From: Thiothrix subterranea
GTDB taxonomy: Bacteria > Pseudomonadota > Gammaproteobacteria > Thiotrichales > Thiotrichaceae
Direction: 5' to 3'
Assembly: GCF_030930995.1 (NCBI RefSeq)
Contig: NZ_CP133217.1
Location: 744,001 to 808,000 of the forward strand
DNA length: 64,000 nucleotides
Positions 1 through 64,000 of this stretch are shown here, piece by piece. The notes below the pieces were generated by a model. It saw nothing but the letters and a program-made list of their open reading frames with translations, did no database searches and was not told the origin of the DNA. Made by a program: the position numbers and the translations under genes. The stretch's first letter is position 1. Each line of letters begins with the position of its first letter.

Positions 1-373
1 GTAATAACTGGTGCGTAATCAGGATCGGGATGCCGCCCATCACCAAAGTATTCAGCGGTATTGCCAGCAAACCCGCTTCCAAATGCCAGAATGCAATGCT
101 GACAATGACCGTAGCCGCAAGCAGCGCCAAGCGCCAACCGAACATCAGCGTCATGACGGTCATGCCGAGTAAATGAAAATTGAGGGTCGTACCTATGCCT
201 GCTCTTAATAGCCATATAACACTTGCAAATGCAATTGCGCCTAGGTAAACATGCGTATGTTCACGCACATAAACCCAATTAGCGTGACGCAGCGCACGCC
301 CTAACACAACAAAAAGTAGGAAACTGGCAGCAATTAACCAGTCTTCATTGAAAACATTAGCAGGTATATCCAT
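1..373 (-). CDS. CbiM-like energy-coupling factor transporter permease (partial, N-terminal part)
   Basis: This is the first ~124 codons of a minus-strand gene that runs off the left edge of the window. The frame is open throughout and starts at ATG 373. It encodes a hydrophobic protein with several membrane segments and a Leu-Asn-Phe-His-Leu-Leu-Gly motif followed by a Leu-Met-Phe-Gly-Trp stretch, which is typical of the CbiM/EcfS-like permease family that imports cobalt or nickel through energy-coupling ATPases. The ATG overlaps the start of the divergent VanZ-like gene by two bases, so at least one of the two starts or promoters must lie elsewhere. The substrate cannot be read from this fragment. 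Confidence 0.7.
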   Translation of the reverse strand, partial: MDIPANVFNEDWLIAASFLLFVVLGRALRHANWVYVREHTHVYLGAIAFASVIWLLRAGIGTTLNFHLLGMTVMTLMFGWRLALLAATVIVSIAFWHLEAGLLAIPLNTLVMGGIPILITHQLL

Positions 374-761
374 GCAAGCCATCCTCTCACGATTCACGGT
401 TAACCCGCGACAAACCCGACTTCTACTGAAGTTTTTATTCGTTGCCTTGGCTGGACTCGGTATTGTTGCCGCGTTACTGCCCGGTGGTGGTCAAGGCTTA
501 CCCCATGCAGACAAGTTGATGCACGCCGGTGCTTTGTTTGGGTTTGCCCTGCTCTTGGATTTGGCAACCACGCGCAGTTTCTGGCGCTGGCAAGTACCTA
601 TACTCCTGTGCTACGGCGTTTTCATTGAGATAGTGCAAGGTTTTACCACATGGCGCTCGGCATCTTTGGCGGATATTGCCGCTGATGCCGCCGGTATCTT
701 GCTGTATTGGGTATTGTGGCGGTTGGCATTGCAACGCGCGGTGCCACACGACAACGGTTAA
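372..761 (+). CDS. VanZ-like family membrane protein
   Basis: A 129-residue protein with about four predicted membrane segments. It carries the VanZ-like features of a His-Ala-Asp-Lys-Leu-Met-His segment near residue 45 and a Phe-Ile-Glu-Ile-Val-Gln motif near residue 90, followed by an Asp-Ile-Ala-Ala-Asp-Ala-Ala-Gly segment. The family is named after the teicoplanin-resistance protein VanZ, but most members have no known function. The frame can be extended 8 codons upstream to 348; ATG 372 is preferred because it matches the family start better, though it overlaps the opposing CbiM-like start. The stop overlaps the end of the convergent DUF3299 gene by 4 bases. Confidence 0.75.
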   Translation: MQAILSRFTVNPRQTRLLLKFLFVALAGLGIVAALLPGGGQGLPHADKLMHAGALFGFALLLDLATTRSFWRWQVPILLCYGVFIEIVQGFTTWRSASLADIAADAAGILLYWVLWRLALQRAVPHDNG

Positions 762-1423
762 TTGGGTTTAGCCGTGGTGTCATCGTCTTGGTAAATTTCT
801 ACGGAGGCGTCTTTGATTTGGTAGCCCGCCTCGGCAAGATCGGTGTGGATTTGTTCGGTGACAATTGTTCCATATACCCATACCGGTTCGTACATGCGTT
901 CTATGCCGATGCTTTTGCCTTCCAGCGGTTTGACCAGCAAAGTCTGGTTAAGCGGTGGCGGTGGGGTGTGAATGCACGCGCCAAAATACGGTACCAGCAG
1001 AAATTCCTTCACCACGCCCTTGGCTTCGTCCACTTCTAGCGGGGAAAGGAAGCCGGGAATTTTGATCTTTTTGCCATTAAGTTCAGGGTTGACCGGAGCG
1101 GCATTCAATTCGGCTTGCATTTGTTCCATCACCGCGTCTTCTGCGGGGTCGCCTTCGGGGATGGAATCAATTTGTGGCTGGTATTTTTTGACGATTTCCG
1201 CCAGCCCCTGCCCCGGTAGTTCCAGATTTTCCCATTCGATTTCGGTGTATTCGCCATTTTGTGGTGATTTCGCGGCGCTAGGTTGAGTGACGGATTTAAT
1301 GGGTGTACCCACCGCAGGCGCGTTGCTGGGGAGCGCGGGCGGCGTGTCTGCTGGGTTTTTTTCACCGCAAGCGCCCAGCAAGCCGGTGAGAATAATGAGG
1401 GGGAATAGCAGTTTTATTTTCAT
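758..1423 (-). CDS. DUF3299 lipoprotein, last gene of the ZrgA/CobW metal operon
   Basis: A 221-residue protein with a lipoprotein signal peptide: a hydrophobic stretch and a Leu-Gly-Ala-Cys lipobox at residues 16-19. A Pro/Ala/Ser-rich linker follows, then a C-terminal DUF3299 domain (about residues 115-205) containing the conserved segment around Phe-Gly-Ala-Cys-Ile-His-Thr-Pro-Pro-Pro-Pro. The Cys/His positions there could bind a metal. DUF3299 proteins are often found with DUF2796 and an ABC exporter-like ATPase/permease pair, as here. It starts one base after the permease stop, so it is co-transcribed with it. The biochemical role is not established; a periplasmic metal-binding role is inferred from the operon. 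Confidence 0.75.
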   Translation of the reverse strand: MKIKLLFPLIILTGLLGACGEKNPADTPPALPSNAPAVGTPIKSVTQPSAAKSPQNGEYTEIEWENLELPGQGLAEIVKKYQPQIDSIPEGDPAEDAVMEQMQAELNAAPVNPELNGKKIKIPGFLSPLEVDEAKGVVKEFLLVPYFGACIHTPPPPLNQTLLVKPLEGKSIGIERMYEPVWVYGTIVTEQIHTDLAEAGYQIKDASVEIYQDDDTTAKPN

Positions 1424-1424
1424 A

Positions 1425-2684
1425 TCAAACTCTTACGGTTAAACCATCTTGCAGGGAACGCCGATACGCAATTGCCCCCGGAATCAGGCTGAACAGTAAC
1501 GCAAGCAGCGCCACCACTGCAAGCAACAGCCCTTCATGCCAAGTCGGGAGCCAAGTGCTCAGGTAAAACCCGTATTCCGCCATCACCCACGGACGTGCCA
1601 CTAATACCCCAACCCACACCAGCGCTGCACCCAACAAGCCACCGAATACCGCCAATACCCCCGCTTCCAGCACAAACAGCAGGAACACCTGACGCGGGTG
1701 TGCGCCCACTGCCCGCAGAATAGCCATTTCGCGTCGCCGCTCATTCAGGGTGGAAAGCAACGTGGTCAACATGCCCAGCAAACCCGCGATGACCACAAAG
1801 CCGGTGATAATCCGCAATACATTTTCAAACATGCCAATGGCTTGCCACAATTCTGCCAACGCCACGCCGGGGACGGTTGCCAGCAAGGGTTCGCGTTTGT
1901 AGTCGTTGATTTCACGCTGTACCCGAAACGCGGCGGCGCGGTTTTTCAGCCCGACCATAAACGCGGTGATGACTTTGGGTTGTAGGTTTTTCTGCAAGGC
2001 GGTCTCGGCACTGATTTGATAACCGGGGACTTTTGCGCCACCTACCCAGTCGATGTGAATGGCTTCAATGCCTTCCAGCGAGACATGCACGGTGCGGTCA
2101 ATCGGCGTGCCGGTGGGTTTAAGAATGCCCACCACTTGAAACGGTTTGTCATCATGCAAGGTAAAGCTGGTTGCGGCAGCACCGTGCGCAATCACGATGT
2201 TGTCGTGGAGCTGGTAGCCAAGTTTACGCGCCACTTCTGCCCCCAACACGGCATCAAACACGCCTGCAAACGGCTTGCCAGCGGCAAATTCCAGCAAGCG
2301 CTTATCGCCGTGGCGGTAGTAACGGAAATAATCCTGATTCGTACCCAGCACGCGATAGTCCTTGTGTGAATCACCAAGACTGATGGGAATTGTCCACTCC
2401 ACCAGCGGTTTGTTAGCGATCTCTTGGTAGGATTGCCAACTGATATTGTTGGTGGCGTTGCCGATACGAAACACGCTGTAGAGCAGCAATTGCACCGGGC
2501 CACTGCGTGCGCCGACCACCAAATCCGTGCCGGAAATGGTGCTGAGGAAACTGCTTTTGGCTTCCTTGCGGATGTATTCCACGCCCAGCAATAGCGCGAC
2601 GCTGATAGCGATGGAAAACAACGTGAGCAGCAAACTGGCGCGGCGGTTCCACAAACTGCGCAGGGTGAGGTGAAGTAGGATCAT
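1425..2684 (-). CDS. FtsX/MacB-type ABC transporter permease
   Basis: A 419-residue inner-membrane protein with the MacB/FtsX layout: one N-terminal membrane segment (about residues 15-37), a large periplasmic domain (40-280), then three membrane segments with the FtsX core (about 285-410). The conserved [14 protein letters not shown] coupling segment lies between the second and third. The partner ATPase is encoded just upstream at 3001-3675. In the ZrgA/DUF3299 context it is probably the permease of a metal-related, Zrg-like transporter rather than a LolCDE lipoprotein exporter. The start overlaps the VF530 stop by 4 bases. Confidence 0.8.
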
Positions 2685-2929
2685 GATTCGCGCCGCTTTT
2701 CACGCAACATGAAGCCGTACAGCCCTTCGACTTTTTCTCGCGCCCAAGGGGTTTTGCGCAGGAATTTCAGGCTGGAAGCCATGCTGGGGTCGCTGGCAAA
2801 ACAGCGCACCGGGATGCGCTCGGCTAAGCCTTCCCAGCCGAAATAATCGACCAGTTCGGTGAGAATGGTTTGCAGGGTTAAGCCGTGCAGTGGGTTGTTG
2901 TTTTGCTTTTTGGTGGGGATTGTATTCAT
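2681..2929 (-). CDS. VF530 family (DUF2132) DNA-binding-like protein
   Basis: A small basic protein of 82 residues matching the VF530/DUF2132 family: Asn-Asn-Pro-Leu-His-Gly-Leu-Thr-Leu near the start, a Tyr-Phe-Gly-Trp segment, and a C-terminal block with [13 protein letters not shown]. The family is a small helical fold of unknown function, proposed to bind DNA. The frame is open further upstream to 2995, but that part runs through a palindromic repeat, so ATG 2929 is chosen. It sits inside the metal operon between ATPase and permease and overlaps the permease start by 4 bases. Why it is there is unknown. Confidence 0.7.
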
Positions 2930-2955
2930 TTCAATAGTTTCCAGCAGATGGTGTT

Positions 2956-2983
2956 GTAGGGGCAATTCATGGATTGCCCCTAC
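2956..2983. repeat. 28-bp palindromic intergenic repeat
   Basis: Perfect 11-base arms (GTAGGGGCAAT / ATTGCCCCTAC) enclose a 6-base loop, in the gap between the ATPase and VF530 genes of one operon. Similar short palindromes are common dispersed repeats in filamentous sulfur bacteria and cyanobacteria (recalled, not checked). In RNA it would form a strong hairpin without a T-tract, so it could tune mRNA stability rather than stop transcription. Confidence 0.7.
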
Positions 2984-3000
2984 GGGGATTGGCACGGGTA

Positions 3001-3675
3001 TTATGGGCGGTTCACGTCACTCAAATCCACCACACGCGGAAAGTGGCTGGCAATGTGCGGATCGTGGCTCACAAACACAATGGTGCTGCCTTGCACCGCT
3101 GCTTCCTTGAACAATAAGTTCAGGAAACCGTCACGGGTATCGGTATCCAATGCCGAGGTCGGTTCGTCCGCAATGATCAGTTCAGGGCTGCCGATCAGGG
3201 CGCGGGCGACAGCGACGCGCTGTTGTTGCCCGACGCTCAGGTCAGTGACGGCGCGTTCCCACAATTGACGATCTAATCCCAGATGTTCCAGCAAGCGGTT
3301 GGTGGTGGTTTGCATATCCCCTGCTTGTTGTTTGCGCCGTTTGGAAAAATGGCAGGGTAATTGCACATTTTCCCGCACCGACAGATACGGCAAGAGGTTG
3401 AACTGCTGGAAGATCACGCCCATGTGATCGGCACGGAAACGGTCGCGGGCGGAATTATCCATACCATGCAAGGCTTGCCCCAGAATAGTCAAGCTACCAC
3501 TGGCAGGGCGCAAAATGCCCGCCAGCAGATTGAGAAATGTGGTTTTGCCGCTGCCGCTTGCGCCGCGAATAAACAGGTGTTCGCCTTGGGCAACGTGCAA
3601 TTCGGCAATAGCCAGCGTGTCACGGGTTTGCCCTTGCCAACGGTAGTGCAGGTTTTGCAGTTCGATCACGTTCAT
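3001..3675 (-). CDS. LolD/MacB-type ABC transporter ATP-binding protein
   Basis: A 224-residue ATPase with a complete set of ABC motifs: Walker A Gly-Ala-Ser-Gly-Ser-Gly-Lys-Thr-Thr (about residues 38-46), Q-loop in a Phe-Gln-Gln-Phe-Asn-Leu-Leu segment, signature Leu-Ser-Val-Gly-Gln-Gln-Gln-Arg, and Walker B [11 protein letters not shown], with the switch His in a Phe-Val-Ser-His-Asp segment. The signature has Val where most members have Gly. It would drive the FtsX-type permease encoded downstream. The start overlaps the ZrgA-like stop by 4 bases, so the two are translationally coupled. Zinc or another divalent metal as substrate is inferred from context. Confidence 0.85.
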
Positions 3676-4247
3676 GGGGTTAGTTTGATGGTGTCATCCT
3701 TGTCCAATTCCACCGCTGATGCGCCCTTCTCTGTTACCCATTCCGCCTTGATGTGTTGGAAACCGTCGGGGAAGGCGGCGAAGAGTTTCACTGCCACTTC
3801 TTTGAGTTCGGCGGGTTGGGTGCAGGCAAATGACCAAGTAACGTCCATATTGTTGTGGGTTTCGCCCGATTTTTCATGATCGTGGTCATGCTTGGCTGCA
3901 TCTTCGGTGTTACCCAATAAGGCGGAAACGACCTCGGCATTTTTGAGTGTGCAACCCGCTTCGGTATTCGTGCTGAATAATTCTGCCCCTGCTTCGAGCT
4001 TTTTCACCGTATCAGCAAGTTTTTGCTTGTCCGCATCGGTGGTGGCGGCATGTTCAAAGCCGACAATATTGGCAGCGGGGGATTCGAGCATGATTTCCAG
4101 CCCTTCTGTGCCAACGGCGAGGGAGAGTGTGGCAGCACCGTGTTCGTGTGCGCCGTGTGCTTCGTGTTCATGTTCGTGATCATCAGCATAGAGAGTGCCA
4201 CTGGACAGCGCTAAGCACAGGCTGAAAAGGATGCTAGGGTATTTCAT
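3672..4247 (-). CDS. zrgA: ZrgA-like (DUF2796) His-rich periplasmic metal-binding protein
   Basis: A 191-residue secreted protein with an N-terminal signal peptide (about residues 1-21), directly followed by a His/Asp/Glu-rich stretch (22-40), and a second His-Asp-His-Asp-His cluster near residue 120. These are typical zinc-binding loops. The rest matches DUF2796, the family of Vibrio cholerae ZrgA, a Zur-regulated zinc uptake protein. Two Cys (in a Gly-Cys-Thr-Leu-Lys and a Phe-Ala-Cys-Thr segment) may form a disulfide. It follows the CobW GTPase gene by 1 base and precedes the ABC ATPase, as in Zur-type operons. The family call is firm; the metal is inferred. Confidence 0.8.
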   Translation of the reverse strand: MKYPSILFSLCLALSSGTLYADDHEHEHEAHGAHEHGAATLSLAVGTEGLEIMLESPAANIVGFEHAATTDADKQKLADTVKKLEAGAELFSTNTEAGCTLKNAEVVSALLGNTEDAAKHDHDHEKSGETHNNMDVTWSFACTQPAELKEVAVKLFAAFPDGFQHIKAEWVTEKGASAVELDKDDTIKLTP

Positions 4248-4248
4248 T

Positions 4249-5355
4249 TTATTCTCCAGAATGGGGGGTTTGATTCACGGTTTGGGTAAACGAGGTCAGC
4301 AAGTTACTGACAAAATCTTCGTCGAGATCGGCGGTGATGAACACAAAGCGGCTGCGCTGATCAGCGTCCGGCCATGCGGGAAGTTCCACCGATGGGTAAA
4401 ACAGGTGTTGCACCGCGTGTAGCACGATGGGGCGACCGGGGTATTCTTGCACGTTGACGATGGCTTTCATGCGTAACAGGCGGGCGCTGCAAAATTCCGC
4501 CAGCGTGTCGAGTGCTTCGGAGACACCTGCCCAGGGTAAGGGCTGGTCGAATTGCAGGGAAAAGCTGCGGATGCGCCCGTCCGTGCCGCCGTGCATGGGG
4601 GTGCTGGGGTTGAGGATGCTGGGTTGTTTGAGTGGCAAACTCGCACTGACGACGCGGAAATTGTCCGCTGCCAACCATTGCTTGGCTTTGACGGGTTCGG
4701 ATTGGTGGTAGGCGCGGAGTTTGAATACATGGTCGGGGTCAACGTTGCCGTGTTGGACGTGGACAATGGGGGCAGCAGGGTTGAGCGTTGCCAGCCGTGC
4801 TTCAAGCTGTTGGATGGTGGCAGCATCGGCAAGATCGGTTTTGGTGAGCAGCAAACGGTCTGCACCTGCCACTTGGCGCACCGCTTCAAAGTGTTGGTCG
4901 AGCTGTCCGTTGCCGAATACCGCATCCACCGTGGTGACGACACCATCCAGATAATGGCGTTTGGCTACCCAGTCGGAACGCAGCAAGGTTTCGAGGATGG
5001 GCGTGGGGTCGGCAATGCCGGTGGTTTCGATGATAATGCGTTCGTAGGGGGGGATTTTGCCGTCGCGCCGCCCCATCCACAGGTTTTTCAGGGTGGGGAC
5101 GAGTGAGCCTTGGATTTCGCAGCATACGCACCCGCCGGACAGCAGTGCCATCGTGCCTTGGGTATTATCGACCAGTTGGTGATCCAGCCCGATGCTGCCG
5201 AATTCGTTCATAATCACGGCAGTCAAGGGCGGCACACGTAGTAGGCGTTCCCAGAATGAGGGCTTCAGCAGGTTGTTGAGTACGGTGGTTTTGCCGCTGC
5301 CGAGGAAGCCGGTCAGTAGGGTGATCGGGATGCGCACATCCACCGCGTCAGTCAT
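4249..5355 (-). CDS. CobW/COG0523 family GTP-dependent metallochaperone
   Basis: A 368-residue G3E GTPase. It has the P-loop Gly-Phe-Leu-Gly-Ser-Gly-Lys-Thr-Thr at residues 16-24, the family metal-binding motif Cys-Val-Cys-Cys at 76-79, a Glu-Thr-Thr-Gly switch, a Thr-Lys-Thr-Asp guanine-specificity motif, and a C-terminal CobW_C domain. Members such as ZNG1 and ZigA deliver zinc to client enzymes, often under zinc limitation. It is the first gene of the minus-strand operon that continues into zrgA and the ABC genes, which supports a zinc role. A short palindrome lies 26 bases upstream of the start. Confidence 0.85.
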   Translation of the reverse strand: MTDAVDVRIPITLLTGFLGSGKTTVLNNLLKPSFWERLLRVPPLTAVIMNEFGSIGLDHQLVDNTQGTMALLSGGCVCCEIQGSLVPTLKNLWMGRRDGKIPPYERIIIETTGIADPTPILETLLRSDWVAKRHYLDGVVTTVDAVFGNGQLDQHFEAVRQVAGADRLLLTKTDLADAATIQQLEARLATLNPAAPIVHVQHGNVDPDHVFKLRAYHQSEPVKAKQWLAADNFRVVSASLPLKQPSILNPSTPMHGGTDGRIRSFSLQFDQPLPWAGVSEALDTLAEFCSARLLRMKAIVNVQEYPGRPIVLHAVQHLFYPSVELPAWPDADQRSRFVFITADLDEDFVSNLLTSFTQTVNQTPHSGE

Positions 5356-5380
5356 ATTGGATACTCATGCGAGCCTCTTT

Positions 5381-5395
5381 TGCAACAAAGTTGCA
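5381..5395. promoter_or_regulatory. 15-bp palindrome upstream of the CobW/zrgA operon, possible operator
   Basis: TGCAAC-AAA-GTTGCA has perfect 6-base arms and lies 26-40 bases upstream of the first gene of the metal operon. Its position suits a repressor site. It is not a clear match to the AT-rich Zur box I know from enterobacteria and vibrios, so the regulator is left open. Confidence 0.35.
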
Positions 5396-5436
5396 GGTGA
5401 TTCTAGTGGGGGAATGACAGGCTTGCAATGGTTGTC

Positions 5437-5871
5437 TCAGTTAAACCGCGCTTGCGTGGCGGCAATTTTATCGACTAATTCCCAAACTTTAGGGGTGAGT
5501 AACTCAAACGATGTGTTCGGTGCCGTTTTCAGGTTCATGAATTCATACAGAATGTGTTCCAAGCGAATCGCCACCATCGAGCCTTGTTGCAGCCATTGCA
5601 TGTGCCAAGTGGGGAAACGTTGCGTGCAGAGTGTGTCATCCACCACCACACGCCGGATAGTGTGGCGTTCATCGCGCTCAATACGTGCCATTAAAGCGGC
5701 GATAGCCTCGGCTTCACCTTCAAGGTATTGCATGAAACGCCCTTTGTCGTAGTACAAATAGCCGCTGATGCCCGCTTGTGCGTTGCGTTGCGCGGAATTT
5801 GCCGCGAGTGCGCCTAAGTCGGCGAGGGTAAAGGCATTCTTTGCCGTACTGCTGTAAACCAAGCCTCTCAT
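5437..5871 (-). CDS. BLUF-domain blue-light photoreceptor
   Basis: A 144-residue protein consisting almost only of a BLUF domain, which binds FAD and senses blue light. The key photocycle residues are present with the canonical spacing of AppA: Tyr6, Asn30 and Gln48 (AppA Tyr21/Asn45/Gln63, steps of 24 and 18). The Gly-Ile-Ser-Gly-Tyr-Leu-Tyr-Tyr and Met-Gln-Tyr-Leu-Glu-Gly segments are typical. There is no fused output domain, so it must act through a partner protein. It stands alone on the minus strand with no obvious operon partner. Confidence 0.9.
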   Translation of the reverse strand: MRGLVYSSTAKNAFTLADLGALAANSAQRNAQAGISGYLYYDKGRFMQYLEGEAEAIAALMARIERDERHTIRRVVVDDTLCTQRFPTWHMQWLQQGSMVAIRLEHILYEFMNLKTAPNTSFELLTPKVWELVDKIAATQARFN

Positions 5872-6095
5872 GGGAGTGATGTCCTTTGTTTTTGTGTGCT
5901 CATACGGCGTAGTTTAGCGCTTTCTGGCGGCGATGAGTGCAGGTAACGGATAGTCTTTATTAATTTGATTGATAAAAATATATGAGAAAATATTCCTGAG
6001 TAAATCGCTTATAATCAAACGGCTAGGCCGGACCATCCATAAAAATAAGCGACACCCTAGCAAATAATTGACTAGAGAAACCTTAGGAGGAAACC

Positions 6096-6776
6096 ATGAA
6101 CATGAAGACCCGTATGCGGATCAGCGGCTTTGCCGTCTTCGCTTTATTCTCGGCAACCGCGTTGGCTGATGGTTTGGACGGCAACCGTTACGGACAAGAT
6201 CGCCAATACCACTCAGAAATCAGCGCTGCACAAACTTACATCGCTTTACAGCATTATTTATGGCCTTACGACCCTGCTCAGCGGCAGCCAATGACCATTA
6301 TTGATGTGCGTACCATTGAGGAATATATCGGCGGACACCCACCTGCTGCTTACAGCATTCCTTACCCGCACGTATTCAATCGTGGCAAAGATCCCAACAA
6401 AGGTGAATACATTGCCCAGCCGAATGCTGAATTCGTCAAAGCGGTGGATGCGCTGGGTTTGCCGAAAGACAGTTTAATCGTGACGGTATGCCGCACCGGT
6501 AGCCGCAGTATCGGTGCCAGCAATTTGTTGGCAGCGGCGGGTTACACCAATGTGCGCAATATGTGGGATGGCTTTGTGGGGCTAACCCGCAAAAACACCT
6601 TGGGCGAAGAGCTTGACCTGAATAATGATGGCAAAGTTGACGGCAAAGACCCGTACAGCGGCGATTTGGACGGCTGGGCAAACTTCCAAGGCTTACCGAT
6701 TGAAATGAGGCTGGATAATCAACGGCTGTTTGCGCCTTATGCAAGTTTGTACCACACGGCGAAAGGCGAACGTTAA
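6096..6776 (+). CDS. Secreted rhodanese-domain protein with an EF-hand-like loop
   Basis: A 226-residue protein with a signal peptide cut near residue 24 (Thr-Ala-Leu-Ala-Asp). A single rhodanese domain covers about residues 40-165, with catalytic Cys132 in a Cys-Arg-Thr-Gly-Ser-Arg-Ser active-site loop. After the domain, an Asp-Leu-Asn-Asn-Asp-Gly-Lys-Val-Asp loop (174-185) looks like a calcium-binding EF-hand loop. A perfect AGGAGG at 6086-6091 supports the start. Periplasmic rhodaneses transfer sulfane sulfur and fit a sulfur oxidiser, but the exact substrate is unknown. It appears to be monocistronic. Confidence 0.85.
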   Translation: MNMKTRMRISGFAVFALFSATALADGLDGNRYGQDRQYHSEISAAQTYIALQHYLWPYDPAQRQPMTIIDVRTIEEYIGGHPPAAYSIPYPHVFNRGKDPNKGEYIAQPNAEFVKAVDALGLPKDSLIVTVCRTGSRSIGASNLLAAAGYTNVRNMWDGFVGLTRKNTLGEELDLNNDGKVDGKDPYSGDLDGWANFQGLPIEMRLDNQRLFAPYASLYHTAKGER

Positions 6777-6822
6777 CACCTAGCCGAGTATCGCATTGAT
6801 TTAAGAATAAGGGCGTGACGTG

Positions 6823-8655
<1,833 letters not shown>

Positions 8656-8668
8656 AGTGTCAAGTTAT

Positions 8669-9868
8669 TTAGCGGCGGTATAGCGCATAAATGGCGGTCG
8701 TATAATTATGATAAGTATTCGCGCCGCCAAGCTTGGCGAATTCACCGAACCCGTAAATACCCAGCCAGGGCGGTACTTCACCATCGCGGGAAAGTGGATG
8801 CTGCATACAATGTATCAGTTCGTCCTTGATCACTTTTGAGAATAAAAAGCGACCCCGTGCCAGACAGTCAGCGTGGAATACCGCTACGGGTGTCCGACCG
8901 TTGCCCTGTTCCACGAACCATTCCATCATCCGGTTCATCTCGGAAAAAATGAGTTCCTCGTCCCTGACCGTCAGCCATAGCTTGGTGCCTTTTGAGCATT
9001 CCGTGGTGTAATACATCACGCCATCGTCACTGTGTTTGGTCACTGCCCGCAGGATGTGGTCATTGCCGTATTCCTTTTTGAGATGTTCCGGCAATTCTTC
9101 TGCCAGTGCGCCAATGGGAATGGTCTCACCGCAGGTTGCCGATGCGGGTAAGCCAAGGCGCTCGGTATACACCTCCCAAGCGGGACGCCCATCCAGCTCA
9201 ATAATCCGGTGTCCTTCAGCGCGTGTCACTTCCATCGGTTCGCCTATCGCCAGAAAACCGTGCGTTGCGCGTGTCACGACTTCCAGCGTCGGGTCAGCAA
9301 ACCCCACCGCCAGCGCGGCATGTTCATAGACCTGATTGTCCAGAAACTGAAAACTGATGACCCCTTTCATATTGTCGGCGGAAGTCGCTCCGAAAATGGT
9401 CACACCGGAACCCAATTGTGATTCGATGCCCGCAATACAGCTATCATTGGCAATATCGATCCCTGAGGCAATGAAATAAACCATATTGATGCCAGGATGC
9501 TGCGCCTTGAGTTGACGACCCAGTTCCCGACCCTTTTCATAGGAGTTATTGCCAAGGATACCATCGACATGCGCCACCGAAATTTCTTCCGGCGCACCCC
9601 GAACCGCCATAATGGCGACATCTTTCATTGACTCGCTAACGCCTTCTTTACCCACGATACCGCAACAGGATGCGCCGACAATGCGGGCGCTGGGAGCCAT
9701 TTCATGGGCTTGATCGAGGAGGTGCTGAAAGTTATGCCCCATCGACGAATAGATCACGAGCAAATCACAATCGGTGGCGTGCCCTTCACCGAAGGCAGCC
9801 TCTAGGCATTCCGTGATGGCGCGTTTGGAATTCACCATGCGGGTGCTGGCAGAATGGAAACTTAGCAT
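8669..9868 (-). CDS. FIST-domain sensory protein
   Basis: A 399-residue protein matching the FIST_N plus FIST_C architecture: an N-terminal half with Ile-Val-Gly-Ala-Ser-Cys-Cys-Gly and a C-terminal half ending in a Tyr-Gly-Phe-Gly-Glu-Phe segment and a Thr-Tyr-His-Asn-Tyr-Thr motif. FIST proteins are thought to bind small ligands such as amino acids and feed signal-transduction proteins. ATG 9868 is chosen over the longer frame to 10000 because a good AAGGAG lies just upstream and the family begins there. The hybrid kinase gene follows 13 bases later, a pairing seen in many bacteria. Confidence 0.85.
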   Translation of the reverse strand: MLSFHSASTRMVNSKRAITECLEAAFGEGHATDCDLLVIYSSMGHNFQHLLDQAHEMAPSARIVGASCCGIVGKEGVSESMKDVAIMAVRGAPEEISVAHVDGILGNNSYEKGRELGRQLKAQHPGINMVYFIASGIDIANDSCIAGIESQLGSGVTIFGATSADNMKGVISFQFLDNQVYEHAALAVGFADPTLEVVTRATHGFLAIGEPMEVTRAEGHRIIELDGRPAWEVYTERLGLPASATCGETIPIGALAEELPEHLKKEYGNDHILRAVTKHSDDGVMYYTTECSKGTKLWLTVRDEELIFSEMNRMMEWFVEQGNGRTPVAVFHADCLARGRFLFSKVIKDELIHCMQHPLSRDGEVPPWLGIYGFGEFAKLGGANTYHNYTTAIYALYRR

Positions 9869-10043
9869 AATCACACTCCTTATTATTTTCGGAATTTTCG
9901 GAATCCAATCTTGGTAGAAACGCTTCCTTGAGCGGGAAGAGGTTATCAGTTTACGCTGAAACAGACGTTCGTTTGGCTTTTGCTGACAAGCGGTTAGCAA
10001 AAGTTAGCCTCAGAACCACTGCCATTTTCTATTTTCAGAAGGC

Positions 10044-10058
10044 GATAGCAATGCTATC
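10044..10058. promoter_or_regulatory. Palindromic operator candidate of the toxin-antitoxin operon
   Basis: GATAGCA-A-TGCTATC is a perfect 7+1+7 inverted repeat centred 43 bases upstream of the antitoxin start. Ribbon-helix-helix antitoxins of the FitA/VapB type autorepress by binding such repeats with their toxin, so this is the likely autoregulation site. Confidence 0.55.
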
Positions 10059-10093
10059 ATTGAGCCATCAAGATCAACATGATGGTGACAACC

Positions 10094-10327
10094 ATGGCTA
10101 ATCTCATTGTAAGAAACATCAGCGATGAAATCGCTCAAGCATTAAAGATACACGCCAGTCGCATGGGGATCAGTGCAGAAGCTGCCCACCGTCAAATTCT
10201 GGAACAGGTACTGATGCGCCCCAAAAAGAAAAGTTTCCTAGAGTTGTTGAAAGAGATGCCGAATGTTGGCAGAGACAGCGACTTTGAGCGGATTCAAAAT
10301 GATGCAGCACCAGAAGTGTTTAGCTGA
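10094..10327 (+). CDS. FitA/VapB-type ribbon-helix-helix antitoxin
   Basis: A 77-residue protein beginning Met-Ala-Asn-Leu-Ile-Val-Arg-Asn, the usual opening of FitA-like antitoxins: an N-terminal ribbon-helix-helix DNA-binding fold (residues 1-45) with Ala-Glu-Ala-Ala-His-Arg in helix 2, then a C-terminal toxin-binding tail. The frame is open to ATG 10079; the downstream ATG 10094 matches the family. The stop overlaps the toxin start (TGATG), so the two are translationally coupled. It should neutralise the PIN toxin and repress the operon. Confidence 0.85.
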   Translation: MANLIVRNISDEIAQALKIHASRMGISAEAAHRQILEQVLMRPKKKSFLELLKEMPNVGRDSDFERIQNDAAPEVFS

Positions 10328-10770
10328 TGTATTTACTGGACACGAATGTTATCAGCGAACTACGCAAAAAAGAGCAGATGAATCCCGGTGTGGCGCGATT
10401 TGTAACGCAAGCCCAAGCACAGGGTTCTGTCTGTTATCTCAGTGTGATTACGCTAGGTGAGTTACGCCGGGGCATTGACCTGATTTACCATCGCGGTGAT
10501 CAGGAACAAGCCACCATACTGGAACGCTGGTTAACAACCGTGCTTGAAGAGTACAGCGAACAGATTCTGGATTTCGGCAGAGAAGAAGCCCAACTGTGGG
10601 GGCATTTACGTGTACCACACCCTGAAAATGCGCTGGATAAACAAATTGCCGCCACTGCACTGATTCATGATCTGATACTCGTCACCCGAAATACCAAAGA
10701 TTTTCAGCCAACCCGTGTCAAACTCTATAACCCGTTTGATACCACTACTTCTCCTCCAACTCCACCGTAA
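10327..10770 (+). CDS. VapC/FitB-type PIN-domain toxin ribonuclease
   Basis: A 147-residue PIN-domain protein with the acidic catalytic residues expected for this family: Asp5 (Leu-Leu-Asp-Thr-Asn), Glu45 (Leu-Gly-Glu-Leu), Asp104 (Asn-Ala-Leu-Asp-Lys) and Asp125 (Thr-Lys-Asp-Phe). Toxins of this type cleave tRNA or other RNA with Mg or Mn when freed from their antitoxin. The last 26 bases overlap the 3' end of the convergent oxidoreductase gene, which adds a Pro/Thr-rich tail of about 10 residues beyond the usual PIN end. Confidence 0.88.
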   Translation: MYLLDTNVISELRKKEQMNPGVARFVTQAQAQGSVCYLSVITLGELRRGIDLIYHRGDQEQATILERWLTTVLEEYSEQILDFGREEAQLWGHLRVPHPENALDKQIAATALIHDLILVTRNTKDFQPTRVKLYNPFDTTTSPPTPP

Positions 10771-12376
10771 TTGCCCCGCACGGACATTCTTCCGCACACA
10801 GCCCGCAACCCTTGCAGTAATCGTAGTTGAACGCAAACCGCTTGCCCGCTCCCAGCTTGATCACCGCGCTATCCGGGCAGACCCCGTAGCAGTTGTCGCA
10901 CTCGAAGCAATTACCACACGACAAGCAGCGCCGCGCTTCAAACAGGGCATTGCTTTCATCCAGCCCGCCGACCACTTCATCAAAGGTGGACTGGCGGCGG
11001 ATAATGTCTAGCACCGGGCGCACGGTCTTTTCCGCATCGGCGTAATACCAAGTGTTGAGGCGCTCGAAGGTGGCAGGCTCATGCTTGGGTGCAGGCTGGT
11101 AACGCTCGCCACGCAACCACGCATCAATTGCCCGCGCCGCCTTCTTGCCATGCCCGACCGCCACCGTCACGGTGCGCTCGGAACCTGCCACCATGTCGCC
11201 CCCGGCAAACACACCGTCATGGCTGGTCATCATTACCGCATCGGTTTGCACGCTATCCCACTTCATGGTCAGATTGGGAATGTGTTCCAGCAAGGTCTGT
11301 TCCACGTTCTGCCCCAACGCCAGCACCACCGAATCGGCGGGCAATATCTCGAATTCGCCGGTCGGCTGCGGGAAACCTTTCGCGTCCAACGCCATTTTCT
11401 CAATCGTGATGCTGCCTTCCCCGGCTTCGGTGATGGTGGAAAGCCATTTCAGCTTCACGCCTTCTTCCAGCGCTTCTTTCACCTCGAAATCGTGCGCGGG
11501 CATTTTGTCGCGGGTGCGGCGGTAGACGATGATGGACTCCTCCGCCCCCAGCCGTTTGGCGGTACGCGCCACGTCGATGGCAGTATTGCCGCCGCCGTAT
11601 ATCACCACCTTGCGTCCCAGCAAGGGCTGGCTGTCTTCGACTTCGTGCAGCACGCTGACCGCATCGGTGATGTGGCTGGCATCCCCCGCAGGAATGTAAG
11701 CACGCTTGGCAATCCCCGCGCCAATGCCGAGGAATACCGCATCGAAACCTTCCGCCGCCTGCATTGCCAGCACGTCATCCACACGGGTATCGAGGCGCAA
11801 TTCCACCCCCATGTCTACAATGCGCTGCACTTCGGCATCCAGCACCTGACGCGGCAAACGGTAGCGCGGAATGCCGTAACGCATCATGCCGCCCGCCGCT
11901 GTTTCAGCCTCAACGATGGTTACACCATGCCCCATGCGGCGCAAATGGTAGGCAGCGGACAAACCCGCAGGGCCGGAACCGACCACCAGCACACGCTTGC
12001 CGCTTTCCACCGCAGGCTTGGCAAACGCCCAACCCTGTTTCAAGGCTTCGTCGCCAAGAAAACGTTCCACCGCATTGATACCGACCGCCTCGTCCAGTTG
12101 CCCGCGATTGCACGCACCTTCACAAGGGTGGTAACACACTCGCCCCATGATCGCAGGCAGCGGGTTGTTTTCAGTCAGCGAACGCCATGCTGCTTCGTAG
12201 TTGCCCGATTCGGCGTGGAACAACCAGTTCTGGATATTCTCCCCTGCCGGACAGGTAGCATTGCAAGGTGGCAAACGGTCAACGTACACCGGGCGTTTGC
12301 TGCGCCATGAGCCGGTGTGGTTGGCAAGGCTGGTATTCCTGTCCAGCGTAATCGCGAATGGTTTTTCGATACTCAT
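10745..12376 (-). CDS. GltD-like NAD(P)-FAD oxidoreductase with C-terminal 2x[4Fe-4S] ferredoxin domain, Por-associated
   Basis: A 543-residue iron-sulfur flavoprotein. Order: N-terminal Cys-rich DPYD-type [4Fe-4S] domain (about residues 35-110; Cys-Asn-Ala-Thr-Cys-Pro), FAD-binding fold with Gly-Ser-Gly-Pro-Ala-Gly (near 150), an NAD(P)-binding fold with Gly-Gly-Gly-Asn-Thr-Ala (near 260), and a C-terminal ferredoxin domain with two Cys clusters (Cys-Asp-Asn-Cys-Tyr-Gly-Val-Cys-Pro and Cys-Lys-Gly-Cys-Gly-Leu-Cys). The ferredoxin part replaces the delta subunit missing from the neighbouring por genes. It overlaps the porB stop by 4 bases. It likely passes electrons between the 2-oxoacid oxidoreductase and NAD(P)H. 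Confidence 0.88.
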   Translation of the reverse strand: MSIEKPFAITLDRNTSLANHTGSWRSKRPVYVDRLPPCNATCPAGENIQNWLFHAESGNYEAAWRSLTENNPLPAIMGRVCYHPCEGACNRGQLDEAVGINAVERFLGDEALKQGWAFAKPAVESGKRVLVVGSGPAGLSAAYHLRRMGHGVTIVEAETAAGGMMRYGIPRYRLPRQVLDAEVQRIVDMGVELRLDTRVDDVLAMQAAEGFDAVFLGIGAGIAKRAYIPAGDASHITDAVSVLHEVEDSQPLLGRKVVIYGGGNTAIDVARTAKRLGAEESIIVYRRTRDKMPAHDFEVKEALEEGVKLKWLSTITEAGEGSITIEKMALDAKGFPQPTGEFEILPADSVVLALGQNVEQTLLEHIPNLTMKWDSVQTDAVMMTSHDGVFAGGDMVAGSERTVTVAVGHGKKAARAIDAWLRGERYQPAPKHEPATFERLNTWYYADAEKTVRPVLDIIRRQSTFDEVVGGLDESNALFEARRCLSCGNCFECDNCYGVCPDSAVIKLGAGKRFAFNYDYCKGCGLCAEECPCGAITVELEEK

Positions 12377-13377
12377 ACAGCAGCCCCCTTCTTTTCAAGC
12401 AGTTTGAAGCGGCGGATATTGCGGTCAGCAATCGCCTGCAATTGCGCAATCACCGCCACTTGTTTGGGATTGCGGAACAGATGGGCGAAGCGTTTTTGCA
12501 GCTTCAGGTAATCTTCCACCGGAACCTGTTCTCGGATAGCACGATGCCCGGTAATTTCGCCATGTTCCGCTTCAAACACCGGAAACAGGCCGGACTCAAT
12601 CGCCAACCGCGCCAGTTTGATGGTGTGCGCCGGGTCTGCGCCCCAACCCAGCGGGCATGGCACATGGATGTGGATGTAACGCGCCCCGTGGATGCTCATG
12701 GCCTTGGTGACTTTGGCCTCCAGATCGCGCAAATCGGCGACGGATGCGGTCGCCACGTAGGGGATTTCATGTGCCATCGCAATCAGTGGCACGCTCTTGC
12801 CCTTGCCGAACACATTGCCATTGGGGTGTTGCCCGATTGGTACGGTGGTGGCGGTGCGGGCAGCAGGTGGAGTGGCGGACGAACGTTGCACCCCGGTGTT
12901 CATGTAGGCTTCGTTGTCGTAGCAGATGTACAGCACATCATCGTTGCGCTCAAACATCCCCGACAGGCAGCCGAAGCCGATGTCGGTCGTGCCGCCGTCG
13001 CCGCCCTGTGCCAGCACACGGGTTTTCGTCCCCTTGACCCGCTGCGCCGCCGCCACACCGGTAGCGACTGCCGCAGTGTTGCCGAACAACGAATGTATCC
13101 ACGGCAATTGCCAAGACGATTCGGGGTACGGGGTGGAAAAGACTTCGAGGCAGCCAGTGGCGTTGCAGGCAATCAGGTCATTGCCCGCCGCCCGCATCGC
13201 TGCATCCACCGCAAAACGTGCGCCCAGCGCTTCGCCGCAACCCTGACAGGCGCGATGACCGGAATTGAGCGCGTTGGTGCGCTGCATCCCCGCCTGCACG
13301 CTGCGTTCTTGCTCGCTCAGCAGGCGGTTGCCGACGGTAAACGTGTCGGTCTGGTAAAACTTGATGGTGGTTTCCAT
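12373..13377 (-). CDS. porB: Pyruvate/2-oxoacid:ferredoxin oxidoreductase beta subunit
   Basis: A 334-residue subunit that binds thiamine diphosphate and a [4Fe-4S] cluster. Visible motifs are Cys-Gln-Gly-Cys-Gly-Glu-Ala near residue 44, a further Cys in Asn-Ala-Thr-Gly-Cys, and the thiamine/Mg motif Gly-Gly-Asp-Gly-Gly with the downstream Asn of Tyr-Asp-Asn-Glu-Ala. A late Cys-Pro-Leu-Gly-Trp segment is typical for PorB. The open frame extends to 13590, but ATG 13377 is chosen because AGGAG lies 8 bases upstream and homologues begin there. It follows porA by 10 bases. Confidence 0.9.
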   Translation of the reverse strand: METTIKFYQTDTFTVGNRLLSEQERSVQAGMQRTNALNSGHRACQGCGEALGARFAVDAAMRAAGNDLIACNATGCLEVFSTPYPESSWQLPWIHSLFGNTAAVATGVAAAQRVKGTKTRVLAQGGDGGTTDIGFGCLSGMFERNDDVLYICYDNEAYMNTGVQRSSATPPAARTATTVPIGQHPNGNVFGKGKSVPLIAMAHEIPYVATASVADLRDLEAKVTKAMSIHGARYIHIHVPCPLGWGADPAHTIKLARLAIESGLFPVFEAEHGEITGHRAIREQVPVEDYLKLQKRFAHLFRNPKQVAVIAQLQAIADRNIRRFKLLEKKGAAV

Positions 13378-13387
13378 TGTTGTTCTC

Positions 13388-14641
13388 CTAGCGAATCTGG
13401 CTGGCGACAGTGCCGACACTGTGCAGGATGTTTTCCGCAATCGGCCCGGAACGGCGTCCGGCTTCCATGCGGGCGATTTCCTCATGGACGACATCGTGCT
13501 TGAGGTCGAGGAATTCCAGCCGTTCCAGATGGCCTGAATCCGCCCGGTGGAACAGCTTGCGCAAGGAATCGCGGGTAATCGGTCTGCCACCCAAACCTGC
13601 GACTACGGTATGCACCGGCTTGTGCAAGCCTGCCACTGCCATCTGCACGTCGGTGGCGACAATACCGCCAATGCCGAGCGCGAGGGATTTTTCCACCACC
13701 ACGATACGTTTGACGTGTTCCAGCGCACTGCGTACCGCCTTGTGCGGGAACGGGCGGTAAGTGCTGATTGCCAGTGAGCCGATCGACATGCCTGCCTCGC
13801 GCAGTTCATCCACCACATCCTTGATCGTGCCGTTGACCGAGCCGATGGCAACCACGATGGTATCGGCATCGTCACTACGGTATGGTTTGATCAGGCCGCC
13901 GGAATCGCGCCCGAATTGCTCCTGGAAGGCTTCCGCGAGTTCCGGGATCAGCCCCAGCGCCTGCATCTGCTTGTAATGCGCGAGGTAGCGCACTTCCATG
14001 AAAGCTTCCGGCCCGACCATCGCGCCGATGGTGACGGGGTGGATGGGGTCAAGGAGTTGGCGCGGCTCGAAGGGCGGCAGGTAAGCATCGACCTGTGCCT
14101 GTGCGGGAATATCCACCCGCTCGTAGGCGTGGGTGAGGATAAAACCATCCACACACACCATCACCGGCACGGAAAGTTCTTCCGCCAGCCGGAAAGCCTG
14201 AATGTGTAAATCGGCGGCTTCCTGATTGGTTTCGGCGTAGAGCTGAATCCAGCCAGAATCGCGCATCGACAGGCTGTCCTGATGGTCGTTCCAGATATTA
14301 ATCGGCGCACCGATGGCTCGGTTGCCAATGGTCATCACGATGGGCAAACCCAAACCGGAGGCGTTGTAGACCGCTTCCGCCATGAACAGCAAGCCTTGGC
14401 TGGCAGTGGCGGTGTAAGCTCGCGCCCCGGCAGCACTTGCACCGATGGCGACTGACAGGGCGGCAAATTCGGATTCGACATTGATGAATTCACACGGCTG
14501 GATTTCGCCCCGATCCACCATTTGCCCCAAGCCTTCCACAATGTGGGTTTGCGGGGTGATGGGGTAGGCGCAAATCACTTCCGGGCGGCACAGGCCGATG
14601 GCTTCGGCGATGGCTTGGGAGCCTTCGATCTGTTTAAGCAT
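13388..14641 (-). CDS. porA: Pyruvate/2-oxoacid:ferredoxin oxidoreductase alpha subunit
   Basis: A 417-residue subunit with the hallmark Tyr-Pro-Ile-Thr-Pro-Gln-Thr motif near residue 26 that contacts substrate and thiamine, a Ser-Gln-Gly-Leu segment at about 80, and the transketolase-like domain near 250-380. The enzyme makes acetyl-CoA, CO2 and reduced ferredoxin from pyruvate, or works in reverse for carbon fixation. The exact oxoacid (pyruvate, oxoisovalerate or oxoglutarate) cannot be fixed by eye; pyruvate is most likely. Its start overlaps the porG stop by 8 bases. Confidence 0.88.
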   Translation of the reverse strand: MLKQIEGSQAIAEAIGLCRPEVICAYPITPQTHIVEGLGQMVDRGEIQPCEFINVESEFAALSVAIGASAAGARAYTATASQGLLFMAEAVYNASGLGLPIVMTIGNRAIGAPINIWNDHQDSLSMRDSGWIQLYAETNQEAADLHIQAFRLAEELSVPVMVCVDGFILTHAYERVDIPAQAQVDAYLPPFEPRQLLDPIHPVTIGAMVGPEAFMEVRYLAHYKQMQALGLIPELAEAFQEQFGRDSGGLIKPYRSDDADTIVVAIGSVNGTIKDVVDELREAGMSIGSLAISTYRPFPHKAVRSALEHVKRIVVVEKSLALGIGGIVATDVQMAVAGLHKPVHTVVAGLGGRPITRDSLRKLFHRADSGHLERLEFLDLKHDVVHEEIARMEAGRRSGPIAENILHSVGTVASQIR

Positions 14642-15206
14642 GGTGGGTTCCTCCCTGCATCAGGGCGAAGGCGGCGTTGGCAGCGGCAATGTTCTGCTCG
14701 GCGATTTTGCCGCTGAATTTCTGGCGGATGGCGGCTTGCAACGATTCCATCTGGATCAGGCCGGTAAGCGCGGCAAACCCACCCAACAAAGCGGCGTTGG
14801 GCAGCGGACGACCGACGTGTTTGAGGGCAAGTTCGCTGGCGGGGATGACGCTGATGCGTTCGCCGGGGTGCGTTTGCAAGAAGGTGTCCAACCCCAGTTC
14901 GCTCAGGGAATGGTTAGAATTAATCAGGATGTACCCGTGTTCCGCCAGCCCTTCAAACAGGTTAACCTGATGCAACAAGCCGGGGTCTTGGATAATCAAT
15001 GCGTCGGGGGTGAGGACGGGTTCGCGTAGGCGGATTTCCTTGGTGTCGATGCGGCAAAACGCCATGACGGGTGCGCCCATGCGCTCGGAGCCGAAGCTGG
15101 GGAAGGCTTGTGAATGCTTGCCTTCGACAAAGGCGGCGATGGAGAGCATTTCGGCGGCAGTGACAACGCCTTGCCCGCCACGCCCGTGGATTCTGACTTG
15201 AAACAT
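14634..15206 (-). CDS. porG: Pyruvate/2-oxoacid:ferredoxin oxidoreductase gamma subunit
   Basis: A 190-residue subunit starting with the family motif Arg-Ile-His-Gly-Arg-Gly-Gly-Gln-Gly-Val at residues 5-14. A Phe-Gly-Ser-Glu-Arg-Met-Gly-Ala-Pro-Val segment near residue 40 is also typical. It is the first gene of the minus-strand operon porG-porA-porB-oxidoreductase. No separate delta (ferredoxin) subunit gene is present; that function is fused to the last gene of the operon. Confidence 0.88.
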   Translation of the reverse strand: MFQVRIHGRGGQGVVTAAEMLSIAAFVEGKHSQAFPSFGSERMGAPVMAFCRIDTKEIRLREPVLTPDALIIQDPGLLHQVNLFEGLAEHGYILINSNHSLSELGLDTFLQTHPGERISVIPASELALKHVGRPLPNAALLGGFAALTGLIQMESLQAAIRQKFSGKIAEQNIAAANAAFALMQGGTHHA

Positions 15207-15224
15207 GTGGTGCTTCCTCTCATG

Positions 15225-15309
15225 CGGGAAAACGGTGTGGTTTTATTATTTGCGGTTAGCCTAGCAGTGTTGCGCGGGAATTTGCTTGATGGATGTCGGG
15301 AAAACGGTG
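15225..15309. repeat. Pair of 13-bp direct repeats in the por/PQQ-dehydrogenase divergent region
   Basis: CGGGAAAACGGTG occurs at 15225-15237 and again at 15297-15309, 72 bases apart, between the divergent porG and sugar dehydrogenase genes. They could be paired binding sites for one regulator; nothing else supports that. Confidence 0.4.
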
Positions 15310-15358
15310 AATAGCTTCACTATACTCAAAGGGATGGCGCGTTTTGGCGGAGGTTTCG

Positions 15359-16480
15359 ATGTCAGTTGTTTCGCATGGCTTGATTCGGTGGTTATTGCCG
15401 GTAGTGTTGATGTCATTGCTGTTTTTTTCTGCTTCATTGGTGGCTCAATCGCTGACGGCGGTCAAGTTGGTTGATGAACTGGAACATCCGTGGAGCATGG
15501 TGTTTCTGCCCGATGGCGAGGTGTTGGTCAGTGAACGGGAAGGCAAATTGCGGCGCATTCAGGACAACACTTTATTGCCCAAGTCGGTGAGCGGTTTGCC
15601 TGAGATTGCGGCGCAAGGGCAAGGTGGCTTGTTAGGCTTGGCATTACACCCGCAGTTTGCGCAAAACCGTTGGTTATATTTGGCGTATGCGGCGGAAGGT
15701 GACGACGGTTACAGCACGCATTTGGCGCGTGGGCGCTATCAGGATGGCGCATTGACGCAAGTTGAGGTGTTGTTTGCCGCGACGCCACAATCGTTTGGCG
15801 GGCAACATTTCGGCGGGCGCATAGCGTTTGACCGTGCCGGTTACGTTTACCTGACGCTGGGGGATCGGGGGGAGCGTGAGAATGCGCAAATGCTGGAAAA
15901 TCATGCGGGCAGCGTGATTCGCTTGCACGATGATGGGCGGATTCCGGCGAATAATCCGTTCGTCAACACCGCCGGGGCGCAGCCGGAAATTTATACTTAT
16001 GGGCATCGAAATGTGCAGGGCATTGCGCTACACCCTACCACCGGGCAGGTGTGGACGGGCGAACACGGCCCGCAAGGTGGCGATGAAATCAATATTCTGC
16101 GAGCGGGCGCGAACTACGGTTGGCCGGTGATCACTTACGGCGAAGAATACGGCGGTGGCGAAGTCGGCGCGGGTTTGAAGGAAAAAGCGGGCATGGAACA
16201 GCCAGTGTTGTATTGGACACCTTCGATTGCACCCGCAGGCATGACGTTTTACACCGGGGATAAATACCCCGGCTGGCAGGGCAATTTGTTGGTCAGTGCC
16301 CTTAAGTTTGCATTGATTTCGCGCGTTACGCTGGATGGCAATCGCTATGTGGATGAGGAACGCTTGCTGGAAGACGAAATCGGGCGGATTCGGGATATTC
16401 AGCAAGCGCCGGATGGGTATTTGTATGTGCTGACGGATGAGAGCGATGGGGCGTTGTATCGGTTGAAGCCGGGTTCATAA
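15359..16480 (+). CDS. PQQ-dependent soluble sugar (aldose) dehydrogenase, YliI-like
   Basis: A 373-residue secreted protein with a hydrophobic signal peptide (to about residue 30), then a six-bladed propeller of the glucose/sorbosone dehydrogenase family (GSDH). Typical landmarks are Leu-Glu-His-Pro-Trp-Ser-Met near the start, a Tyr-Gly-His-Arg-Asn-Val-Gln-Gly active-site segment, Gly-Glu-His-Gly-Pro-Gln-Gly-Gly-Asp-Glu, and Pro-Ser-Ile-Ala-Pro-Ala-Gly-Met. These enzymes oxidise aldoses in the periplasm with PQQ and calcium. GGCGGAGG at 15346-15353 favours ATG 15359 over the frame start at 15344. The end overlaps the convergent luxR fragment by 6 bases. Confidence 0.85.
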   Translation: MSVVSHGLIRWLLPVVLMSLLFFSASLVAQSLTAVKLVDELEHPWSMVFLPDGEVLVSEREGKLRRIQDNTLLPKSVSGLPEIAAQGQGGLLGLALHPQFAQNRWLYLAYAAEGDDGYSTHLARGRYQDGALTQVEVLFAATPQSFGGQHFGGRIAFDRAGYVYLTLGDRGERENAQMLENHAGSVIRLHDDGRIPANNPFVNTAGAQPEIYTYGHRNVQGIALHPTTGQVWTGEHGPQGGDEINILRAGANYGWPVITYGEEYGGGEVGAGLKEKAGMEQPVLYWTPSIAPAGMTFYTGDKYPGWQGNLLVSALKFALISRVTLDGNRYVDEERLLEDEIGRIRDIQQAPDGYLYVLTDESDGALYRLKPGS

Positions 16481-16812
16481 ATATTCGTGCATATTCACCA
16501 TGCCGAGTATGTACAGGAGTTCATGCGTGGTGATATTGCCGAATTCTTGGCGGATACCGACCAATACTTTTTCCGCATAGCGTGGCGTGATGCCCGATGT
16601 GTGCGGAATGCTTTTCATCGGTCTGCCCGTCAATACGTGTTTGAGCACCGTTTTTTGAGTGGCATTCAAGCTTTCCAACAAGGGCTGGATGAAAAAACGC
16701 AATGACTCTTTGGAATTGATCACCGAGGCGTGATAGTCGCTGGCAATGGTGGAGAGCCGTGCCAAGTGCGTTTTTTTCAGTTTGAGGAAATGCGCCAAGT
16801 TAGCGTCTTTGT
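16475..16812 (-). pseudogene. luxR family regulator, 3' part (C-terminal helix-turn-helix), cut off by group II intron
   Basis: This is the C-terminal ~111 codons of a LuxR-type regulator. It includes a linker and a divergent LuxR helix-turn-helix (Ala-Thr-Gln-Lys-Thr-Val-Leu-Lys near the start, Ile-Thr-Pro-Arg-Tyr-Ala-Glu-Lys-Val in the recognition helix). The 5' part lies at 18739-19153. If the intron at 16813-18738 is removed, the frame continues without a break: 138 codons, one hybrid Asn codon, then 111 codons, giving a 250-residue protein, the usual LuxR length. A spurious ATG at 16831 inside the intron could restart translation of the fragment. The intron lies antisense, so splicing cannot repair this transcript. 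Confidence 0.8.
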
Positions 16813-18738
16813 GTACGCCCGACATGGGCATGAACTCATGGGGTGCAAGTCCCCTGTAGGAGAACCCACCGTTCTGGCTTTCAGAGCGGCATAACTACTA
16901 GCCGACGGCAACTGCCACCCCGCGAGGGCTGGTGGGAAGGAAGCCGAAGCGCAAAACTGCGAGCCTACGGACAGAAACGTCATACAAGGCTGAGTCTCAG
17001 GGATGAGTGGGCACAAGGTCACGAAATCCAGTGGTTCGCGAGATACAGTAAATGACGGGGTTGTGCAGTGACAGTTCATGTTCTTATTCGGGGAGATCTG
17101 CTTAACCAGCGGTCGTCGTGAACCCGTACAGGCGCGGGTATAGAAAAGGTCTGGGCGTTCTGGCATGTCATCCGCCAGCAGCGAGCGAACCGGATGACAA
17201 ACGGCAGCGCGGCGGGGAGCAATCTTCACCGTGATTAAGCAGAAGTCAGCAGACGGCATAGTAGCCCAACGCCCGGCGTAATGGCGGGGACACGGTGAAG
17301 GCCGGAACATCAGGGGAGGAGCAGCCCACCTGACCTTGGCGGCAGCGATGCCAAAGGCGGTCAACGTGGCAGCGAGCCTCCCACAACATCCATTGAGCAA
17401 CCATGAACATGGAACAAACCTTACTGAATGACATTTTGTTGCCCACCAACCTGCACCCGGCATGGAAACATGTGCGGCAGAACAAGGCAGCGCAGGCATC
17501 GACGGCATCACGCTGGACGCCTACCCGGACTGGGCGAAAGCCCACTGGGCAAACATCCGGCGCGGGTTGCTGGCGGGTTATTATTGCCCGCAGCCAGTCA
17601 GACGGGTAGAGATTCCCAAACCGAACGGCGGTGTCCGTTTGCTGGGTATTCCCACCGTCAACGACCGGCTGATCCAGCAAGCCATCGTACAACGCCTGCA
17701 ACCGTTGGTTGACCCCAGCTTCTCGGAACACAGCTACGGCTTCCGTCCGCACCGTTCAGCCCACCACGCCATCAGGGCGGTACAAGGCTTCATCCGGCGC
17801 GGCGACCGTTACGCCGTGGACATCGACCTGTCGAAATTCTTCGACAACGTAGACCACGACCTGCTGATGCACCGGCTGGGCAAACGGGTCAACGACCCGC
17901 ATGTTCTTACCCTGATCGGCAAATACCTGCGGGCAGGTGTCAGCCACCACGGCAACATCGAAGCCACCCACGGGGTGTCCCCCAAGGTGGTCCACTGTCG
18001 CCACTGTTGGCAAACATCCTGCTCGACGACCTTGACCGGTTTCTGGAACGTAAAGGCTACCGGTTCGCCCGTTACGCCGACGACTTCGTGATTGGCGCAA
18101 AAACCCTTGCAGAAGGGCAGCGCATCAAAACTGAAGTCGAAACCTTTCTGCAAACCCTCAAGTTGCCGGTCAACGCCGACAAAAGCAGCGTCCTGCCGAT
18201 GAACGAACTCTGCTTCCTCGGCTACCAGTTCCGGGGACTCCACCTTATCTGGAGTCCTGCGAGTCTGGCAGCCTTCAAGCACCGTATTCGCCAACTGACC
18301 AACCGCTCGTGGGGCGTCAGTTGGGAATACCGCTACCGGAAGCTGAAGGAATACCTCACCGGCTGGATGAACTACTTTGCTCTGGTCATCTTTGACCCGG
18401 TGGAACGGCTGGACTACTGGATACGGCGCAGAATCCGCATGTGCTACCTCAAGCAATGGCGGAAACCGCGCACCCGCATCCGCAACCTGATCAAGCTGGG
18501 CGTCCCGGAACGGTTGGCGGTCAGCATCGGGTTGAGTTCCAAAGGCTACTACCGGCTGGCAAAGACCAAGGCCATGCAAATGGGGCTGTCGAATCGCTGG
18601 CTGAAGGAACAAGGGTTAGTGTCGCTCAAGGATCAATGGGTCAAGTGCCGTTATCCCAACGGCTGATGAACCGCCCTGTGCGGAGCCGCACGCAGGGTGG
18701 TGTGGGGGCTGGGGGTTAGAAACCTCCGGCTACCCGAT
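16813..18738 (+). mobile_element. Group II intron inserted antisense in luxR
   Basis: A 1926-bp element. The 5' end reads GTACGCCC then a GCCC/GGGC helix, close to the consensus GUGCG start. The 3' region after the reverse transcriptase gene (18667-18738) holds a domain V-like hairpin (GTGCGG/CCGCAC type) and a domain VI-like stem ending in CTACCCGAT, the usual terminal AT. The ends were also fixed by the host frame: removing exactly this interval restores luxR. No target duplication is expected or seen. A first G at 16811 (GTGTACG) is an alternative, but it breaks the host frame. The RT it encodes is frameshifted. Confidence 0.85.
17403..18666 (+). pseudogene. ltrA: Group II intron reverse transcriptase/maturase with two frameshifts
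   Basis: The protein can be followed through three frames. It starts at ATG 17403, shifts near 17486 in a G run (one base lost before the Gly-Ser-Ala-Gly-Ile-Asp-Gly motif), and shifts again near 17972-17976 in a GGGG run just before the conserved Pro-Gln-Gly-Gly-Pro-Leu-Ser-Pro segment. The catalytic Tyr-Ala-Asp-Asp is intact, as is the C-terminal maturase domain X (GIIM). There is no HNH endonuclease domain. Both lesions look like single-base deletions in G runs, so they are either true decay or sequencing errors. As read, no full-length enzyme is made. Confidence 0.85.
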
Positions 18739-19153
18739 TGATGACCGAAATTCCCGCGATTGCAAATGTGCCGCGCAATGCGGGAACAGAAAGGCCGTGT
18801 TGTATGCCAAAGTTTTGGCGGGCATCTTCGGTCACAGCGCGTTCGGCGGGAGTAACGTGACCGGCGTTAATTTCTTCCCACCAATCAATCGGTTTTTTCC
18901 AGTCTTGCAATGCCAAGCGCAGCACGAAATCACGGTTGCCGTAATTGTTCTCAAGGTAGTGGGCGACGAACGGGGCGAAACTGTCACTGTAGTGCAGCAC
19001 GGGTTGCACGTCTTTGCTCAGGTACATGGGCTTGGGGTAAAACGAATACAGCACGCCGTCGAAACCTAAATCAGTGATGGTTTCGGTCAGCGTCACGAAG
19101 GTTTCACCAAATAACGTGGAACAGGGTGTTGGGGGAGGAGTTGGCTCAGTCAC
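18739..19153 (-). pseudogene. luxR family regulator, 5' part (autoinducer-binding domain)
   Basis: The N-terminal 138 codons of the LuxR-type regulator split by the intron. It has the autoinducer-binding domain pattern (Asn-Asn-Tyr-Gly-Asn-Arg-Asp-Phe, then Trp-Trp near residue 90, and a late Gly-Leu-Ser-Val-Pro-Ala-Leu-Arg-Gly segment). The canonical Asp-Pro pair is Asp-Phe here, so it may have sensed something other than a standard acyl-homoserine lactone. The start is GTG at 19153, overlapping the psiE stop (GTGA). No luxI gene is seen in the window, so it was a LuxR solo. Translation now runs 7 codons into the intron. Confidence 0.8.
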
Positions 19154-19614
19154 GAAATCTTCGTCCCGCTGGTGTCACTCAAATCATGGCGTTTCAACCC
19201 CAGCTCTTCCGAGGGCGATACCTTGCTTTCGCTGTAGCGCAGGATAAACGCCGCTATCGCCAGCAGCAAAATCGCTGACACGATGGTGATGATTTTCATA
19301 TTGTCGAAATCTTTCAGGTCAATCGCCAGATAGCGGGTCAGCGCGGTCATGGAGATGAACAGCAGAAAAATCACGGGTAGCCGATGGGTGCGGAAGAAGA
19401 TACCGACCATTGCTCCCAATTCCAAATAGATGAAGAGCAACAGGATGTCATCCAGACTGGCGTAGGGCTTCTGCATAATATCCACCAAGTAAGCGTGCGC
19501 CGCCGACCACACAATCGTGCCGCCGATCACGAACAAACCCAGCACGTGGAATGCTTCCACCGCTAAATCCCCTACTTTTTCCAAAAAATGGCCTGCGTTA
19601 CGTATTCTTTGCAT
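19150..19614 (-). CDS. psiE: PsiE family membrane protein
   Basis: A 154-residue protein with four predicted membrane segments and the PsiE-family core, including a Leu-Leu-Leu-Phe-Ile-Tyr-Leu-Glu-Leu-Gly-Ala-Met segment near residue 75 and an Arg-Tyr-Leu-Ala-Ile-Asp segment near 112. In E. coli psiE is induced by phosphate starvation; its function is unknown. ATG 19614 is chosen because GAGGAGG lies 7 bases upstream; the frame extends to 19653. The stop overlaps the luxR start, so psiE and luxR formed an operon before the intron insertion. Confidence 0.8.
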   Translation of the reverse strand: MQRIRNAGHFLEKVGDLAVEAFHVLGLFVIGGTIVWSAAHAYLVDIMQKPYASLDDILLLFIYLELGAMVGIFFRTHRLPVIFLLFISMTALTRYLAIDLKDFDNMKIITIVSAILLLAIAAFILRYSESKVSPSEELGLKRHDLSDTSGTKIS

Positions 19615-19680
19615 GGTGCTACCTCCTCTGTGATAGTTAGGATTAAAGCACAACTATCCCTTGTGGGTTGCTCTATCTTG

Positions 19681-19740
19681 CAATAGAAAAAATCTATTGT
19701 AATAGATAATTTTTATTATTGATTCCTTGATCTATCTCAA
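19681..19740 (+). promoter_or_regulatory. FNR-like site and nested palindromes upstream of soeABC
   Basis: TTGAT-CTAT-CTCAA at 19727-19740 matches the FNR/ANR consensus at 9 of 10 defined positions and lies 55 bases before the soeA start. Just upstream, ATCTATT-GT-AATAGAT (19692-19707) is a perfect palindrome, and CAATAGA (19681-19687) pairs with TCTATTG (19693-19699). The arrangement suggests oxygen- or redox-dependent control plus a second factor, or a terminator-like hairpin for the divergent side. No clear -35/-10 pair could be fixed. Confidence 0.45.
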
Positions 19741-19795
19741 GCACTATCCGTGTAATGCTGTATTTCAGTAATTCCTTATTTAGTTACCTACTGAT

Positions 19796-22693
19796 ATGAC
19801 TACCCAAACAAATCAAGCAACCGAAATCAAAAGCACCACTTGCTACATGTGTGCCTGCCGCTGCGGCATCAATGTCCACCTCAAAAACGGTGAGGTGAAA
19901 TACATTGAGGGCAACCCTGACCATCCGCTCAACAAGGGCGTGATCTGTGCGAAGGGTTCATCCGGCATTATGAAGCAGTATTCGCCTGCCCGCCTGACCA
20001 CGCCGTTGCGCCGCAAAGCCAACGCGACCCGTGGCGAAGGGCAATTTGAAGCGATTACGTGGGAAGAAGCCTTCGACACCCTCGAAACCCGCCTGCGCCA
20101 CATCCGCGCCACTGACCCGAAAAAGTTCGGGCTATTCACCGGACGTGACCAGATGCAAGCCCTTACCGGCTTGTTCGCCAAGCAATTCGGTACGCCGAAC
20201 TACGCGGCACACGGTGGTTTCTGCTCCGTCAATATGGCGGCAGGCATGATTTACACCATCGGCGGTTCGTTCTGGGAATTCGGTGGCCCCGACCTGCACC
20301 ACGCCAAATTATTCGTGATGATCGGCACGGCGGAAGACCACCATTCCAACCCGCTGAAAATCGAGCTGGCAGAGTTCAAACGCAACGGCGGGCGCATGAT
20401 TGCGATCAACCCGGTGCGCACAGGCTATGCAGCGGTCGCGGATGAGTGGATTCCGATTCGCCCCGGCACGGACGGCGCATTGCTGTTAGCGATTACCCGC
20501 GAAATTATCGAGCAAGGCTTGTATGACCGCGACTTCGTGGTGAATTACACCAACGGCCCCGAACTGGTTAACCTTGACCCGAACAACCGCGAATACGGCA
20601 TGTTCCTGCGCTTTGAAGTGCCGCCGGAAGAAGGCTGCTTCGACCCGCAAAACAAGCTGTGGTGGGATCGTGACCTTAACAAGCCGATTTCGACGCATAC
20701 CCCCGGTGCTGACCCGTTTTTGACCGGCGAATTCAAGCTGAAAGACGGCACGCCGGTCAAACCCGCGTTCCAATTGCTGCGCGAGCGCGTCGAATCGTAC
20801 ACGGCGGAATGGGCGGAAGACATTACCGGCATTCCAGCGGCGACCATCAAGCGCTTGGCGCACGAGATGGGGATTACGGCGCGTGACCAGAAAATCGAAT
20901 TGCCGATTGCGTGGACAGACGTGTGGGGCAATGAGCATGATCACGTTACCGGCAATCCGGTCGCGTTCCATGCGATGCGCGGCTTGGCGGCGCATTCCAA
21001 CGGTTTCCAAAGCATTCGCGCCCTCAGCATTCTGATGTCGTTGTTGGGGACGATTGACCGCCCCGGTGGTTTCCGCCACAAAGCGCCGTATCCGCGCCCG
21101 ATTCCGCCTTGCCCGAAAACGGGTACGTCGCCGGATGCGGTCAAGCCGAATACGCCGCTGGATGGGATGCCGCTCGGCTGGCCTGCTGACCCGGATGATT
21201 TATTCGTGGATGATGCGGGCGAACCGGTGCGGATCGACAAAGGGTTCTCGTGGGAATACCCGCTGTCGGTACACGGTTTGATGCACAACGTCATTACCAA
21301 CGCATGGCGCGGCGACCCGTACAAGCTCGATACCTTGCTGATTTTCATGGCGAACATGGCATGGAACTCGTCGATGAACACCACCGAAGTCCGCGACATG
21401 CTCAAGGACAAAGACGAGAACGGCGAGTACAAAATCCCGTTCCTCGTGGTGTGCGATGCGTTCCATTCGGAAATGACCGCGTTTGCCGATTTGATTTTGC
21501 CGGATACCACGTATCTGGAACGCTACGATGTCATGTCGATGTTGGATCGTCCGATTTCTGAATACGACGGCCCAGTCGACTCCGTGCGGATTCCGATTTT
21601 GCCACCGACTGGGCAGTGCAAGCCGTTCCAAGAAGTGTTGATTGAGCTGGGTTCACGCTTGGGCTTCCCGGCGTTCACCGATGCGAAGGGCAAGCGTAAG
21701 TTTAAAGATTACCCTGATTTCATTGTCAATTTTGAAACCGCACCGGGGTCTGGCATTGGCTTTTTGAGCGGCTGGCGCGGGCAGAATGGGCAAAAGACCA
21801 TGCGCGGCGAACCGAACCCGAATCAGTGGGAACAGTACGCCAAGAACAATTGTATGCACCATACCGTGATGCCGAAGTCGTACCAGTACATGCGGAACTG
21901 GAACGCAGGCTACCTGCAATGGGCGAAAGAGAACGGCATGGTACGCCACGCCGAGCCGATCAATATTCACCTGTATTCCGAGGTGCTGCATAAATTCCGC
22001 CGTGCTGCGCAAGGCATTTCGCACGGCAAGCAGCCGCCGGAACGCTTGCGTAAACGGGTGGAACGTTTCTTCGATGCGCTGCCGTTTTACCACGAGCCGC
22101 TCGAAAACGAGATGATCAATAAGCAGGATTTCCCGCTGAGTGCGTTGACGCAGCGTCCGATGGCGATGTATCACTCGTGGGATTCGCAGAATGCGTGGTT
22201 GCGCCAGATTCACGCGCACAACTATTTGCACATGCACCCCAGCGTCGGCGAAAAGTACGGCTTTGAAGACGGCGATTGGATTTGGGTGGAATCCACCCAC
22301 GGGCGCGTGCGTTGCGAAGCGCGTTACTCGCAATCGGTCGAGCCAAACACGGTGTGGACCTGGAACGCGATTGGTAAAGCCTCTGGCGCGTGGGGTCTGG
22401 AAAAAGATGCCAATGAATGCACCCGTGGTTTCTTGCTGAATCACATTATCGGCGAAGAGCTGCCCAATCAGGCGGAAGGCGAACATATCTCCAACTCCGA
22501 CCCGATCACCGGGCAGGCGGCGTGGTTTGATGTGCGCGTCAAAGTCTACAAAGCGGATAAGAAAGACCAAGGTTCAACCTTCCCACAATTCCCGACCCAG
22601 CCGCGTTACCCCGGCATGGCGAAGCCTGTGGGCAAATGGCAGACCTTTATCGGTGGTTCTGGTCTGTTCAAGAATCGGTTTAAGGGGAAGTAA
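19796..22693 (+). CDS. soeA: Sulfite:quinone dehydrogenase molybdopterin subunit SoeA
   Basis: A 965-residue molybdopterin oxidoreductase of the DMSO-reductase family. An N-terminal [4Fe-4S] site is formed by Cys16, Cys19, Cys23 and Cys51, followed by the Mo-bisMGD domains and a C-terminal dinucleotide-binding domain. There is no Tat signal peptide, so the catalytic side is cytoplasmic, as for SoeABC of Allochromatium vinosum. The large and Fe-S subunits plus a NrfD-like anchor in this order fit SoeABC, which oxidises sulfite to sulfate and feeds the quinone pool. Polysulfide or thiosulfate reductases have the same build, so the substrate is inferred from family resemblance and host type. Confidence 0.85.
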   Translation: MTTQTNQATEIKSTTCYMCACRCGINVHLKNGEVKYIEGNPDHPLNKGVICAKGSSGIMKQYSPARLTTPLRRKANATRGEGQFEAITWEEAFDTLETRLRHIRATDPKKFGLFTGRDQMQALTGLFAKQFGTPNYAAHGGFCSVNMAAGMIYTIGGSFWEFGGPDLHHAKLFVMIGTAEDHHSNPLKIELAEFKRNGGRMIAINPVRTGYAAVADEWIPIRPGTDGALLLAITREIIEQGLYDRDFVVNYTNGPELVNLDPNNREYGMFLRFEVPPEEGCFDPQNKLWWDRDLNKPISTHTPGADPFLTGEFKLKDGTPVKPAFQLLRERVESYTAEWAEDITGIPAATIKRLAHEMGITARDQKIELPIAWTDVWGNEHDHVTGNPVAFHAMRGLAAHSNGFQSIRALSILMSLLGTIDRPGGFRHKAPYPRPIPPCPKTGTSPDAVKPNTPLDGMPLGWPADPDDLFVDDAGEPVRIDKGFSWEYPLSVHGLMHNVITNAWRGDPYKLDTLLIFMANMAWNSSMNTTEVRDMLKDKDENGEYKIPFLVVCDAFHSEMTAFADLILPDTTYLERYDVMSMLDRPISEYDGPVDSVRIPILPPTGQCKPFQEVLIELGSRLGFPAFTDAKGKRKFKDYPDFIVNFETAPGSGIGFLSGWRGQNGQKTMRGEPNPNQWEQYAKNNCMHHTVMPKSYQYMRNWNAGYLQWAKENGMVRHAEPINIHLYSEVLHKFRRAAQGISHGKQPPERLRKRVERFFDALPFYHEPLENEMINKQDFPLSALTQRPMAMYHSWDSQNAWLRQIHAHNYLHMHPSVGEKYGFEDGDWIWVESTHGRVRCEARYSQSVEPNTVWTWNAIGKASGAWGLEKDANECTRGFLLNHIIGEELPNQAEGEHISNSDPITGQAAWFDVRVKVYKADKKDQGSTFPQFPTQPRYPGMAKPVGKWQTFIGGSGLFKNRFKGK

Positions 22694-22695
22694 GC

Positions 22696-23427
22696 ATGAC
22701 CCAGTTAGCGTTAGTCATTGACTTAAATGTGTGCGTGGGTTGTAGCGCCTGCGTCACCAGTTGCAAAGAATGGAACACCTCCAGCGAAGGCGGCGGTGGC
22801 ATGGTGGACAAAAACCCGTATGGCAAAGACCCGACGGGGACGTTCTTCAACCGCGTGCAAACTTTTGAAGTGGGCGAATACCCCAACGTCGAAACGGTGC
22901 ATTTCCCGAAAAGCTGTTTGCATTGCGAAGATCCGCCATGCGTGCCGGTTTGCCCTACGGGAGCCAGCTACAAGCGCAAGGAAGACGGCATTGTGTTGGT
23001 CGATTACGACAAGTGCATTGGCTGCAAGTATTGCTCGTGGGCGTGCCCTTACGGTGCGCGTGAAATCGACGAAAAGCAGAAGGTGATGAAGAAATGCACC
23101 TTGTGCGTGGATCGGATTTACGACACCAGCCTGCGCGAAGACCGTCGCAAACCGGCGTGTGTGTTGGCTTGCCCAACCAGTGCTCGGCTGTTTGGTGACG
23201 TGCATGACCCGATGTCGGAAGTGTCGGTGGCAATTAATGAACGTGGCGGTTATCAGTTGATGCCGGAATGGGGGACGCGCCCGTCTAACCATTACCTGCC
23301 TCGGCGTAAGATGAAGTCTCAGGTGACTGAGGAATCCTTGAACCGTATTGATAACCCGTTGAAGAAAGAAGAACAGCGTGCGCCGGTCAGCTCTGACCTG
23401 CCATCGTTGGACGACTTCCTGTTCTAA
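22696..23427 (+). CDS. soeB: Sulfite:quinone dehydrogenase iron-sulfur subunit SoeB
   Basis: A 243-residue ferredoxin-like subunit with four Cys groups typical of DMSO-reductase B subunits: Cys-Val-Gly-Cys-Ser-Ala-Cys (near residue 12), Cys-Leu-His-Cys (near 75), Cys-Ile-Gly-Cys-Lys-Tyr-Cys (near 108) and Cys-Thr-Leu-Cys (near 135). They hold four [4Fe-4S] clusters that wire SoeA to the membrane subunit. It starts 2 bases after soeA and has no signal peptide, matching a cytoplasmic complex. Confidence 0.88.
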   Translation: MTQLALVIDLNVCVGCSACVTSCKEWNTSSEGGGGMVDKNPYGKDPTGTFFNRVQTFEVGEYPNVETVHFPKSCLHCEDPPCVPVCPTGASYKRKEDGIVLVDYDKCIGCKYCSWACPYGAREIDEKQKVMKKCTLCVDRIYDTSLREDRRKPACVLACPTSARLFGDVHDPMSEVSVAINERGGYQLMPEWGTRPSNHYLPRRKMKSQVTEESLNRIDNPLKKEEQRAPVSSDLPSLDDFLF

Positions 23428-23440
23428 GGAGATTGGATTT

Positions 23441-24418
23441 ATGCATCCTGCTTTTTCGGTCATTTTTTTGACCACATTGATTGGTGCGGGTCAGGGCTTG
23501 TTTCTGGCACTGTACACGGGTCAGGTTTACAACACGTTTGGGGTGGTGGGCGATGCCATGTCGCCGCAAGCGTTGTACATTGCTGGCACGGTGATCGTGA
23601 CGGTGCTCATGGGCTTGGGTTTGTTTGCGTCGTTTTTCCATTTGGGAAGACCAGAGCGGGCATGGCGAGCGGCGACCATGTGGCGTACTTCGTGGTTGGC
23701 GCGTGAAGTCATCGTGTTGCCTGCGTTTGCGGGCATGGCGTTCATCTGGGGCGCGTTGCACTATTTGGGAATTGATCCGGTCATCGTTACCACGGGGACG
23801 GTGGAGGTCAAACTGACCTTGTTGGTGGGTTTGGTCGCGGGTGTGTTGGCGTTCTTGCTGTATGTGTGCACGGGGATGATTTACGCGGCGATTAAGTTCA
23901 TTCAGGAATGGGCGACACCGTTGACGATTGTGAACTACACACTGTTGGGTTTGGCATCGGGGTTTTCGCTGGCGGCGGCGTTGAGTGCGCATTACTGTAG
24001 CACGCTGGTGGATGCGTATGCGTTGTGGGCGTTGGTGTTTACCTTGCTGGGTTTTGTGAGCCGTATGTTTGCGTTGCGCCGTAACGGTCGCCTCAAGTAT
24101 AAGAGTACGGCTTGTACTGCGATTGGGGTACGTCATCCGAAGATTACCCAGATTTCACAGGGGGCAATGGGCGGCTCGTTCAATACCCGTGAGTTTTTCC
24201 ACCATAAAAGCCTGCAATTCATGCAAGGGATCAAGGTGTTTTTCTTGATCATGGCGTTTATTGTGCCGGTGACGCTGGTGGTGATTGGTTGGTCGAATCA
24301 GTTTGCGGTGGTGTTGCTGGCGGCGGCGTTGATTCAGTACGTAGGTTTGCTGGCGGAACGCTGGTTCTTCTTCGCACAGGCGAATCATCCGCAGAATCTT
24401 TACTATCAGGCGACGTGA
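23441..24418 (+). CDS. soeC: Sulfite:quinone dehydrogenase membrane anchor SoeC (DmsC/NrfD-like)
   Basis: A 325-residue polytopic membrane protein with about eight hydrophobic segments, of the DmsC family that binds quinone and anchors the complex. His-Leu-Gly-Arg-Pro-Glu-Arg-Ala-Trp-Arg-Ala near residue 65 is a typical loop. GGAG at 23429-23432 precedes ATG 23441; the frame itself is open from 23378, inside soeB. A strong terminator follows 24 bases after the stop, closing the operon. Confidence 0.85.
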   Translation: MHPAFSVIFLTTLIGAGQGLFLALYTGQVYNTFGVVGDAMSPQALYIAGTVIVTVLMGLGLFASFFHLGRPERAWRAATMWRTSWLAREVIVLPAFAGMAFIWGALHYLGIDPVIVTTGTVEVKLTLLVGLVAGVLAFLLYVCTGMIYAAIKFIQEWATPLTIVNYTLLGLASGFSLAAALSAHYCSTLVDAYALWALVFTLLGFVSRMFALRRNGRLKYKSTACTAIGVRHPKITQISQGAMGGSFNTREFFHHKSLQFMQGIKVFFLIMAFIVPVTLVVIGWSNQFAVVLLAAALIQYVGLLAERWFFFAQANHPQNLYYQAT

Positions 24419-24441
24419 TCGTAGTCTGATATGCAGAGATT

Positions 24442-24468
24442 AAAACGCCCGCTGATGCGGGCGTTTTT
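24442..24468 (+). terminator. Rho-independent terminator of soeABC
   Basis: AAAACGCCCGC-TGAT-GCGGGCGTTTTT: an 11-bp stem, a four-base loop and a run of five T. The A-run on the other side lets it also work for the convergent AlbA_2 gene ending at 24579. Confidence 0.9.
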
Positions 24469-24578
24469 GTGGGTGGTTAAGCTAAAAACGCATTAACCAA
24501 GCTAAATTAGATGATATTTTATTGCCTATAATCAATGTGTTGTGTTGATTTCAAGCTAAAAGTGCGCTAATTGCCAAG

Positions 24579-26243
24579 CTAATTTTGCAAAACCCATTTG
24601 GCATTTCCCCCTTTCCCTCCTTGATTCATGATCGTCTTCTCTTTGGTCATTTCTTGTAATAGGTTTCTGATTCTGTTTTTCTTTTGCGCGTACTCTAAAA
24701 CATCAGGGAGCTTATCCAATAGCAGCCGCTCAATATCCGCAGGAGCAGCTTCTTTCCATTCCCGTAAATACTGAATGACTAGGCTTTTGTAATATACCTT
24801 ATCGAATGCACGATGTCGGATATAGGCGGCTTTTCCTTCCGTAGCCTGCGCGACTGCGGCGGCAACATAGAGGTTGGGTCGCCGCCCTTCCACCAGTTTG
24901 CGGTGCTTGAGCAGGCGAAATTGCTCATCTGTTAAGGCTTGCCCTTTTTGCAAACAATCGAGTGCGACGACTTCGTGTAGCAGCAAGTCGGTATTGTTTA
25001 GCAAAGCACGGGTATAGTTTTCGTTTAAAATCTTGCCGTACAAACGCACCCGTACCCGTTGCGGATCATGCAAATCGTAATCAGGCAGCGGGAAAAAACG
25101 CTCGCGTTGTTTGTTGAACACCCGCCGGATACCGCTACCAATGGTGTCGATCATTTTGAGTTCCACCATTGCGTGGGCAAGAAACGGGTTGCGGTATTGG
25201 TCTGGCGGTGAATCGTGTTCAATTACCCATTCCACTGAGTCAGGAAGGAATTTCCCCATGTTGGTGAACAGCAGGGAATCTTCTTGTTCTACCACATTGA
25301 TGCGCCCACCCAAGGTGTAATCCTGATGGGCAATGCAATTGTGCAGCAACTCGCGGATTACCCATGAATCGTATTGGCTGACTTCGGTTGGCAGCAGGGT
25401 ATTTTCCCGCAAGTAACGGTAAGTCAGGTTGCGTACCTTGGCAAACAAGGCATCGGTGTTCAGCAAGAAGGGTGGGCTGAAATGTTGATAATCGCGATCA
25501 TTGCCTTGGGTATCTTTTAAAACCCACGTCATTTGGGCTTGGGCGGGGGAAAGCCAGTGAACGGATTCAGGTCGCCCCAATAACAGGATTGCGGTGTTGG
25601 TAATGCGCCCTGCGATGGTGATTTTGGCTTTGTTGAGGAAGATCGTGTCATTCCAGCTATCGACCTGTTCAGTCAGATGTGGGTGTTTTTCTTGGTATTG
25701 CTGGCGTGCTTTTAGGATAGCTTCGGGCAGTAAATCATCCAAGGTGGCATCGGCGATGGTTTGGGCTGACCAGTCTGGGCGTGCTGGATGGCGGATACGC
25801 TCCAGCTCTGACAAAGACAAGGGGGAGAGTGATTCATTTTCGCGTCCGTAGAAATGACCTTCCCATGCGGTGGGTATCCCGGTCGGAGTGGGTGGAATTT
25901 CAAACATCACTACCCGACCTTGCGGGTGCTGCACTTCGTGGATTTCGGTAAAGGTTAACCTGCCGCTGGTTTTGTCGGCGATTTCCTTTTTGAGTTTATC
26001 CAGTTGGGCGCGGTCGGGGCGGTAGTTGCTGCCAACCACTTGATGGTGCGTGTTGATACCAAAAATCAACCAGCCTGCGCTTTGCCGGTTTAGGTTTGCC
26101 TCGTTGCTGAGAGCAGAAAAGTATTTACCCAATTTGGTGAAATCGAAATTCTCTTTGGCTTCCTTGAACTCCAGCCACTCGGTTTCTGCGGGGAGCGCCA
26201 GCAAACGGGAGAGTAATGGGAGAAGCTCTGCCTGTGTTTTCAT
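24579..26243 (-). CDS. AlbA_2 (Schlafen-like) domain protein with HATPase_c_4-type domain
   Basis: A 554-residue protein. The N-terminal AlbA_2 domain (about residues 15-140) shows Glu-Thr-Glu-Trp-Leu-Glu-Phe-Lys-Glu, the standard opening of this putative nucleic-acid-binding fold. The middle has an ATP-grasping HATPase_c_4-like region (about 290-400; His-Asn-Cys-Ile-Ala-His-Gln-Asp-Tyr and a Gly-Ser-Gly-Ile-Arg-Arg segment). The C-terminus looks like a winged helix. Such proteins are called transcriptional regulators or are found in defence islands; the function of this one is unknown. It has no operon partner and ends facing the soeABC terminator. Confidence 0.8.
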   Translation of the reverse strand: MKTQAELLPLLSRLLALPAETEWLEFKEAKENFDFTKLGKYFSALSNEANLNRQSAGWLIFGINTHHQVVGSNYRPDRAQLDKLKKEIADKTSGRLTFTEIHEVQHPQGRVVMFEIPPTPTGIPTAWEGHFYGRENESLSPLSLSELERIRHPARPDWSAQTIADATLDDLLPEAILKARQQYQEKHPHLTEQVDSWNDTIFLNKAKITIAGRITNTAILLLGRPESVHWLSPAQAQMTWVLKDTQGNDRDYQHFSPPFLLNTDALFAKVRNLTYRYLRENTLLPTEVSQYDSWVIRELLHNCIAHQDYTLGGRINVVEQEDSLLFTNMGKFLPDSVEWVIEHDSPPDQYRNPFLAHAMVELKMIDTIGSGIRRVFNKQRERFFPLPDYDLHDPQRVRVRLYGKILNENYTRALLNNTDLLLHEVVALDCLQKGQALTDEQFRLLKHRKLVEGRRPNLYVAAAVAQATEGKAAYIRHRAFDKVYYKSLVIQYLREWKEAAPADIERLLLDKLPDVLEYAQKKNRIRNLLQEMTKEKTIMNQGGKGGNAKWVLQN

Positions 26244-26454
26244 GGGGGTTTCCTGTTCGTTTTACCACGGCGCTGTCAGCTTGCTCATTATAACAGCCCG
26301 CCATTTATGCAGGCTACCAAGGTGCTTGTGTGCCTTGCCGTTAGTCATTTCTTTAAGACCGCTCACAACTTTTATGTTGGCGACTTCAGGCAGGATTTTA
26401 CTGTAATTGGTACACTAAAAGTCACAATTTTTCAGTAAAAAGGAGTTTATTATC

Positions 26455-27168
26455 ATGTTCATGATTAATAATCAAAACGCCTGCTCACAGAGCAGGGCTA
26501 ATGACATTCTTGACAAAAAACAAGTCAAAGAAATCAATGCTAAGTTAGGTAAGAGCCGTTCTGCTGCAATGCAGGGTGATTCCGCTAATAGGAGTCAACT
26601 TATGCGGATGATTTCCAATATTATCAGCCAATTGATGGGGCAACTGGGAACAGAAAATACCCATAATGCTAAATCGTCCGGTTGCCATTGCAAGCCTGAT
26701 CAGCCTGCTACCAATGAGCCGCCTACCGTAAATACCATTAATGGTAGCAATGCGCTTAAAAGCTATCTCTCCAGTTTTTATTCCAGTGCTGCCACTATTC
26801 AGGATGTGAACGGCGATGGCAAGATCAGTGTTGGTGACAAGCTCGACTATGGTGCTGGAGAGGATGCGTTCCGTTACTTGACGATTGATCAGTCATTGGC
26901 GGATACGCTCAACCAATACAATGCAATTTCTGATCCTGTTGCTTTCTCAGATCCGGGTGCACAAGGTTTGATTGAGCCGAATACGACGCTTAGGAATTAT
27001 TTGGATACTTTCTATCCCAGCAATGCTGAGATTCACGAGGTTAACGGTGATGGTAATATCAGTACTGGAGATAGAATTGTCTATCAAAATGAACAAGGAA
27101 TAAGCCAGCGCATAGTCATTAATCAAGAATTAGCCAATAAATTAAACGATTTAAACACCTTGAATTAG
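26455..27168 (+). CDS. Uncharacterised protein with two tandem EF-hand-like repeats
   Basis: A 237-residue protein of unknown family. Residues ~1-95 are polar and low in structure, with a Cys-His-Cys near residue 77. Two repeats of about 58 residues follow (about 100-160 and 178-236), each with a Leu-x-x-Tyr-Leu-x-x-Phe-Tyr start, a Val-Asn-Gly-Asp-Gly-Lys/Asn-Ile-Ser-x-Gly-Asp calcium loop, and a Leu-Ala-x-x-Leu-Asn end. No signal peptide is seen, so export, if any, would be by another route. AAGGAG 8 bases upstream supports the start. It could be a calcium-binding surface or secreted protein, but that is a guess. Confidence 0.6.
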   Translation: MFMINNQNACSQSRANDILDKKQVKEINAKLGKSRSAAMQGDSANRSQLMRMISNIISQLMGQLGTENTHNAKSSGCHCKPDQPATNEPPTVNTINGSNALKSYLSSFYSSAATIQDVNGDGKISVGDKLDYGAGEDAFRYLTIDQSLADTLNQYNAISDPVAFSDPGAQGLIEPNTTLRNYLDTFYPSNAEIHEVNGDGNISTGDRIVYQNEQGISQRIVINQELANKLNDLNTLN

Positions 27169-27226
27169 CTCGGTTTTTGTTAGTATGCGGCTGCATCTTC
27201 CCGCAACCCAACAGATAAGGTTAACC

Positions 27227-27763
27227 GTGGCCATCAAACCAACCATTTACAAAGCCAGAATTTCGTTATCGGATATGGAGCGCAATTACTACGACGCGCT
27301 GAATCTGACCATCGCCCAGCATCCCTCTGAAACGCTGGAGCGTATGATGGTGCGTATTTTGGCGTATTGCCTCAATGCTCAGGAAGGAATTGAGCTGACC
27401 AAAGGGCTGGAAGACGTGGAAGAACCCGCCATCTGGGTACGCACGATGGATGAGCAAATCGCCCTGTGGATTGATTTGGGTGAACCCACGCCAGAGCGCG
27501 TCAAAAAGGCGACGCATCGGGCGCAAGCGGTGCGTGTTTACAGCTTTAACAGCAAGTCGGATGTCTGGTGGTCACAAAATGTGAAGAAGTTTAGCCAGTT
27601 GGATGCTGCGTTTTACCGCTTCCCCGCAGAAGAGATTGAAGCACTGGCGGCGTTGGTGAGCCGCACGATGGATTTGTCGATCACGATTACCGGCGATTCT
27701 GCTTATATCGCGGGTGATAAGGGTGAGGTCGAGGTTCATTGGGACGTGTTACAGGCGCGTTAA
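27227..27763 (+). CDS. yaeQ: YaeQ family protein
   Basis: A 178-residue protein matching the YaeQ family end to end: Lys-Ala-Arg-Ile-Ser-Leu-Ser-Asp near residue 10, a Thr-Leu-Glu-Arg-Met-Met-Val-Arg-Ile-Leu-Ala-Tyr helix, then a Trp-Ile-Asp-Leu-Gly-Glu-Pro segment. YaeQ has a PD-(D/E)XK nuclease-like fold; its role is not settled. GTG 27227 is chosen, with AAGG just upstream, because it gives the normal family length (~180); the frame is open to ATG 27185. Confidence 0.85.
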   Translation: MAIKPTIYKARISLSDMERNYYDALNLTIAQHPSETLERMMVRILAYCLNAQEGIELTKGLEDVEEPAIWVRTMDEQIALWIDLGEPTPERVKKATHRAQAVRVYSFNSKSDVWWSQNVKKFSQLDAAFYRFPAEEIEALAALVSRTMDLSITITGDSAYIAGDKGEVEVHWDVLQAR

Positions 27764-27844
27764 TGATATTGATAGCGGGATCATAGGAAATGGTTCCGCT
27801 TGCCATTGCTTTTTGAAATAGAGAAAGTTGAGTCATCAAAACCA

Positions 27845-28300
27845 TCACAGTGGCATGTCGCAAGTTTTTTTCATCTCCTCTTCAATAGCTTGATCGTTCC
27901 ATTTGAAAAAATGCTTCAAATAATATTTTTTATCTTCGTATGCAGTATCTGAAAATAACTCAGAAAAAACCATGTCTGTAGTAGGAAGATTGTCATACTC
28001 GTGAGCAGCAGCTTGTTTTAGAAAAGCTTCGGCGTGATTGTCCAGCTCCTCATATTGATTTGCAATATCTGGAAGTACTATTTCATATACCTCTAATATA
28101 TCGGTATTATGATCATACCAATTTATCACGAACTTTATATATTGATCTTTGCTAGGATAACTACCAACAGGCCAACACATAGGAAATGGTGGAGGAATTA
28201 TCGCTTGCTTTTTTTTGACATTGCTGGTCGTATTAGTAAAGCCACTGATATGGCTATTATTTTTTAAAATACTAGCTGCTTTACTTTTTGAGTGTTTCAT
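27845..28300 (-). CDS. Hypothetical protein, possibly linked to the HNH/methyltransferase locus
   Basis: A 151-residue soluble protein I do not recognise. The N-terminal ~45 residues are basic and probably disordered; the rest is acidic and helical, rich in Asp, Glu, Tyr and Trp. Base composition is clearly more AT-rich than the housekeeping genes, like the HNH gene just upstream (34-base gap, same strand), so it may be co-transcribed with the restriction-modification genes or be part of the same acquired segment. Confidence 0.5.
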   Translation of the reverse strand: MKHSKSKAASILKNNSHISGFTNTTSNVKKKQAIIPPPFPMCWPVGSYPSKDQYIKFVINWYDHNTDILEVYEIVLPDIANQYEELDNHAEAFLKQAAAHEYDNLPTTDMVFSELFSDTAYEDKKYYLKHFFKWNDQAIEEEMKKTCDMPL

Positions 28301-28334
28301 GATGATAGCTCCATATATAACATTAATAAAAAAT

Positions 28335-29117
28335 CTAACTCAAGAAAATAGTTGAATAGTGATAATCAAGAAATTCACGCATAGGCGCAAACTTCCTTGG
28401 CAATAATATACTCATTCCATCCAACCCTAACAGATAACTATTTGAAAATGGAGTTTCTTCGATTTCTTTGAGTTGATCCGAAACCTGAATGATATAATCT
28501 GGTGTTACGGTTATCAGACCACGATCATAAGCCTTATCGTGAAGCGCAGATAGACACAAACCATTCTTTGGATTCAGTCGCGTGTGTGGATTTTCACTCC
28601 AAGGTACTATATGACTTGCAATTAGCAATCTAGGCTCAGAAAGCCCTGTCATACAACAACGGTTTTCATAACTACTTAAAACAGCCTTGCGAAAGAATGA
28701 TTGTTTTACACGTACTTTTGCATTAGCCACTTTGTTTTCTGAGAAATAACTTGGCAATAATGCGTCAGGAATTGCACTGCTCGATAGATCACTAAGGTTT
28801 TCATCTTCTTGAGCGAGTAAATCAACAATTTGCTGGCTTTCATAACCAATTGTTTCTGGATTTCCTTGAAATTCTGTCCAAACATCTTTGTCGAGTTTTG
28901 AGCACCCTGATAAACCTTTTCTGCCTGTTTCTGTGATTTGTGGGTCAAGACTAGCAAGATTGGTGAGTTTCATTGCTAATGCATCGGGTGTGCGCCCAAT
29001 TAACTGAGCTGTTTTTATAATAAGTGGGTTGCCTTTATGCATTTTCCCAAAAGGCAATTGAGTATAGAGATTCAGGGCAACCATCACCTGCTCACGAGTC
29101 CAATTCTGATTTTTCAT
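28335..29117 (-). CDS. HNH endonuclease, probable type II restriction enzyme
   Basis: A 260-residue protein with a C-terminal HNH_2-type domain (about residues 155-215): Cys-Cys-Met-Thr-Gly, Ala-Ser-His-Ile-Val-Pro-Trp, Asn-Pro-Lys-Asn-Gly-Leu-Cys-Leu, and His-Asp-Lys-Ala-Tyr-Asp-Arg-Gly. The N-terminal part likely recognises DNA. ATG 29117 has AAGGAGG upstream; the frame runs on to 29234 inside the methyltransferase gene. It follows a C5 methyltransferase gene on the same strand by 58 bases, so the two probably form a type II restriction-modification system. The target sequence is unknown. Confidence 0.75.
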   Translation of the reverse strand: MKNQNWTREQVMVALNLYTQLPFGKMHKGNPLIIKTAQLIGRTPDALAMKLTNLASLDPQITETGRKGLSGCSKLDKDVWTEFQGNPETIGYESQQIVDLLAQEDENLSDLSSSAIPDALLPSYFSENKVANAKVRVKQSFFRKAVLSSYENRCCMTGLSEPRLLIASHIVPWSENPHTRLNPKNGLCLSALHDKAYDRGLITVTPDYIIQVSDQLKEIEETPFSNSYLLGLDGMSILLPRKFAPMREFLDYHYSTIFLS

Positions 29118-29175
29118 CAATTTGCCCTCCTTGAAAGTTGAGCTTTTGTGAGTCTGGTTTATGACTGGAAAAATA

Positions 29176-30444
29176 TCAGCCGAATTTAAGGGTTTGTTGT
29201 ACAGGCATCCCCGCAGGCTGAACATCATGCTCACTGCAAAGCCGATTCAGAAAATCCACGAGTGACAAGCCCAGTTCATACGCCATATTGCTCGGCACGG
29301 CATTGCCAATCTGCTTGTATTGCGAAGTCAACGCCCCCTTGAATTGCCAATCATCCGGGAATGTTTGGATGCAGGCATATTCGCGCACGGTAAACGGACG
29401 GGTTTCTTCGGGGTGGCAACGCTCCGTCTGTTTTTGTGCGGGAGCACAGGTCAATGTGAGACAAGGTTCATCCCAATGCATCCGCTGCGCCATGCCGGTT
29501 TTGCCACCACCGAGGTAATAACTTTGCATCATATAGGCTTTTTGCACGTCTTCCGGCAAATCGCGCCAGTAACCACCGGGGGGAACTTGTGCCATCACAG
29601 CGGCTTTTTTGGCAGGGTAGCCTTGCCCAGCGGAGGTGGGAACATGGCAAGGAAACAGTTCTCCCGCTTTCAAGGCATCTTTGAGCGTGTAGATTTTTTG
29701 GTAAGGACGGGGCCAGTGGAATTTGACCAACCCGGCAAGATCGTTGCGGATACCAACCAGTAGTAAACGTTCACGTTTTTGTGGGACACGGTAGAAAATG
29801 GCTTTCATTACGTGTGGTTCAAGCAGCGTGTAGCCCAGTTCGTTGATAACGGAACGGATATTTTCCAGCGTTTTACCATCATCATGGTTGAGCAAGCCCC
29901 GTACATTTTCCGCCATGAACAGCTTGGGGTTGGTTTCTTTGATGGCGCGGGCAAACTCGAAAAACAGTGTGCCACGGGCATCTTCAAAGCCCATTTTTTT
30001 GCCTGCATAACTAAAGGCTTGGCAGGGAAAACCACCCGTTACCACGTCAATTTGGTTATGGTATGGCGTGAAATCTAACTTGCCAATATCGCCACATTGT
30101 ACGTTCCAGTGAGGGCGGTTGGCTTTGAGGGTATCGCAGGCATTTTTGTCGATTTCATTCAGCAGTACGGTGTCTAGCCCAGCTTTTTCCAGCCCAATCG
30201 CCAAACCACCCGCACCCGCGAACAGTTCAATGGTTTTATAGGCATGGTCTGGGGTGATGTTGGGACGTTTGGAATCATCAAAGATGAAGCGTAATTCCTC
30301 GAATTGCCGCAATTGGTCTTTGTCATAAAAACGGTAATTATTCATGGGGTTGCGCGTAGAGGGGAGCTTCCCGCTGTTATCCCAGCGGCGTAGCGTTTCC
30401 TTTGAGACACCCAACATATCGGCAACTTGTGCGACAGAGTACAT
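29176..30444 (-). CDS. DNA (cytosine-5) methyltransferase with N-terminal MerR-like DNA-binding domain
   Basis: A 422-residue protein. Residues 1-60 form a MerR-type winged helix (Val-Ala-Asp-Met-Leu-Gly-Val-Ser-Lys-Glu-Thr-Leu-Arg-Arg-Trp-Asp, then Tyr-Arg-Phe-Tyr). The rest is a complete C5 methylase: motif I Leu-Phe-Ala-Gly-Ala-Gly-Gly, catalytic Pro-Cys-Gln in motif IV, Glu-Asn-Val in motif VI, Gln-Lys-Arg-Glu-Arg in motif VIII and Gln-Ile-Gly-Asn-Ala-Val-Pro in motif X. The fused DNA-binding domain probably lets the enzyme repress its own promoter, delaying nuclease synthesis, as known for HTH-fused methylases such as M.SsoII. The HNH nuclease gene is downstream. Confidence 0.88.
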   Translation of the reverse strand: MYSVAQVADMLGVSKETLRRWDNSGKLPSTRNPMNNYRFYDKDQLRQFEELRFIFDDSKRPNITPDHAYKTIELFAGAGGLAIGLEKAGLDTVLLNEIDKNACDTLKANRPHWNVQCGDIGKLDFTPYHNQIDVVTGGFPCQAFSYAGKKMGFEDARGTLFFEFARAIKETNPKLFMAENVRGLLNHDDGKTLENIRSVINELGYTLLEPHVMKAIFYRVPQKRERLLLVGIRNDLAGLVKFHWPRPYQKIYTLKDALKAGELFPCHVPTSAGQGYPAKKAAVMAQVPPGGYWRDLPEDVQKAYMMQSYYLGGGKTGMAQRMHWDEPCLTLTCAPAQKQTERCHPEETRPFTVREYACIQTFPDDWQFKGALTSQYKQIGNAVPSNMAYELGLSLVDFLNRLCSEHDVQPAGMPVQQTLKFG

Positions 30445-30687
30445 AATTAACCTTCAACAACCTTATACATGGTTACTATTATAGGTTACATAGGGCGAAC
30501 TTCTTGAGGGGGGCAAATTCTGTAATGCTGTTCTTGATGGTGTTTTTTACTAAGGTTTTTGCATTTTCTCGCGTCAACATTAATTTTCACCGCCTATTGA
30601 TCAAGTCTTACATTGGATGTATTGGAAGGTTGGCTTAATGCGAGTATGCCCTCATCAAGCCAATGCTCCAGTCCTGAGAATTAAGTT

Positions 30688-31545
30688 TTAACCCAACAAT
30701 TCCTTCATAAACTGCGGTAACGCCGCGCTGCCTTGATGCACACCCGCATTGTAATACTTGGTCGGGAATGCCAACGCTTCCGCCGCCGCTTGCCGTGCAA
30801 ATTCCACCTTGCCCGCTTTCGCCGCAATCGTGCAGCTCCACCACCCTGTCGGATAACTCACCAACTGGAACTGATGCAGTTTCGTATCGCTGAAACCCGC
30901 CTGACGCATGGTGTCGTGCATCGGTTTAATGATCTTTTGCGCATGAACCAACGGTGATTCACTTTGCTGTACCAGCAAGCCGTTTTCGCCCAATGCACGC
31001 CAGCAGCCACGGAAAAACTCTTCGCTATACAACACCGCGCCAGGCCCCACCGGGTCAGTGCTATCCACAATCAGCACATCCAGTGAACCGGGTTCGGCAT
31101 TATTGATCCACGCAATGCCGTCTTCAAACGCCAAGGTCGCACGCGGGTCATTGTTGGATTCGCACAATTCGGGGAAAAACATTTCGCTGACGCGGGTAAC
31201 ACGCTCGTCGATGTCAATTTGGATGGCAGCTTCAACTTCGGGGTGGCGCAAGACTTCACGCAAGGTACCGCAGTCACCACCGCCGATAATGCACACACGC
31301 TTCGGTGCGGGGTGGCTGAACAATACCGGATGCGCCATCATTTCATGGTAAACGAAGTTGTCGCGAGTCGTGACCATCGTGCAACCATCCAGCGTCATCA
31401 GCTTGCCGAAGGTTTTGGTGTCGTAGATTTCGAGCTTTTGGAACGGGGTTTGCTCTTCGTGAATTTTGCCCGCATCGGTTAATTCCAGCCCGAAAATCGT
31501 GCCGGAATCAGAAAGTTCAGTAAACCAGTTAGGTTGGGTTGTCAT
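30688..31545 (-). CDS. speE: Polyamine aminopropyltransferase (spermidine synthase)
   Basis: A 285-residue enzyme that transfers aminopropyl from decarboxylated SAM to putrescine. It shows the Gly-Gly-Gly-Asp-Cys-Gly segment for SAM binding near residue 85, a Tyr-His-Glu-Met substrate segment upstream of it, and the Asp-Ser-Thr-Asp-Pro-Val-Gly-Pro catalytic block near 158. Length is normal for SpeE. ATG 31545 (Met-Thr-Thr-Gln-Pro) is preferred over the frame start at 31584. It is not linked to speD here. Confidence 0.88.
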   Translation of the reverse strand: MTTQPNWFTELSDSGTIFGLELTDAGKIHEEQTPFQKLEIYDTKTFGKLMTLDGCTMVTTRDNFVYHEMMAHPVLFSHPAPKRVCIIGGGDCGTLREVLRHPEVEAAIQIDIDERVTRVSEMFFPELCESNNDPRATLAFEDGIAWINNAEPGSLDVLIVDSTDPVGPGAVLYSEEFFRGCWRALGENGLLVQQSESPLVHAQKIIKPMHDTMRQAGFSDTKLHQFQLVSYPTGWWSCTIAAKAGKVEFARQAAAEALAFPTKYYNAGVHQGSAALPQFMKELLG

Positions 31546-31615
31546 GGCAGTGCCTGTTGGTTGTTCACACAAAGGCGCTATCATGCCACAAGCGTTCAGG
31601 CGGGTGAATGACTCT

Positions 31616-32089
31616 TCAATGAAACACAGGGGCTTCGCCGGAAACGCTCAAGCCTTCTGCCCAGAAAAAGCTATTGCCCTCTTCAGGGCGATTCAGCAAT
31701 ACCATTAATACCACCCATTTGAGGCGGTCGAGGTTAAAGTCTTCGTCTTGTAATTCCAGCACGCGGTCGAGGATTTGTTCGCGGGCTTCCGCGCTGATCA
31801 CGCCAGCATTTTCTAGGAATATTAAATAGCCTTGGCATTCGCCATCCAGCCAGTAACGTTCTTGTGGGGAAAAGATGCGCGTGGTGCACGAGCGGTAGGT
31901 CACTTCCACGCGCTCTGCGTCGTCACCGAGGCTTTCCAGCCAATCGAAAGCGCGGGTAATTTCGCTGTTCAGGAAACCAGCGTCTTGCAAATAACCGTGC
32001 ATGGAGGCGCGGTCTTCCGGCAGGTTATCACCCATGTCGGGATAATTGTCGAAAAGGTAGAAGAGAACGTCCAGCGTATTTTCTTTCAT
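31616..32089 (-). CDS. smg: Smg (DUF494) family protein
   Basis: A 157-residue protein of the Smg/DUF494 family, recognised by Asp-Val-Leu-Phe-Tyr-Leu-Phe-Asp-Asn-Tyr near the start and Leu-Lys-Trp-Val-Val-Leu-Met-Val-Leu at the C-terminal side. Function unknown, but the gene sits after dprA in many gammaproteobacteria, as here, where the two overlap (ATGA). That overlap decides the start at 32089. Confidence 0.85.
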   Translation of the reverse strand: MKENTLDVLFYLFDNYPDMGDNLPEDRASMHGYLQDAGFLNSEITRAFDWLESLGDDAERVEVTYRSCTTRIFSPQERYWLDGECQGYLIFLENAGVISAEAREQILDRVLELQDEDFNLDRLKWVVLMVLLNRPEEGNSFFWAEGLSVSGEAPVFH

Positions 32090-33249
32090 CAGTTTCCAGT
32101 TCCTGACCCCAATCGCATGTAATGCCCACCACCACATGCTGCTACAAGGTTATGCAGTTCAAGCATAAGGAGGATGGATGAAACCGCGTCAGCGGTCAAG
32201 CCTGTATTCAGGATAATCTGGTCTATCGGTAGTGGTTCGTAGCCCAACGCATCAAGTACTTGCGCGTATTCGGGATCAAAGGTATCGGTGTCGGGTAATT
32301 GCGCAGATAGGTTCAATACCGCTTGTCCGGGTGTGGTCGGATTGGCCTTATCTTGTTGTAACCAAACGTTTAGTTGTGGCGCAATTTCCTCCAAAATATC
32401 GCTGGCAGTTTCGACCAATTTGGCACCTTGGCGGATCAAATGGTGGCAACCGCGTGCCAGTGGATTGTGAATCGAGCCGGGAATGGCAAATACTTCGCGC
32501 CCTTGTTCCATCGCATGGCGGGCGGTAACGAGCGTGCCGCTTTGTAAGGCCGCTTCCACAATTAATACGCCAAAACTCATGCCGCTGATAATGCGATTGC
32601 GGCGCGGAAAATGTTGCGGGTGTGCGGGAATACCGATGGGGAATTCGGAGACGATGCAACCTTGCGTGGCAATGCGTTCCGCCAGTTTGCGATTGCGCAG
32701 TGGGTAGATAATGTCGAGACCGTTGCCGACCACCGCAATGGTATTGCCGCCAGCGTCTAGGGAAGCTTCGTGGCTGTGTGCATCAATTCCGACAGCTAGA
32801 CCGCTGGTGACGGTTAAGCCATTCGTGGCGAAATGCGCGGCAAAGGCACGCGCGTTTTCTTTGCCACCTTGGGTCGGGTTGCGGCTACCCACCATGCCGA
32901 TTTGTGGGTCATTGAGCAAATCGGGGTTGCCGAGGGCAAACAATACCGGCGGCGCGGTGCGAATGCGTTTGAGCAAGGCGGGGTAACGGCTGTCTTCGGG
33001 CACGAGAATGTGGTGATCATCGGCGGCTTCCAGCCAGCGCCAATCGGGTAGCGCGGCATCGCGGGCTTGCGCACGGTAGGCGGCAATGCCTTCCTGTTTC
33101 AAACCCGCTTCCAGCAAGGCACTGTCAGACACGCGCAAGGCTTCCGCTGCCCCGCCAAAGTGTTCCACAATGCGCCGTAGGCTGCTAGGGCCCATGCCTT
33201 TGGCACGCCAGAAATGCAGACGAGCACGAAGTTCTGAATCAGTGAGCAT
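32089..33249 (-). CDS. dprA: DNA-processing protein DprA
   Basis: A 386-residue protein with an N-terminal SAM-like helical domain, a central Rossmann-like DprA domain (Val-Gly-Ser-Arg-Asn-Pro-Thr near residue 115, Ser-Gly-Leu-Ala-Val-Gly-Ile-Asp-Ala near 145, and Pro-Arg-Arg-Asn-Arg-Ile-Ile-Ser-Gly near 215), and a C-terminal winged helix. DprA loads RecA on incoming single-stranded DNA during natural transformation. ATG 33249 matches the family start; the frame runs to 33309. Natural competence would help explain the mosaic accessory content, although that link is inference. Confidence 0.9.
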   Translation of the reverse strand: MLTDSELRARLHFWRAKGMGPSSLRRIVEHFGGAAEALRVSDSALLEAGLKQEGIAAYRAQARDAALPDWRWLEAADDHHILVPEDSRYPALLKRIRTAPPVLFALGNPDLLNDPQIGMVGSRNPTQGGKENARAFAAHFATNGLTVTSGLAVGIDAHSHEASLDAGGNTIAVVGNGLDIIYPLRNRKLAERIATQGCIVSEFPIGIPAHPQHFPRRNRIISGMSFGVLIVEAALQSGTLVTARHAMEQGREVFAIPGSIHNPLARGCHHLIRQGAKLVETASDILEEIAPQLNVWLQQDKANPTTPGQAVLNLSAQLPDTDTFDPEYAQVLDALGYEPLPIDQIILNTGLTADAVSSILLMLELHNLVAACGGGHYMRLGSGTGN

Positions 33250-33429
33250 GAAAAAAAGATCCCGTGGTGAAGAGCTTGCATTTTCCGCCAAGCATACGCC
33301 CGCGTGCAAACAAATCCGCTGGACTGTGTTTCGCGCCTAAGCTACCTTTTATCTCGTTACGCCCAAGAGCAGCGCCATTGCATCTATACTGTCAGTGTCA
33401 ATCAACCATAACAGTGTGAGAATTGTGGT

Positions 33430-34449
33430 ATGCAAAAAATTATTTGGTCTTGTGGCGTTGCCTTATTTTGTCTGGCAACCAGCCTAGCAGCGGCTGTGCC
33501 GCCCCCGTCACCGCCTGCCGCCACTGCAACCACGCCACCCGCCGAGCCGGTCAATGTACTGGCTGCCGCCAAACAAGCGGGTGTGTTACGGGTAGCGATG
33601 GAACCGGATTTTCCCCCCATGTATTGGATTAACGAAGAAGGCAAGGAAGACGGTTTCGATTACCACCTAGCGCTACTCGTGGCTAAAGAGTTGGGCATTC
33701 CGACCGTGCAAGCGGTTGAAGATGATTATTCCAAACTGCCCGGTTTAGCGGTTGAGGGTAAGGCCGACATGGTGATGGGCGGCTACATTCCTGATGATTC
33801 GATTGAGGGTATCGCTTGGTCGGATAGCTATCTGGATTTCGGGCAGTGCCTGATTGTGCCGCGTGGTAGCACGATCAAAAATATCAAGCAGTTGCGCGGG
33901 AAAACCATTGGCGCTTACGAAGACCCTGCTGTTATTAAGTGGATCAACGACACGATTCCCGACAAAAAAGCGTTAGTGACTTACGAAGGCGTGGGCTGGT
34001 TTCGTCATCTGGAAAAACGCGATGTCGATGCCATTATTTACGATTACCCGTTTACGGTTGAAGAAATCAAACCGTTTAGCAGCAGTTTGCAAATTGCCGC
34101 GTTTAACTTGAATGAAAGCACCTATGCCATTGGCATTAAACAGGGTAACGATGCGATGCGTACCGCCGTTAACACTGCGCTCGCGAAGATCAAGGAATCC
34201 GATGAATATGCCGAGTTGATCAAACGCTATTTGCCCTTCAAAATTTCCAATGAAGTACCGGAAGGCAGCAATACTTACACCGTCCAGCCCGGTGATTCAC
34301 TTGGCAAAATTGCTGCAACAAAATTGGGTACGGCGACCGCTTGGAAAACCTTGTGGGAACTCAACAAAAATCGTATACCCAACCCTAACTTGTTAGAAAC
34401 CGGCGATATACTGATTATGCCTAAAGCAGCGGAGAAGGTAACACCGTGA
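33430..34449 (+). CDS. Periplasmic family-3 solute-binding protein with C-terminal LysM domain
   Basis: A 339-residue secreted protein. Signal peptide to about residue 22, a Pro/Ala/Thr-rich linker, an SBP_bac_3 domain (about 45-275; Ala-Met-Glu-Pro-Asp-Phe-Pro-Pro-Met opening), then a LysM domain (about 290-335; Tyr-Thr-Val-Gln-Pro-Gly-Asp-Ser-Leu). LysM binds peptidoglycan, so this binding protein may be tethered to the wall. There is no ABC permease or ATPase gene beside it. It is translationally coupled to the Sel1-type gene downstream (GTGA overlap). Ligand unknown. Confidence 0.8.
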   Translation: MQKIIWSCGVALFCLATSLAAAVPPPSPPAATATTPPAEPVNVLAAAKQAGVLRVAMEPDFPPMYWINEEGKEDGFDYHLALLVAKELGIPTVQAVEDDYSKLPGLAVEGKADMVMGGYIPDDSIEGIAWSDSYLDFGQCLIVPRGSTIKNIKQLRGKTIGAYEDPAVIKWINDTIPDKKALVTYEGVGWFRHLEKRDVDAIIYDYPFTVEEIKPFSSSLQIAAFNLNESTYAIGIKQGNDAMRTAVNTALAKIKESDEYAELIKRYLPFKISNEVPEGSNTYTVQPGDSLGKIAATKLGTATAWKTLWELNKNRIPNPNLLETGDILIMPKAAEKVTP

Positions 34450-34958
34450 AAATTGACCGTTTTTGGATGATACAAATCGTCATTATCATCAGTTTATTTG
34501 CACTGTTGATTGGCAGCTATTTGTTTTCGTTTGGCTGGTTTACCGATAAGTCCACCAATCTTGCGGCAACCGTAGCGCCAGCACCTGTTGAAACAGCAGA
34601 AATAGCGACTCCTGCCCCCGCAGTCACTCCTGTAGCGGCTTCCAGCAAACCGCCTGCAACGTGTACGCTTGCGGGCGAAACTTTATCCAGTGACACTATC
34701 CGTGACAGTTTAAGCAGCAGCGATGCGGTGCGCCAAGCAAGCTGTTTGGAATTTTTGCAAGCGGAAAGCCTTGCCGGTGATAAAGGCGCGGAATTATGGC
34801 TGGGGCAAGCGCATCATCAGGGTTGGGGGGTCGTGAAAAACCTTGAGGAAGCCGCCAGCCATTATCGGCAAGCGGCGAGTAGCGATGAGCTGTCAGTGCA
34901 AGATTCCGCCCAGCAATGGTTGCAGCAATTGGAACAAGAGCAGGCGGCCTCTAATTGA
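34446..34958 (+). CDS. Membrane-anchored Sel1-repeat protein
   Basis: A 170-residue protein with one N-terminal membrane anchor (about residues 9-30), a Pro/Ala/Thr-rich periplasmic linker, and one Sel1-like repeat near residue 118-140 (Ala-Glu-Leu-Trp-Leu-Gly-Gln-Ala-His-His-Gln-Gly-Trp-Gly). It starts with GTG overlapping the stop of the SBP-LysM gene, so both are made together and may act together at the cell envelope. Two Cys flank the middle region. Function unknown. Confidence 0.65.
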   Translation: MKIDRFWMIQIVIIISLFALLIGSYLFSFGWFTDKSTNLAATVAPAPVETAEIATPAPAVTPVAASSKPPATCTLAGETLSSDTIRDSLSSSDAVRQASCLEFLQAESLAGDKGAELWLGQAHHQGWGVVKNLEEAASHYRQAASSDELSVQDSAQQWLQQLEQEQAASN

Positions 34959-34969
34959 ATGACTCGGCT

Positions 34970-35608
34970 TCACGGTTGCCAATTGACGAAATTTTCCAGC
35001 AATTTCAAGCCATCATCCGCCGATTTTTCCGGGTGTGCTTGAATTGCAAACACATTGTCGTTGGCAATCGCGGAGGCGTAGCTGATGCCGTATTCGGTCG
35101 AGCCTGCAATCAAGTCCGGCGTGACTGGCTCGACATAATAGCTGTGGACGAAATAGAAACGTGCGCCATCCGCAATGCCTTGCCATAACGGGTGTTCGAC
35201 TTGATGCCAGATTTGATTCCAACCCATTTGCGGAATCTTCAGGCGCACACCAATTTCCTGATGCACCGTGCCGAAATAGCGCACATTGCCTTCGTACAAC
35301 CCTAAGCATTCGATGCCGCCGTTTTCTTCGGAATGCTGCATCAAGACCTGCATCCCCATGCAAATGCCGAGGAAGGGTTTGGTTTGGATGACTTCGCGTA
35401 CCACTTCTGCCATGCCACGGGTTTCGAGTTCGCGCATACAGTCACGCGCCGCCCCTTGCCCCGGAAATACCACGCGGTCGGCTTTTAAGATCATGTCCGG
35501 GTCAGACGTAATCGCTACCGTGGCATTGCCAGCAGCAGCGTGGGAAACGGCGCGTTCCACCGAGTGCAGATTACCCATGTTGTAGTCGATGATGGCGATT
35601 TTTTGCAT
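34970..35608 (-). CDS. hisH: Imidazole glycerol phosphate synthase glutaminase subunit HisH
   Basis: A 212-residue class I glutamine amidotransferase. It begins Ile-Ala-Ile-Ile-Asp-Tyr-Asn-Met-Gly-Asn-Leu, has the nucleophile Cys in Gly-Ile-Cys-Met-Gly-Met-Gln, and the His/Glu pair in Gln-Ala-His-Pro-Glu-Lys-Ser. It supplies ammonia to HisF in histidine synthesis. hisF itself is not next to it. The start overlaps the hisB stop (TAATG). Confidence 0.9.
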   Translation of the reverse strand: MQKIAIIDYNMGNLHSVERAVSHAAAGNATVAITSDPDMILKADRVVFPGQGAARDCMRELETRGMAEVVREVIQTKPFLGICMGMQVLMQHSEENGGIECLGLYEGNVRYFGTVHQEIGVRLKIPQMGWNQIWHQVEHPLWQGIADGARFYFVHSYYVEPVTPDLIAGSTEYGISYASAIANDNVFAIQAHPEKSADDGLKLLENFVNWQP

Positions 35609-36201
35609 TACAAACTCCCCTTGGTCGACGGCATAATCCCCGCCATGCGCGGATCCAGCTCCAACGCCATGCGCAACGCCCGCCCGAAGGCTTTGAAAAC
35701 GGTTTCGGCAATGTGGTGCGAATTGCGCCCTTTCAGATTGTCGATGTGCAACGACACCAGCGCGTGATTCACAAAGCCTTGGAAAAATTCGTAAAACAGA
35801 TCGGTTTCAAACGCGCCAATATTGGTGCGCGGGTATTCCACCTGATGTTCCAAGCCCGGTCTGCCGGAAAAGTCGATGACCACGCGGGACAGCGCTTCAT
35901 CCAACGGCACGTAAGCATGTCCGTAACGGCGAATGCCTTTTTTGTCGCCTACGGCTTGTGCGAACGCTTGCCCCAAGGTAATGCCAATGTCTTCGACACT
36001 GTGGTGGTCGTCGATGTGGTGGTCGCCGTTGCATTCAATGTCGAGGTCGATCATGCCGTGACGTGCCACTTGATCAAGCATGTGTTCGAGAAACGGAATA
36101 CCGGTCGCAAAGCGTGATTTGCCCGTGCCATCGAGGTTGATGGTGATGCGGATTTGGGTTTCGAGCGTGTTGCGTGTCACGCTGGCAGTACGTTCAGTCA
36201 T
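35608..36201 (-). CDS. hisB: Imidazoleglycerol-phosphate dehydratase HisB
   Basis: A 197-residue monofunctional dehydratase (no phosphatase domain). The metal-binding motifs are visible: [11 protein letters not shown] at about residue 62-72 and Val-Asn-His-Ala-Leu-Val-Ser-Leu-His near 140. It converts imidazole glycerol phosphate to imidazole acetol phosphate. It forms an operon with hisH. Confidence 0.92.
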
Positions 36202-36264
36202 AAAGAACCTGTGTAACAGTAAGTTTGCTCGGATTCTACCACAGGCAAGCCGCGCTGCTAGGCT

Positions 36265-37275
36265 TTAGCCGCCCGTGGCGCTCATGTGGCGAAAAATCAT
36301 CGGTTGAGCCGCTTGCAGATTAAACTCATGCCCTTGCGGTTTAATAGCCATGGATTCGAGCAACGCTGCCCGCACCCGCGAATCATCGGTTGGGTTCGCC
36401 CGCAATACGCGCCGCAAATCCATTGAATGCTCCTGCCCTAAACACAGCAGCAAGCGTCCTTCTGCCGTCACGCGCACTCGGTTGCAGGTATCGCAAAAAT
36501 TGTGGCTATGCGGTGAAATAAACCCCACACGGTAGGCACTGTCTTCACGGCGAAAATAGCGTGCCGGGCCGCCAGTCTGTTCTTCGATTGCGCTCAAATG
36601 CAAGTGCTGCTGCAAGTCGCGCAAAATTTCATCGCTGGAATAAAACGCTTCGGCACGGACATGATCGCCAATGACACCCAAGGGCATTTCTTCGATAAAG
36701 GTAATGTCCATGCCGCGCCCGTGGGCAAATTCCACCAAATCCAGCACTTCGTCGTGGTTGCGGTGTTTCAAAATGACGGCATTGAGTTTGACGCGCTGGA
36801 AACCCGCTTCCAAGGCTGCGTCGATGCCTGCCAGCACTTTATGGATGTCACCCAAGCGCGTCAAAGCGTGAAAACGGTCGGGATTTAAGGTGTCGAGGCT
36901 GATATTGACGCGGGTAACGCCTGCGGCTTGCAGGTCTTTGGCGTAACGTGCCAATTGTGTGCCGTTGGTGGTCACGGTCAGATCCCGCAAGCCGTCGAGT
37001 TGCCCCAAATCTTGGAACAATTTCAAAATATTGCGGCGCACGAGGGGTTCGCCACCCGTAATCCGAATTTTATTCACCCCCAGCTCCACAAAGGCTTTGC
37101 CCAAGCGTGTCATTTCTTCTAGGGTGAGTAATTGTTCACGCGGTACGAAGGTCATGTCTTCGGACATGCAATACACGCAACGCAAATCGCAGCGATCCGT
37201 CACGGACAGCCGCACATACGTGACTTGCCGCCCGAAACGATCCACCAATTGCACAGGGTTTGCCTTCGTATCCAT
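36265..37275 (-). CDS. moaA: GTP 3',8-cyclase MoaA
   Basis: A 336-residue radical SAM enzyme, first step of molybdenum cofactor synthesis. The SAM cluster Cys are 29, 33 and 36 (Cys-Asp-Leu-Arg-Cys-Val-Tyr-Cys), the second cluster lies in Phe-Cys-Asp-Thr-Cys-Asn-Arg-Val-Arg, with a further Cys in Leu-Leu-Leu-Cys-Leu-Gly, and the C-terminus ends in the functional Gly-Gly. ATG 37275 has GAGAGG upstream and matches homologues; the frame is open to 37473. Moco is needed by SoeA encoded in the same window. Confidence 0.92.
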   Translation of the reverse strand: MDTKANPVQLVDRFGRQVTYVRLSVTDRCDLRCVYCMSEDMTFVPREQLLTLEEMTRLGKAFVELGVNKIRITGGEPLVRRNILKLFQDLGQLDGLRDLTVTTNGTQLARYAKDLQAAGVTRVNISLDTLNPDRFHALTRLGDIHKVLAGIDAALEAGFQRVKLNAVILKHRNHDEVLDLVEFAHGRGMDITFIEEMPLGVIGDHVRAEAFYSSDEILRDLQQHLHLSAIEEQTGGPARYFRREDSAYRVGFISPHSHNFCDTCNRVRVTAEGRLLLCLGQEHSMDLRRVLRANPTDDSRVRAALLESMAIKPQGHEFNLQAAQPMIFRHMSATGG

Positions 37276-37420
37276 AACCGCCTCTCTCAACCGCATCCAA
37301 ACACCTACTGTACACAGCCTACCCCGGAAAAGAAAACAACCGCAATAAGGGATTTCATACTGTGGGGTGCTGCTAATTCTTGTACGATAGGCGTTGTGAA
37401 AATACAGGAAACCTCGACAC

Positions 37421-37909
37421 ATGCTGACAGTAACCTCTAAAACCCTATGGCTGGCGCTTGGCCTGATTGCCATGAGTCTCGCGGCAAGCAGCTTTGTGCT
37501 GACCGCTTGGCTGGATCTTCACCCGTGTTATTTGTGCATTTTTCAGCGGCTGTTATTTATGCTGCTGGCGGTGTTTGGGTTGCTGGCGGCGACGGGGTTT
37601 GGTGAAAAAGTATGGGGCGGGCTGGTGATTTTGCTGGCAGGCGTAGGAACTGCAACGGCAGGTTATCAGACTTGGCTGCAATTACAGCCGCCGGGCAGCG
37701 CTTCATGCGCAGGCAGCAATCCGAATCTGATTGAGCAATTGGTGTATTTCCTCAGCGATAATATCCCCAGCTTGTTTGAAGTCAGCGGCTTATGCGAAGA
37801 CGAAGAACTGGTCATTTTGGGACTTTCGCTCGCGAATTGGGCGCTGGTGTCGTTTTTGGCGGCGGTGATTGCGGCGGTGTGGGCGTTGCGTTTGAAAAAG
37901 GCTGCTTAG
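37421..37909 (+). CDS. dsbB: Disulfide bond formation protein DsbB
   Basis: A 162-residue inner-membrane protein with four membrane segments. The first redox pair is in Cys-Tyr-Leu-Cys (near residue 39-42) and the second pair is Cys in Ala-Ser-Cys-Ala-Gly and Gly-Leu-Cys-Glu-Asp on the second periplasmic loop. It reoxidises DsbA and passes electrons to quinone. No dsbA is nearby. Confidence 0.9.
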   Translation: MLTVTSKTLWLALGLIAMSLAASSFVLTAWLDLHPCYLCIFQRLLFMLLAVFGLLAATGFGEKVWGGLVILLAGVGTATAGYQTWLQLQPPGSASCAGSNPNLIEQLVYFLSDNIPSLFEVSGLCEDEELVILGLSLANWALVSFLAAVIAAVWALRLKKAA

Positions 37910-37933
37910 GACAAGATTGAGTGCTGCGGTATG

Positions 37934-38125
37934 TCACCAATAAATCGCAGGTACTTGATAGACCTTTTCACTGACTTTGAACACGTCATCACCGTTGTTG
38001 ATCAGTAAACTGTAAGGGCATTGATGCTCCTCAATGAATTGAGTCAGCGCTTCAAGTTGGCGTTTGGGCGTTACTGAACCTGCTTTGATTTCCACTGGAA
38101 TCAAACCGTTACACTTTGGCACTCT
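37934..38125 (-). pseudogene. C-terminal remnant of a DUF4143-type AAA ATPase
   Basis: The last ~60 codons of a protein ending with Leu-Ile-Pro-Val-Glu-Ile-Lys-Ala-Gly and Tyr-Ser-Leu-Leu-Ile-Asn-Asn-Gly-Asp, which looks like the end of the DUF4143/AAA ATPase family (the nuclease-like tail Glu-x-Lys is visible). There is no proper start: upstream the frame runs into the AbiEii gene in a meaningless frame. The ATPase body has been lost, probably when the neighbouring toxin-like genes arrived. Confidence 0.55.
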
Positions 38126-38133
38126 GCGATTGG

Positions 38134-38835
38134 TTATGCCGCAATCCGGTCGTACAACTGCTGTGCTCCTTCCGCCACAATCCGCTGCGCCCAACTTGGC
38201 TTCATTTTCATATCCGCTGCCCGTTCCAGATACAGGGCAGGTCGCGCCAGCATATCTGCCAGTGATTTGAGCAATGCCTTGCGGGGAACACTGCCGTATT
38301 GTCGCTCGGCTTCTTGCCACGCAGCTTGCGGGATTTCACCCCATGCCAGATACATCGCCACCAGATCGAAGACATCCTTGAACGGTGGGGCAAGCGCACG
38401 GTCAGCATTCGCCAACAGCTTGGTCATTAAACAGGATTCGCGTGACAAGTAGGGCAGCGGAAACAAGTTCAAATCAGCACCCGCAACCAGCCGGTATTCA
38501 TCACAACTGACGATTTCGAGTTTGACCAGTGAATCATCCAGTTTCAGAAATGTTCTGACTGCGTAACGGTCGGCACGAATTTCACGTATATAATCAAATT
38601 CTTGCCTGACCAATGCGCCGAGGGAAAGATTCGACACTTGTTCACGCACAGCACGGTAGGCATCTTTGTTTGGACACAACAAATCAATATCAACCGATTC
38701 GCGGTATTCATCCAACTCCAAGGCAATGCGCGTCCCGCCACCGAAACAAATGGCATGTTGGGTAAAGAAATCAGCATCGAACTGCGCCAAAGCGGTCATG
38801 ATCAGGCGGTGATGGGGCAGTTGATAATCAGGCAT
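38134..38835 (-). CDS. AbiEii/AbiGii-type nucleotidyltransferase toxin-like protein
   Basis: A 233-residue protein with the nucleotidyltransferase signature: Gly-Gly-Gly-Thr-Arg-Ile-Ala-Leu near residue 32 followed by Ser-Val-Asp-Ile-Asp-Leu-Leu (the two catalytic Asp). AbiEii-family enzymes are toxins or phage-abortive factors that add nucleotides to tRNA. The start ATG 38835 lies inside the last codons of the upstream small gene (8-base overlap), the usual arrangement of toxin-antitoxin pairs. The partner is not a standard AbiEi, so the pair is a variant type. Confidence 0.8.
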   Translation of the reverse strand: MPDYQLPHHRLIMTALAQFDADFFTQHAICFGGGTRIALELDEYRESVDIDLLCPNKDAYRAVREQVSNLSLGALVRQEFDYIREIRADRYAVRTFLKLDDSLVKLEIVSCDEYRLVAGADLNLFPLPYLSRESCLMTKLLANADRALAPPFKDVFDLVAMYLAWGEIPQAAWQEAERQYGSVPRKALLKSLADMLARPALYLERAADMKMKPSWAQRIVAEGAQQLYDRIAA

Positions 38836-39058
38836 GATGCACCACCCCAAACGCTGGAATGAAAATGCCTTGCCCCACTGTGCGAGTAAGCTCATTGATT
38901 AGACCTTGCTCGTTGTCGCTTAGATTCTGTGCTTGCACGAAGCCCCAACGTTCTTCATACACGCGGAAAGCAAAGTCAGGATCGACGGTTTCGCAATGGA
39001 CATCCCATAGCAGCTTGTCCAGTTCCGGGTAGAGCTTACGGTTTATGGTGGTTGGCAT
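38828..39058 (-). CDS. Small protein paired with AbiEii-type nucleotidyltransferase, putative antitoxin
   Basis: A 76-residue protein beginning Met-Pro-Thr-Thr-Ile-Asn-Arg with AAGG upstream. It has no visible winged helix, unlike classical AbiEi (about 200 residues). Its coding end overlaps the nucleotidyltransferase start by 8 bases. By position it is the antitoxin candidate, but the family is not recognised. Confidence 0.6.
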   Translation of the reverse strand: MPTTINRKLYPELDKLLWDVHCETVDPDFAFRVYEERWGFVQAQNLSDNEQGLINELTRTVGQGIFIPAFGVVHHA

Positions 39059-39098
39059 GGCAGTTTTCCTTAAGCTGGATTGGCAATGATCAAGAATT

Positions 39099-39332
39099 TC
39101 ATGCTGCCAATGCCGTTTCAATGCGTTTGACTTGGGAAAGACGGGCGGCATACGCCAGCACTGCCAGCAAATCCTCGCGCTCCAAATCTTCATAGTCATC
39201 CAGAATCTCATCGAGACTCATGCCCGCGCTGAATAGCTCCAACATGGTTTCCACGGGGTAACGTAACCCACGGATGGTGGGTTTGCCGTGGCAAATGCTA
39301 GGGTTGATGGTGATACGGTTGTGTGCATTCAT
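39099..39332 (-). CDS. DUF433 family protein (VapB45-like antitoxin)
   Basis: A 77-residue DUF433 protein: Ile-Thr-Ile-Asn-Pro-Ser-Ile-Cys-His-Gly-Lys-Pro-Thr-Ile-Arg-Gly at the start and a Met-Ser-Leu-Asp-Glu-Ile-Leu-Asp-Asp-Tyr helix. DUF433 proteins usually sit before a DUF5615 PIN-like toxin gene. Here the next gene, 40 bases on, is the AbiEii partner instead, so this antitoxin appears to be orphaned or to serve the new neighbour. Confidence 0.8.
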   Translation of the reverse strand: MNAHNRITINPSICHGKPTIRGLRYPVETMLELFSAGMSLDEILDDYEDLEREDLLAVLAYAARLSQVKRIETALAA

Positions 39333-39433
39333 TCGCTGTCCCTCAGGTACTTTTCAAAAAGCATATCACTTGGATGTGTAACATGATGGATATAAAATAC
39401 ACTAACCCATCCTATCCAAACGAGTATTGTTGA

Positions 39434-40183
39434 ATGGCACATTTGTATGAAATGCAAAATATACCTTCTGTCGACCAGTATGTCGTTGGACTCACAAAAA
39501 TCCGGTCATCAATAACTGACCTGCACATCAAAGCTTTTCAAGCCCATTACCAAGCACCCAATTATTCAGCAACAGCCAAACAGATTGCACTTTTGGCTGG
39601 CATTTCTGGTGGGCACACTCAAATCAATTTGCTTTACGGTAAACTGGGACACAGGCTTTGCGACCAATTGGGTATCAAACCTGATCTGCGCCCTGATAGC
39701 ACTCATCGTTGGTGGTCAGTCTGGTCATCAGGATGGCAAACACCCAAGGGATTTATCTGGAAACTTCTTCCACCAGTAGCAGAAGCATTTGAACAATTGG
39801 GCTGGGTTGAAACGGCAGTCTTTGCTTCTACGGATGAAGTCATTTCCAATGAAATCTTGCTTGAAGGTGGCTTATACCGCATAGCAGTAAACGCCTATGA
39901 ACGTAACCCAAAAGCGCGTCGCCAGTGCATTGCTGCACATGGGACAACTTGCTGTCTTTGTGGCTTTAATTTTGGCAATGTCTACGGCAAAGCTGCTGAA
40001 GGCTACATTCATGTTCACCATGTACGCCCACTTGCTGAAATCAAAACTCAGTATGGTGTCAATCCTATCAAAGACTTACGACCTGTCTGCCCCAACTGCC
40101 ATGCCGTTTTGCACATGCGTAACCCCGCATATAGCATCAATGAAGTGAAAGCGATGCTAAGTCATTCAGAATCAAAAGGATAG
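39434..40183 (+). CDS. HNH endonuclease-domain protein
   Basis: A 249-residue protein with a C-terminal HNH domain: a zinc-knuckle Cys-Cys-Leu-Cys-Gly-Phe, a His-Val-His-His-Val-Arg-Pro-Leu segment, and Val-Cys-Pro-Asn-Cys-His-Ala-Val-Leu-His. The N-terminal ~130 residues look like a DNA-recognition part. The layout resembles McrA-like, modification-dependent nucleases, but no methyltransferase is adjacent. It is monocistronic and lies next to toxin-antitoxin genes. Confidence 0.75.
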   Translation: MAHLYEMQNIPSVDQYVVGLTKIRSSITDLHIKAFQAHYQAPNYSATAKQIALLAGISGGHTQINLLYGKLGHRLCDQLGIKPDLRPDSTHRWWSVWSSGWQTPKGFIWKLLPPVAEAFEQLGWVETAVFASTDEVISNEILLEGGLYRIAVNAYERNPKARRQCIAAHGTTCCLCGFNFGNVYGKAAEGYIHVHHVRPLAEIKTQYGVNPIKDLRPVCPNCHAVLHMRNPAYSINEVKAMLSHSESKG

Positions 40184-40206
40184 CAGGAAGCCCAGCCCAT
40201 CCGAGC

Positions 40207-41913
40207 CTACCCACAACAACTACAATTCCGCTTATACTTCTCCATCTTCCCAATCCCCGGATTAAACGTATTGGTCGGATCAAGCTTTTTGTAAAACTCC
40301 CGCAAGCCGCTTTCCGCCTCATACAAATGCCCGACATTATGTTCTGCCGGATACTTCGCCCCCCGCGCATCCAGCAATGCCAGCATCGCCGCTTTCACCG
40401 CATGGGCATCCGCACCCTTTTTCAGAATGTAATCCTGATGGAAAACATGGCACATAAAATGCCCGTAATACAAGGTATGTTCAATCTGGCTGCGAATATG
40501 TTCCGGCAATACTTCCACCCAATCCGCATCATTGCGCCGCAACGCAATATCCAACGCCAGCATTTCCTCGCCGACCTGATCACTGAACAAAGTCTGGTAA
40601 CGAATCGCCGCGCCCGCCGCCGCAAACCGCTGCAAAAACGCCTTACTCGCCTCCTGCGGCGTACACTCAAAATACGCGCCCGCATTGCCCGTATCCGCAA
40701 AGAATTCCGGCAAAAACGCCTGCGCCTCCGCAATCCCGCCCTCACTCATTTTCAGAATCAAGTGATGCTCATAACGGTCACGGAATTCCAGCAAACGGTC
40801 GGGTAAATGCTGCGGAAACAAATGACTAACGCCCTGCATCACCCGATCACTCAAATATTTGGGCAACACCGGCAACTTGTTCAAGGTCGCATCGGTACGC
40901 CCCTTAATCGCAAACAACTTCGGCATCACATCCGTCCCCAACTTCTCAATCGTCAGGAAGGTATCTTTGCCGTACTTTTCCGCAATATTGAAAATGTCGC
41001 GGTGCATGTATTCACCCACTTCCGGCACATTTTCAAACTGACTGAGGATGTGCCGCCGCAAGCGCGTCAACACCTGCGGGTCATTCGTGCCGATGTAAAA
41101 GGTTTGTTCCTGCTGTGCCACCGGAAACGTATCCAGCCGCACCGCAAACACCGCCAATTTCCCCGCGCATCCGCTGGCTTCAAACAAACGGCTTTCATCG
41201 GCATTGAAACGCGCCGGTGTCGCCGCGTCCACATCGCGCAACCTTGCCAGGTAGTCGCGAGCCGATGCCAGCTTACCGTCGTCATCCACCCCGTCTTTCG
41301 CAAAATTGCCAGACTCCAGCCGCGTAATCATCTCCTCCGGCGAATCGCCCAACGCAATCCCCAAATGGTTAACCATTTCGAGCTTGCCCTGTTCATTCAC
41401 CTGCGCAAACAACGCCATTTCGGTGTAAGCGGGGCCGCGCTTGACCAATGCCCCGCCCGAATTATTCGCCACCCCGCCGACAATCGACGCGCCCAAACAG
41501 GACGAGCCGATCACCGAATGCGGCGCACGCTTCAACGGCTTGAGCAATTTTTCCAACTTGTGCAAGGTCGCACCGGGAAAACTCAACACCTGTTCACCAC
41601 CATTCAACAGCACCAAATCGTCCATCGCCAAGGTATTGATCACCACCACCTCACGGTCGTAATCGTCCCCGCTGGGGGTCGAGCCTTCCGTCAAGCCGGT
41701 TTTCGCCGCCTGCATAATGATAATGGTGTTCGCATCCACGCAGGCTTGCAGCACGTGCCACAATGCCAGCAAGGTTTGCGGAAACACCACCGCCAATGCC
41801 GTGCCACTGCCCGAACGAAAACCAGTGCGGTAATACTCAGTACGGCGTTGCCCGGTTGTCAGCTTATCCGCGCCCACAATGCTTTGCAGGGTGGTGATCA
41901 GGGGATGGTTCAT
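40207..41913 (-). CDS. dld: FAD-linked D-lactate dehydrogenase (quinone)
   Basis: A 568-residue peripheral membrane flavoprotein of the Dld type. The FAD-binding domain shows Gly-Leu-Thr-Glu-Gly-Ser-Thr-Pro near residue 72 and Ser-Val-Ile-Gly-Ser-Ser-Cys-Leu-Gly-Ala-Ser near 135; the C-terminal part is the lactate dehydrogenase membrane-binding domain, ending Cys-Ser-Cys-Cys-Gly. It oxidises D-lactate to pyruvate and reduces quinone. The gene follows lldP by 10 bases and is likely under LldR control. Confidence 0.9.
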   Translation of the reverse strand: MNHPLITTLQSIVGADKLTTGQRRTEYYRTGFRSGSGTALAVVFPQTLLALWHVLQACVDANTIIIMQAAKTGLTEGSTPSGDDYDREVVVINTLAMDDLVLLNGGEQVLSFPGATLHKLEKLLKPLKRAPHSVIGSSCLGASIVGGVANNSGGALVKRGPAYTEMALFAQVNEQGKLEMVNHLGIALGDSPEEMITRLESGNFAKDGVDDDGKLASARDYLARLRDVDAATPARFNADESRLFEASGCAGKLAVFAVRLDTFPVAQQEQTFYIGTNDPQVLTRLRRHILSQFENVPEVGEYMHRDIFNIAEKYGKDTFLTIEKLGTDVMPKLFAIKGRTDATLNKLPVLPKYLSDRVMQGVSHLFPQHLPDRLLEFRDRYEHHLILKMSEGGIAEAQAFLPEFFADTGNAGAYFECTPQEASKAFLQRFAAAGAAIRYQTLFSDQVGEEMLALDIALRRNDADWVEVLPEHIRSQIEHTLYYGHFMCHVFHQDYILKKGADAHAVKAAMLALLDARGAKYPAEHNVGHLYEAESGLREFYKKLDPTNTFNPGIGKMEKYKRNCSCCG

Positions 41914-41923
41914 GGCACTTGCC

Positions 41924-43618
41924 TCACAATAACGGGTCAGTCACGCCTAATACATGAATGGCAACCATGGTAATAATGCCCGCCATCACCAAGTAATACA
42001 GCGTCGGAATAATCGTCAAGCGGATGGTTTGCCCTTCACGCCCCAGCAAGCCCACCGTTGCCGATGCTGCCACCACGTTGTGAATCGCAATCATATTGCC
42101 CGCTGCCGCGCCCACCGCTTGCACCGCCACCAACATTGCACCCGATACCCCAATCAAACCAGCCGTATCAAACTGGAACTGCGCCAACATCAGGTTGGAA
42201 ACCGTATTCGAGCCAGCAATAAACGCGCCCAGTGCCCCAACTGCCGGAGCAAAGAACGGGTAAACATCACCCACACTGCTGGCAACCAATTGCGCCATTG
42301 CGCGTGGCATGGACGGTAAATCCGCCAGATTTACCCCGGAGTTAATCAGAATCCGCACCATTGGAATGGTAAAGATCAACACAAAGCCCGCACCCAACAA
42401 AGTACGTGAAGACTCACCCACCGCCGCTTTCAACTCAGAAAATTTCATGCGATGCAGGAAGAACGTCGCCAGCACCACCAGCACCATAATGCCACCCGGC
42501 AAGTACAGGAACTCGATTTTGCCGGAAATGCCCTTTTCACCCAGAATATCCACCCACGGCAATACCAGCGTATTGCTCAGGAAGGTTTTCACCTCGGTAC
42601 TAACCCGTGACAACACCAACAACGCCGCCAGCAAGACATACGGCAACCACGCCATGCCAATCGACACGGGTGCTTTTGCAGTCAGGCTATCCAGCTTGAT
42701 TTCGATGCTGCCCATCCATTCCGCTGCCCATTCGCTCGGTGGCGCAAAATCCCACGACTTTTTCGGCACCAAGAAACCGGCACGCGCAGCAGGCACAACC
42801 AATGACAAACCGACCAACGCACCAATGATAGAAGGGAATTCCGGCCCTAAAAACACGCCAGCCAGCGCGTAAGGAATCACAAACGCCAAACCGGCAAAAA
42901 TCGCAAATGGCGCAACCGCCAAACCTTCCGTCCACGACTTATTACGCCCAAAGAAACGGGTCAACATCACCGCCATAAACAACGGCATTAACACGCCAAT
43001 AATCGCGTGGGTAATCGCCACTTCGGAGGTAATCAGCGCGTACAACACATCCCAGCTTGAGCCTTCGCTGAGCAGTTTTTCGCTGATGCCTGCCTTATCC
43101 AAACCGCCAGAAACCCCGACGATAATCGGCGTACCCACCGCACCGAATGATACCGGCGTGGATTGCACCATCATCCCGACCATGACCGCTGCCATTGCCG
43201 GAAAACCCAAGGCTACCATCAATGGCGCAACCACCGCTGCGGGTGTACCAAAACCGGATGCACCCTCAATAAAGCAGCCAAACAACCACGCCACGATAAT
43301 GACCTGAATGCGCCGATCGGTACTGACATTCGAGAAGCCCGCCCGAATCGCGGTAATTGCCCCCGAATGTTTCAGCGTATTCAGCAGCAAAATAGCCCCG
43401 AAAATAATCCACAGAATCGCCCCTGTGAGAATCAACCCTTGCAGGGTAGAAGCCAGCACCCGATTAGCCGTCATTTCCCACGCGGTAAGCGCAATCGCCA
43501 CCGTCACCACGAAAACCACGGGCATCGCTCGCCGTGCAGGCCAGTTAAATCCCACCAGCAGCACGGCTGCTAGCACCAAGGGCAAAAATGCCAGTAACGA
43601 AAGTAACGTTTGACTCAT
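41924..43618 (-). CDS. lldP: L-lactate permease (LctP family)
   Basis: A 564-residue lactate:proton symporter with about 13 membrane segments. Family landmarks include [11 protein letters not shown] near residue 120 and [11 protein letters not shown] near 440. AGGAGGAG lies just upstream of ATG 43618, which is therefore preferred over the longer frame to 43726. The gene starts a minus-strand operon with dld, divergent from lldR-lutABC, with LldR-type operators in between. Confidence 0.92.
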
Positions 43619-43642
43619 TGAGAACTCCTCCTCCTGAATGTA

Positions 43643-43657
43643 ATTGGTCTTACCAAT
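43643..43657. promoter_or_regulatory. LldR operator 1, next to lldP
   Basis: ATTGGT-CTT-ACCAAT is a perfect inverted repeat matching the FadR/GntR-type LldR and PdhR consensus (TTGGTNNNACCAA). It lies 25-39 bases upstream of lldP and could block its promoter directly. Confidence 0.8.
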
Positions 43658-43675
43658 ATTGGTGCATTTGCCAGC

Positions 43676-43686
43676 TGGTAAGACCA
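43676..43686. promoter_or_regulatory. LldR operator 2 (weaker)
   Basis: TGGT-AAG-ACCA has the same core with shorter arms, centred 31 bases from operator 1, close to three helical turns, so dimers could bind on the same face. Confidence 0.6.
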
Positions 43687-43773
43687 TGAATTCTGAGGCT
43701 TTTCGCAAGTCTTTGTCAATACGCAATCTAATCCACTTGCAATAAAACTTTCATGCTTTTATCATAACTGAAA

Positions 43774-43786
43774 TTGGTAAGACCAA
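43774..43786. promoter_or_regulatory. LldR operator 3, next to lldR
   Basis: TTGGT-AAG-ACCAA is a perfect inverted repeat 13-25 bases upstream of the lldR start, overlapping the expected ribosome or promoter zone. It gives autoregulation and, together with operator 1 about 130 bases away, might support a repression loop as described for E. coli lldPRD. Confidence 0.8.
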
Positions 43787-43798
43787 AGCGCGGAAGCC

Positions 43799-44557
43799 AT
43801 GAAGAAATTACGCATCGCCGAACAAATCACTGAACAACTGGAACAGATGATCACCAGCGGACATTTCACGCTGGGCGAACGTTTGCCTGCCGAACGCGCC
43901 TTGGCAGAACAATTTGGCGTATCACGTCCCTCCTTGCGCGAAGCCATTCAAACCCTGATCAGCCGGGGCTTGCTGGTGTCCAAACCCGGTGGCGGCACCT
44001 TTGTGCAAAGCGAAACGCCCCATGCATCCGTGCCATGCAGCAGTCCGCTGATTGAGTTATTCCGCGAAAACCCCGAATACCGTTTCGATGTGCTGGAAAT
44101 CCGTCACGCGCTGGAAGGCAATGCCGCCTGGTATGCCGCCTTGCGTGCCACCGATGACGACAAAGCCAATATCCGCGACTGTTTCGAGCGCATGATTCAA
44201 CGCCACGGCAACGCCGACCCGATGGACGAAGCCCGCGCCGATGCCGATTTCCACCTCGCGATTGTCGAAGCCTCGCACAATTTGGTGCTATTGCACGTGA
44301 TGAAAAACCTGTTTGAACTGCTGCAAAACAGCATTTCGCACAATTTGGATAAGCTCTACACCATCCCGCGTGTGTTCGATCCGCTGAAGAATCAGCACCG
44401 CGAACTGATGGAAGCCGTCCTCGCCAGTAACCCGGAACGCGCCCGCACAGCCGCGCAAGAACATCTGGCTTTTGTAGAGGATTCCCTCAAATCCATCGAC
44501 GCTGACGAAGCCCGCAAGGTGCGATCGTTGCGCCACCTTACTTTGCTTGGAAGGTAA
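43799..44557 (+). CDS. lldR: FadR/GntR family lactate-responsive regulator LldR
   Basis: A 252-residue regulator with an N-terminal GntR winged helix (residues ~8-75; Pro-Ala-Glu-Arg-Ala-Leu-Ala-Glu-Gln-Phe-Gly-Val-Ser-Arg-Pro) and a C-terminal FCD ligand domain (about 95-220) with the metal-binding His/Asp residues. Context (lldP, dld, lutABC) and the three TTGGT-N3-ACCAA sites identify it as LldR rather than PdhR. It is followed at once by lutA, so regulator and catabolic genes share a transcript. Confidence 0.88.
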   Translation: MKKLRIAEQITEQLEQMITSGHFTLGERLPAERALAEQFGVSRPSLREAIQTLISRGLLVSKPGGGTFVQSETPHASVPCSSPLIELFRENPEYRFDVLEIRHALEGNAAWYAALRATDDDKANIRDCFERMIQRHGNADPMDEARADADFHLAIVEASHNLVLLHVMKNLFELLQNSISHNLDKLYTIPRVFDPLKNQHRELMEAVLASNPERARTAAQEHLAFVEDSLKSIDADEARKVRSLRHLTLLGR

Positions 44558-44561
44558 ACCC

Positions 44562-45377
44562 ATGCCCCCTATACCTGACACTATTTACTTTTTTGGCACA
44601 TGCCTCGTCGACTTGATGTACCCGCAAGCGGGTGTGTCGGCGATGCAATTGATTCAACGTGCGGGGGTGAAAGTCATTTTCCCACCCGCGCAAACCTGTT
44701 GCGGACAACCCGCTTGGAATTCCGGCTACCGCGACGAAGCGCGTTCTGTGGCACGGGCGCAAATCGCGCTGTTCCCCAAACCGATTCCCATCGTCATCCC
44801 CTCCGGCTCGTGTGCGGGCATGATGAAAGTGCATTACCCCGAACTCTTTGCGGGGCAAGCGGATGAGGCGCAAGCGCTGGATGTTGCCAACCGCGTGTAC
44901 GAACTCACCGAATTCCTCGTCGATGTGCTGCACATTGAGCTGCAAGATTTGGGTGAACCCGTAACAGTGGCGGTACACACGTCTTGTTCTGCCCGCCGTG
45001 AAATGGGTGTTGCCGACAAGATCGAATCCTTGCTGGGGCAACTCAGCAATGTGCAACGGGTGGAACACGCCCGCAAGCCGGAATGCTGCGGTTTCGGTGG
45101 CACGTTCGCAGTGAAAGAACCGGAAATTTCGGCGGCGATGGTGCTGGATAAAGTGACCCACATTCGCCATGCACAGCCAGACCGCCTGATTAGTCAGGAG
45201 TGTGGTTGCTTGCTGAATATTGGCGGGACGATGGAAAAGCAGGGGGATGCGATTCCGCACCAGCACATTGCCGAGTTTTTGTGGGAGCGTACTAGCATGG
45301 CTTCGACTTCGCTCAGCCAACGGACAGATCGTTCCCTGAGCGTAGTCGAAGGGAACACGACGGAGGGTACACCATGA
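44562..45377 (+). CDS. lutA: Lactate utilisation protein A (LutA/LldE), Fe-S oxidoreductase subunit
   Basis: A 271-residue protein with two CCG domains: Thr-Cys-Cys-Gly-Gln-Pro-Ala near residue 43 and Glu-Cys-Cys-Gly-Phe-Gly-Gly near 170, plus a Gln-Glu-Cys-Gly-Cys near 208. With LutB and LutC it oxidises L-lactate to pyruvate. GGAAGG precedes ATG 44562. The last ~25 residues come from a palindromic repeat inserted at 45301-45351 and are not part of the normal family. The stop overlaps the lutB start (ATGA). Confidence 0.88.
   Translation: MPPIPDTIYFFGTCLVDLMYPQAGVSAMQLIQRAGVKVIFPPAQTCCGQPAWNSGYRDEARSVARAQIALFPKPIPIVIPSGSCAGMMKVHYPELFAGQADEAQALDVANRVYELTEFLVDVLHIELQDLGEPVTVAVHTSCSARREMGVADKIESLLGQLSNVQRVEHARKPECCGFGGTFAVKEPEISAAMVLDKVTHIRHAQPDRLISQECGCLLNIGGTMEKQGDAIPHQHIAEFLWERTSMASTSLSQRTDRSLSVVEGNTTEGTP
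45301..45351. repeat. REP-like palindromic repeat inside the 3' end of lutA
   Basis: Imperfect 16-base arms, CTTCGACTTCGCTCAG (45301-45316) and CTGAGCGTAGTCGAAG (45336-45351), with one mismatch, enclose 19 bases. This type of CTTCGAC...GTCGAAG palindrome is a widespread dispersed bacterial repeat. Here it extends the lutA reading frame by a Ser/Thr-rich tail and could form a hairpin between lutA and lutB. Confidence 0.75.
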
Positions 45378-46789
45378 CATCCACTTTCCGCACCACCGTC
45401 CGCGCCAACCTCGCCAAACCCGAAGTCCGCGCCAATTTCTACCGTGCGATGGATGGCTTGATGACGCGCCGCCTCGACCAATTCCCCGACAAAGCCGAAC
45501 TGGAACGCTTGCGCACCCAAAGCATGGCGATCCGTGCCAATGCCTTGAGCAAGCTGCCGGAGTTGCTGGAAACGCTCGAAGCTAACCTGACCCGCAACGG
45601 CATTCAAGTGCATTGGGCAGAAACGCCGGAACAGGGCAACCAGATTGTGCAAGCGATTTTGGAACGCCACAACGCCAAGTCGATCATCAAAGGCAAGTCG
45701 ATGGTGTCGGAAGAAATGGGCATGAACCATTTCCTCGAAGCCTTGGGCATTGAATGCCTAGAATCCGACCTCGGCGAATTCATTATCCAACTGGATGGTG
45801 AAACCCCGTCGCACATTATCATGCCCGCGATTCACAAAAATCGTGTGCAGATTGCCAAGCTGTTCCACGAAAAATTCCCCGATATTCCTTACACCGAAGA
45901 CGTGGATGAATTGACGCAAATGGCGCGGCGGATTTTGCGCGACAAGTTTTACGCGACAACGGTGGGGCTTTCCGGCGTGAATTTTATGGTGGCAGAAACC
46001 GGTACGTTGTGTCTGGTGGAAAATGAAGGCAATGGGCGCATGTCGACCACTGCACCGTCGGTGCATATCGCGGTCACGGGCATTGAGAAAGTGGTGGAAA
46101 GTCTGAGCGATGTGCCGCCGCTGTTGAGCATTTTGACGCGCTCGGCAACGGGGCAACCGATTACCACCTACTTCAATATGATTTCCAGCCCGCGCAAACC
46201 GGGGGAAAAGGATGGCCCCGAAGAGGTGCATTTGGTGTTGCTGGATAATGGGCGTTCCAATATTTACAGCGATCCCGAATTGCTGGCGACCTTGCGTTGT
46301 ATTCGTTGCGGGGCGTGTATTAACCATTGTCCGGTGTACGTGCGCATTGGCGGGCATAGTTATGGCACGGTGTATCCGGGGCCGATTGGCTCGATTTTAG
46401 AACCGCAAAAAGCGGGGCTGGATGTGCATGGTGAATTGGCGCAGGCTTCGACCTTGTGCGGTGCGTGTAGCGAAGTGTGCCCGGTTCGGATTCCGATTCC
46501 GAGTATTCTCAACCGCTTGCGTTACGACGGGGTGCGCAGGGATACCGCCAATACCAACACCGTGGGTTCGGGTAAACGCCGTACTTTGAGCGAAGCAGCA
46601 ACCTGGAAAACTTGGGCGTGGGCAGCAACGCATCCGACGATTTACCACGCCGGTTCGACGCTGGCGACGCACTTCAAAGGCATGTTGCCAACCAATCTGG
46701 GCGCGTGGACGACGGTACGTAGTGCGCCAAAACTGGCAGAATCCACCTTGCACCAACAAGTAAAAAATCTGGGAGTTGATCATGAGTAA
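45374..46789 (+). CDS. lutB: Lactate utilisation protein B (LutB/LldF), iron-sulfur subunit
   Basis: A 471-residue protein with the LUD domain (about residues 60-290) and a C-terminal ferredoxin region with two [4Fe-4S] motifs, Cys-Ile-Arg-Cys-Gly-Ala-Cys near residue 312 and Cys-Gly-Ala-Cys-Ser-Glu-Val-Cys near 363. It is the electron-transfer core of the LutABC L-lactate oxidising complex. The start overlaps the lutA stop, the end overlaps the lutC start by 8 bases. Confidence 0.9.
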   Translation: MTSTFRTTVRANLAKPEVRANFYRAMDGLMTRRLDQFPDKAELERLRTQSMAIRANALSKLPELLETLEANLTRNGIQVHWAETPEQGNQIVQAILERHNAKSIIKGKSMVSEEMGMNHFLEALGIECLESDLGEFIIQLDGETPSHIIMPAIHKNRVQIAKLFHEKFPDIPYTEDVDELTQMARRILRDKFYATTVGLSGVNFMVAETGTLCLVENEGNGRMSTTAPSVHIAVTGIEKVVESLSDVPPLLSILTRSATGQPITTYFNMISSPRKPGEKDGPEEVHLVLLDNGRSNIYSDPELLATLRCIRCGACINHCPVYVRIGGHSYGTVYPGPIGSILEPQKAGLDVHGELAQASTLCGACSEVCPVRIPIPSILNRLRYDGVRRDTANTNTVGSGKRRTLSEAATWKTWAWAATHPTIYHAGSTLATHFKGMLPTNLGAWTTVRSAPKLAESTLHQQVKNLGVDHE

Positions 46790-47450
46790 TACGGCACGCG
46801 CTAATATCCTCGCTCGTTTGAAAGAAACCCCTCCCCAACCCTCCCACACCTCTTATTCCTCCCCTGACAAGGGGAGGTTAGGAGGGGTTTCTTACGCTTG
46901 GGATACGGCGGAACGAGTACGCCGTTTTACCGAACGCATGGTCGCAGTACGGGCGGAAGTGCATCACGCCACACCCGAAACGTGGCTGGATGTCGTCAGT
47001 CAGGTGTGTGCAGCCAAGGGTTTAAGCAACCTGTTGGTTTCGCCCGAAACGGTGCTGGGCAAACAGATTCACGCGCAAGCCGAACGCTTTCCCACCCTTA
47101 AAACCTACGACCAGCCCATTGAAAGCTGGAAACAGGAAATGTTTTACGGGATAGATGCGGCGTTTACGGGTACTCATGGCGGAATTGCAGAAACGGGAAC
47201 GCTGATCGTGATGCCATCCGTTGATGAACCGCGTTTGATGTCGCTGGTTCCACCCGTGCATATTGCGCTGCTGGAAGTGGATAAGCTCTACACCACGTTT
47301 GCGGAAGCAGTGCAGGAACAAGGCTGGGTGCAAACGGGAATGCCGACGAATGCGCTGCTGATTTCGGGGCCGTCAAAGTCGGCGGATATTGAGCAGACGT
47401 TGGCGTATGGGGTGCATGGGCCGAAGGAGTTGGTGGTGGTGGTGGTTTAA
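46782..47450 (+). CDS. lutC: Lactate utilisation protein C (LutC/LldG)
   Basis: A 222-residue LUD-domain protein, third subunit of LutABC. Ala-Glu-Thr-Gly-Thr-Leu near residue 140 and the Pro-Pro-Val-His segment are typical. Residues ~14-37 are encoded by a 72-bp palindromic repeat (46822-46893) inserted in frame between the N-terminal helix and the LUD domain, adding a Pro/Ser-rich, probably disordered segment without breaking the gene. The tail ends in five Val. Confidence 0.88.
   Translation: MSNTARANILARLKETPPQPSHTSYSSPDKGRLGGVSYAWDTAERVRRFTERMVAVRAEVHHATPETWLDVVSQVCAAKGLSNLLVSPETVLGKQIHAQAERFPTLKTYDQPIESWKQEMFYGIDAAFTGTHGGIAETGTLIVMPSVDEPRLMSLVPPVHIALLEVDKLYTTFAEAVQEQGWVQTGMPTNALLISGPSKSADIEQTLAYGVHGPKELVVVVV
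46822..46893. repeat. 72-bp palindromic repeat inserted in frame in lutC
   Basis: Perfect 13-base ends, AAGAAACCCCTCC (46822-46834) and GGAGGGGTTTCTT (46881-46893), with further nested CCTCCCC/GGGGAGG pairing inside. The length of 72 bases equals 24 codons and contains no stop in the lutC frame. Repeats of this kind are dispersed in Thiothrix-like genomes, as far as I recall. Confidence 0.75.
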
Positions 47451-47467
47451 ATGCTTAACGATTGGGG

Positions 47468-47971
47468 TTAGCTGAAGCAGCCCAGTAGCATGTCTAGTTC
47501 TGGGATCTGCTCACGCTTTTGCTCAAGAACCTGTATGCCAAGCCTATCTTGGTAGGTCATTTCATCCATCAAGTCACCCCCGAAAATTCTGGCACAAACC
47601 TGTTTACACTCTTCCGAACGGTGTGGCGGCGTATGCCCTAAAATACGCAGTAATAACCCTTCGATACAGGGCGTTGCACCAATCAGGGTGATGTTCCATT
47701 TTTTGGCACGTTCGCGGGCTTCTTTCGACCATTCAACATCCGTATCCATCAGAATAGCGACACGATCATAGGCGTGATTCTTGATGATATTTTCGGTGTA
47801 GCGCACGATAGCTTCGGGGCTGCCACCTGTTGCTGAACGGATGGTAATGGCTAAACCAGAACCACGTTGCCCGTACAGGTTTTTGAGGTGTTTCAGGAAT
47901 GCCTTTTCTGTTGCGCCTTCACCCATGATCAGGATGGTGCGATTAGCTTTGCGCTTTTTTACAGTTGCCAC
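47468..47971 (-). CDS. RloB-like TOPRIM-type protein, partner of an AAA ATPase
   Basis: A 167-residue protein resembling the RloB family. It has a TOPRIM-like pattern: Gly17-Glu18-Gly near the start and Asp76-Thr-Asp78 after a hydrophobic strand, which would bind Mg for nicking or nuclease activity. A Thr-Pro-Cys-Ile-Glu segment follows near residue 101. GTG 47971 is favoured (AGG 8 bases upstream) over TTG 47986. The gene follows directly on the ATPase gene and is likely its effector, as in ATPase/TOPRIM defence pairs. Confidence 0.7.
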   Translation of the reverse strand: MATVKKRKANRTILIMGEGATEKAFLKHLKNLYGQRGSGLAITIRSATGGSPEAIVRYTENIIKNHAYDRVAILMDTDVEWSKEARERAKKWNITLIGATPCIEGLLLRILGHTPPHRSEECKQVCARIFGGDLMDEMTYQDRLGIQVLEQKREQIPELDMLLGCFS

Positions 47972-47982
47972 GCGATTACCTG

Positions 47983-49185
47983 TCAAAGATTGGGGACTGC
48001 GCCATACGCGCCGGAGCGGTATTTAGCATACAAATTATCATCACGGCGCACGCCTTCCATATCGCTGAGCAACCACGCTTCGCTGTTTCCTTGCGGGTCT
48101 TTCTCTACCAACAACACTTGATCTTTGCTCAACATTTCCAGAATTTCGTGTGAATGCGAACTGAAAATAAGCTGTGCTTGCTTGGGGTTGGTGGCTGGAT
48201 TGATGAACAATTCCAGCAGTGGTACTAACATATCAGGGTGTAAATCCGCTTCCAGTTCATCAATGACAGCAACGCCGCCCAAGGTCAAAGCAGGCAATAA
48301 AATACTCAGTAACGTGTAAGCGCGTTGTGTGCCACTGGATTCACGCCACAATTCCAATTGGCGTTCTGCTTGTCCATTGTGGTGAATCCCGTAAGGCACG
48401 CTGATTTCGGTACTCTTCTGGGTTTTGGGGTCAGTGACGGTTTCAGATTTGATGATGACTGCCTGCAAGCCCAAATCGAGTTTGCACAGCAAGTCAGAGG
48501 CTTGTCTGCCCAACGATTTGTTGCGCTGAAACACCTCGGTCACTTCCAGTAGTTCATCAATACGAGAAGCGGTGGAGACGCGCCCAAGGCTATTCACGTT
48601 GGTGAAAATCTTGCCGCACACCAGCCGCATTTGCGTGGCAAGCTCTACCCCGTATTGCGCCGCAGTAGAAATCAGGCTGGCATTCTGGCGTACCTTGGCA
48701 GCTTCTTTCCTGTCAAAGCCGAAATCTTTTTGGGCGATATTGTATTGGTGGGATGTTTCGTCCCATTCCCGCTTAAAGATATAGCTGTACAGCTTGCTGG
48801 TTTTGACGAATAACGCTTCGTAGACCACCTGTTGCTTGTTCAGGGTAAGTTCGTAGCGGTACAACTGCCCTTGATAGTCGAACACTATCTGGAAGGTGGA
48901 ATTAGGGTTTTCGCTGAAAAAATGGTGTTCGATAGGGATGTCGTCATTCGGCTGTTGCGCAGAAAAAGAATCGGCAACAAACCACTGCAAAAAAGCCAGT
49001 GCTTTCAATACATTGGTTTTCCCCGAAGCATTTGGCCCGATAACTGCCAACAACTTGCTCAATCTGTCGCCGGTATCGGCAATGCAGGACAGGTCATTCT
49101 TCGGACTCTGCCCGTTCAGCACGCAAGAGACTTCTACCGTTTCCGCGAACGAGTAAAAATTTTCAAATTTGAATTGATGTAGCAT
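47983..49185 (-). CDS. AAA_15/AAA_21-type ATPase of a RloA-like two-gene system
   Basis: A 400-residue ATPase with an SMC/ABC-like head: Walker A Gly50-Pro-Asn-Ala-Ser-Gly-Lys56-Thr57, a signature-like Arg-Glu-Ser-Ser-Gly-Thr-Gln-Arg near residue 278, Walker B Val-Ala-Val-Ile-Asp-Glu-Leu-Glu (about 300) and a D-loop/His segment Ser-Ser-His-Ser-His near 343. There is no fused TOPRIM as in OLD proteins; the TOPRIM-like function is in the next gene. Such pairs (RloAB, PARIS and others) mostly act in phage defence. A good ribosome site was not seen. Confidence 0.8.
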   Translation of the reverse strand: MLHQFKFENFYSFAETVEVSCVLNGQSPKNDLSCIADTGDRLSKLLAVIGPNASGKTNVLKALAFLQWFVADSFSAQQPNDDIPIEHHFFSENPNSTFQIVFDYQGQLYRYELTLNKQQVVYEALFVKTSKLYSYIFKREWDETSHQYNIAQKDFGFDRKEAAKVRQNASLISTAAQYGVELATQMRLVCGKIFTNVNSLGRVSTASRIDELLEVTEVFQRNKSLGRQASDLLCKLDLGLQAVIIKSETVTDPKTQKSTEISVPYGIHHNGQAERQLELWRESSGTQRAYTLLSILLPALTLGGVAVIDELEADLHPDMLVPLLELFINPATNPKQAQLIFSSHSHEILEMLSKDQVLLVEKDPQGNSEAWLLSDMEGVRRDDNLYAKYRSGAYGAVPNL

Positions 49186-49324
49186 AGTTAGATACGCACA
49201 AAATCCTTATAGAAACGAATTTTTAACAATTTTTCGTTGGTTTTTGTTGTTTATAACAGTTTTTGGCGTATCTGAGAATACCAAGTGGTGATATTAATCT
49301 GAGGGATGCGCTACTATTGTGCAT

Positions 49325-51388
<2,064 letters not shown>

Positions 51389-51547
51389 GCCCGGCAATAC
51401 GGTATTTTCGTCGTACTCATGTCAAAACATCCATTGAATGTTTGTAGAAAAAATTTCTAGCAGATGATTTTTTGATACGTTAGACCGTTTTTTGTTCTAC
51501 ACTGACAAGCATACATGACGGTAAAGTAATTGGATGGGCAACGGCGA

Positions 51548-52594
51548 ATGACGACTAAAAGTGTTTATGTATCGTATTCATGGACTGCGGAGCGGGAAAC
51601 AACTCCTTTGGTTGACGAGCTTGCATGTGCCTGTGCTGAAGCTGAAATAGATTTCCTATTTGATAAAAAATGCCTAAAACATGGCGATCTTATCCGTTCA
51701 TTTATGGATGAACTAAGTAGTAATGGCAATATCATTCCTATTTTCAGTCAATCTTATTTCGAGTCAGATTACTGTATGTATGAGCTGCTAAGTATTCTAA
51801 AAAATGGTAGCTTTCAACATCGAATACATCCGGTCAGATTAGATGATATTAAAAGAATAGACGATCCAATGTTTCATTTAAGTATTATTGGGTATTGGAA
51901 AAACAAGGTAATGATGTTGGAGAGTAAGCTTAGCGAACATGATGTTGGCGTTACAATAGAGTTACAGAGAATTCGCGTTGTCTATGCTGAAATCTATCGT
52001 CATTCAGGAGAATTACTGAGCTTTATTAGTGATATGGTTATTCTACCATTAAGTCAACTAAGGCTTCAGAAGTTCAAACCTATTATTGATCGTATCATTG
52101 TTAATGAAAAAAACGCTGCTAAAAAATCGACAGATTTGAGTGTGAGTTTCTTGCCAGATGCGAACATAAAATTTTCAAAAATTAAAATCAATCATATAAC
52201 TAAAGAACTGAACGCACTTAAGTTAAGCTATGATTCTGAATATAAGGATGTAGTGAGTTGGCTCTCCAAAGATAAGACGATTCTCATTGAAATAATATAT
52301 GATCAGCTCATCGAAAAAGTTGGTGCGATTTTAAATAAAAAAGGATCTCCAGCAACAACTAGCGAGGTTGGCTTATTTAAACTTGATCTTGCACAATACA
52401 TTGAACAACTGGAGGTTTGTCTTTTGGATGATGATACTGATTTGTTAGATAGCCCTCATTTTAAAGTCAACATTAAGCATGAATTTTATGAAATGGCTTT
52501 GTCTATGCTTTTTGATCGAGTTCCAAGCTCTGTATCTGAAAAGTCAAAATCACAATTAAAATATTATATGACTTATTTGATCAAAACGATTTAA
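51548..52594 (+). CDS. TIR-domain protein with an unknown C-terminal domain
   Basis: A 348-residue protein. The N-terminal TIR_2-like domain (residues ~5-125) starts Val-Tyr-Val-Ser-Tyr-Ser-Trp and has the putative catalytic Glu79 in a Tyr-Cys-Met-Tyr-Glu-Leu segment, as in NAD-cleaving bacterial TIR domains. The remaining ~220 residues are helical and unknown, and may sense infection or mediate assembly. The gene is far more AT-rich than its neighbours, and it lies between two copies of a 65-bp repeat. ATG 51548 is chosen over TTG 51530. It may act alone or with the small coiled-coil gene downstream. Confidence 0.78.
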   Translation: MTTKSVYVSYSWTAERETTPLVDELACACAEAEIDFLFDKKCLKHGDLIRSFMDELSSNGNIIPIFSQSYFESDYCMYELLSILKNGSFQHRIHPVRLDDIKRIDDPMFHLSIIGYWKNKVMMLESKLSEHDVGVTIELQRIRVVYAEIYRHSGELLSFISDMVILPLSQLRLQKFKPIIDRIIVNEKNAAKKSTDLSVSFLPDANIKFSKIKINHITKELNALKLSYDSEYKDVVSWLSKDKTILIEIIYDQLIEKVGAILNKKGSPATTSEVGLFKLDLAQYIEQLEVCLLDDDTDLLDSPHFKVNIKHEFYEMALSMLFDRVPSSVSEKSKSQLKYYMTYLIKTI

Positions 52595-52604
52595 GATTAT
52601 TTGT

Positions 52605-52631
52605 GACGCCCCACTTTAAATGAGGGGCGTC
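52605..52631. terminator. Hairpin between TIR and coiled-coil genes, possible bidirectional terminator
   Basis: GACGCCCC and GGGGCGTC pair perfectly around an 11-base loop just after the TIR stop and before the end of the convergent small gene. No T-tract follows on either side, so termination would be weak. Confidence 0.5.
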
Positions 52632-52653
52632 ATTCCAATAAAAATACAACATT

Positions 52654-52821
52654 CTAAATTGAATCAATAAGATCATTTATCTCTTGCTTGATGTCCTCTA
52701 GTTTTGATAATAACTCTTGTCTTTCTTGCTCATTATGGAAATTGCGAATATCCATTTCAAGTAAGAATAGTTTTCTTTCCAACTTCTGTTTACGTGTTGT
52801 GAGTTGCGATAATTTAGACAT
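52654..52821 (-). CDS. Small coiled-coil protein, 55 residues
   Basis: An ORF of 56 codons including stop, with AAGGGG 8 bases before ATG 52821. The product is highly charged, with a heptad-like pattern of Leu/Ile across almost its whole length (Lys-Leu-Glu-Arg-Lys-Leu-Phe-Leu-Leu-Glu at 13-22, then Leu-Leu-Ser-Lys-Leu-Glu-Asp-Ile near 37-44), so a single coiled coil is expected. It is convergent to the TIR gene inside the same repeat-bracketed cassette and shares its low GC. It may be a partner or inhibitor of the TIR protein; no family is recognised. Confidence 0.6.
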   Translation of the reverse strand: MSKLSQLTTRKQKLERKLFLLEMDIRNFHNEQERQELLSKLEDIKQEINDLIDSI

Positions 52822-53021
52822 AACAAACCCCTTGTGTGCTTAAACAATAAAATAGATCGGTTGCAAGCAGACGCCCCAAGATGGTCATTATGCAAGTCCG
52901 AACCATCCATTGATCTGGCAAGTGGCGAGCAGTTGGAGAATCTTGTAGCTGCTTACTTTGCTGTAGACAGGCAATATTTTCATAAGTTCAGCTAATGTTA
53001 ATTATATTCATAATTTTTTTC

Positions 53022-53086
53022 TATTTGAGCAAGCCTATCGACCCTGCCGGGTTGGTAACGATGCTGGCGAAGTGGGTAGTCGTGGT
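53022..53086 (+). repeat. 65-bp direct repeat, right copy
   Basis: A perfect copy of 51320-51384 standing alone between the cassette and the hsdM fragment. In the kinase frame it would also end cleanly (two extra codons, then TAG), so either copy could be the original gene end. Confidence 0.95.
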
Positions 53087-53127
53087 AACATAGCCCCCCA
53101 TTCCCCTGATGAGAAGTCGCTGTACCC

Positions 53128-53357
53128 ATGACCGTTGCCAAACTCACCCTTGCCCGCCTTGAATCCCTGTTGCTGACTGCCTGCGACGATTTGCGTGGCA
53201 ATATGGATGCCAGTGAATACAAGGAATACATTTTCGGGATGTTATTCCTCAAGCGTGCCAGCGATTTGTTTGAGCAGCGCCAGACAGAAATTCGCCAACA
53301 ATGCGTTGCCGACGGTTTGAGTACCGCTGATACCCAGATTGAGTTGGATGACCTGTT
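53128..53357 (+). pseudogene. hsdM: N-terminal fragment of a type I restriction methyltransferase HsdM
   Basis: About 75 codons of the HsdM N-terminal domain, with [13 protein letters not shown] and [10 protein letters not shown], the usual opening of this family (full length ~500). Likeness stops near 53350, where the convergent 74-codon gene ends; the reading frame stops at 53388. The methylase body, hsdS and hsdR are absent. The break is older than and separate from the IS3 insertion 60 bases on. Confidence 0.8.
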
Positions 53358-53415
53358 TCAAACCCCACTTTTTGTCAAAGTGGCGTGATAAAAATCTGCA
53401 ACAGCGACCACTGAC
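53358..53415 (-). pseudogene. 3' part of a 74-codon small gene split by IS3
   Basis: The last 19 codons or so, ending in TGA at 53358-53360. Joined to 54674-54843 with one copy of the 3-bp target duplication removed, the frame is exactly 225 bases (74 codons plus stop). The restored tail has a Val-Ala-Asp-Phe-Tyr-His-Ala segment. Confidence 0.7.
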
Positions 53416-53483
53416 TGATCTAGCCCAGCAAACCCGGACACCCCAAGAAGTGAGTACACTATACTCGACACTTGAGGTGAAAG

Positions 53484-53780
53484 ATGAAACCAAGCAAACC
53501 GACCACCAAGCCCTACACACGCCGTTCCGAGAGCTACAAAGCGGAAGCCCTGAAACTAGCCGATCGAATCGGTTACACGGAAGCTGCGCGTCAATTGGGT
53601 TTACATGAATCGCAACTCTACGGCTGGCGAGCCAAACAGTCGCATCAACAAACGGTTAGCAGCCGCGAACAAGAGCAAGCGGCTGAAATCGCGAAACTCA
53701 AACGGGAACTGTTGATAGCCCAAGAAGAGGTGGCTATCCTAAAAAAGGCCAGCGCGTACTTTGCGAGACAGCTCAAGTGA
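53484..53780 (+). CDS. IS3 family transposase OrfA
   Basis: A 98-residue protein: N-terminal helix-turn-helix ([12 protein letters not shown] near residue 34) and a C-terminal leucine zipper that mediates dimerisation. A slippery AAAAAAG at 53741-53747, near the end of the gene, should drive -1 frameshifting to make the OrfAB transposase. Alone, OrfA modulates transposition. Confidence 0.92.
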
Positions 53781-54646
53781 AGTACGCTTTTATTCAACAA
53801 CATAGCCGTGAATTCTGCATTCCCCGCCTGTGCCAAGCATTGGGTGTTGCCCGCAGCAGTTACTATGAATGGCTGGAGCGACAATCCAACTATCGGCAAC
53901 GTGAGCAACGCCAGGCATCACTCGATACTCAGGTTGCCGCCGCCTTCCAGTCCAAGAAAGGCTGCTATGGCGCATGGCGTTTATGTAAACTATTGGCAAA
54001 GGATGGGCAGCATTACAACCGCAAAACCATTGCCAACAGCTTGAAACGTCAGGGATTAGTCGCCAAAGCAGCGCGGAAATTCAAGGCAACCACCCATAGC
54101 CGCCATTCGTTGCCAGTGTCGCCCAATCTGCTGGAACAGAACTTTACCGCGACCGCCCCAAATCAGAAGTGGGTCGGTGACATCACTTATTTGTGGACAG
54201 ACGAAGGCTGGCTGTATCTGGCTGTTATCATTGACTTATTTTCCCGTCAAGTGATTGGTTGGGCAATGGATCAACGCATGACCGCTGATTTGGTTGGTGA
54301 TGCTCTGCAAATGGCACTTTGGAAACGTAAACATCCCAAGGGCGTGATTGTCCATTCCGACCGTGGCAGCCAATATTGCTCCCAAGCTTACCAACAACTG
54401 ATACAACAGCACCAACTGCATGGCAGCATGAGTGCCAAAGGCAATTGCTATGACAACGCCTGCGCCGAAAGCTTTTTCCATTCCATGAAAGTAGAATGCA
54501 TCCACGGTGAACGCTTTGCCACACGGGATGCCATGAAACAAACCGTTTTCGAGTACATCGAAACCGATTACAACCGTCACCGCTTGCACAGTACCTTGGG
54601 CTATCTCAGCCCGCTGGACTTTGAAGCACAATTCCTCACAAGTTGA
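53777..54646 (+). CDS. IS3 family transposase OrfB (DDE integrase domain)
   Basis: A 289-residue protein with an HTH_21-type region (Tyr-Gly-Ala-Trp-Arg-Leu) and an rve integrase core. The DDE residues are Asp in Val-Gly-Asp-Ile-Thr-Tyr-Leu, Asp in His-Ser-Asp-Arg-Gly-Ser-Gln-Tyr, and Glu in [10 protein letters not shown], with normal spacing. It overlaps orfA by 4 bases in the -1 frame and is normally translated as the OrfAB fusion. Confidence 0.93.
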
Positions 54647-54673
54647 GGTGTCCGGGTTTAATGGGCTAGATCA

Positions 54674-54843
54674 GACTTCGCTACAGGAAGCACGGCAACA
54701 GCCTTGGAGTAGGCGATGAACTCATCAACTGTCACACCCTCAAAGTCCTCAACTTCCAGATAGTCTGCCAGAAAGTCATCAACGCTAAGATTGCTAAAAA
54801 ATTCATTCATCAGTTCTAATGATTTTGTGTGTGCCAGATTCAT
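54674..54843 (-). pseudogene. 5' part of a 74-codon small gene split by IS3
   Basis: 56 codons from ATG 54843, with AAGGAGAGG upstream, until the IS3 end; translation then picks up five IS-derived residues and stops. The product is acidic, with Asn-Glu-Phe-Phe-Ser-Asn-Leu-Ser-Val-Asp-Asp-Phe near residue 13-24. Intact length would be 74 residues. No family is recognised; size and composition would suit an antitoxin, or a peptide precursor. Confidence 0.65.
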
Positions 54844-54973
54844 AGTAGTACCTCTCCTTAAGGCTAATTATCAAGCGTATACCGGATACACCAGTTCTTT
54901 GGACTTAATGTATTCGTACCCTTCTTTTTATTTTTTATAAGGGTCGATTGGTTGCTGACTCGTGAAAGGCACG

Positions 54974-55549
54974 TTATATCCACAGCGCTGCCAGCGAGAT
55001 TTCTATGGCGTCAAACGGTGGGATGCGTGCTACGTCGTCGTCGCCCCATGCACCCAGCAAAATCCAATGCCCGCCCGATGATTGGTAGGCTTCCAAGGTT
55101 TTGTGTTCGGGGTCAACTATCCAGAACCATTCCACCCCTTCGGCGCGGTAGATGGGCATTTTGAGGATTCTGTCTTTGCTGGCAGTAGAGGGCGAGAGGA
55201 CTTCACATGCCCAATCAGGGGCAAGTTCCAGCCATGCGGTATCCGGTAGGCTGGGCAGGCGTTCGCGTCGCCAGCCTGCCAAGTCGGGGACGAGGATGTG
55301 CGGTTTGCTCCCCAGATGGAGTTCAGGCTCAAATAAGATGAGCCAGCCGTCTGTATCCTTATTCCCTGAGTCGAAAGAGCTACCGACTTGGCGATCAAGC
55401 ACGGAGGAGGCGCGGGCATGGCGAATGGCGGGGCGCGGCATGGTGTGCAGTTCGCCGTTGAGGATTTCACCCGTGAGATGTTCCGGCAGTTGCAACAGGT
55501 CGGCGTAGGTTGCGGGAGGGGTGTCGTGTTTGCGTGCTGGTTGAGCCAT
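54974..55549 (-). CDS. Uma2 family (DUF820) endonuclease-like protein
   Basis: A 191-residue protein of the Uma2 family, a PD-(D/E)XK nuclease-like fold. Landmarks are Leu-Thr-Gly-Glu-Ile-Leu-Asn-Gly-Glu near residue 25, Val-Pro-Asp-Leu-Ala-Gly-Trp (catalytic Asp) near 90, Ala-Cys-Glu-Val-Leu-Ser-Pro-Ser (catalytic Glu) near 113, and Val-Glu-Trp-Phe-Trp-Ile-Val-Asp-Pro near 138. The family is abundant in cyanobacteria and filamentous sulfur bacteria; function unknown, perhaps linked to mobile DNA. Confidence 0.85.
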   Translation of the reverse strand: MAQPARKHDTPPATYADLLQLPEHLTGEILNGELHTMPRPAIRHARASSVLDRQVGSSFDSGNKDTDGWLILFEPELHLGSKPHILVPDLAGWRRERLPSLPDTAWLELAPDWACEVLSPSTASKDRILKMPIYRAEGVEWFWIVDPEHKTLEAYQSSGGHWILLGAWGDDDVARIPPFDAIEISLAALWI

Positions 55550-55687
55550 TGCTAGGTGTCCTTTTGACTCGATTCATAAAAATCTCGTGTCATTTAGCGA
55601 GCTTACGCTTAAAAAATCAAGGCTATTTTCTGAGCGACCAGCGATTTCGTGCTGAGCGGGTGTCACTACCGTGAACGCAAAGAATGG

Positions 55688-56752
55688 CTACGGCAACACG
55701 GCGTGAGCTTGAATTTGTAGCGGTACGACAAATGTCCCCAACTGTTCCAACACCACCGTGGCATAAGCCCCCGCTGGTAAGGCAAAACTCAGGCGCAAGG
55801 TGCTGTCATCCACCACCTCAAACCCCACCGTACCCACATTGACACGCAAGGCCCGGCGTTCCTGTTTCAGCCCCTGCTTTTCCAGCCCGGCGCAAAAAAT
55901 CGGGAAACGGGCGGCTTGTGCGGCTTCCAAATCGCGAGCCTCGACTGCGGTAGGCAATTCGCCGCGTCCCCACAACACGCCGGTCGGGTGGATGGCTTGC
56001 GTTGCCAAACGCGCAGGCAATTCCGCGCTGGCATCGTCGGCAAACCAGGCGCTGCCGCCTTCAAACATAAACACATCGCCCGGCACACGCTGATTCCAGG
56101 TGCCGTCTGCGACCCGTTGCGCCAACACATTATTGAAAATCCACGAACGCGCTGCTGACAAATACAAGCTGCGCTGGTTGCGTTGCTTTGGTTCTACGCC
56201 TGCCGCAAACCAGCGTTCCGCCTTGCGTAAATTGCCGAAGTTATGCCCGAAACGCTGGTCGCCGTAGTAATTGGGAATCCCGTGCTGGCTTATTTGTTCG
56301 CAAATCGCCGCCGCTTCAGCGAAATCGCCGCTGCAATGCCGCAGGGTGAGAATGAAACGGTTAGCTTCTAACGCGCCGCGTCGCAGCTTTTTGTCATGGC
56401 GCTGTTGCTGGAGAACTTCGATTTCAGCAGGCAGAGCAGCAAAATCCGGGTCAGCCATGCCCGGCAATTGCAGGCTAAACCATTGCGTGGTGATGGCATG
56501 GCGGTCTTTCAGCCCCGCGTAACCGACTTCCTTGGCAGGCACACCCGCACAGCGGGCGAGTTGCCCCGCCACCCAGTCGGTATTCGCACCGGTTTTGCGG
56601 ACTTGTACCCACAAATGTTCACCACTGCCGGTGAGGGCAATTTCCATTTGTTCATCGACGATAAAATCTTCCGGCAAACTGCGGAATTCACCGCGTAACG
56701 GGGCGGCATAAGCGCGGGCAAAGCCCGTGGTATCAAAGGTAGTTGGGTTCAT
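55688..56752 (-). CDS. truD: tRNA pseudouridine(13) synthase TruD
   Basis: A 354-residue TruD. The catalytic Asp lies in Gly-Leu-Lys-Asp-Arg-His-Ala-Ile-Thr-Thr-Gln near residue 80, and Asn-Tyr-Tyr-Gly-Asp-Gln-Arg-Phe-Gly is the family signature near 155. It makes pseudouridine at position 13 of tRNA-Glu. ATG 56752 is chosen (8 bases after the prenyltransferase stop); the frame is open to 56815. It is probably co-transcribed with the prenyltransferase. Confidence 0.92.
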   Translation of the reverse strand: MNPTTFDTTGFARAYAAPLRGEFRSLPEDFIVDEQMEIALTGSGEHLWVQVRKTGANTDWVAGQLARCAGVPAKEVGYAGLKDRHAITTQWFSLQLPGMADPDFAALPAEIEVLQQQRHDKKLRRGALEANRFILTLRHCSGDFAEAAAICEQISQHGIPNYYGDQRFGHNFGNLRKAERWFAAGVEPKQRNQRSLYLSAARSWIFNNVLAQRVADGTWNQRVPGDVFMFEGGSAWFADDASAELPARLATQAIHPTGVLWGRGELPTAVEARDLEAAQAARFPIFCAGLEKQGLKQERRALRVNVGTVGFEVVDDSTLRLSFALPAGAYATVVLEQLGTFVVPLQIQAHAVLP

Positions 56753-56759
56753 GCGCGAA

Positions 56760-57695
56760 CTATACCAGCCACAACGCCAAGGACAACAGCACGCCGTGCA
56801 ATACCGCACTGCCAATCGTCATTTTAATCGCCGGTTCGAGCTTGTGCGGCGCGTGGGCGTGTTCCACCAATTGCAAACCTGCCCGCAATGCAATCCCCAA
56901 CGGCAAAGCACTCAGCAACGCCATCGGTGGCAATACATCCAGCATGACCCACGTCACCAGCAACAACGTTGCCAGCAATACCGCCGCCACATAAACCTTT
57001 GCCGCCGCATCTGCCCCAAAGCGCACCACCCAATGGTGTTTGCCGCTGGCAGCATCCGCTTCGCGATCGGGAAACTGGTTAATCAGCAAAATATTCATGA
57101 TTAACAACGACAAAGGCAAACTGATCACGATCGGATACCAAGCCAGCGTGCCAGTTTGCACAAACCACGCGCCCAGCGGGGTGAGAATGCCAAAACTCAA
57201 GGCAATCGTCGGTTCGCCCAAGCCTCGGCTATTCAAACTCAGTGGCGGTGCGGAATAACCCCAACCAATCACCAAACCCGCCACGCCAATCCACAGCAAA
57301 TCCATCCCGCTTTGCCATGCCAATCCCACCCCGATCAGCATTGCCACCGAAAGCAAACACGCGCCGAACACGAAGGTTTCACCCGCGCTCAATACGCCGT
57401 TTTGGATAAAGCGACTGCCGCCGGTAAACGGGAACAAGCGTTGGGTATTGCGCCGATCCGTGCCATTTTGCTCGTCGTAGTAATCGTTCAACACATTCAT
57501 GCCCGCGTGTACCAGCATCACCGCCAGCACTGTCCACGCCAGTAACCAGCCGTGCAAGGCATAGCCTTGCGCCCACGCTGCCGCTGCGCCCACCAGCGCC
57601 GGTACAACACTTGCCGCCAGAAAAGCGGGGCGGGTTGCCAGCCAATACCGTAACAACGGCTGCTGCCGCAAACTCAGATCGGGTTCTTGTGCCAT
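56760..57695 (-). CDS. UbiA-superfamily prenyltransferase, MenA-like
   Basis: A 311-residue membrane protein with about nine hydrophobic segments. The first Asp-rich motif is [11 protein letters not shown] (about residues 70-80), and the second is Asn-Gln-Phe-Pro-Asp-Arg-Glu-Ala-Asp (about 207-215). The first motif resembles MenA (dihydroxynaphthoate polyprenyltransferase) more than UbiA. It is divergent from ubiD and starts the operon with truD. Whether it makes menaquinone or another prenylated product is open, as no other men genes are in the window. Confidence 0.82.
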
Positions 57696-57778
57696 CGTGT
57701 CGCCTATCGCGCTGCAAAAAACCGGATTATACGCACGCCCATAGCCGCTCGGCGCGGATTTCCGTTATTATCCTTGCC

Positions 57779-59242
57779 ATGAAATACCATGACCTACGCG
57801 ACTTTATCCAACAATTGGAAAAAATGGGCGAACTCAAACGCATTAGCGTGGAAGTCGACCCCTATCTGGAAATGACCGAAATCGCCGACCGCGTATTGCG
57901 TGCTGGCGGGCCTGCCTTGCTGTTTGAGAATCCCAAAGGGCATAACACGCCAGTACTCGCTAACTTGTTCGGCACACCGCGCCGCGTGGCGTTGGGGATG
58001 GGTGAGGAATCCACCGATGCCTTGCGTGAAGTGGGCAAATTGCTGGCGTTGCTGAAGCAGCCTGATCCGCCGAAAGGGTTTAAGGATGCGTTGAATGCCC
58101 TGCCGATTTTCCGCAAAGTGCTGGATATGGCACCGAAAGTGGTCAGCAAAGCCGCGTGTCAGCAGGTCGTGGTGGAAGGCGATAAGGTGGATTTGAGCAA
58201 ACTACCGATTCAGCATTGCTGGCCGGGGGATGCCGCACCGCTGATTACGTGGGGCTTGGTGATTACCAAAGGCCCGAATCAGAAACGCCAAAATCTGGGG
58301 ATTTACCGCCAGCAAGTGTTGGGCAAGAACCGCGTGATTATGCGCTGGTTATCGCATCGCGGCGGCGCGTTGGATTTTCGCGAATTTCAGCAGGCGAATC
58401 CGGGGAAGCCGTTTCCGATTGCGGTGGCCATTGGCACTGATCCGGCAACGATTTTGGGCGCGGTGACACCGGTGCCGGATACGCTGTCGGAATATGCGTT
58501 TGCGGGGTTGTTGCGCGGTTCGCGGACGGAATTGGTGAAAGCCATTGGCTCGGATTTGCAGATACCGGCATCGGCGGAATTTGTGTTGGAGGGGCATATT
58601 TACCCCGATGACATGGCACCGGAGGGGCCTTATGGCGACCACACCGGCTATTACAATGAGATTGATAGCTTTCCGGTGTTTACCATCGAGCGCATTACGC
58701 ACCGCAAAGACCCGATTTATCACAGCACGTACACGGGGCGACCGCCGGATGAACCGGCGATTTTGGGATTGGCGTTGAATGAAGTGTTCGTGCCGATTTT
58801 GCAGAAGCAGTTTCCTGAGATTGTGGATTTTTACCTGCCGCCGGAAGGCTGTTCGTATCGCATGGCGGTGGTGAGCATCAAGAAGCAATATCCCGGTCAC
58901 GCCAAGCGGGTGATGATGGGGGTGTGGTCGTTCCTGCGCCAGTTCATGTACACCAAGTTCATTATCGTGGTGGATGATGATGTGAATACGCGCAAGTGGG
59001 AGGATGTGATCTGGGCAATGACCACGCGCATGGATCCGGCGCGGGATACCACGTTGATTGAACATACGCCGATTGATTATCTGGATTTTGCTTCGCCCGT
59101 GTCGGGCTTAGGGTCGAAGATGGGCATGGATGCGACCAATAAATGGCCGGGGGAAACCACGCGGGAGTGGGGTACGCCGATTGTGATGGATGCGACGGTC
59201 AAGTCCCGCGTGGATTCAATTTGGAAAGAGTTGGGGTTATGA
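57779..59242 (+). CDS. ubiD: 4-hydroxy-3-polyprenylbenzoate decarboxylase UbiD
   Basis: A 487-residue decarboxylase in ubiquinone synthesis that uses prenylated FMN made by UbiX. It begins Met-Lys-Tyr-His-Asp-Leu-Arg-Asp-Phe and carries the active-site segments Arg-Gln-Gln-Val near 175 and [11 protein letters not shown] near 280 (the catalytic Glu side). Length matches the E. coli enzyme. ATG 57779 is chosen over the long frame from 57611, which overlaps the divergent gene. Confidence 0.92.
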
Positions 59243-59299
59243 TTTACAAATCATCCCAGTTGACAATTCTTAAAAGCATGACCCCATGTGCTCACTTAA

Positions 59300-59797
59300 T
59301 TAAGATAACTTGGCTATATCAATACTATCAATAGATACTTTTAATTGACCTTCATCCTCGCGTGTTGCAAAAACACTTAATGCAAAAGAATACTCTTTTT
59401 TACCTTGTGACTGGGGGATTAAAATTTTTATTTCATCTTGAATATACATTAGGCATACGCCTTCTTCATTCTCTTCCTTGATAGCGATGAGTTCGCGAGT
59501 AAAGCACTCGATATTACTCAGAAAAGTTAAAAAGGCTTTTGCTGTTTCTGATGTTTTATCTAAAGCATATTTAATGATGATAAAAACTTCATCCGATGGA
59601 TTGTCTATGGTGAAACTGTAAGTGGTATTTTTGTAAGCAGAGCGCAATTCATTGTTGTTATTCAGATCAATACTGAGGTCTCCAAATAACAAGCTAATTG
59701 CCATTCCGCGAGGCTGTACAGTTACTACTGGAGGATGAAACGATGCACTCATAACCGGCGGCAACACTGGAAATAGTGGTTTGGTTTCTGAGTTCAT
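59300..59797 (-). CDS. Hypothetical protein, last gene of the caspase/lipoprotein cluster
   Basis: A 165-residue protein I do not recognise. There is no signal peptide; the start is Pro/Val-rich, and the rest has alternating hydrophobic residues suggesting beta structure (Tyr-Ser-Phe-Thr-Ile-Asp-Asn-Pro-Ser-Asp). It is AT-rich, on the same strand as the caspase genes and 102 bases downstream of the lipoprotein gene, so it may belong to the same unit. It ends 58 bases from the convergent ubiD stop. Confidence 0.55.
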   Translation of the reverse strand: MNSETKPLFPVLPPVMSASFHPPVVTVQPRGMAISLLFGDLSIDLNNNNELRSAYKNTTYSFTIDNPSDEVFIIIKYALDKTSETAKAFLTFLSNIECFTRELIAIKEENEEGVCLMYIQDEIKILIPQSQGKKEYSFALSVFATREDEGQLKVSIDSIDIAKLS

Positions 59798-59898
59798 ATA
59801 ATTACTCCTAATTTTATTTCATGTGGAAATGAAATGAATGTCATTAATAAATTCATAAAGATAACCATTTGATCGTCATTAAGAAAGTTCTATATACA

Positions 59899-60372
59899 CT
59901 AAGGAATCTGAGTGCAATTATTTGTATCTACAAGAATAATATCTTGAAGTATGGATGTGGATGTTTTAATCTCATTAATTTGTGCATTTAAATCTACTAA
60001 ATTATGTGAGCTAATAGATACATCTTGACTACATATTTCTCTTAGTGGATTAACAAACAAGTGACGTTTTGTAGAAAAAAGATCTTTAGCAGCAGATTTA
60101 ACTGATTCCGTAAAACCCATGCACTCACCAGAATCAATATTGAAACCGTTACTTAAAAGCTTGATCAAGCCTCTAGTTTTTTCAATAGAAAAATCATTAT
60201 CATTTTTATACTTATTAATCATCGAAATATGTTCATTCATTACATTTTTTTCATCCTTACAAATATCATAAGGTTCAGTTGTCGGTTGCCTGTTGGGTGG
60301 TTGAAACACACATCCAGTTACCATGATAAAAGCCAAAAAAATAGATAAAAAAACAGTTCTAAAAAAGTTCAT
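59899..60372 (-). CDS. Hypothetical lipoprotein next to caspase gene
   Basis: A 157-residue protein with a clear lipoprotein signal: a hydrophobic run and Val-Thr-Gly-Cys at residues 17-20. The mature part is polar, with four more Cys that may form disulfides (Ile-Cys-Lys-Asp, Gly-Glu-Cys-Met-Gly, Ile-Cys-Ser-Gln, Asn-Cys-Thr-Gln). AGGTG 8 bases upstream supports ATG 60372. It follows the caspase gene by 30 bases. Function unknown. Confidence 0.6.
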   Translation of the reverse strand: MNFFRTVFLSIFLAFIMVTGCVFQPPNRQPTTEPYDICKDEKNVMNEHISMINKYKNDNDFSIEKTRGLIKLLSNGFNIDSGECMGFTESVKSAAKDLFSTKRHLFVNPLREICSQDVSISSHNLVDLNAQINEIKTSTSILQDIILVDTNNCTQIP

Positions 60373-60402
60373 GATTCGCACCTAAAATACATAAATAAAA
60401 GC

Positions 60403-61218
60403 TTAAATCTTTAAAAACTTACTATGGGAAAATATAGTGTCTTCATCACTAGGAAAAAAAATAACAGGATGAGTTCCTAAATTATTAAGACTCGCACGAG
60501 TTTGAAGCTCATAATGCATATCATGATAATTTCCATTAAATCCATTCTTCATTATATCCAAAAAAATAGTAGTAAAAGCACCATTTGGATCTCCATCGCT
60601 TGTTTTTTCATTATCGGCACAAGCAGAAATTTGAATAACAGAAGCTTTTATTTTTTTACGCTGATTTCGATTCAATAACATTTCATCGTAGATTGATACA
60701 TTATTGTCTTGAACTCTCTTAGCTTGATGAACATCAAGTTCTTTAACATTAAATTTTTTAACATCAGAAGATCTAGTAAGTGTTCCACTATGACATGAGT
60801 CAATTAAAAGTAAAATACGGACACCCTCTTTAAAATCAGCAAGATATTGATACAAAGTATCATCTAATATTTGTTTATCGTACAAGCAAAACGTTTCGTC
60901 GTACTTGTCTTTTTCAAAATCATTTTCTGATATATTTTTATCTTTAAGTTGTCCTCCATGACCAGATAATGTTACAAATAAAAAATCTTTCGGCTTCACT
61001 ATTGCATCAGAAAATGCCTTTAATGCCTTGGTAACAGAACCGAAGGTTGCTTTCTCATTATATTTAAAAATTGGCTCTCTATTAAAACCATGCTTTATTG
61101 AAAGCTCACACATGTTACATGCATCATTCTTGCATCCTATTAATTTATTATATGAATCACCATAGTGACTTTTATCTAAATTATTGAGTCCAATATGAAA
61201 AGAATAACCTTTACTCAT
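60403..61218 (-). CDS. Caspase family protease (peptidase C14)
   Basis: A 271-residue protein consisting of a single caspase-like domain. The catalytic dyad is His87 in Thr-Leu-Ser-Gly-His-Gly-Gly and Cys142 in Leu-Ile-Asp-Ser-Cys-His-Ser-Gly. The Asp before the Cys suits an Arg/Lys-cleaving orthocaspase (metacaspase type). A late Ser-Ala-Cys-Ala-Asp-Asn-Glu segment is also typical. There is no signal peptide. ATG 61218 has GGGGGG upstream and lies inside the end of the lipoprotein gene before it (8-base overlap). Natural substrates are unknown; its lipoprotein neighbours are candidates. Confidence 0.85.
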   Translation of the reverse strand: MSKGYSFHIGLNNLDKSHYGDSYNKLIGCKNDACNMCELSIKHGFNREPIFKYNEKATFGSVTKALKAFSDAIVKPKDFLFVTLSGHGGQLKDKNISENDFEKDKYDETFCLYDKQILDDTLYQYLADFKEGVRILLLIDSCHSGTLTRSSDVKKFNVKELDVHQAKRVQDNNVSIYDEMLLNRNQRKKIKASVIQISACADNEKTSDGDPNGAFTTIFLDIMKNGFNGNYHDMHYELQTRASLNNLGTHPVIFFPSDEDTIFSHSKFLKI

Positions 61219-62179
61219 TACTACACCCCCCCTCATTTTCAAGATATTCGGGACAGTTTTCATTGACTTCTTGTGATTGTCTTTCTTCTAAAGGATTCTC
61301 CTGTTTTTTTTCATTTTCTTTAATTATTTTAAATATCTCAGTTAATGAAGCTGCTATCGTAGAACCTGATGCTTTATCTATAGACATTTTCTCGTCCATC
61401 TTAGATGAAGAATACTCCGATAAAAAACCATTAACAAAGTTCAAGTTGCGTGTACTAGACCCTGATAATATCCCTGATTTTATTTTTGCCACTGCGATAA
61501 TATCCATTCTTAAAATATTCTTCTGATAAGTCGCTTTAATATTAGTGTCATTACAATCTTGCTCACAAATATTGACAGCAACAGAAATTGGCATTCTGAA
61601 TGGAATGCCTTTAATCGCAACATTGTTATTGATCTTGGCAGTCACGCTCAGATCAATAGGACTGAGGATTTTCCCATTTATATTATGGCCTATAGGAAAA
61701 TCTGCTTCATATATATTTTTTCTTTCACTATAAGTATAGGCAAGCAGAGAAGGATCAATGACTTGTACCAATGAACCACTTCTTGATGCATCATCGAAAC
61801 CTTTGCTTCCCAATCCAATTTTAACAAATGAACTTAATATATCCATGCTATGGTCTGTCAATGAAATACCCAAAGAATCTAGCACCCCATCATCGCCAAT
61901 TTTTATAGAAAAAGCACTATCTGTGAAAAAATTAGAAAAGACTTCAGGATTAACAGAGAAAATAGCTTTATTATCTGGAAGATTTTCAGTTGAAATATCG
62001 GTCACCTGGTCACCTGAGTAACTCAGTTTCAATACTGTCTTGGGTAGATAGAAGGGCATACCATTTACAATCGATCCCTCTTCGCCAATATCACTGATAT
62101 GTTTAACATTGACTTGAGAACAACCACTAAATAATATTATTCCAGACACAAAGACAATGATTTTTTTTAAAGAAAACAT
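61211..62179 (-). CDS. Hypothetical lipoprotein, first gene of the caspase operon
   Basis: A 322-residue lipoprotein with Leu-Phe-Ser-Gly-Cys at residues 16-20. The mature protein has two similar segments, Gly-Met-Pro-Phe-Tyr-Leu-Pro-Lys near residue 40 and Gly-Ile-Pro-Phe-Arg-Met-Pro near 190, suggesting an internal repeat. The C-terminal 40 residues are Glu/Gln/Asn-rich and end in an acidic, Cys-containing tail. AT-rich like the rest of the cluster and translationally coupled to the caspase gene. The family is not recognised. Confidence 0.6.
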   Translation of the reverse strand: MFSLKKIIVFVSGIILFSGCSQVNVKHISDIGEEGSIVNGMPFYLPKTVLKLSYSGDQVTDISTENLPDNKAIFSVNPEVFSNFFTDSAFSIKIGDDGVLDSLGISLTDHSMDILSSFVKIGLGSKGFDDASRSGSLVQVIDPSLLAYTYSERKNIYEADFPIGHNINGKILSPIDLSVTAKINNNVAIKGIPFRMPISVAVNICEQDCNDTNIKATYQKNILRMDIIAVAKIKSGILSGSSTRNLNFVNGFLSEYSSSKMDEKMSIDKASGSTIAASLTEIFKIIKENEKKQENPLEERQSQEVNENCPEYLENEGGCSNE

Positions 62180-62421
62180 TTAAACCACCTGTTCTTAATT
62201 ATCAAGCGATAGATTACAAACCGTCTTGGCTGAACAATTACAAACTAAGACGCAGAAATATATTTACAAGCAATTTCTTATTTAAAAATAATACTTAAAT
62301 TAAAAGACAGAAAATATAAGACAAATGTCTAAAATTCATCTATTACTTTCATCGATGTAATTGACAGAAAAATATAAACAGTTGGCTAGACTTTTTCTTT
62401 TACATGATATTCCGAAGATGT

Positions 62422-63390
62422 CTAGCGTTGAGCTTTAACATTGATTTGAAGTTGAAACCCAGCGCCCTGACCTTCGCCCTGAGTAACCTTGAATAAGAAC
62501 CCATTCCTCTCACACTCCCCCAACACAAACCCCAGCCCCAACCCATGCCCATTCACCTTAAAACTCTGCCCATTCCCCCGCATCACCGCCTCAATCTGCG
62601 CCGCCGTCATTCCCACGCCATTATCTTCCACCGCAATAACTATCTGATTATTCAAGACTTCAGCCGTAACCCTAACCTCGCCCCCCAACTGATCCCCGAA
62701 CCGTGCCTCCACCGCCTCCAACGCATTCTTCACCAAGTTATGGATAATCAGATAAGTCGCCCCAGTGCGTTCCTCAAAACTGTACTGTGCCGCATCCGGC
62801 GGGAACACCACCGACAACGCCACCTGCGGGTAAGATTGCCCATGTCCTATTAATAAACGCACATCCTCTTGCAGTTCCGCCAACGAAAGCGTGCGGGTAG
62901 TCGCGTGCTTATTGCCTATCCCATCCAGTATCAAATGGGTTACTTGGGTCATATACCCCAAGGCTTTTTCCAAGCGGTCTATGTCTTTTGGCATAGCCAC
63001 CGGGGAATAGCGCAGGTTATCCACCGACAGTTTAGCAATGCCGATCAGGTTATTAATTTCATGGGTAACAACGCGGACAGAATGCCCAACGGCAGCATCG
63101 CGCTGCAAACAATGGGCTTCGCGTTCAATCACGGTGCAGTGCAATTGCGCCGCAAACAATTCCTGCAATTCGGCGTGTAAAGCGTGCCCGAATCGAAAAA
63201 ACAAGGCCGCCAGCCCCACATAGCCCAGCAACCAATACCACCAGGGAATAACACTACAAAAGACCCCGCCCAGCACAAACACCACCGTCGTCAGAATCAG
63301 CGGCAAAATTACCTGCACCAGCAAACGGTAATAATGCCGCCGTAAATACGTGTCCCACGCCGCATCCTGAATCGGTGGTTGTACCTGCAT
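62422..63390 (-). CDS. Membrane sensor histidine kinase
   Basis: A 322-residue kinase with two N-terminal membrane segments (about residues 25-70), a short coiled linker, a phospho-acceptor His in Val-Val-Thr-His-Glu-Ile-Asn-Asn (about 108), and HATPase_c with Asn-Leu-Val-Lys-Asn-Ala-Leu-Glu-Ala (N box), Asp-Asn-Gly-Val-Gly (G1) and Gly-His-Gly-Leu-Gly-Leu-Gly (G2). It has no periplasmic sensor of note. The partner NarL-type regulator gene lies 19 bases upstream on the same strand, so the two form an operon. Confidence 0.85.
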   Translation of the reverse strand: MQVQPPIQDAAWDTYLRRHYYRLLVQVILPLILTTVVFVLGGVFCSVIPWWYWLLGYVGLAALFFRFGHALHAELQELFAAQLHCTVIEREAHCLQRDAAVGHSVRVVTHEINNLIGIAKLSVDNLRYSPVAMPKDIDRLEKALGYMTQVTHLILDGIGNKHATTRTLSLAELQEDVRLLIGHGQSYPQVALSVVFPPDAAQYSFEERTGATYLIIHNLVKNALEAVEARFGDQLGGEVRVTAEVLNNQIVIAVEDNGVGMTAAQIEAVMRGNGQSFKVNGHGLGLGFVLGECERNGFLFKVTQGEGQGAGFQLQINVKAQR

Positions 63391-63409
63391 GAATCCTCAC
63401 TGGGTCAAG

Positions 63410-64000
63410 TTACAACACCCCTAAACGTGTTGCGGCCTGCACCGCTTCTGTCCGATTACGCGCATGGAGGGTGCGCAAAATCGCACTCACGTGCAGTTTC
63501 ACTGTGCCATCCGAACAATTCAGCTCTCTGGCAATGGATTTATTGGGCAAACCGCGTGCCATCAAGCGAATGACATCGCGCTGACGCGGTGTCAAACCAC
63601 TGTTATCAGTCGGTGGTGGCAAATTCGGGGGAGGTGGGTCTTTCGGTTCAGCCCGTTGACGCACCTCGGCTAACATCGACGGCGAAATATAAATTTCCCC
63701 CGCCAAAATCAAATGCAACGCATTTTTCACATCGCCTACGCCCGCTGACTTCGCGATATAACCTCGCGCACCCTTGGCAAGGGCTTGATTCATCATCTCT
63801 GAATTGTCTGAGCCAGAAATAATGACAATCGGGGTCTCCACCGCAACACTGGCGTGTAACGTCTCTAAGCCCGCCACACCGCTTTGCCCCGGTAGAAAAA
63901 CATCCAACATAATCAGATCGAACGGTGCATATTGGCGCACCACGCCTGCGGCTTCTTCCACCGAACCGACTTCAAATACCGCTGCACTGGGGTAAAAACG
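63410..64000 (-). CDS. NarL/FixJ-type response regulator (partial, start outside window)
   Basis: A minus-strand gene entering from the right edge; about 196 codons are visible. It has the receiver part with the Asp acceptor in Ile-Met-Leu-Asp-Val-Phe-Leu-Pro and the Lys of Ile-Ala-Lys-Ser, a Pro-rich linker, and a LuxR-type helix-turn-helix (Leu-Thr-Pro-Arg-Gln-Arg-Asp-Val-Ile-Arg-Leu to the C-terminus). The frame stays open to base 64000, so the internal start at 63961 is not the true one. It is paired with the kinase that follows. Confidence 0.88.
   Translation of the reverse strand, partial: RFYPSAAVFEVGSVEEAAGVVRQYAPFDLIMLDVFLPGQSGVAGLETLHASVAVETPIVIISGSDNSEMMNQALAKGARGYIAKSAGVGDVKNALHLILAGEIYISPSMLAEVRQRAEPKDPPPPNLPPPTDNSGLTPRQRDVIRLMARGLPNKSIARELNCSDGTVKLHVSAILRTLHARNRTEAVQAATRLGVL

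Follow-up and report, generated by a model that had tools for sequence, protein, structure and literature searches.

The window, a stretch of 64,000 nucleotides from the genome of Thiothrix subterranea (NZ_CP133217.1, positions 744,001 to 808,000), contains a pair of convergent genes that encode a TIR effector of 348 residues (51548..52594, forward strand) and a small coiled-coil protein of 55 residues (52654..52821, reverse strand; all coordinates are those of the window). The TIR gene was assigned from its open reading frame and translation, its match to the TIR_2 family and the alignment of its start with the starts of its relatives, and the small gene from its open reading frame, its counterparts at two other loci and a control survey of gene ends (see below). 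The two genes are 59 nt apart, and between them lies a GC-rich hairpin (52604..52632, inverted repeat I18; the fold of 52601-52640 has -19.0 kcal/mol), which is probably a shared terminator and is not among the calls of a terminator scan. A likely ribosome-binding site read from the sequence, AAGGGG (52828..52833, reverse strand), stands 6 nt ahead of the ATG of the small gene, and hydrophobic residues recur at heptad spacing in its product (as judged by eye). A sequence-only reading of this DNA had described an intact TIR gene that retains its glutamate at position 79, together with a convergent 55-residue coiled coil, and both parts of that description are borne out.

Residues 6-107 of the effector match TIR_2 (PF13676) with an E-value of 6.2e-10 and 40.1 bits against a Pfam cut-off of 28. 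A whole-protein search of 57 genomes returned ten matches on the TIR side besides the protein itself, six of which span residues 3-5 to 183-194 (the four weaker ones end by residue 130), and five of the six longer matches were aligned with the window's protein to give a set (n = 6) from the window, four other Thiothrix genomes and one genome of another genus in the same family (G032). This alignment contains 27 invariant columns, among them Glu79, which lies in the motif YCMYEL (codon 51782-51784, forward strand) and is present in all six modules, as well as Asp181 and Ile183 at the distal end of the module. Since the C-termini of the five relatives differ (approximately 300 residues in three, short in two), the alignment marks out a TIR module of ~185 residues (residues 1 to ~185, 51548..52102, forward strand) that is constant and is joined to differing tails. 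At three loci (L010, L013 and L015), related TIR modules carry C-termini of ~300 residues in which the sole Pfam match is weak and sub-threshold.

TIR NADase effectors carry a WCxxE-like motif with a catalytic-type glutamate, and the module in the window may be an NADase or the maker of an ADP-ribose signal. Two PADLOC models match this part of the protein weakly, PDC-S66 over residues 6-88 (E 6e-6) and bSEFIR over residues 1-71 (E 9e-6), and no ThsB match to it was found in PADLOC at E-values up to 1. The 4.4-Mb genome from which the window derives contains 16 TIR_2 matches, an unusually rich TIR set. An AF2 model of the full-length protein, built on a two-row alignment, was set aside (pLDDT 49, with 229 of the 348 residues below 50).

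The C-terminal 220 residues, which the sequence-only reading had found to match nothing, resolve differently: residues ~110-185 belong to the TIR module, and residues 213-348 (52184..52591, forward strand) form a separate domain with a phycobiliprotein-like predicted fold (hereafter the PBL domain), the evidence for which comes from profile searches, profile-profile comparison and an AF2 model. Two relatives of this domain were found. One is the C-terminus of a 443-residue alpha/beta hydrolase of T. caldifontis (NZ_FNQP01000027.1; 42 per cent identity), the hydrolase part of which matches PGAP1 (E 1.5e-7) and the PADLOC model DUF626_VIII (E 7e-33), which we take to be a retron type VIII effector; no literature linking DUF626_VIII with a retron was found. 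The other is a protein of the Thiothrix genome G004 (38 per cent identity), in which the frame ahead of the PBL domain encodes a TIR domain that lacks its start and retains its C-terminal part (TIR_2 matched from profile position 44 onward, at 28.4 bits with the cut-off at 28; PADLOC ThsB1, E 8.6e-24); this ThsB-like TIR gene lies downstream of a transposase-like ORF, identified by eye. The PBL domain is thus seen in three effector contexts, behind a TIR domain in the window, a ThsB-like TIR domain in G004 and an alpha/beta hydrolase in T. caldifontis, and on the evidence of these sequences it is a modular unit in front of which the effector swaps.

The domain is rare. Profile searches found it in 3 of 63 genomes of the order, all of them Thiothrix, and, in genome draws that overlap with this one, yielded nothing convincing beyond the window among 369 genomes of the class and the window only among 398 genomes of the phylum. 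One match in the class search (E 0.009) falls inside a protein resembling TPR repeats and was read as chance. A scan of GTDB contigs confirmed 1 of 91 candidate stretches, the T. caldifontis locus, and no match to the domain was found among plasmids. Viral relatives were not confirmed in IMG/VR with any of the queries used (A1, the TIR protein, the TIR module alignment A3, the hydrolase fusion and the G004 protein), and a structure search of viral models returned nothing below E 0.5, its matches including two long phage proteins at E 0.58-0.61 with a Foldseek probability above 0.9. The known PBL loci are therefore three, in a single genus. The domain reaches none of the curated cut-offs of Pfam or NCBIfam and has no PADLOC match, so that it is unclaimed by any described TIR-associated family; the idea that the C-terminal part belongs to no known TIR-associated family with some other partner accordingly stands in these three collections.

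The PBL domain very probably has a phycobiliprotein (globin) fold, a prediction for which several searches have to be combined, none of them being decisive singly. When a profile of the three PBL sequences was compared with 177,635 PDB sequences, the best match was a phycoerythrin alpha chain (E 0.016, 111 of 133 positions). Of the Pfam families, only Phycobilisome (PF00502) is matched by all three members, below the cut-off (E up to 5, best 0.016; the window's domain scores 15.4 bits, below the gathering score of 22.2), and a search of 57 genomes with PF00502 at E 0.05 found nothing. The NCBIfam CpeA model, 164 positions long, aligns to the hydrolase protein over its positions 40-161 (E 0.013). 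In a comparison by hhalign with an alignment of 12 phycobiliproteins from cyanobacterial plasmids, the PBL alignment reached a probability of 94.6 per cent and a score of 51 over 130 collinear columns; the best of 100 column-shuffles scored 17.2 (0 of 100 as good) and the reversed alignment 12.7. Single domains gave 40 for T. caldifontis (88 per cent), 30 for G004 (44 per cent) and only 22 for the window (5.6 per cent). Against the same 12 phycobiliproteins taken one by one, the three-row PBL profile separated four clearly (26.8-29.8) from the best of 128 decoys (19.53, counted after removal of 15 proteins, namely the three PBL proteins and the 12 phycobiliproteins), four by margins of 0.01 to 2.4 (19.54-21.95) and four not at all (17 or less; three CpeB and one ApcB).

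The structural comparisons point in the same direction. An AF2 model of residues 195-348, built on 2 sequences, has a pLDDT of 77 and a pTM of 0.73, the five models spanning pLDDT 77 to 40. The best 50 of 777 Foldseek matches in the PDB are, by title, phycobiliproteins, phycobilisome chains and bilin-protein-like fluorescent proteins (best E 7e-3), the entry at rank 39 having a de novo backbone design. In VIA-align, the top score is Z 14.7 (122 residues aligned at 3.7 A) and is still Z 13.7 at row 50, and all of the best 50 entries bear titles of phycobiliproteins or fluorescent proteins; these scores are to be read with the program's own caution that helical models can reach Z ~14 through a common arrangement. 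The position of the bilin cysteine is occupied by phenylalanine in all three members (Phe277 in the window; both alignments agree), and in place of CXRD the sequence is F[KQ]L[DH]. Heme oxygenase (PF01126) and bilin reductase (PF05996) are unmatched in all three carrier genomes, whereas 3 and 1, respectively, of 14 control genomes have a match. Judged from these residues and gene contents, the PBL domain probably carries no pigment.

The small gene has a counterpart at each of the other two PBL loci. In T. caldifontis, a 45-codon ORF (MSKLDQLTKEYHELERQL...) and the hydrolase gene converge, with 43 nt between the ORF and the hydrolase stop, and in G004 a 47-codon ORF (MSRLETLIKRLHQLQREL...) lies, likewise convergent, 50 nt past the stop of the PBL-domain gene. 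A convergent coiled-coil gene of 45-55 codons is thus found at three of three PBL loci, 43-59 nt away, and the outcome that the sequence-only reading had named as counting against its idea, a small gene not conserved with the TIR gene, did not arise. All three ORFs start with MS[KR]LxxL, have a GGGG-type site ahead of them and show hydrophobic residues at heptad spacing (by eye), and beyond this start and the heptads the proteins have little in common. With filters off, tblastn found the T. caldifontis ORF at E 0.005 (four loci from an earlier weak search gave 0.007-0.025) and missed that of G004, which was found by position only. The sequence similarity among the three, as far as alignment can judge, is modest and by itself not significant, and the pairing of small gene and PBL domain accordingly follows from position, not from sequence similarity.

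The position itself was assessed in a control survey of 188 ends of open frames of at least 150 codons (mechanical frames) in ten stretches of the genus, some of which overlap. A convergent ORF of 40-70 codons no more than 150 nt away, with E, K, R, Q, D or N making up half or more of its residues and with a ribosome-binding site, was found at 4 of the 188 ends, the thresholds having been chosen after the three small genes were known; these four are the three PBL loci, that of the window being counted twice via an overlapping stretch, and none of the other 184 ends has such an ORF. Searches with the small protein as a single sequence returned no match among phages and, in 57 genomes, the protein itself and otherwise E 0.09 or worse; the latter search missed the two counterparts. 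A three-row profile at E 1 matched 61 of 76 genomes, mostly noise, and its best matches besides the three loci are three partial ones in genome G002 (E ~1e-4). One of these falls in a phage-like run of HTH genes (by eye; L081:1348-1593), and the short coiled coil at the end of that run (...SKLDELTRKKHQLERELKELERKKKKEQKP) is similar to the N-terminus of the small partner.

The TIR block has a GC content of 34 per cent versus 51 for the window, a difference that suggests recent acquisition, and is flanked by perfect direct repeats of 65 bp (51320..51384, at the 3' end of a histidine kinase gene, and 53022..53086; both forward strand). In G006 the kinase gene with the repeat is joined directly to the start of hsdM, and in G001 it is followed by 60 bp in common with the window's left junction and then by a Uma2 gene; a Uma2 gene also lies downstream of the TIR block in the window. 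By comparison of these sequences, the site at the 3' end of the histidine kinase gene is a variable hotspot. The idea that the two genes form a mobile cassette equipped to integrate itself was rejected, since inspection by eye showed no integrase-like ORF within the span bounded by the 65-bp repeats and since each alternative junction is found by itself, one in G006 and the other in G001. An AbiL-like pair stands upstream of the kinase gene (47468-49185); its RloB-like and AAA_21 ATPase genes match PADLOC AbiLii and AbiLi (E 1e-9 and 7e-78, respectively). Downstream of the TIR block (53128-54674), an hsdM remnant (an 86-codon ORF with HsdM_N) adjoins an element judged by eye to be of IS3 type, which has 40-nt inverted repeats at 53415 and 54635. 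In T. caldifontis the hydrolase-PBL gene belongs to a type I restriction locus, where it is flanked by hsdS (by eye) and a 91-codon hsdR-like ORF (HSDR_N E 6e-4, below the cut-off). Between the hsdM and the hydrolase gene of that locus (L032:2512-8287, L037) are DUF1016-like and Fic-like genes, also identified by eye.

The sequence-only reading had suggested a two-gene unit built around the TIR effector. The pairing gains support from the presence of the small gene at three of three loci and from a domain unclaimed by any described family, but the TIR domain as the constant part is not supported: what is constant at these loci is the PBL domain with the small gene, and what varies is the effector (TIR, ThsB-like TIR or hydrolase). 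The preferred reading, to which we give a probability of about 0.5, is that the TIR-PBL gene and the small coiled-coil gene form a two-gene, defence-type effector unit. Phycobiliproteins form ordered oligomers. TIR enzymes act when clustered, the TIR-STING filament being one case (PMC9402430). The simplest reading is that the small coiled coil blocks or drives such assembly. In such a unit, the PBL domain would be a module of protein-protein assembly and control rather than a light antenna, and the small protein would bind it, most likely via the coiled-coil helix ahead of the globin core, and thereby set whether effectors assemble. That it holds the effector inactive rather than activating it is slightly favoured; phage infection, or loss of the small protein, would then free the TIR module, which would cluster, consume NAD+ and stop the cell. 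Regulation by the PBL domain and the small protein, as well as antiphage activity, is what we infer from this arrangement. A broader proposal, which is offered tentatively, is that the phycobiliprotein fold, familiar from light-harvesting antennas in which it forms rings and rods, may have been recruited in non-photosynthetic bacteria as a chromophore-free assembly switch for immune effectors, with interchangeable killers (TIR NADases, a lipase-like hydrolase) and a coiled-coil controller of 45-55 residues making up a stand-alone two-gene antiphage system.

Other roles for the PBL domain have to be weighed against this unit. The domain could be a homotypic adaptor of the effector-associated (EAD) type, recruiting the TIR module to a core NTPase sensor encoded elsewhere, with the small gene being secondary. 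A small, helical, non-catalytic terminal domain on several types of effector is what passages of the EAD papers describe (PMC7159879; PMC8195603), and the 16 TIR_2 matches in the genome also count in favour of this explanation. The same passages include a second copy of the domain on the core component, however, and no second PBL copy on a core NTPase was found in a profile search to E 10 of the three carrier genomes, where the remaining matches have E-values of 0.2 or worse; this explanation seems unlikely. It is somewhat more doubtful still that the globin-like domain is a ligand sensor that gates the effector in response to a tetrapyrrole, biliverdin or a fatty acid, with the small protein merely aiding folding or assembly. 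Phycobiliprotein relatives of the BBAG-2 group occur in heterotrophs and still bind biliverdin without a CXRD motif (according to passages of PMC10151467), and to this extent the altered motif would be compatible with a ligand; against it stand the phenylalanine at the bilin position and the F[KQ]L[DH] sequence of all three members, as well as the three genomes in which the two heme and bilin enzyme families searched are unmatched.

The small gene, in turn, could have another meaning. In a plain toxin-antitoxin pair, the TIR fusion would be a constitutively active toxin and the coiled coil its antitoxin, with no sensing of infection, and the presence of two genes, a small partner and a conserved pairing would be as expected. 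Convergent orientation is unusual for a toxin-antitoxin pair, however, and at all three loci the genes are convergent and share no operon, different from the co-directional operon of type II systems; moreover, the effector types match defence effectors in PADLOC, and the T. caldifontis copy is part of a type I restriction locus. A plain toxin-antitoxin pair has a low probability. Least probable of all is that the convergent ORF is fortuitous, or that the region yields an antisense or terminator-region transcript instead of a protein. Short low-complexity coils arise easily and the three-way similarity is as modest as noted above, but the agreement of all three loci in the MS[KR]L start, the ribosome-binding site and the place, and the 0 of 184 other control gene ends with such an ORF, speak against it.

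The proposed two-gene unit would consist of an effector, an adaptor and a small regulator, with a fold that, as far as seen, is not reported in an adaptor role. No link of phycobilisomes or phycobiliproteins to TIR or defence was found among the matches listed in the open-licence PMC literature, and the words phycobilisome and globin are absent from the main text of the two EAD papers (PMC7159879; PMC8195603). The known immune adaptor domains (death folds, EADs and the C-terminal domains of ABC-3C systems) are few in fold, and a bilin-free phycobiliprotein-like adaptor, if true, would be a new fold for the joining of effector and trigger. It would also be a non-photosynthetic role for a lineage whose origin is under study (the BBAG work, in passages of PMC10151467), and so small a system (two genes, one of them of 45-55 codons) would allow direct tests of effector control. 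The combination of PBL domain and convergent coiled coil is, in addition, a handle for locating further such systems.

Compared with the phycobiliproteins (PF00502) and BBAGs, the PBL domain has the same predicted globin fold across its whole length and the collinear profile match of 130 columns, but differs in its fusion to effector enzymes, its long coiled-coil-like front helix (seen by eye), its score below the Pfam cut-off, its lack of the bilin cysteine and a carrier genome without a match to the two bilin enzyme families. The TIR part of the window's protein is matched by PADLOC PDC-S66 and bSEFIR, yet neither reaches the PBL domain and both also match related TIR proteins with other tails. 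With Thoeris there is likeness in the TIR half of the G004 protein and its ThsB1 match, but the window's TIR module has no ThsB match and the PBL domain lies outside the matched part. PrrC-type guards sit inside type I restriction operons, as does the T. caldifontis copy between hsdS and the hsdR-like gene; here, however, the effector is another one, the arrangement is seen at one locus only, the hsdR-like ORF is short and the window has merely an hsdM remnant nearby. There is also a parallel with ABC-3C effectors bearing CTD9 (PF20285), where the same alpha/beta hydrolase module carries a C-terminal adaptor domain. Among the 20 matches listed of 26 records, six are annotated as such effectors, and of these six, three loci were taken for comparison. 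In all three the protein ends in CTD9 and is followed by middle component 5 and then by an annotated ATP-binding protein, whereas the PBL loci have the coiled coil of 45-55 codons in place of these partners. CTD9 was considered as the family of the PBL domain and rejected (hhalign score 9.6, probability 0.07 per cent), and Pfam scans found none of the ABC-3C CTD families on the PBL effectors. The hydrolase module is thus shared and the adaptor is not: effectors of known conflict systems are coupled here to another adaptor and to a gene for a coiled coil.
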